IMG/VR virus record: IMGVR_UViG_3300037516_001090
Location: 1-22,964 of that record
Source: a virus
Strand: one strand, 5' to 3'
Length of the DNA stretch: 22,964 nt
Shown here: piece after piece, positions 1-22,964 of the stretch
Position numbering within the stretch: position 1 is the first letter of the stretch
Layout of the letters: each line of letters opens with the position of its first letter
Made by a program: the position numbers and the translations under genes
Notes under the pieces: generated by a model
Database searches by the model: none
The model's input: only the letters and a program-made list of their open reading frames with translations
Told to the model about the DNA's origin: nothing

Positions 1-1022
1 GGGCTGTATTGTCCTGGATTTGCGTATCTGTATTTTATTGTGTGTATGTTGGGATTGCTTACAGCAATGCTTTCTTGCTCATTGTAAGTCCAAGGTTCGT
101 TTTCAATTTTATATTGCCCAACACCATCAAAAACCCAATATCTTTGTGCAATATCGCCATCTGTTTGGTCAATAAATTCAAACTCATAAGCGTTTATATA
201 ATCCCAGTTTTCAGGATTGCTGCCAATTGCGCCACCGCTAGTTTTTGCAGAATATCCAGAAGTTACAGGAACATAAAGGAATGGCGGTCTAGCCTCGTGG
301 TTTATATTAATGTAATTATTTTTTGTAGTTATTCCTTGGGCGCCCAAAGTGGTTATAACATTTAAACTTACTGTATAAATACCTTCTTTTTGATATGTGT
401 GAAGTGGAGATTTTTCTACAGAAGTTGTTCCATCTCCAAAATCCCATAAATATCTAATCAAAGGTCCAGTGCTAAAATTCTGAAATCGAATTTGCGTACC
501 AGGAATGGCATAAGTTGGAAATGATCTAAATAAAGGTCTGGGAGACAAAAACCTTGTCTCTTGTGTTTTTAAAATTCCATTTAAACTAAGAGGATTTGGT
601 AGCGTATCTACTCCCAAATCTGTTTCAATTTGAACAATTGCATCTTTTGTCGAATTGTGATGTTCTGCAAATACAGCATTTGAAACATAGCTTCCAACTG
701 GCCAAGGGTTTTGACGTGATCCAGCAAACCCTCGAAGAAGATTTTTAAATGCGTTCGTTGTTTTTGAGTCATAATAAACCATCTCCGCAGATCCAGTTTG
801 TCCTGCGGGTGGTCCAATTCGAATGATGCCATTGTCTGGAAATCCAGTTGTATCTTGCACAACTACATATTTGCCATTATATGTAAGGCTTTGTTTTAAC
901 ACGGTCTCAGAATTATTCGTCGCTTCATATAATTGATATTTTGAGTCTTTTGCTCCAGGAAATAATGATAGAAGTCCTGTAGTATATCCAACATCTGTAG
1001 AAGCTAAACGTGTAACCGCCAT
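1..1022 (-). CDS. PKD-domain virion surface protein, partial (3' end outside window)
   Basis: The reading frame is open from the ATG at 1020-1022 to the window edge, at least 340 codons with no stop, so it is a real gene that lacks its 3' end here. An AGGGG ribosome site lies five bases before the start. The N-terminal ~160 residues have no family I recognise. Residues about 165-240 form a PKD-type immunoglobulin-like domain, shown by YLWDFGDG near residue 193 and a following HTY...G.YTVSLNV strand. A second PKD-like domain starts near residue 280 (RYWVFDG near 296, then HTIKYRYANPGQY) and is cut by the edge. PKD domains in phage virions are known in exposed decoration or fibre proteins that bind carbohydrate or protein. 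Its place at the distal end of the baseplate operon fits a tail appendage or adhesion protein, but that role is inferred. Confidence 0.85.
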   Translation of the reverse strand, partial: MAVTRLASTDVGYTTGLLSLFPGAKDSKYQLYEATNNSETVLKQSLTYNGKYVVVQDTTGFPDNGIIRIGPPAGQTGSAEMVYYDSKTTNAFKNLLRGFAGSRQNPWPVGSYVSNAVFAEHHNSTKDAIVQIETDLGVDTLPNPLSLNGILKTQETRFLSPRPLFRSFPTYAIPGTQIRFQNFSTGPLIRYLWDFGDGTTSVEKSPLHTYQKEGIYTVSLNVITTLGAQGITTKNNYININHEARPPFLYVPVTSGYSAKTSGGAIGSNPENWDYINAYEFEFIDQTDGDIAQRYWVFDGVGQYKIENEPWTYNEQESIAVSNPNIHTIKYRYANPGQYS

Positions 1023-1074
1023 TAATTCCCCTGCTTTTCATAAAGTGTAAACTTTTTATTCTCAAATCAAGCAC

Positions 1075-1121
1075 AGTGTAAAACAATATAAGATTTTCAC
1101 TTTTTTATATTGTTTTACACT
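1075..1121. repeat. 17-bp perfect inverted repeat in the intergenic gap
   Basis: The arms at 1075-1091 and 1105-1121 are exact reverse complements (17 bp, core AGTGTAAAAC / GTTTTACACT), with a 13-base spacer. On the plus strand the right arm runs straight into five T; on the minus strand, the direction of the flanking genes, no T run follows. A third partial copy of the half-site (AGTGTAAAC) lies at 1044-1052, closer to the start of the PKD gene. The element occupies most of the 114-bp gap between the coiled-coil gene and the PKD gene. It may be an AT-rich hairpin in the mRNA, an operator for a dimeric protein, or a weak terminator. Confidence 0.8.
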
Positions 1122-1136
1122 TTTTGAATCTAGCCA

Positions 1137-1814
1137 TTACTCTTTTTTGATTTCTATCTGACTTGCTGTTTCTTGCAATTGTTTCATTAAAGAAACATGT
1201 CTTAAATTTAAAGTATTTAAAATTTGTTTTTTGATTGGCATGTCATCTGGAAGAGCGACTATAGTTTCAACCATTTCCATATCTAGTTGGTTACTGGTCA
1301 ACATCTTAAGATTTAATTTATTTGCCAATTTTTCTTCCCAATATTCTTTTTGTGAATCTAAGTCATCAAAGTTTTTTAATGGCTCGGTTTTTAAAATGCT
1401 TTTGAATGTTTCAAGAAAAAATCTTGATTCTTCTTCAATCCAATTTTTTCTTTCGACAAGTTGCAAAATATTTGCTTCTAATGATGCTCTTTGTCTATTT
1501 GTTTGATTGGTTTGAATTTGGATTTCTCTTTTTGATAATTCGTCTTGAACTGATTCCAATTTCATACGAATTCTTTCTAACGTGATATCTAGTAATTCTA
1601 GCTTATCTTTTGAATCTTCATATTCAAGATCAAGTGATTCAAGTGATTCTTTGCGAGATTTTAATTCTCTTAAACATTGCCACATTTTTGATTGATTTGT
1701 TGGTTCTTTTCCAATTAAGAAATATTTTAATTGAAAATAACTGTGGCGTTGACACGGCTCATACTTTAGAACAGCACTTATTTCGTCTAAAAGAACTGAA
1801 TTTTGATTTGACAT
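1137..1814 (-). CDS. Coiled-coil protein of unknown function
   Basis: I do not recognise this protein. I take the start at MSNQN (ATG 1812-1814) because an AAAGG sits just upstream; an in-frame ATG at 1859 would add 15 residues but has no ribosome site. The product is about 225 aa. From residue ~50 to ~130 it is rich in Leu, Glu, Lys and Gln in heptad-like spacing, strongly suggesting a long coiled coil; the C-terminal end is again helical and charged. No signal peptide or membrane segment is visible. It lies between the glycosyltransferase-like and nucleotide-enzyme genes on one side and the PKD gene on the other. An accessory or chaperone-like tail protein is possible from context, but nothing in the sequence proves it. 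Confidence 0.75.
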   Translation of the reverse strand: MSNQNSVLLDEISAVLKYEPCQRHSYFQLKYFLIGKEPTNQSKMWQCLRELKSRKESLESLDLEYEDSKDKLELLDITLERIRMKLESVQDELSKREIQIQTNQTNRQRASLEANILQLVERKNWIEEESRFFLETFKSILKTEPLKNFDDLDSQKEYWEEKLANKLNLKMLTSNQLDMEMVETIVALPDDMPIKKQILNTLNLRHVSLMKQLQETASQIEIKKE

Positions 1815-1877
1815 TTCATTGCCTTTCTGGTAACTTGTATAAAAGAGTCTGCCACACATCTTTGTGAAGAGAGAAAT
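1815..1877 (+). promoter_or_regulatory. Divergent intergenic region with possible TATA-type promoter
   Basis: This 63-bp gap separates the starts of two genes pointing apart. TATAAA at 1838-1843 is followed 34 bases later by the ATG of the plus-strand gene, with GAGAG as its ribosome site. TTGACA occurs at 1808-1813, but the 24-base spacing is too long for a standard sigma-70 pair. The TATA box would suit a phage late-type promoter (T4 consensus TATAAATA) only loosely. The opposite strand reads TTTATACAA and could serve the coiled-coil gene. Confidence 0.3.
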
Positions 1878-2399
1878 ATGAAAAAATATCCGCTCGAAGG
1901 ATCAAAGGTATATCTTTCTGGTCCTATCCAATATGACATAAAAGAAGATTGGCGAAACGAACCTAGAAGAGTTCTTGTTGAAGAATTCAAAATAAATTTA
2001 TTTGATCCATTTGCTGATCCAAAACAACAATGGGTTCCTGTTTTGGAAGAGGCTCAAAAAAATCAAGATTTAGACACAATAGTAAAAATATCTAAGTCTT
2101 TTGTAAGAAAAGATTTGTGCATGGTCGATAGAGCGGATTTTGTTATAGCCTATTTGCCATATAAAGTGCCAACAACAGGCACGCATCACGAGATCATAAA
2201 TAGCAATAACGCAAAAAAGCCAACATTGCTTGTTACAGACCAGCCAAAAATAACAAGTATTCCTCTTTGGTATTTTGGTTTTATACCAAAAGAATTTATG
2301 TTTGCAGGATGGAGTGAATTGTTTGAATATTTAAGAGAAGTTAATTCTGGCAATCATCGCAAAAACAATCGATGGAGTTATATTTATGCCGATATTTAA
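1878..2399 (+). CDS. Nucleoside 2-deoxyribosyltransferase-like protein
   Basis: This 173-aa protein looks like the nucleoside 2-deoxyribosyltransferase superfamily (Rossmann-like fold, N-glycosidic bond cleavage or transfer on nucleosides or nucleotides). Visible marks are the N-terminal strand and loop VYLSGP (residues 11-16), LFDPFADP (41-48), the VDRADFVIAYLP strand (83-94) with Asp84 and Asp87, and the GTHHE motif (101-105), whose Glu105 would be the catalytic nucleophile by analogy with the family. It is the only gene on the plus strand in the window, placed against the late operon. Its stop overlaps the stop of the convergent minus-strand gene by four bases. Possible roles are nucleotide salvage, removal of a modified nucleotide, or a counter-defence activity on a nucleotide signal; substrate cannot be read from sequence. 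The start has GAGAG five bases upstream. Confidence 0.8.
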   Translation: MKKYPLEGSKVYLSGPIQYDIKEDWRNEPRRVLVEEFKINLFDPFADPKQQWVPVLEEAQKNQDLDTIVKISKSFVRKDLCMVDRADFVIAYLPYKVPTTGTHHEIINSNNAKKPTLLVTDQPKITSIPLWYFGFIPKEFMFAGWSELFEYLREVNSGNHRKNNRWSYIYADI

Positions 2400-2932
2400 C
2401 AAAATCGACTTCCTGCTATTGCTTTGAATTTAGATCCATAACTCATAGCTGTCAAGCCCCACATGAGCTTGACGATTTGAAATGGTCCGCAATCACCCAT
2501 GTGTCCAATTTCATTCCATGTTTCTTTGTTTATGAAAAATCCATTTAATGAACTATCAATAAAATCCATTCGATTATCAACTATTGGATAAAGAATGTCT
2601 TTTTTGTTATCTACAAAAAGAGAAAATTTTTCGTTGATTTTTGGTCTTACAATTGCTCCAGAACAAACTAAGAAATTCCATTCTCCTAGAGCGTTGTCCA
2701 TTCCAACATTAATTAAAGATGAAAATGTAGATTTGCCAATAAAAACTGGACATATTTTTTTCATTTCTTCAATGTCTTCTTTATTTGTGTCGCCTTCAAC
2801 AACGCAAATAAATGGTGATTCTGGATATTGTCCAATTATAGAATTGGCTGTGGATTTGAGTAAGTTCATGTTTTGGTCTGGACATAAAATTACAAATCCA
2901 CAATTAAAATTTTTGTATTTGTACATTTTCAC
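2396..2932 (-). CDS. Small glycosyltransferase-like (GT-A-type) protein
   Basis: The 178-aa product resembles a compact GT-A glycosyltransferase core. It has a first strand (CGFVILCPDQ, 11-20), a helix with NLLKSTANSI, a second strand (FICVVEGD, 41-48), and the TFSSLINVGMDNALGEWNFL segment (69-88), which matches the usual N.G......W......D.D region of family 2 enzymes. Where a metal-binding DXD would be expected it reads VCSGA (89-93), so the usual metal site is missing. A later GFFINKETWNEIG (131-143) resembles the acceptor-side strand of the family. The frame opens at a GTG (2930-2932) eight bases after AGG; an ATG two codons later is the alternative. It ends in a four-base overlap with the convergent plus-strand gene. 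It could be a divergent enzyme modifying virion or host sugars, or a non-catalytic relative. Confidence 0.65.
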   Translation of the reverse strand: MKMYKYKNFNCGFVILCPDQNMNLLKSTANSIIGQYPESPFICVVEGDTNKEDIEEMKKICPVFIGKSTFSSLINVGMDNALGEWNFLVCSGAIVRPKINEKFSLFVDNKKDILYPIVDNRMDFIDSSLNGFFINKETWNEIGHMGDCGPFQIVKLMWGLTAMSYGSKFKAIAGSRFC

Positions 2933-2946
2933 TTGATTTACCTGGT

Positions 2947-3780
2947 TTAAGTCATTGCTATGTCATAATCAACAGTAATAACATCGTTTTCCTGAACATC
3001 ATATTGCAAAACAAAAATTCCATTTGTATAATTGCTTGTGAACTTGTTTAAAGACCATATTAAATCATAATTTTCATCACGGGCAGGATAATAAATTTCA
3101 GTCGTTTCATTTAAACAAACGCCATTTATATAAACTCTTAAACTTCCTGAAATATAAGGCTGCGACATCGGAATAGAATATGTTTGATTGATTATTAGCG
3201 TTGCCAATTGACCATAATAATGCAAGTGCGGATTGTTCATGGCAACAATTGCTTGCACTGTGTTGTATGTATCTGGAACCAATTCCCATTGAATGCTTGA
3301 CGATGGAGCGATTGTAAAAGGCTCAGAGTAACTTACTGTAGCATTGCTGTTTGTTTCAATGCTAACTGTTACATTAGTCGCTTCATCTGAAATTGTAGAT
3401 AATTTTATTCTTTCCGATTCTAACATTCGAACAAATCCAACAGGATTTGCAATATCAGGAAATCCTAGAGAAATATAATAATCAAGTTCGATTGTGTCTA
3501 CGGTAATATATCCATCTAAATGAGCAGCAATATTGTGAAAAGATTCATCTACAGCCATTGTCAATAAAGATCCATCATCATCAATAGATTGATCCAATCT
3601 ATTTGATAAAGTTCCTGCTGTGCCATTGCAATCACTTAAAATTTTACTTACCGAATCAACCGCATTATTTATAATTTCATCTCTTCTCGCCAGTGTTTTT
3701 AGAGGAAGGTTGTCATATTCAAAATGATAAGGTTGACCTCCTTGATATTCTGGAATCGGCAATTGATTTAAATCCGGCAT
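2947..3780 (-). CDS. Putative baseplate or tail appendage protein
   Basis: I do not recognise the family. The 277-aa product begins with a Pro-rich N-terminus (MPDLNQLPIPEY), then a helical section with a long acidic stretch (residues ~30-85), then mostly beta-type sequence rich in Thr, Ser, Asn and Tyr to the end, as in phage fibre and baseplate attachment proteins. The C-terminal third contains strands around RVYINGVCLNETTEIYYPARD and a final VITVDYDIAMT, consistent with an immunoglobulin-like or jelly-roll domain. It has a strong AAGGAG ribosome site and sits directly downstream of the conserved 159-aa appendage protein. Context supports a peripheral baseplate or fibre-attachment role. Confidence 0.7.
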   Translation of the reverse strand: MPDLNQLPIPEYQGGQPYHFEYDNLPLKTLARRDEIINNAVDSVSKILSDCNGTAGTLSNRLDQSIDDDGSLLTMAVDESFHNIAAHLDGYITVDTIELDYYISLGFPDIANPVGFVRMLESERIKLSTISDEATNVTVSIETNSNATVSYSEPFTIAPSSSIQWELVPDTYNTVQAIVAMNNPHLHYYGQLATLIINQTYSIPMSQPYISGSLRVYINGVCLNETTEIYYPARDENYDLIWSLNKFTSNYTNGIFVLQYDVQENDVITVDYDIAMT

Positions 3781-3820
3781 TTTTCTCCTTAGTTTTTAAT
3801 TGGTATTTTAATTGAAAAAA

Positions 3821-4300
3821 TCAAACAAAGCTTAAACGCCATGACCATGTGATTTGCATTTGAGATGTTTTTGTAAGATCTGGAAAAGTTACCATACTGT
3901 ATAAATCTCCTGTAGCCATCTGTAAAGCCATTTCGTTTAAAACATATCCATTTGCATCATTAAATGTAAGGACTGACGTGAATATGACTTGAGATGGAAT
4001 ATTTGGATCAACCGTGGCAATCACAGGTCGGCTTGCTCGCGTAATGCCAAACAAACCATTTCTATCAGAAGAAACATACTTTGTTGCTCCATTTGTTGCG
4101 CCGCCATCTCCAAAAAGCATTCTGTTTATGTAAAAGTTATAGTTTTCTCCAATCTTACGAGCAAGACTTGCAGATAACGCCTCCCTTCCTTTTGCCAAAA
4201 CAGTATTAGGGAATTCTATAATTTTTTGATCACCATTATCATAATCAATGATACATTTTACATGACCACAAGTTTTCAACCCTTCGATAATTTCACTCAT
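3821..4300 (-). CDS. Conserved-type phage virion protein downstream of the wedge genes
   Basis: The 159-aa product has the style of small structural proteins coded after baseplate wedge genes in marine and other myoviruses: a GR.ALSA helix (residues ~38-46), an NFYINRMLFGDGG segment (54-66), then LFGITRASRPVIATVDPN and SQVIFTSVLTF, and a NEMALQMATGDLYSMVTFP stretch before a WSWRLSFV end. The pattern suggests a mainly beta, probably trimeric appendage protein, perhaps a fibre base or collar. Its ATG overlaps the TGA of the upstream 1071-aa gene by four bases (ATGA), so the two are probably translationally coupled. The family assignment is from general resemblance only. Confidence 0.7.
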   Translation of the reverse strand: MSEIIEGLKTCGHVKCIIDYDNGDQKIIEFPNTVLAKGREALSASLARKIGENYNFYINRMLFGDGGATNGATKYVSSDRNGLFGITRASRPVIATVDPNIPSQVIFTSVLTFNDANGYVLNEMALQMATGDLYSMVTFPDLTKTSQMQITWSWRLSFV

Positions 4301-7300
4301 AATTTACCTTCTTCTGTTTTTCCATCTGAATATTGAATTTTAAAAATAACACTTTCATTTTGTTTTGTAAATTCTTGTATCGCATCATCGTTTGGAACGC
4401 TTAGTTCTGTTACGACATTGTCTTGATTTGTATAGCTGATAACTGGTCTTGACGATCTGTCCATGGTTCTAAATGTATGTGATGGATCATCAAACGGTTG
4501 ACCTTCTATTGTAATACTTTTTTTGACATAATGGAAAACGTCTATGTTTACTTCTGTGCCGCCAGCATTTAATGTTTTCCAGTAATTACTGTTGCCAGAT
4601 AATTTCATTGTAGTATATCCAGCAGGATTATTGCCATTAATACTTGTAATAAAATAACTATCATCGCCAATAAAGATGAGGAAATTTTCTTTAAAACCAT
4701 TGTTTTCAACTTCATCTGTATTGGGAGGATAAAATCTTATATTGTTTTCCCCGTTTTGAATTCCAAGAAAACTTTCCAAATCACCATCTGTTTGGACGTT
4801 TATCCCACTATGTGATAAATATCCAATTTCGTTTGTTAAAATTTTATCGTACACTCTAAGGTTTATTCCATTCATGTCCAGCATATTATAATCATTTATG
4901 TAAAATTGATCATTTGTAAATGGGACAAATCCAGAAATTAAAAAATCATTTGCGTTTATGTAAAAGAAATAATTTAGTTTTATAAAATTAGAAATTGGTA
5001 AAAGAGATCCGCTTAATGAAGTGACCCTTCCTCTTTTTGTTACGTGTATTTGACCATATGTACCATTTGATATTTCATTGTCATTTTCGTCTAATAATAC
5101 ATAAACAATGTTATTAACCGTTCCGCTTAAAGCGTTCAATCCTCCATCGTTTTGTAAAATTATTTTACCATCTGGTCGTATGTCAAATATTACAAATGGA
5201 TTTATGCTATAGGCAGGAATTGAAATTTTCCAAGGATCAGTTGCAGTTCCTTGACCAACATCAAATAAAGATTTTGCTGTTAAAAAAGGAAAGCCATTTG
5301 ACTCATCGAAAAATTCGTATAAATCATCTTGCGCAACATTGCACAATGGTCCATCTAATATTCTATTTTTAATTTCAAAAGAAAAAGCACAGGTGTTTAT
5401 TGTATTGTCATTTGCAAATATATTGTTGCAATTAGCAATAGGCTCTGCTCCTGGTGGCGCTGGTAAATTTACAGTATCTACAGTTACAACATTTCCATCA
5501 GGCTCAGAAATAAAGTATTCACCTGCCAAAGAAGATGGAGCCAAAATCTTTAACACAGTATTATTGTCTGTATTCATTCCTATTGAGTCTAGCTTCATTG
5601 TTGGACAAAACATTAAAATTTTATCATTGTATGCAATTGATGGCGTTGTGCCTAATACCTGATTTTGGTTTGCAAGATCTTGTCGATTTAAACCTTGTGT
5701 TTCAAATTTCATCATATTTCTATTAAAATACATTTGATTTTCACCTGCTATAACAAAATCATTGTGCTTATACGTTAAAAGAATTTCAAGTTCTTCACGT
5801 GGAGATTCAATAAATTCATTAAAATTTCCAATGAAATTAAAAGAATGTAAAACAGCATGAAAAGGAGTGTACTCAAGTAAGACTTCTTTTGCTTCAACTA
5901 TGCGATCATCTGATAAATTTTCAATTTCCAAATCAACATTATAATTGCTACTTATGCAATAAGAACAAGGATCTATAAAGTCGCGATCTATATCACATGG
6001 AACTTTAGAATTACGAATGCTACCATTATATTCTTCCATGTTGTAAATGTTTTCGCTATATGCGAATTCTGTTCTTATTTTTCCATAAGTTATAAAATCA
6101 AAATATGGATGTCTTGATGGTATAATCAACTGAAACATTGGATCTTTTTCTGAAATGACACGAGTGTTCCAATTCTTTAAAGGATAAATTTGATCTTTTT
6201 CATCCCTTAAATCCATTAATGGCAAAGATCTTAAATATGTTTCGGTTGATTGTTTTCCGGATGGTATATTTGCATATTTGTATAATACGCGAATTTCATC
6301 ACCATCATTTAGCGTTATCGGATTTACAATTAATTCATCTCCAATCCATGTCATTGTTGTCAATCCATCAATTGTATTGAAGCTAACATAGTTTGAATTT
6401 AGTTGCGTCCAATCTGTTGTTCTTCTCCAAAGTTCAAAATTCTGAGAATCAAAAGGAAGTGCGGTTTTTTCTAATATGAATTCTAAACTTGTTCCGTCAT
6501 AAAAAAAGGATTCCTGCCATGTATATGAAGAAGTGACTTCCCATAACTGTGTGAATTCAAGTAATTTCATTGCAGCTTGATCAAATGCTTCGGCAAGAGC
6601 TTTTTTTGTACCCTTCATTTTGTATAAAGGTATCGCCCTTTTGATTTGACCGCGCCATCTTGTTGGATCATCTGTTTTTAATTTTAAATTAAAAAAGTTT
6701 GACAAATATGGTATTAAAGCTTCGTGAATAGAATTTGCGTCTTGTAAATCTACTATCTGATTCGCTAAATCTTCTAAATATGTAAATCCCATAGCTACCG
6801 AATCATTAAATTGATCTAAAACACAAGGTGTTTGATCGTCATTCGAAATGACCATCTTAAACATTTCTGGTGTATATCGATCAAGTAGTGTTTTGTATTT
6901 TTTAGGATCTGTTCTATGTGTAGGCAAACTTGTTGTTACAACCGTATCTCCCATTAAAGAAAACCTTTGATGTGACGATAATGTTGATCCCGCTATGTTT
7001 GGAGTCCATGTCCAGCAAATAAAATAGTCGCCTTCTCTAACTCCTTCTGGTTGCCATGTATATTGAAAAACTCCGTAAATTGGATTTCCGTTTTCATCTG
7101 TTTCGACTAATTCTGCAAACGCATTGGTCAAATCAGTGGATAGCCAAGCAGGATATAAATCATCGCCAACAATTTTTACTGGAGATGCTTCGTTATAATA
7201 AAAGTCATTTACACTTGCGTTGCTTTCGGCAATCGCTCTTAAAACCTTTGAGCTAGAAATGTTTTCAGGAGTAGGATTGGCGCAAGCAATTGCCTCAGCA

Positions 7301-7512
7301 ACTTCAGCGGCTTTAATCTGATCTGTAACATATGTTTTATTTAAATAGTTACTAGTGTTTCCACTTGTGTAATCTCTTTTTACGTAATAAACCACAATGC
7401 TATTGAGCTTATAGGGATTTGTAAGAAAACATCCATTGGCGTCCGGAGTCAATAGTGTAAAAACTATTGTATCTGAAATCGAGGGATTTTGATCAATTGT
7501 TAGAACTGCCAC
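4297..7512 (-). CDS. Large baseplate wedge protein with tail-protein-I-like domain
   Basis: The 1071-aa product starts at a GTG (7510-7512) with AAGGAG five bases upstream. Residues ~1-200 form a beta-rich N-terminal domain. Residues ~207-325 match the P2 gpI / tail protein I pattern: PEMFKM, LDQFNDSVAMGFTYLEDLANQIVDLQD, PYLSNFFNLKL and especially WRGQIKRAIPLYKMKGTKKAL. In P2-like tails this protein joins the gp6/gpJ-like wedge to the fibres, and T4 gp7 has the equivalent role. The remaining ~740 residues are beta-type Asn/Thr/Tyr-rich sequence resembling receptor-binding or fibre-docking domains. P2 gpI is about 170-200 aa, so this is a large fusion or extension. It follows the gp6-like gene by nine bases and its stop overlaps the next gene. 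Confidence 0.8.
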   Translation of the reverse strand: MAVLTIDQNPSISDTIVFTLLTPDANGCFLTNPYKLNSIVVYYVKRDYTSGNTSNYLNKTYVTDQIKAAEVAEAIACANPTPENISSSKVLRAIAESNASVNDFYYNEASPVKIVGDDLYPAWLSTDLTNAFAELVETDENGNPIYGVFQYTWQPEGVREGDYFICWTWTPNIAGSTLSSHQRFSLMGDTVVTTSLPTHRTDPKKYKTLLDRYTPEMFKMVISNDDQTPCVLDQFNDSVAMGFTYLEDLANQIVDLQDANSIHEALIPYLSNFFNLKLKTDDPTRWRGQIKRAIPLYKMKGTKKALAEAFDQAAMKLLEFTQLWEVTSSYTWQESFFYDGTSLEFILEKTALPFDSQNFELWRRTTDWTQLNSNYVSFNTIDGLTTMTWIGDELIVNPITLNDGDEIRVLYKYANIPSGKQSTETYLRSLPLMDLRDEKDQIYPLKNWNTRVISEKDPMFQLIIPSRHPYFDFITYGKIRTEFAYSENIYNMEEYNGSIRNSKVPCDIDRDFIDPCSYCISSNYNVDLEIENLSDDRIVEAKEVLLEYTPFHAVLHSFNFIGNFNEFIESPREELEILLTYKHNDFVIAGENQMYFNRNMMKFETQGLNRQDLANQNQVLGTTPSIAYNDKILMFCPTMKLDSIGMNTDNNTVLKILAPSSLAGEYFISEPDGNVVTVDTVNLPAPPGAEPIANCNNIFANDNTINTCAFSFEIKNRILDGPLCNVAQDDLYEFFDESNGFPFLTAKSLFDVGQGTATDPWKISIPAYSINPFVIFDIRPDGKIILQNDGGLNALSGTVNNIVYVLLDENDNEISNGTYGQIHVTKRGRVTSLSGSLLPISNFIKLNYFFYINANDFLISGFVPFTNDQFYINDYNMLDMNGINLRVYDKILTNEIGYLSHSGINVQTDGDLESFLGIQNGENNIRFYPPNTDEVENNGFKENFLIFIGDDSYFITSINGNNPAGYTTMKLSGNSNYWKTLNAGGTEVNIDVFHYVKKSITIEGQPFDDPSHTFRTMDRSSRPVISYTNQDNVVTELSVPNDDAIQEFTKQNESVIFKIQYSDGKTEEGKL

Positions 7513-7521
7513 AAATGCTCC

Positions 7522-9081
7522 TTATTGATAGGTGAATACGATGTCATTCGTACTAGGTCGGATAATTTCATAAAAGTTTGTAGTTATATTAGTTCCATCT
7601 TGTGGAAAGTTTACAGCATTGAAGTTAATTTCAAATCTATCTATTTCTTTAATATCGGAAAGCGATTTCACAAGATCAGAATCACGAAGGGTTTGACCAT
7701 AGCTCCATTTAGACAAAGCAAAAAATCCATCTATTCTTCTTTGTATCTTAATTCTTAATTCGTCTTCAAATTTTCTATAAGATCTATTTAAAATAACATC
7801 AATATTTATGTCAACTGAAACTATGCGACCATCTCTTATGCAAACAAAATCAGTCATCATTTTTAAAGATTCAATATATGACTGCAAGTCAGATTTAAGT
7901 TCGCTTGAGGCTGTTTGTAAGTTATTGGCTCCATTTAAAGCTAGCACATATATGTCAACAATATTGCCAGAACATCCATAATTTCTTAAAACTGCGGTCG
8001 ATTTCCCGATCTGACCTTGATAAGGAGTCGCAAATTGATCAGATAAAGTTTTATAATCCAATCCTGTTACCGCTCTGTTTTGAGTTCTTACATAAGCTGG
8101 CAATTTGTTTTTTACATCATCGATTGTATCGCCATCATATCCAAATTCGCCTCTTGTATAATTGCTGAATGATACAGGAACGCTAAAAGATAATCCTGGA
8201 AGATTTATAATTGTTTGATTTGTAATTGTTCCGCTTACGATGTTGCCAATAGATCCACCACCTATCCTATATGTGATAGATACAATGCTTCCTTGTGATG
8301 GAATTAATCCTGCTCTATTATTCCCAAAAATTACATATGCATTATAACTAGAATCAAATTCTACTCTATATTCTCTTCTTGGTTGAGAGTCAGTAAAAAA
8401 ATCAACCTGATCCCAAATTACACCATCAACTTGAACCTTAATAGAATCATATATAATAGGCGAATCTGGAATTACGATTGTTTGACCAACTGATCCGTCG
8501 CCAACTTGTTCAAAAATAGAAGTTTTTCCTTCAAGACCTATAACGCTTGCGTTAACAACACTTCCGGCTGGAATAATTATATCTTGATCAAAAATAGGAT
8601 TATTGTTTGCGTCAGCAGGAAAAAGCTCAATGTCTATTTTGGAATTCCCAGTGCTAATGCTTAAACCAAACGGAGAAGGTATAGTAACATCAATTGCTAA
8701 TGTATTGTTTAAAGAAGCTGTCCACATTGATCTTGCTGCTATTGGAGGCTGTGGTTGAAATCCAACTAGTTTTGCAAGTCGAAAAGCATTTTCTGTTTCT
8801 GTAACTGTGTCAATAAAAATTTCATTTGAAATTTGATCCATTTTGAATGACAAAGTGTCTGCAATAAATGCCCAGTTTTCAATGAGCATAATAGCAATAG
8901 ATGACTCTACAAAATCAGAAAAATCTGTACTAAATTTTTGTTTGATAAAATCAATAAGTCGTGTTTTCATCGACCAAAAATCTTGATTTGTGTAATTTAA
9001 ACTGAATATGTTTGGAGTCGTTATGACTTGCGATTGTGTATACGGCGTAATGTCAAAGGGGCAGTTGTTAGATTGTGCCAT
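7522..9081 (-). CDS. Baseplate J/gp6-like wedge protein
   Basis: The 519-aa product carries the hallmark of Baseplate_J proteins (Mu/P2 gpJ, T4 gp6 core): the segment FGNNRAGLIPSQGS...ITYRIGGGSIGNIVSGTI at residues ~252-286. It also has an N-terminal helical part (IAIMLIENWAFIADTLSFKMDQISNE, 62-87) and a C-terminal section beginning GYDGDTIDDVKNKLPAYVRTQNRAVTGLDY (314-343). The protein dimerises to build the baseplate iris around the hub and links the gp25-like and gpI-like proteins. Its length is close to other J-type proteins with extended C-termini. The start ATG overlaps the upstream TAA by one base (TAATG) and has a very strong GGGAGG site, indicating tight coupling with the gp25-like gene. 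Confidence 0.95.
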   Translation of the reverse strand: MAQSNNCPFDITPYTQSQVITTPNIFSLNYTNQDFWSMKTRLIDFIKQKFSTDFSDFVESSIAIMLIENWAFIADTLSFKMDQISNEIFIDTVTETENAFRLAKLVGFQPQPPIAARSMWTASLNNTLAIDVTIPSPFGLSISTGNSKIDIELFPADANNNPIFDQDIIIPAGSVVNASVIGLEGKTSIFEQVGDGSVGQTIVIPDSPIIYDSIKVQVDGVIWDQVDFFTDSQPRREYRVEFDSSYNAYVIFGNNRAGLIPSQGSIVSITYRIGGGSIGNIVSGTITNQTIINLPGLSFSVPVSFSNYTRGEFGYDGDTIDDVKNKLPAYVRTQNRAVTGLDYKTLSDQFATPYQGQIGKSTAVLRNYGCSGNIVDIYVLALNGANNLQTASSELKSDLQSYIESLKMMTDFVCIRDGRIVSVDINIDVILNRSYRKFEDELRIKIQRRIDGFFALSKWSYGQTLRDSDLVKSLSDIKEIDRFEINFNAVNFPQDGTNITTNFYEIIRPSTNDIVFTYQ

Positions 9082-9503
9082 TATGATCCTCCCAAAGGTA
9101 CTTCGAGTGTTAATTCTTGAACTTGCTTGATGTCTTGTGGATCAACAAAAATTATTCTAATAAATAATATGTGTTCAATTTCTGTTTGATTATCTAAGTT
9201 ATTGATTGAACTTTTATCTATGGAAGATGTAACTTCTATGTTTTGAACAGCAATACGTGGCTCCCAACTCTTGATGGATTTTATAATCATGTTTTTGGCT
9301 TGAGTCTGCAAATATGGATCATTTGGCTCAAACAATAAAGATCTAAGAGGAGTTCCAAAATCTAAATTCATAACTCTTTCACCAGGATTTGTTAGCAATA
9401 AAACCAATATGTCTGATTTTATTTGATCAACTCCCTCTTGAGAATAAAAATATCCTCTTGGATCTTTTTTAACTGGATATGGTAAACCTTGAAATATTCG
9501 CAT
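9081..9503 (-). CDS. gp25-like baseplate wedge protein (gpW family)
   Basis: The 140-aa product, starting at MRIFQGLPYP (ATG 9501-9503), matches the T4 gp25 / P2 gpW family: a short N-terminal region with GYFYSQEGVDQIKSDILVLLLTNPGERVMNLDFGTPLR (residues ~17-55), where GERVMNLDFG is the conserved core that contacts the sheath and wedge. It nucleates sheath assembly on the baseplate. An in-frame ATG at 9590 would extend it by 29 residues into the upstream spike gene, but family length and alignment favour the later start, which leaves a four-base gap after the spike stop. It is coupled to the gp6-like gene by a TAATG junction. Confidence 0.95.
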   Translation of the reverse strand: MRIFQGLPYPVKKDPRGYFYSQEGVDQIKSDILVLLLTNPGERVMNLDFGTPLRSLLFEPNDPYLQTQAKNMIIKSIKSWEPRIAVQNIEVTSSIDKSSINNLDNQTEIEHILFIRIIFVDPQDIKQVQELTLEVPLGGS

Positions 9504-9507
9504 TTTT

Positions 9508-11673
9508 TTAACACCCAGCGCCTTTAACAAATGGAGATAATTGAAACATAGATAGCGTGCTTGCGTTTGCTGATGTGCTGGCAAAAACACGGTCGCTTAT
9601 TTTCACTGTCCCAGTGGTGTAGTCATAAACAATTATTGCCCCAAAGCACGGTTCGCTAGCTCCTTCGCCACCACATCCATCCTGACCTTGTTTTCCAGTG
9701 CAATCTTGTCCAGCCAATAAGAAAATTTGATCTTTTGCAACAAACAACTGTGCTTTCTCACTAACATTGATGTAATAATCTTTTGTTGATACAAGATTGT
9801 TTCTGCTTACAAATTCAACTTTGTCAGCAGGATTGTTGTCTATGTCGCCAACATAGGTAGCATGCGTGTCATAAGTTTGACATACATAATTACCACCAGC
9901 CCTTAAAAATATAACACCTGGTCCCGATGCCGCCTCTTGCATAAATAACTTGTGCGGACCACGAACTGTATTGTCCTTCTGTGGACATAAAATTTGTATG
10001 TATTGTTGCTGTGTTTCTTCTTGACTAAAGTTATCTTGAAATTCCATCTGTAAGCCATACCCAGTTCTGATTCGCACAAAAGCTTTTTTGGCTTTTGGAA
10101 TTGGTACGCCACCTTCCATTCTACAAGGCGCACATTGTTCAACAGATTCATCAACCATGTCAAAAGTGTGATTGCTAGTGCTTTGAAAGTGAATTCCTCT
10201 TTGAGGTCCACCAATATTAGGAGGGCAACTGGCGCAGTCTTTTTGCGATTCTGTGTGATCATTTAATTCAATTTTGTTACCACAAGCAGATAAAATACGA
10301 ATGTAATTGTTTTCACCCCTTAATGCAGCACCTTCGTCGCCAATTACTCCTTCCAAATCGTTCATTTCTATCTGGTGACCTGTTGCAGATTTCCAATAGG
10401 ATCTCCCAGCGTAATGATTATTGCATCCAAAATCAAATTCGCGATCCCATGTTGGAGCGCCTGATGGCTCTTCAACAGAATCGTCCATAACAAAAGTATG
10501 TCCAGAAATAGACATGATTTGAATGCCAGTTTGTGGCAAATCACAAATATTATTTTGTGGAGTCGAAGAACCCTTGTACGGGCGACATTCTTGACTGTGT
10601 TTAAAAAATGGATTGGCGCCAACTTGACTTCCGTAATATTTAGATTCAGGACTTCCTGTTGATGGATGTCCGCCTATAATTTTTGAATTACTTCGATTCC
10701 CTTGACAAGGAACTTCTTGTTTCTTTTTTCCAATTTCAGGACTTAAATCTTGAGTATTCGCTTCTGCTTCCGAATCTGCTTCTGATATTACTGTAAATCC
10801 ACCTCTTAATTTATCTATCTGAGAAGAATTGCTCACGCCTTCTACGCAACTTGAATCGGCATCTACTATATCTCGACCTCCACATTGTGGATTTGCCCAT
10901 TGACCTGAGTAATGCAAGTGATCGTCTTTTAACATGATCCAGTTTCCACAACTGGACATGATTTCAAATCTTTTCCATTTTCTATCACACTTTGGATCGC
11001 CATCAACCATTTTAATATAATGCTTTTCTGGCGTTTTGAATCCATAAATATTCGGATACGTAATTAGCTTTTGTGCTTCAGGATTTGAAGAAAAATCAAC
11101 TAGAGATGATAAATCATATCCATTGTAATTTTCTGTATTCCAAGGAGGTAAAACTTGAGATCCATCATTCGGTCCGACTAAATAACCTTTTCTTTTTCCT
11201 TCGTAAATTTGATAATATTCATCAATATTAAATCCAAAAGTGTGCTCGCCATCTGGACCACGATTTCTGTGCCAAGTTGTTCCAATGTAAAAAGGCGATG
11301 ATCGATTTCCATTTTCAAATAAAATGCAAACAGTAGATCCAGCAGGCGGTATCCATGTTGATCCACAATCGTCAAAACCTCCAAAATTTGAAACTGGAAA
11401 TGCCCAAGGAAGTTTTGTAACATTCATTTTTGGATTGTGAAATAACGGAGAAAAAAATCTAATTCTATTTTGCTTCCATATATCAATTGTGTCTATGCAT
11501 AAAGCTGTGTATAAACCGAACATTGACTCTGCTTGTTCTACAACCCTAGATGCTGCTGACATTTCTTGTCTTGCAATCGATTTAACAGAATATCCCAAAC
11601 CGCCAAGTTGTTGCTCTAAAGAAACTATTCTTCTTTCTAATACTTTTACTTCTTCTTGACTTGCTATAGACAT
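9508..11673 (-). CDS. Central baseplate spike protein, gp5/gpV-like
   Basis: The 721-aa product begins with a short coiled coil (residues ~5-25) and an OB-fold spike domain (about 55-140) with the marks WIPPAGSTVCILFENGN and SSPFYIGTTWH, as in gp5/gpV/VgrG base domains. After it come repeated units of the form I.I.S..G....M.D (for example IQIMSISGHTFVMDD, IRILSACGNKIELND, IHFQSTSNHTFDMVD, VRIRTGYGLQMEFQD), expected to build the beta-helical needle. No lysozyme domain is visible, unlike T4 gp5, and no PAAR tip gene follows in this window. The protein has 22 cysteines, including CASC and CAPC pairs, which is unusual. It is preceded by the hub gene and has an AAGGAAG ribosome site. Confidence 0.92.
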   Translation of the reverse strand: MSIASQEEVKVLERRIVSLEQQLGGLGYSVKSIARQEMSAASRVVEQAESMFGLYTALCIDTIDIWKQNRIRFFSPLFHNPKMNVTKLPWAFPVSNFGGFDDCGSTWIPPAGSTVCILFENGNRSSPFYIGTTWHRNRGPDGEHTFGFNIDEYYQIYEGKRKGYLVGPNDGSQVLPPWNTENYNGYDLSSLVDFSSNPEAQKLITYPNIYGFKTPEKHYIKMVDGDPKCDRKWKRFEIMSSCGNWIMLKDDHLHYSGQWANPQCGGRDIVDADSSCVEGVSNSSQIDKLRGGFTVISEADSEAEANTQDLSPEIGKKKQEVPCQGNRSNSKIIGGHPSTGSPESKYYGSQVGANPFFKHSQECRPYKGSSTPQNNICDLPQTGIQIMSISGHTFVMDDSVEEPSGAPTWDREFDFGCNNHYAGRSYWKSATGHQIEMNDLEGVIGDEGAALRGENNYIRILSACGNKIELNDHTESQKDCASCPPNIGGPQRGIHFQSTSNHTFDMVDESVEQCAPCRMEGGVPIPKAKKAFVRIRTGYGLQMEFQDNFSQEETQQQYIQILCPQKDNTVRGPHKLFMQEAASGPGVIFLRAGGNYVCQTYDTHATYVGDIDNNPADKVEFVSRNNLVSTKDYYINVSEKAQLFVAKDQIFLLAGQDCTGKQGQDGCGGEGASEPCFGAIIVYDYTTGTVKISDRVFASTSANASTLSMFQLSPFVKGAGC

Positions 11674-11682
11674 TTTCTTCCT

Positions 11683-13170
11683 TTATTCTTGATCCGAAGC
11701 AACAGTTGCTTTGGTTGCGCCATATGCATCACTATAACTTTCAGTGCCGCCACCGCCTAATGTCGAATCTGCTGGCAAGGCAATATTAGGCACAAGCATA
11801 CAGACATGCAAAGTTGTAACATAACTTCCTTCCGTAATTTGATGATTTACACCTTTTATTAGATAGTGTTTATTACTTAGCACTTGATTACAAGTTGGCT
11901 CGCTAATCCAAGTGCAATCTGTTCTTGATCCAAAAGGATTTAAAACTATAATAGAAACTTCTTTTCCTAAAAAATCAACAAGATTTGCAAAAGACGGATC
12001 TCCCATAATTTTTAATTGAGCGTCAATTGGAGAATGTGGAGTTTCAACAATATAATTTGCGTCGTATTGTGCAGAAAAAGCTTCTGCTGCTTTTGATGAT
12101 ATGTCATCAGGATTTCTAAAATGAGAGTCGTGTTGCTGTTGTGCTGGCGATGCTTGAGAGCCAGCTTTTTGAACATTTTCTGGAACTGGCTCAAGTCTTG
12201 TTCCACCGGCACTTGTTGCGCTTCCGTTAACTGCTCCTGTGCTACCCGAAGGAAACCATTTGATTGTTGGATTAAATTCTAAAACAGGAGAACAATTGCC
12301 GCCATTAACGATATAAGTTCCAAGATTATATTGACATGAAGGCTGTTCAAAAGGGCTTTCTTTTAAAACTGCTTCATAAGTGTTTGCGTCATACTGTATT
12401 AAAACACCTAAATCATTAGATGTTGTTACAGAATTCAACCAACCTCTTACAGCAGAAAGAGTATTTTGTTGATTGGCTGACCAAACGCCTAATGGACCAT
12501 CAGGTCCACCGTCTGAATTTTTAAATTGAAATTCTTTGAATCCGCCTTTTCCATCACTATCTTTTGATTCAAATCTAACACCCTTATATTTTGGTTCATA
12601 TTTTGTGAACATCTCTACAATTGCAGATTTTAAACTTCTCTTGTTGCTTTGGTCTCCAATTACAACGTCTTGAATAACATCTGGCGACTGTACTGTTGGA
12701 GCGCGAATTTTAAGTTTTAATTTGATTATTGCATTTTCGAAAGTTTGTTCAACTTCCGAAATAAAACCTGTAATTTTTGATTCTGTAATTTTATTGGCTG
12801 TCCATGTGGTTGTAACTTTTCCATAGCAATCTGTTAGTATCCAACCAAAATCTATATTTATTCCAGCAGCTTCTGTAGCGGCGTTTGTTATTGTTTTGTT
12901 TATAGCACGTATAATATCTCTATAGGCAGTTCCTCCAGAATCTATTATTTCAACATCTGCACCAAAACTGCTTGTTCCTGGTTCAAAACCATAAGTGAAA
13001 GAGCTAATTGCTGCGGCGTTTTTATAGGCTGGAGAAGATTTATTTCCCATAGTAATATCAATATCGCCTATTGTAAGTCTTACAAAAGAAGCGTATATGG
13101 CTCCAGGGTATGCTTGGAATATATCTTTTCCACAAGTATAAGTTGATAAACAATCTACTGTACATGCCAT
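11683..13170 (-). CDS. Baseplate hub protein, gp27/gpD-like
   Basis: The 495-aa product has the pattern of contractile-tail hub proteins (T4 gp27, P2 gpD, Bacillus XkdQ). The N-terminal domain contains SSPAYKNAAAISSFTYGFEPGTSSFGADVEIIDSGG (residues ~45-80). The C-terminal domain contains the characteristic IDAQLKIMGDPSFA (382-395), with VDFLGKEVSIIVLNPFG after it, as seen in many hub proteins. The trimeric hub joins the tail tube to the central spike, and its position immediately before the gp5-like gene agrees. Residues ~306-370 are a Gly/Ser/Pro/Gln-rich low-complexity linker. Nine cysteines are present, four of them near the two ends of the chain. Confidence 0.9.
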   Translation of the reverse strand: MACTVDCLSTYTCGKDIFQAYPGAIYASFVRLTIGDIDITMGNKSSPAYKNAAAISSFTYGFEPGTSSFGADVEIIDSGGTAYRDIIRAINKTITNAATEAAGINIDFGWILTDCYGKVTTTWTANKITESKITGFISEVEQTFENAIIKLKLKIRAPTVQSPDVIQDVVIGDQSNKRSLKSAIVEMFTKYEPKYKGVRFESKDSDGKGGFKEFQFKNSDGGPDGPLGVWSANQQNTLSAVRGWLNSVTTSNDLGVLIQYDANTYEAVLKESPFEQPSCQYNLGTYIVNGGNCSPVLEFNPTIKWFPSGSTGAVNGSATSAGGTRLEPVPENVQKAGSQASPAQQQHDSHFRNPDDISSKAAEAFSAQYDANYIVETPHSPIDAQLKIMGDPSFANLVDFLGKEVSIIVLNPFGSRTDCTWISEPTCNQVLSNKHYLIKGVNHQITEGSYVTTLHVCMLVPNIALPADSTLGGGGTESYSDAYGATKATVASDQE

Positions 13171-13173
13171 AAT

Positions 13174-13500
13174 TTATCCAAAAATTGAATTAGGGATTCT
13201 GATATTTAAGCCTGCTTTAAAATCATAAATATCTTTTATATTATTTGCTTCTAAAATTTTCCACCAAAAATCTGGTGTTCCATAAGCGTTTTGAGAAACT
13301 ACATCTGGTCTGTACTCAGTTCCAGATGTGACAACGTAATATTTATCATTTTGACTAATTGGAACATTTGTTTTTTTATAAGTGGAAAATGATAGAATTT
13401 TGTTTTCTGTATAATAAACAACTGTAGAACTTGAATATCTACTAGTTATTGGGACATAGCGTGTTGGTCGGATTTTTGTATATTCTATGTAGTTTGACAT
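13174..13500 (-). CDS. LysM-domain baseplate protein (gpX/gp53-like)
   Basis: The 108-aa product has a C-terminal LysM-type fold at about residues 53-104: KYYVVTSGTEYRPDVVSQNAYGTPDFWWKILEANNI and a closing LNIRIPN strand. Small LysM proteins at this position (P2 gpX, T4 gp53, adaptor LysM proteins of contractile injection systems) join the tube-end or hub region to the wedges rather than digesting cell wall. The N-terminal ~50 residues are Tyr/Ser/Thr-rich and probably extended. It lies between the tube/hub adaptor and the hub with gaps of only three or four bases. Confidence 0.9.
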   Translation of the reverse strand: MSNYIEYTKIRPTRYVPITSRYSSSTVVYYTENKILSFSTYKKTNVPISQNDKYYVVTSGTEYRPDVVSQNAYGTPDFWWKILEANNIKDIYDFKAGLNIRIPNSIFG

Positions 13501-13504
13501 GGTT

Positions 13505-14038
13505 TTAATCTGTTAAAATAGTTTCTGCTCCTGGTAAATCTGATTGATCGTAAATGACATCAAATTGCATATCTACATCTAATTTATATGGCATAAAATT
13601 TGTTTGATCCCAAGGAACGCTCGTATCAAATTTGACGCTATAGCTTTTCATAACAGCGCACAATTCGCCATCTTTTTTTAGTAGCTTCCCACATCTTAAT
13701 CTACATATTGGAGGAGGAGCATAAGGCGATCCAGATGGCTCTGTTGGATATGTGCATGATTCTATTACTCTCAAAGTATCTAATATTATGTCTTGGTCGC
13801 CATCTTGTTGAATAAAAAAGTGTGCGGTCCATGAAATTGATCTGTTTTCTGAGTTTCTATAACTTTTAAAAGGCATAGAGCGACCAATTGCATTTTCGTC
13901 TGGATAACTTGCACTTTTTGTGTCTGATATATCAGGCAAATTATTCATTACAATTGTGTAATTTTCACCTGCAAAATAAACAACTATATAACAATCTTCT
14001 ATATTTCTTAATTGACCGTTGTTAAGAGTCCCTCTCAT
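13505..14038 (-). CDS. Probable tail-tube end / hub adaptor protein
   Basis: The 177-aa product lies directly after the tape measure and before the LysM gene, where P2 and Mu-type tails carry tube-initiator or adaptor proteins. It has a tube-like beta pattern: RSISWTAHFFIQQDGDQDIILDTLRVIESC (residues ~67-96), then APPPICRLRCGKLLKKDGELCAVMKSYSVKFD (~107-138), then YKLDVDMQFDVIY near the end. The PP...L.CG.L...G.L..V...SV.FD layout is shared by LysM-adaptor and gpU-like tail proteins that close or start the tube. I infer tube-baseplate adaptor; tail terminator is the main alternative. AGAGG lies just before the start. Confidence 0.65.
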   Translation of the reverse strand: MRGTLNNGQLRNIEDCYIVVYFAGENYTIVMNNLPDISDTKSASYPDENAIGRSMPFKSYRNSENRSISWTAHFFIQQDGDQDIILDTLRVIESCTYPTEPSGSPYAPPPICRLRCGKLLKKDGELCAVMKSYSVKFDTSVPWDQTNFMPYKLDVDMQFDVIYDQSDLPGAETILTD

Positions 14039-14050
14039 TTTTAACCTCTT

Positions 14051-17000
14051 TTACATGCTAGGTGGACCCATATTCAATACGCCCTTCGCTGAACCCTGAG
14101 ATACCAAACCAATTGTATTTCTGTAAAAATTAGGAGGCGAATGACGAATTTGATTGGCAGAAGTTGAGCCTGGTTCTCCACCACTACTACTTGTAATAGT
14201 AGATGACGGTTGCAAAACACCTAACATTTTTTGGAACAGATCAACTAATTGTTGTAATTGATCTGTTTGTATTGATGTTTCATTTGCGATTTCTCCAAGT
14301 TCAGAAGATGCAATTTCAGTTTTCATAGGAGTTGTTGAGGCTTTTTCTCCAGCAACCATTGTTTCCAAGTTTGTGTTTTGAGTTCCTCCTAAAACCGTAC
14401 TAACAACTGATTCATTTTCCGGACTAGGTCCGAATGCAGTATTTGACATGCTACTAGATAAATCTGGACTAGATCCGAATACAGCATTTGACATATTACT
14501 AGTTAAATCTGGACTAGATCCGAATACAGCATTTTTTGCAATTGACATATTACTAGTTAAATCTGACATGCTGCTAGCTAAATTTCCAAGTGGCGAAGCT
14601 CCAATTAAAGATTTCCCAATTGTTGAAACAGTTGAAGCATCTGATTCTGGACTAGATCCGAATACAGCATTTGACATATTACTAGCCAAATTTCCAAGTG
14701 GTGAATTTCCAATTAAAGATTTCCCACCTTCAATCAAAGATTTAATAGGTCCGGATTCTAAAATTGATGAGAAAGACGGTAAAATGCTACTTGCCAAATC
14801 TCCAAGTGGTGAAGACCCAATTAAAGATTTTCCGCTTTTAACTATGGAAGAAAGAATTCCAGTATCTTCAGGTGGCAAAGCATCAACGGGCGGCAAAGCA
14901 CTGCCAGACAACATTCCAAGTGGCGAAGCACTCATTAAAGATTTGCCAATTGTTGAAGCAGCAAATATAAATGGAGAAAGTGCATTTGATAAAATTGAAG
15001 ATAAAAACCCTGACGGATCAAAAACACCTTCGCTCGGAGCAGAAAATTTTTCAACTTCATTAGATGGAATTACAATTTCATCTTTGTGAAGAACAGCAAG
15101 ACCAGTTTCTGATATTTGTTTGGAACCCTCAGCATATCCAACAATTGATTTTAAATTGCCCCAAGTTGCAGATCCCATTTCTGAAACTCCACCCAATACT
15201 TTTGATCCAGAAAGTTCGGTAACTCCACCTAAAGCTCTTCCAATTCCGCTTGCCGTACCTGATCCAACTTCTTGAACTCTTTTAATGTTTTCTTCTTCTG
15301 ATGAACCAAAGGCTTCTCCAACAGATTCTCCAACAGCTTTTGAAGTTTCTAATCCAGGCAGCATGGACGAAATGTAATCAGAAACGCTTTTGAATACTTC
15401 CATAAATGTATTTTGAACATAATCACCAACATATGAAATTGAATATGCAAACTCGTCATAAACTGTTTGACCCAAACCATATAAATATCCAAATGTATTG
15501 TCGTATAGAAATGGTCCTAAACCTTCTAAATATCCAAATGTATTATCATACAGAAATGGTCCTAATTCTTCTATTGAAGCCGTGAGATCTACTGCGCCTG
15601 AGACGACAGCAGATGCACCTGACGCGACAGAAGACGCAACGGTTTCTACCACTTCTCCACCTCCTCCTAACCACGAAGGAAGGTAAGAAAGAATTCTTCC
15701 AATAGTATTTTGATAAAGCCATGTGCCAAATTGCCCTAAAGCTCCAACAGTATTATCCCAAATCCAAGTTCCTGCTCCTGCTAAAGCTCCGATTGTATTA
15801 TCCCAAACCCAAGAACCTGCTCCTGCTAAAGCACCGATTGTATTATCCCAAATCAAAGTTCCAAGAGATTTAATAGAACTGAATATACTTCCAATAGAAC
15901 TGGATAGACTTCCAAAAGAACTGAATATACTTAAAAAAGAACTGAATAGACTTCCGACAGAACTAAATAGACCTCCAATAGAACTAAATATACTTCCAAT
16001 AAAACTGAATATTCTTCCTATGATCTTAAACGGAAGATAAAGAATGTCAATTATAAATCCTAATCCGGATTTTATCCTTTTAATAAATGAATCGCCAATG
16101 CCTTTGCCGAAGAAATTTAAAATTGTTTTAAATGGATAAAGGATTGCACCGACAATTCCAAATATTACAGATTTTATCATATCAGGAATAGATGAAAAGA
16201 TTCTGCCTATTCCTGATATAACATATCCCAATCCCTTGTATATCATAGCTGGTATCCCAAATATTATGTCTACTATTATGTAAAATATTGAAGAAACTAA
16301 TTTGAAAACAGTTTGAACTATTGAATAACCAACTTTCCAAATTAATTTTGGTATTGATGTCAAAACATCTAGCATAATATTACCAGCACCACTAAAATCA
16401 CCAGTAAGTAATTTTCCAACAGCAGAAAATATTTTTCCAATGTTTTTAATACCAGTTAATATTATTCTAAAAGGAAGCATTATAACATCAAATATAGTTC
16501 CAAAAACACTTGTGATGTTTCCAACTATTGAATCACCAAATCCAGCACTAAAGAAATTTAAAACTGTTTTGAATGGATAAAGGATTGCACCGATAATGCC
16601 TAACATTAAAGAAGACATCATGTCAGGTATAGACAAGAATATACTAGCTATTCCTGATATAAGATATCCCAATCCTTTAAATATCACAGCCGGTATATCA
16701 AATATGATGCTTAGTATTGTGTTAAATATTGAAGAAACCAATTTATAAACATTTTTAACTATTGAATAACCAACTTTCAAAATCAATTTTGGTATTGATG
16801 TTAAAACATCTCCAATGCTTGACGCAGCACCACTAAAATCACCACTAAATAACTTTCCAATAGCTGAAAATATTTTCCCAAAGCTTTGATACGCAGTAAG
16901 TATCAATTTAAAAGGAAGTGTCATGACATCAAAAATAATTCCAAAATAACTTGTGATGCTTCCAACAACAGAATCACCAAATCCAGCACTAAAGAAATTT

Positions 17001-20000
17001 AAAATTGTTTTAAATGGCGAAAGTATTACATCAATAATCCCTGACATTAAAGAGAATATCATATCAGGTATAGACAAGAATATACTAGCTATTCCTTCAG
17101 TAAGATATCCTAATCCTTTGAATATCATAGCCGGTATTGCAAGTATGATTTTTACTATTGTGCTAAATATTGAATAAACCAATTTGAAAACATTTTTAAC
17201 TATTAGATAACCAACTTTTAAAATTACAGCCGGTATGTCTACCAATACTGAAGTAAAAACATCTTTTATGGATTTGAATATTCCCAAAAACGCATCTTTT
17301 ACAAGCTTTCCAGCACCGCTAAAATCACCAGAAATAACTTTAACAATGGCTTGAATTATTTTTCCTACTCCTGATAGAATCGCTCCTAATACTTTTATCA
17401 AATTTGTAAACGGAGTTATTATAAGTCTTAAAAAACCACCTATAATACGCCCACCAATTATAAAACCTTCTAAAAGTCCATTTAGCATTTTCCCAAAAAA
17501 GCCAATGCCGCCAGATCCAGCACCTCCTAAAACTGAAAATATACTAATAATTCCAGCAATTGCATCGTATACGCCTTTTCCAATTTCATAAAAACCTTCA
17601 AATATAGAACTTATTGCTTCTACAACTGGCGCTAAAACCGAAGAAATTACTATGACAATTCCTTCAATTATCTTCATTATTCCTCTTACAACAAATCCAA
17701 TAACAGATCCAATAAATTTAAACACAGTTCCAATGCCTTTTCCAATACTAACAATAAACCAAGCAACACCATCTATTGCCTTGCCAAAAAGTCGAAGTGA
17801 TTTAAATGCTCCGTCAGAACTTTTTTCTGTGCTTCCAAAAATTGATGAAACAGAATTGAAAATATCGCTTATTCCTGTAAAAATAGGCTCAATCGCATTC
17901 CAAATTCCACCTCCAATACCTTTTACGATTTCCCAAATTGCTACAAATATAGATTTTATAATTTCATATACGCCTCTAACCACTTCATATACAATTCCAA
18001 TTACAAAAGAAAATACTTTCATTTTGTTTATAAGAAGCGTCAAAGGTTTGATCCACGTGTCGATGTTAAAAAACATACCCAATAAACCACCAGTCAATCC
18101 ATTTAAACTGCCAATAAGAAATCCAGCAGATTCAGCAGAATATTTTTCACCTTCACTTAAGTCTTTTTGATTTTTCTTGAATATTGTAGCAGCTTGTTTT
18201 CCAGCATCGGCAGCTTTCCATACGCCACCAATACCCGCAGACACAATTGCAGCAGCAATAGCTATAGGTCCAGCAAACCGACTGGCTGTACTGGCAAAAC
18301 TCGTCATAGTGGCTCTTAGACCAGTGAGTGCAGTTGTTGTAGCTGTCGTGGCAGTTGCTGTAGCTGTCGTGGCAGCAGCGGTAGCACCTCCTCCAACAGC
18401 AGCAGTAGTAGCAGCTTGAGCGGCAGGGAATGTCAATCTTCCCATTGCGCCACCAGCAGCCGCAGTAGTAGCCGCAGTAGTAGCCGCACCAGTAGCCGCA
18501 GTAGTAGCCGCAGTAGTAGCCGCCCCAGCAGCAACATTCCCAGCAGCACTAGCACCCATACCAAATAATGATTTTGCTCTATTGGCAATACCTTCAAATG
18601 CGCCTGTTACTCTATTGCTTATGTTGTCTAATACGCCTTTTATTTGTTTCGATTCTTTTCCAAATCCAAGTGTTTTAAGTGTTCTTTGTAGATTCCTTGT
18701 GCCTACAAAAAGAGACGTGCTGGACAATGCCAATCCTGCAATTGCTGTTGCAATAATACCTAATACAATAAGAAATCTTCCTGCAACAGCCATTACTTTT
18801 GTTTGGATGCTTAAAACCGAATTGAATATATCAGCATTTGTCTCTGAAAGTTTTTGTTGAACTTCTGTTGTTGCGTCTACTCCCTTTGCCTCATTTGTTG
18901 TTAACCTGCGTTGACCCTCCATGATTTTATTGGTCATTGCTGAGAATTTTGCTCCACTCTTGAAAGCGTCTTTGAAATCTATTTCCAAAGGGGTTTTTCC
19001 TGCTTCTACTAAACCTTCATTTAATTTTTCAACAGCAGCTTGTGCTTCTTTTTGTGCTTGTTCTGAGGTTTTTCCTCCCTTTGCAAACGCTTCATCCAAG
19101 CTTTTTGAACTACTAAGATTCTTTTCAAGACCAGCTAGAACTTCAGTTGATGCACTTATTTCAAAATTTCTTTTTTGTATTTCTAATGCTTTTCTTTGAT
19201 CTGCTAAGCTCTTATCATCAACCATCTGTGTTTTTATGTTTTCTTCTTGTTGCTTTGCTAATTTTTCAATTTCATTTCCTGCTTCTCTTGCCTTGTCGGC
19301 ACTTGTCATCGAGCCTTTTTTGAATGCTCCTTGTTGTTTTAGAAGCTCTGGGTAGCTCATTCCCAATAGTGCTTGTGTTTGCATATTGAGATTTCTTTTT
19401 TGTATATCGCCTAATTGTTCAAATCCCTCTAGTGTTTTTGGACCTCCAAGTCTACTAGCCAGTGCCATGCTTTGATCTGCCATAGCCTTCATTAACTTGG
19501 CGCCGGTAAGCTGTCCGCTTAAAAACTCACCACCTCTACTTCCAAGTGTCATTAAAATCTTATCAAGAGCCTGTCCGCCTTCCATGATTAGCTTAGATGG
19601 ATCTGACAAACCTTCTAGCATGCCAGATAGATCAACGCCCATCTTTTGACCTTCTGCTGAAACTTCCATGAATGCTTTTGCACTTTGAGTGTTTAGATTT
19701 CCTGCATTGAACAAATTTTTCATAATTTGTTCACTCTGTTGCATCGATTTAGCCAGATTTTCTCCAGATAAACCAGTGGAAAGCTGAACCTCTCTCATTC
19801 CGCGACCCATTTGGGCAATTTCATTCTCACTCATCATTAATTCATGATGCATTTTTGCAAAAGATTCGCCTAAACTACCTGTTTCTAATCCAAGCTGAAC
19901 TTCCGTTGAAAGTTGTGATTTTAATAGTTTTTCTGCTGATTTTTGGTTTTTTATGCCACGACCAAGCATTTTATTGTATTCTTTATATGCTGTTACTTGA

Positions 20001-20884
20001 TCTTCAACTCCAGTTTCTCTAACAACATTGCCAATGTTCATCCATGACATTTGCAAATCTTTAGTGGCGCCAGTTATGCCTTGCGTTTGATATAAAGTTT
20101 TATTTAATTCAACCCTTGTATCGTTTGTTCCTTTTCCAATTCCTTTAAACAATGTCTCATTAACTTTAATCCCGCCTGTAAATGTTTCTCTTAATTTTTC
20201 AAAAGAACTACCAACTTTTGCAATTATATTTTGGATTCTATTTAAAGCTGCTAATTCAGGATCTCGATAGTAGCTGTCAATTGGTTTTGATTTTTTCTTT
20301 TTAGTAGCAGTAGCAGTTGCAGCAGCAGCAGTACCAGTAGCGTTTGCGGCAGCAGCACCAGTGCTTGCATTTGCAGCGGCTCCAGCAGTTGTTGCGGCTG
20401 CATTAGGATGTGTAAGTTTACCCATTGCTCCACCAATTACACTTCCTGTAGACTTGAAGCAATTGCATAAGTTTTCAACTGCTCTCATCACAGCAGAATC
20501 ATGTACTGAAATTGTATTGCTCTTAAAAAACCCGCCAAGATTAAATCCTTTTTCTCTTTTTCTTTCCCCGCGATTTTGTGCAACTCTGCCTGTTCCAGTT
20601 CCTCTTGTTTGCTCTCTTTGATCTTTTATTTCTTTTAAAACATCAAGTGTATTTTGTAATAATTGTTTTTGAGCACCTACTTCATTTGTCCAGTCCGCAA
20701 CATAATTACTAAATGTTTCTTTTAAATCATTAATAGCATTTGATTGTGTTTCATTTTTTTCTCCAACAGGTTTTGCTGGACCAACTTGACCCTGCATCAA
20801 AGTGGATATAAGATCTTTGATCTCCTTTAAGGTCAAGTCTGCCGCTTCAAATTTACGTCCAAGATTGTCTATTGCTACGCCCAT
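14051..20884 (-). CDS. Tape measure protein
   Basis: At 2277 aa this is by far the longest product and sits immediately before the baseplate hub genes, the usual place of the tail tape measure. The N-terminal ~700 residues are helical and charged, with an Ala/Thr linker near 160-195. Hydrophobic segments follow near 700 and 875. From about 960 to 1660 the chain is very rich in Ile, Phe, Val and Gly, including three ~147-residue repeats (from residues 1186, 1348 and 1495). Short-period repeats follow (seven- and fifteen-residue). Near residue 1929 is GLAVLHKDEIVIPS, a motif typical of tape measure C-terminal halves, then Gly/Ser-rich GKSLIG and FGSSP repeats. The protein sets tail length, fills the tube before infection, and its hydrophobic part may enter the host envelope. 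If tail length scales at the usual ~0.15 nm per residue, the tail would be roughly 0.3 micrometre (inference). Confidence 0.95.
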   Translation of the reverse strand: MGVAIDNLGRKFEAADLTLKEIKDLISTLMQGQVGPAKPVGEKNETQSNAINDLKETFSNYVADWTNEVGAQKQLLQNTLDVLKEIKDQREQTRGTGTGRVAQNRGERKREKGFNLGGFFKSNTISVHDSAVMRAVENLCNCFKSTGSVIGGAMGKLTHPNAAATTAGAAANASTGAAAANATGTAAAATATATKKKKSKPIDSYYRDPELAALNRIQNIIAKVGSSFEKLRETFTGGIKVNETLFKGIGKGTNDTRVELNKTLYQTQGITGATKDLQMSWMNIGNVVRETGVEDQVTAYKEYNKMLGRGIKNQKSAEKLLKSQLSTEVQLGLETGSLGESFAKMHHELMMSENEIAQMGRGMREVQLSTGLSGENLAKSMQQSEQIMKNLFNAGNLNTQSAKAFMEVSAEGQKMGVDLSGMLEGLSDPSKLIMEGGQALDKILMTLGSRGGEFLSGQLTGAKLMKAMADQSMALASRLGGPKTLEGFEQLGDIQKRNLNMQTQALLGMSYPELLKQQGAFKKGSMTSADKAREAGNEIEKLAKQQEENIKTQMVDDKSLADQRKALEIQKRNFEISASTEVLAGLEKNLSSSKSLDEAFAKGGKTSEQAQKEAQAAVEKLNEGLVEAGKTPLEIDFKDAFKSGAKFSAMTNKIMEGQRRLTTNEAKGVDATTEVQQKLSETNADIFNSVLSIQTKVMAVAGRFLIVLGIIATAIAGLALSSTSLFVGTRNLQRTLKTLGFGKESKQIKGVLDNISNRVTGAFEGIANRAKSLFGMGASAAGNVAAGAATTAATTAATGAATTAATTAAAGGAMGRLTFPAAQAATTAAVGGGATAAATTATATATTATTTALTGLRATMTSFASTASRFAGPIAIAAAIVSAGIGGVWKAADAGKQAATIFKKNQKDLSEGEKYSAESAGFLIGSLNGLTGGLLGMFFNIDTWIKPLTLLINKMKVFSFVIGIVYEVVRGVYEIIKSIFVAIWEIVKGIGGGIWNAIEPIFTGISDIFNSVSSIFGSTEKSSDGAFKSLRLFGKAIDGVAWFIVSIGKGIGTVFKFIGSVIGFVVRGIMKIIEGIVIVISSVLAPVVEAISSIFEGFYEIGKGVYDAIAGIISIFSVLGGAGSGGIGFFGKMLNGLLEGFIIGGRIIGGFLRLIITPFTNLIKVLGAILSGVGKIIQAIVKVISGDFSGAGKLVKDAFLGIFKSIKDVFTSVLVDIPAVILKVGYLIVKNVFKLVYSIFSTIVKIILAIPAMIFKGLGYLTEGIASIFLSIPDMIFSLMSGIIDVILSPFKTILNFFSAGFGDSVVGSITSYFGIIFDVMTLPFKLILTAYQSFGKIFSAIGKLFSGDFSGAASSIGDVLTSIPKLILKVGYSIVKNVYKLVSSIFNTILSIIFDIPAVIFKGLGYLISGIASIFLSIPDMMSSLMLGIIGAILYPFKTVLNFFSAGFGDSIVGNITSVFGTIFDVIMLPFRIILTGIKNIGKIFSAVGKLLTGDFSGAGNIMLDVLTSIPKLIWKVGYSIVQTVFKLVSSIFYIIVDIIFGIPAMIYKGLGYVISGIGRIFSSIPDMIKSVIFGIVGAILYPFKTILNFFGKGIGDSFIKRIKSGLGFIIDILYLPFKIIGRIFSFIGSIFSSIGGLFSSVGSLFSSFLSIFSSFGSLSSSIGSIFSSIKSLGTLIWDNTIGALAGAGSWVWDNTIGALAGAGTWIWDNTVGALGQFGTWLYQNTIGRILSYLPSWLGGGGEVVETVASSVASGASAVVSGAVDLTASIEELGPFLYDNTFGYLEGLGPFLYDNTFGYLYGLGQTVYDEFAYSISYVGDYVQNTFMEVFKSVSDYISSMLPGLETSKAVGESVGEAFGSSEEENIKRVQEVGSGTASGIGRALGGVTELSGSKVLGGVSEMGSATWGNLKSIVGYAEGSKQISETGLAVLHKDEIVIPSNEVEKFSAPSEGVFDPSGFLSSILSNALSPFIFAASTIGKSLMSASPLGMLSGSALPPVDALPPEDTGILSSIVKSGKSLIGSSPLGDLASSILPSFSSILESGPIKSLIEGGKSLIGNSPLGNLASNMSNAVFGSSPESDASTVSTIGKSLIGASPLGNLASSMSDLTSNMSIAKNAVFGSSPDLTSNMSNAVFGSSPDLSSSMSNTAFGPSPENESVVSTVLGGTQNTNLETMVAGEKASTTPMKTEIASSELGEIANETSIQTDQLQQLVDLFQKMLGVLQPSSTITSSSGGEPGSTSANQIRHSPPNFYRNTIGLVSQGSAKGVLNMGPPSM
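14400..14760 (-). repeat. FGSSP / GKSLIG coding repeats at the tape measure C-terminus
   Basis: A short unit ending in the FGSSP motif recurs around 14421, 14470, 14516 and 14652, with near-identical DNA (GGACTAGATCCGAATACAGC in several copies). It is mixed with a second unit encoding GKSLIG.SPLG.LAS that recurs further to about 14950 and 14830. The units are imperfect and spaced unevenly, suggesting past duplication with drift. Confidence 0.8.
15480..15584 (-). repeat. 45-bp coding repeat, second cluster (YDNTFGYL units)
   Basis: Two close copies of a 45-bp unit begin at 15495 and 15540 (plus-strand reference), each encoding a 15-residue YDNTFGYLxGLGPFL-type unit; a divergent third copy lies at lower coordinates. 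The unit is related in period and motif to the WDNTIGAL units at 15705-15860. Confidence 0.8.
15705..15860 (-). repeat. 45-bp tandem coding repeat (WDNTIGAL units)
   Basis: Copies start at 15705, 15750, 15795 and 15840, exactly 45 bases apart. The three at 15750-15840 share GTATTATCCCA; 15705 is divergent. Each encodes a 15-residue unit with the core W/Y-D/Q-N-T-I/V-G, alternating Gly/Ala-rich helix and aromatic residues. Confidence 0.9.
15876..16022 (-). repeat. Seven tandem 21-bp coding repeats (FSS heptads)
   Basis: Seven uninterrupted 21-bp units start at 15876, 15897, 15918, 15939, 15960, 15981 and 16002, with consensus GAACTGAATATACTTCCAATA on the plus strand. They encode seven-residue units of the form (I/L)FSS(I/F/V)GS. 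A degenerate eighth copy precedes them at about 15855. Confidence 0.92.
16000..17329 (-). repeat. Three ~441-486-bp coding repeats in the tape measure
   Basis: The motif GDFSG is encoded at 17315-17329, 16829-16843 and 16388-16402, giving units of 162, 147 and about 147 residues. Within each unit the order is the same: GDFSGA, a helix, SIP..I.KVGY.IV..V.KLV.SIF, IPA.I.KGLGY, SIPDM, then PFKT.LNFF...GDS and LPF..I. DNA similarity is still visible, for example TTGAATAACCAACTTTC. The first unit has ~15 extra residues. Confidence 0.92.
18310..18540 (-). repeat. Ala/Thr low-complexity coding tract
   Basis: GTAGTAGCC/GCAGTAGTAGCC-type short repeats encode an Ala/Thr/Gly-rich tract of the tape measure (about residues 782-858). 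A similar shorter tract is at 20290-20400 (residues ~160-195). Base use here differs from the AT-rich surroundings because of GCN-type codons. They are probably flexible linkers. Confidence 0.85.
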
Positions 20885-20937
20885 TTATACCTACATTTAA
20901 ATTTCTTATTCTTTATAAGAGAATTAGTTATATTAAG

Positions 20938-20947
20938 TTATTTATTC
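20938..20947 (-). promoter_or_regulatory. Possible late-type promoter before the tape measure
   Basis: The minus strand reads GAATAAATAA, one base from the T4 late promoter box TATAAATA and identical to the 10-mer upstream of the Pmp3 gene. It lies about 54 bases before the tape measure start. A second near-match, TATAAAGA, lies between them. The region is AT-rich, so chance matches are likely. Confidence 0.3.
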
Positions 20948-20959
20948 AAAGCGAAAAAG

Positions 20960-21478
20960 TTATACAGAAGAAGGAGGATTTTGACCAAAAGGCATCTCAC
21001 CAGTTGCAGTTGCTTGGGGATTTGCCATACGACGAATTTGCTCCCTGACAGATCTACGAATAGCTTCAATTTCATTTGGATCAAATGATCTAGTAATTCC
21101 CATAGCATTCACAACAAACTCGCAATTAAGCTTTTTGATTGACGCCATTCCGTTTCGTTTATATTGACGAAACGCTGATACTATGTAGTCATTTCCTTTT
21201 ATGTATTGATAATTAAATTGCTGACTTTCACAAATAGATTTTCCGGTACCAGGAAACATTAGCTTTTTAATGACTGGGAAAGTCAAATAGTGCAGATTTA
21301 TACCACGAATGTATTTGTCCCAAATATCAGTAACAAGAACAAGTGGAATTGGATCATGACCAGGTTTATAATACAAATAACTGAAAGTAATTAAACTTCC
21401 TCTACCAACAGTTGGATTAACTTTTATGGAAGAATTTAAATTATCAGGAAGTACGGCATCTTGAAATGGAATTGGCAT
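20960..21478 (-). CDS. Small conserved-type myovirus protein upstream of the tape measure
   Basis: The 172-aa product has an N-terminal PLPDNL-like leader, then GSLITFSYLYYKPGHDPIPLVLVTDIWDKYIRGINLHYL (residues ~27-65). This resembles small proteins of T4-type marine phages with a Y..KP.H...P..D.FPLVL....I.G.NLHYL pattern. The middle has FRQYKRNGMASIKKL and the C-terminus is a charged helix (PNEIEAIRRSVREQIRRM) and a Pro-rich tail. Its exact role in the virion is not known to me. The start has no visible Shine-Dalgarno, and the strong terminator ends only 14 bases before it, so expression must rely on read-through, processing or an unusual initiation. Confidence 0.75.
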   Translation of the reverse strand: MPIPFQDAVLPDNLNSSIKVNPTVGRGSLITFSYLYYKPGHDPIPLVLVTDIWDKYIRGINLHYLTFPVIKKLMFPGTGKSICESQQFNYQYIKGNDYIVSAFRQYKRNGMASIKKLNCEFVVNAMGITRSFDPNEIEAIRRSVREQIRRMANPQATATGEMPFGQNPPSSV

Positions 21479-21492
21479 AAAGTATTTAGATA

Positions 21493-21522
21493 AAAAAAGC
21501 CCGAATTTCTTCGGGCTTTTTT
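21493..21522 (-). terminator. Intrinsic terminator after the Pmp3 gene
   Basis: A 13-bp perfect stem (21493-21505 with 21510-21522), core GCCCGAA/TTCGGGC, loop of four bases, is followed on the minus strand by seven T. The A/T flanks make it nearly symmetric, so it could also work on the plus strand, but no plus-strand gene ends here. It lies seven bases past the Pmp3 stop. Confidence 0.93.
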
Positions 21523-21529
21523 ACTTACT

Positions 21530-21739
21530 TTATTTTTTCAAAATTACATAGAGAGCATGAATGATACCAGGAATAAATCCTAATATTGTTAAAATGCAAT
21601 TAATGAAAAAGCTGCATCTTAGACCGTCTTTAATTAAAACTCCAAGGGGTGGCAGAAAAAATGCCAAAATCAGAGCTATCAAACTTACTTCGTCCACTTC
21701 AACATCTGTGATGTCTTGTTTGTCTACTTGATTCTCCAT
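21530..21739 (-). CDS. YqaE/Pmp3-family small membrane protein
   Basis: The 69-aa product has an acidic N-terminal tail (residues 1-18) and then the full Pmp3/YqaE (UPF0057) signature: LIALILAFFLPPLGVLI (TM1, ~20-36), the short loop KDGLRCSFFIN, and ILTILGFIPGIIHALYVI (TM2, ~49-66). Bacterial and eukaryotic members are induced by stress and affect membrane potential or ion balance; in bacteria the exact activity is unclear. It has an excellent GGAGG site four bases before the ATG and is the last gene before the terminator, following the ADP-ribosyltransferase-like gene by 38 bp. A host-derived gene acquired by the phage, acting in the host inner membrane, is the natural reading; a role in lysis timing or superinfection is speculation. 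Confidence 0.95.
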   Translation of the reverse strand: MENQVDKQDITDVEVDEVSLIALILAFFLPPLGVLIKDGLRCSFFINCILTILGFIPGIIHALYVILKK

Positions 21740-21765
21740 GTTGCCTCCATGAGTGAGAGAACATA

Positions 21766-21775
21766 TTATTTATTC
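21766..21775 (-). promoter_or_regulatory. Possible late-type promoter before the Pmp3 gene
   Basis: GAATAAATAA on the minus strand, 26 bases before the Pmp3 start, is the same 10-mer found upstream of the tape measure and one base off the T4 late box TATAAATA. It directly overlaps the end of the intergenic gap after the ADP-ribosyltransferase-like gene. Evidence is motif similarity and position only. Confidence 0.3.
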
Positions 21776-21777
21776 AT

Positions 21778-22638
21778 TTAAATAATTTTCTTTAAAACGT
21801 ATCTTATGTTCGGAGTAAATCTTGCTCCTTCTCTTTTTGGACCTGATAATTCAAAATAACCATTTTTATTATAATCGTATTGAAAAATTAAAGTTAACGT
21901 TCCAAAACTAGCTCTTGTTGCAACAACCATCCAAGCCTCTAATATTTCTTTAGCAGACAATGGTCCAACATGTGCATATTCTGAAGGAGGTATTGCTTCT
22001 GGCATATCTTCATGGCTCTTTACGTTGTTTTTTGAAATGGCTATAACTACCGATGGCTTATTTCTTGATGTTTCAAATTGCCAAGGCGAAAAACCACTTG
22101 CATATGAGGAAGCAGTGGAAGCTTTTCCATAAAACGTCAAACCTTTTTGATCATCGCCAATATTATAAGACCCTTTGCTTTGAATAAATCCTGTTTTTTT
22201 AATGTTTTCCCATTCTTCAAATGACATGCCTCTGTATACCAAATTTGGATTATCTGGTATTTCTTTAATTGCATCTTCAGGATTCTTTTTTAAATAATAT
22301 CCTGTTTTCCCGCCCTTATATTTCTTGTAATAATCATATAAATCATTATCCGGAGAAACAAGTTCAGGTTCTCGAAATTTTTTAGGTTTAAGTAAAATTG
22401 TAAAAAAAACTTCACTGTTTCCTTCAAATATCTCAGAAAGCTCTATTTCATAACGACTTGAAAGAGCTTCAAATTCATCGCCATAATATTTTTGAATTGA
22501 ATTTTTCAAAAAAGATTTTAGTTTTTTTTCATCGGCATATTCTAAAGCATTTCCTTTTTGATTTACTTTTAAAGCAAATCCTTTTATGCTTGGTGAAATT
22601 GATATTGCTTCTTCTATAATCCAATTTTTAAATTTCAT
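21778..22638 (-). CDS. Probable ADP-ribosyltransferase with capsid-targeting-like N-terminus
   Basis: The 286-aa product contains an R-S-E-type ADP-ribosyltransferase pattern in its C-terminal half: NLVYRGMSFEEW (residues ~132-143, with Arg136 as the candidate NAD-binding Arg), a strand and loop to KGLTFYGKASTASSYASGF (165-183, with the ST.S core), and acidic residues around PPSEY (217-221) in the place of the catalytic Glu. No E.E pair is obvious, so the active-site Glu is uncertain. The N-terminus, MKFKNWIIEEA, resembles the T4 capsid-targeting peptide MKTYQEFIAE|A and fits the gp21 rule (I/L)XE|A, with cleavage predicted after Glu10. This suggests packaging in the head and injection with the DNA, as for T4 Alt. 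It starts one base after the previous stop and shares the transcript with the Pmp3 gene. Confidence 0.7.
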   Translation of the reverse strand: MKFKNWIIEEAISISPSIKGFALKVNQKGNALEYADEKKLKSFLKNSIQKYYGDEFEALSSRYEIELSEIFEGNSEVFFTILLKPKKFREPELVSPDNDLYDYYKKYKGGKTGYYLKKNPEDAIKEIPDNPNLVYRGMSFEEWENIKKTGFIQSKGSYNIGDDQKGLTFYGKASTASSYASGFSPWQFETSRNKPSVVIAISKNNVKSHEDMPEAIPPSEYAHVGPLSAKEILEAWMVVATRASFGTLTLIFQYDYNKNGYFELSGPKREGARFTPNIRYVLKKII

Positions 22639-22639
22639 T

Positions 22640-22964
22640 TTAAACCCTATTTAAAACAGTCGTACTGTAATCAGTTCCACCAGTTTTAATGATTAATCCA
22701 GTGCCATCTTGACCACTATCTCGAATTTCTTCTTCTGCTTTAGAACTTCTTGAAAAGAATTTTTTAACTTCATCAATAATGCTTTCGACAACACGTTTTC
22801 CGGCATCTTCTTCTTTAATGTTTTCTGACATATAATCATTAAACATATCTTCAACATCTAGCCAATAAGATTTACCAAAAGGTTGTGTTTTTTCTTCTTT
22901 CTGAATGCGATATGCAACCATATCACCAATTTCATAAATTCTAATTCCATCAAAGCTAAGTTTG
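22640..22964 (-). CDS. Unrecognised protein, partial (5' end outside window)
   Basis: The frame is open to the window edge. An ATG at 22921 exists, but the 14 codons upstream (KLSFDGIRIYEIGD) read like coding sequence and there is no convincing ribosome site at the ATG, so the gene probably begins outside. The visible 107 residues include a basic/aromatic part (YRIQKEEKTQPFGKSYWLDVEDMFNDYM), a helical charged middle, and a short Gly/Thr-rich C-terminus (DGTGLIIKTGG). I do not recognise the family. It ends one base before the ADP-ribosyltransferase-like start, so the two are translationally coupled and may be functionally linked. Confidence 0.7.
   Translation of the reverse strand, partial: KLSFDGIRIYEIGDMVAYRIQKEEKTQPFGKSYWLDVEDMFNDYMSENIKEEDAGKRVVESIIDEVKKFFSRSSKAEEEIRDSGQDGTGLIIKTGGTDYSTTVLNRV

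What the first reader, a model, noticed from the sequence alone, without database searches (positions are those of the whole stretch)
21778..22638. ADP-ribosyltransferase with a T4-like capsid-targeting peptide
The first eleven residues match the T4 internal-protein targeting peptide in length, N-terminal MK, aromatic and aliphatic positions, and a Glu10|Ala11 cleavage site obeying the gp21 rule. The rest has a VYRGMS/STxS ADP-ribosyltransferase pattern. Together they suggest an effector stored in the phage head and injected at infection, analogous to T4 Alt but with no evident sequence relation. Alt-like effectors outside close T4 relatives are poorly known.
Basis: partly seen in the sequence, partly recalled or inferred. 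Interest (0 to 1): 0.7.

Follow-up and report, generated by a model that had tools for sequence, protein, structure and literature searches.

The report
Head-tagged ADP-ribosyltransferase of a huge phage
A gene on a fragment of a probably huge, T4-related bacterial virus encodes an ADP-ribosyltransferase-fold enzyme that begins with a short 'load me into the virus head' tag, and the same tag turns out to sit on dozens of unrelated proteins in sister viruses, so these phages probably carry a stock of ready-made proteins into the cell with their DNA.

Summary
The ORF is real (21778-22638, minus strand, 286 aa). Its core (about residues 130-235) is an ADP-ribosyltransferase fold: homologs lie inside large proteins of unrelated phages, R136 and E220 are invariant, and nearly all good PDB fold matches are ARTs. 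No Pfam, PHROG or NCBIfam family matches. The N-terminal peptide MKFKNWIIEEA is a variant of a tag at the start of many unrelated genes in sister phages (contigs up to 533 kb): 24 starts against 0.2 expected. The sister consensus MKxFxxW(L/I)xE has exactly T4's spacing (IPII/IPIII MKTYQEFIAE). A T4-type (S77) prohead protease is found on six sister contigs, and an [L/I]xE cleavage motif is concentrated just after the tag (51/92 against 1-8/92 further on). Other tagged proteins match SAM lyase, Nudix, 2H phosphoesterase, poly(A)-polymerase and kinase families. Best reading: an Alt-like effector packed into the prohead, trimmed by a gp21-type protease and injected. Corrections: the aromatics sit one residue earlier than in T4, cleavage after E9 is as likely as after E10, and 'STxS' is out of register. 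Packaging, injection and catalysis are inferred, not shown. New variant of a known kind; the tag-wide arsenal is the interesting part.

The parts
21778..22638 (-). Whole gene: 286-aa tagged ADP-ribosyltransferase-fold protein
   Evidence: ORF list; start 1 nt after the stop of the upstream ORF
22609..22638 (-). N-terminal targeting peptide, residues 1-10 (MKFKNWIIEE); predicted cleavage after E9 or E10
   Evidence: Same peptide type at starts of unrelated genes in sister phages; [LI]xE enrichment; T4 CTS
22354..22605 (-). Intermediate region, residues 12-95, no homolog found; low-to-moderate-confidence beta-helix-beta prediction
21934..22251 (-). ART core, residues 130-235
   Evidence: Homologs; structure model; PDB fold matches
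22231..22233 (-). Arg136, invariant predicted catalytic Arg of motif I (V-Y-R-G-M-S)
   Evidence: alignment A4
21979..21981 (-). Glu220, invariant predicted catalytic Glu of motif III
   Evidence: alignment A4
22640..22964 (-). C-terminal part of a conserved upstream gene (158-aa family, MKQFxEFVDRKQRE...), cut by the window edge
   Evidence: 60-80% identity in most sister phages and down to 35% in distant ones; full-length in L145:7801-8277
21530..21739 (-). Downstream neighbour: Pmp3-family small membrane protein
   Evidence: Pfam PF01679 E 1e-19
20960..21478 (-). Downstream neighbour: T4 gp2-like DNA end protector
   Evidence: phrog_429 E 1e-6; conserved in sister phages

Best explanation
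The gene encodes a capsid-targeted effector. The first nine or ten residues are a T4-type capsid-targeting sequence that binds the prohead core during late assembly. The phage's gp21-type (S77) prohead protease then cuts after E9 or E10 and frees the protein in the head. On infection it goes through the tail with the DNA and acts in the host at once as an ADP-ribosyltransferase (R136/E220). Target unknown; a host macromolecule of the takeover or defence machinery is most likely. Shown by computation: ORF, fold, family, tag sharing, protease in sister phages, cleavage-motif enrichment. Inferred: packaging, cleavage, injection, catalysis, target.
For: Tag: starts with M[KNR]x(0-2)FxxW[LIV] number 24 against 0.20 expected; exact [KN]FKxW[IL] is 8 at starts against 0 internal. 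Tagged proteins are unrelated in the rest of their sequence: Pfam hits to S-AdoMet lyase, PolyA_pol, AAA_33, NIF phosphatase, NUDIX, tRNA_lig_CPD/2H, DUF4379, ankyrin. T4 IPII/IPIII MKTYQEFIAE and the sister consensus MKxFxxWLxE share spacing; T4 residues 4 and 7 direct targeting, 8 and 10 processing, gp21 cuts after L/I-x-E (PMC9026906). [LI]xE lies 3-6 residues after the Trp in 51/92 against 1-8/92 in later windows; where L/I is at W+3, E follows at W+5 in 26/28 against 19/64 otherwise, p = 1e-8. S77 protease in 6 sister records, beside a T4-type major head protein and tag-like genes in G014. ART: core homologs with invariant R136 and E220; core model with block pLDDT up to 96 and PDB matches nearly all ART. 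The gene sits in a late structural region between a conserved gene and gp2; T4 has ipI about 2 kb from gene 2.
Against: No virion proteomics. This phage's own protease and other tagged proteins are outside the 22,964-base fragment. No relative of the whole protein was found, and none in 49 sister records, so the tag on this particular ART cannot be tested by conservation. Motif II Ser is Gly and the first Glu of E-x-E is Pro, so activity could be altered or lost. Foldseek E-values for the core model are modest (best 2e-3). P1' residues are not restricted. The tag regex was written after seeing the sister phages, and part of the 92-protein catalogue was collected with an MNFKEW pattern.
Confidence: 0.74

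Rival explanations
1. The peptide is an N-terminal sorting signal for another destination (for example a replication compartment, the membrane or the tail), not the head core.
For: No direct packaging data; the targeting partner in these phages is unknown. Several tagged genes lie far from head genes.
Against: Same spacing as the tested T4 capsid-targeting sequence; [LI]xE cleavage motif concentrated just after it; S77 protease in the clade; tag-like starts also on genes flanking the protease-head protein module of G014.
Confidence: 0.14
2. The peptide on this ART is a chance resemblance and the protein is an ordinary late or early enzyme made in the infected cell.
For: Single case without homologs; F3/W6 are offset by one from T4's Y4/F7.
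Against: The peptide nearly repeats unrelated sister genes (MKFKNWLLKEE, MNFKEWIIKEE, MKFKNWLRLDE); 0 internal occurrences in 457,041 residues.
Confidence: 0.05
3. The protein is packaged, but its ART fold works as a NAD-consuming or NAD-ADPr counter-defence enzyme rather than as a transferase to a host macromolecule, or is catalytically degenerate.
For: P218 replaces the first Glu of E-x-E seen in several relatives, and Gly replaces the motif II Ser; head-packaged NAD-ADPr enzymes with both roles are described (PMC9503650).
Against: R136 and E220 are retained; the closest homolog L330 shares the Gly variant, so the variant is not private to this protein.
Confidence: 0.25

Closest known systems
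T4 internal proteins IPI/IPII/IPIII with the capsid-targeting sequence (CTS)
   Same: Ten-residue N-terminal peptide, two aromatics three residues apart, then aliphatic-x-Glu; gp21-type protease in the phage group; location near gene 2
   Different: Aromatics one residue nearer the start; Trp at the second aromatic; cargo is a 286-aa enzyme, and the sister phages tag many enzymes instead of three small basic proteins
T4 Alt
   Same: ADP-ribosyltransferase, expected in the head and injected
   Different: No profile match and no sequence relation found; T4 Alt has a 7-residue propeptide (PMC9026906); separate core family
ART domains of polyvalent / large phage proteins (Planktothrix phage Pag-Yong1 protein; L181-L190, L313-L330)
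   Same: Homologous ART core, 23-41% identity in alignment A4
   Different: There embedded in proteins up to 2,772 aa; here a small tagged protein, i.e. delivery by a peptide tag instead of by fusion. The weak Pfam ART-PolyVal hit in Pag-Yong1 lies in another part of that protein
TreX / TreTu Rhs ADP-ribosyltransferase toxins (PDB 9gco, 8s2m, 8s2n, 7zhl)
   Same: Best fold matches of the core model
   Different: 15-18% identity; other delivery; no implication of the same target

Membership tests
T4-type capsid-targeting sequence | Two aromatic residues three apart near the N-terminus (T4 Y4, F7) | tested here: met
   F3 and W6, spacing 3, one residue nearer the start; sister consensus F4/W7
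T4-type capsid-targeting sequence | L/I-x-E protease site directly after the aromatics | tested here: met
   I7-I8-E9 and I8-E9-E10; enrichment across the tag family
T4-type capsid-targeting sequence | Phage has a gp21-type prohead protease | tested here: inconclusive
   Present in 6 sister records; this phage's own genome is incomplete, so not seen in it
T4-type capsid-targeting sequence | Peptide shared by otherwise unrelated proteins of the same phage | tested here: inconclusive
   Met in sister phages (12 tagged starts in G014 alone, 4 in G020); not testable within the window fragment
T4-type capsid-targeting sequence | Protein found in the mature head with the peptide removed | not testable with these tools
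   needs virion mass spectrometry
ADP-ribosyltransferase superfamily | ART fold | tested here: met
   Core model pLDDT up to 96 by block; PDB matches TreX, TreTu, KptA/Tpt1, pertussis S1, DarT, modest E-values
ADP-ribosyltransferase superfamily | Conserved catalytic Arg and Glu | tested here: met
   R136 and E220 invariant in 16 sequences; catalytic role assigned by analogy
ADP-ribosyltransferase superfamily | Motif II Ser (S-T-S), a feature of the R-S-E class | tested here: not met
   Gly171 at the family Ser position
T4 Alt family / Pfam ART families / ART-PolyVal PF18760 | Profile match at the curated cut-off | tested here: not met
   No Pfam family at E<=10, none for the core
ADP-ribosyltransferase superfamily | NAD-dependent activity | not testable with these tools
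   needs a biochemical assay

The most novel reading that the evidence does not exclude
A clade of T4-related phages, including huge ones, uses one short head-targeting peptide as a universal loading tag, often with its own late promoter almost at the start codon, so that any captured enzyme can become an injected effector. Individual genomes carry a dozen or more such cargo proteins (ARTs, SAM lyases, Nudix, 2H, nucleotidyltransferases, kinases), sometimes in tandem arrays. The window ART is one of them.
Probability: 0.65. Interest if true: 0.85.

Novelty: new variant of a known kind. Interest (0 to 1): 0.67.

Why it matters
T4 showed decades ago that a ten-residue peptide is enough to load a protein into a phage head, and reviews suggest this may be a general way for T4-like phages to vary their internal proteins. 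Evidence beyond close T4 relatives is thin. Here the same peptide logic appears in uncultured huge phages on many unrelated enzymes. If true, it gives a direct sequence rule for predicting which proteins such phages inject at time zero, including likely counter-defence enzymes such as SAM lyase, Nudix and 2H proteins, and it offers new loading tags to compare with T4's.

Tried and rejected
Direct search for relatives of the whole protein in viral contigs, plasmids, genome contigs and 49 sister records: none. Filing under Pfam ART-PolyVal: rejected, no match, and the weak ART-PolyVal hit in Pag-Yong1 (aa 1372-1460) is not the region homologous to the query (about aa 1160-1305). The TAAATA just upstream of this gene as its own late promoter: rejected, because it lies in the last codons of the upstream gene (Leu-Asn-Arg), sits 9 nt from the ATG instead of 4-6, and is also present in L145, where another gene follows. 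phiKZ and T4 first 50 kb as negative controls: no motif hits, but too little sequence to weigh. First full-length model: low confidence (pLDDT 64) and no clear PDB match, replaced by a core model. The four YHRT...GLYTTY tagged proteins as ARTs: pattern only, no profile support. Homology of residues 1-110 to other tagged proteins: none.

Full report
What was checked. The window is a complete 22,964-base IMG/VR record, a fragment of a T4-related myovirus. It carries gp53-like, gp25-like and gp6-like baseplate genes and a gp2-like DNA end protector. Relatives of its gp6-like protein lie on contigs of up to 533 kb, with a 45.7% match in a 595-kb uncultured phage genome, so it is probably a huge phage. 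The ORF of the finding is real: 286 codons, 21778-22638, minus strand, starting one base after the stop of the upstream ORF.

The enzyme. Whole-protein searches found no Pfam, PHROG or convincing NCBIfam match and no close relative. The core is clearly homologous to domains inside large proteins of other phages: the 2,772-aa 'large polyvalent protein' of Planktothrix phage Pag-Yong1 (28.8%, E 4e-9) and the loci of two viral-contig scans (10 and 23 loci, partly the same contigs). In a 16-sequence alignment R136-G-M-S, E142, S154, G156, N159, Q164, G-L-T168, A176, Y179 and E220 are invariant. An AlphaFold2 model of residues 101-286 reaches block pLDDT 84-96 over most of the core. Its PDB matches are nearly all ADP-ribosyltransferases: TreX and TreTu Rhs toxins (best E 2e-3, probability 1.0), EcPltA, KptA/Tpt1, pertussis S1, DarT, pierisin. 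E-values are modest, but the agreement across the list is the point. The family often has E-x-E at motif III; the query has P218-S-E220.

The tag. In T4 the IPII and IPIII N-termini read MKTYQEFIAE|A. Mutation work showed that residues 4 and 7 direct targeting, 8 and 10 processing, and that gp21 cuts after L/I-x-E (PMC9026906). I took the DNA of sister phages found by the gp6-like and gp2-like proteins and looked at gene starts. M[KNR]x(0-2)FxxW[LIV] occurs at 24 of 2,166 starts against 0.20 expected from its frequency inside the same proteins; a narrower form with a following Glu is 17 against 0.02. [KN]FKxW[IL], which fits the query, is 8 at starts and 0 in 457,041 internal residues. The nearest peptides are MKFKNWLLKEE, MNFKEWIIKEE and MKFKNWLRLDE on unrelated proteins. 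The longer form MKxFxxWLxE has T4's exact spacing; MNF/MKF is one residue shorter.

The protease link. The T4-type prohead protease (Peptidase_S77, PF03420) is above cut-off on six of the 20 sister records searched. In G014 it sits immediately before a scaffold-like gene and a T4-type major head protein (phrog_138, E 4e-84), with further tag-like starts around the module. Across 92 tagged proteins, [LI]xE with the Glu 3-6 residues after the Trp is present in 51, against 1-8 in each later four-residue window. At the commonest position Glu follows in 26 of 28 proteins that have L/I two residues before, against 19 of 64 that do not (Fisher p = 1e-8). This correlation is what a gp21-type cleavage site would leave. 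In the query both E9 and E10 qualify.

The cargo. Tagged proteins differ after the peptide. Pfam matches among them: S-adenosylmethionine lyase (two), poly(A) polymerase head domain, AAA_33 P-loop kinase (two), NIF/HAD phosphatase, NUDIX (two), 2H/tRNA-ligase phosphodiesterase (one above cut-off, one weak), DUF4379 and ankyrin repeats. L268 holds a run of six consecutive tagged genes. L156 holds a second ART-looking tagged protein (LYHGAT...GGGFFV), and four more share a YHRT...GLYTTY pattern; these are pattern-level only. Iyer et al. (PMC9503650) already argued that phage ARTs are often packaged, by fusion to head proteins or by gene neighbourhood. A search for papers since 2015 that mention a capsid targeting sequence gave 14, none with a title or abstract about such tags in huge phages; I did not read all of them and the library is partial, so this does not prove novelty.

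Late expression. TA[ACT]ATA lies within 22 nt before 55 of 92 tagged genes against 125 of 1,669 others (p = 3e-34); within one genome, G014, 10 of 12 against 34 of 284. TAAATA boxes peak 4-6 nt before the ATG, which with T4-like promoter geometry would put the transcript start at or next to the AUG. gp2-like genes of some sister phages have the box too. The query's own TAAATA does not count; its late expression is inferred from its place directly after a conserved gene and before gp2.

Neighbourhood. The ART occupies a variable slot between the conserved 158-aa gene and Pmp3-gp2. G001 has a 260-aa unrelated gene there; several other sister phages have nothing. This fits an exchangeable accessory gene.

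Limits. No virion data; the window is a fragment; the tag regex was formed after looking at sister genomes; part of the tag catalogue was collected with the MNFKEW pattern, so its counts are not a survey. The enrichment at starts was measured on the eight sister records, which were fetched for other reasons, and residues after the tag were not used for selection. The 'other genes' set in the promoter test comes from those eight records only, whereas the tagged set includes further contigs.

Noticed in passing
L268:100-8099: Six consecutive genes each starting MNFK[SEHQ]W(L/I)..., nearly all with TAAATAAACT or a similar box just before the ATG: a tandem array of tagged proteins (treble-clef DUF4379, ankyrin, unknown).
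   Followed up: partly
sister phages G005, G014, G020, G010: TAAATA-type late-promoter boxes peak 4-6 nt upstream of the ATG, predicting leaderless late transcripts in this clade.
   Followed up: partly
L171:6179-7531 (+) and L178:13073-13738 (+): S-adenosylmethionine lyase domains behind a head-tag-like N-terminus: possible injected anti-restriction enzymes.
   Followed up: partly
L156:3-779 (-): Second tagged ART-looking protein (MNISFREWLFAEE...LLYHGAT...GGGFFV) in a sister phage, unrelated in sequence to the window ART.
   Followed up: partly
L247:3388-4863, L217:47-1552, L237:2982-4568, L291:9414-10817: Tagged family with YHRT...GxGLYTT pattern at the N-terminus resembling an H-Y type ART/PARP site, with repeats behind it in some members; no profile match.
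   Followed up: partly
window 21530-21739: Pmp3-family membrane protein conserved beside the gp2-like gene in most sister phages.
   Followed up: no
L145:7006-7788 (-): The slot that holds the ART in the window holds an unrelated 260-aa protein (glycosyltransferase-like by eye) in the relative G001.
   Followed up: no
window 14051-20884: 2,277-aa tape-measure-like protein with repeated hydrophobic segments, no profile match.
   Followed up: no
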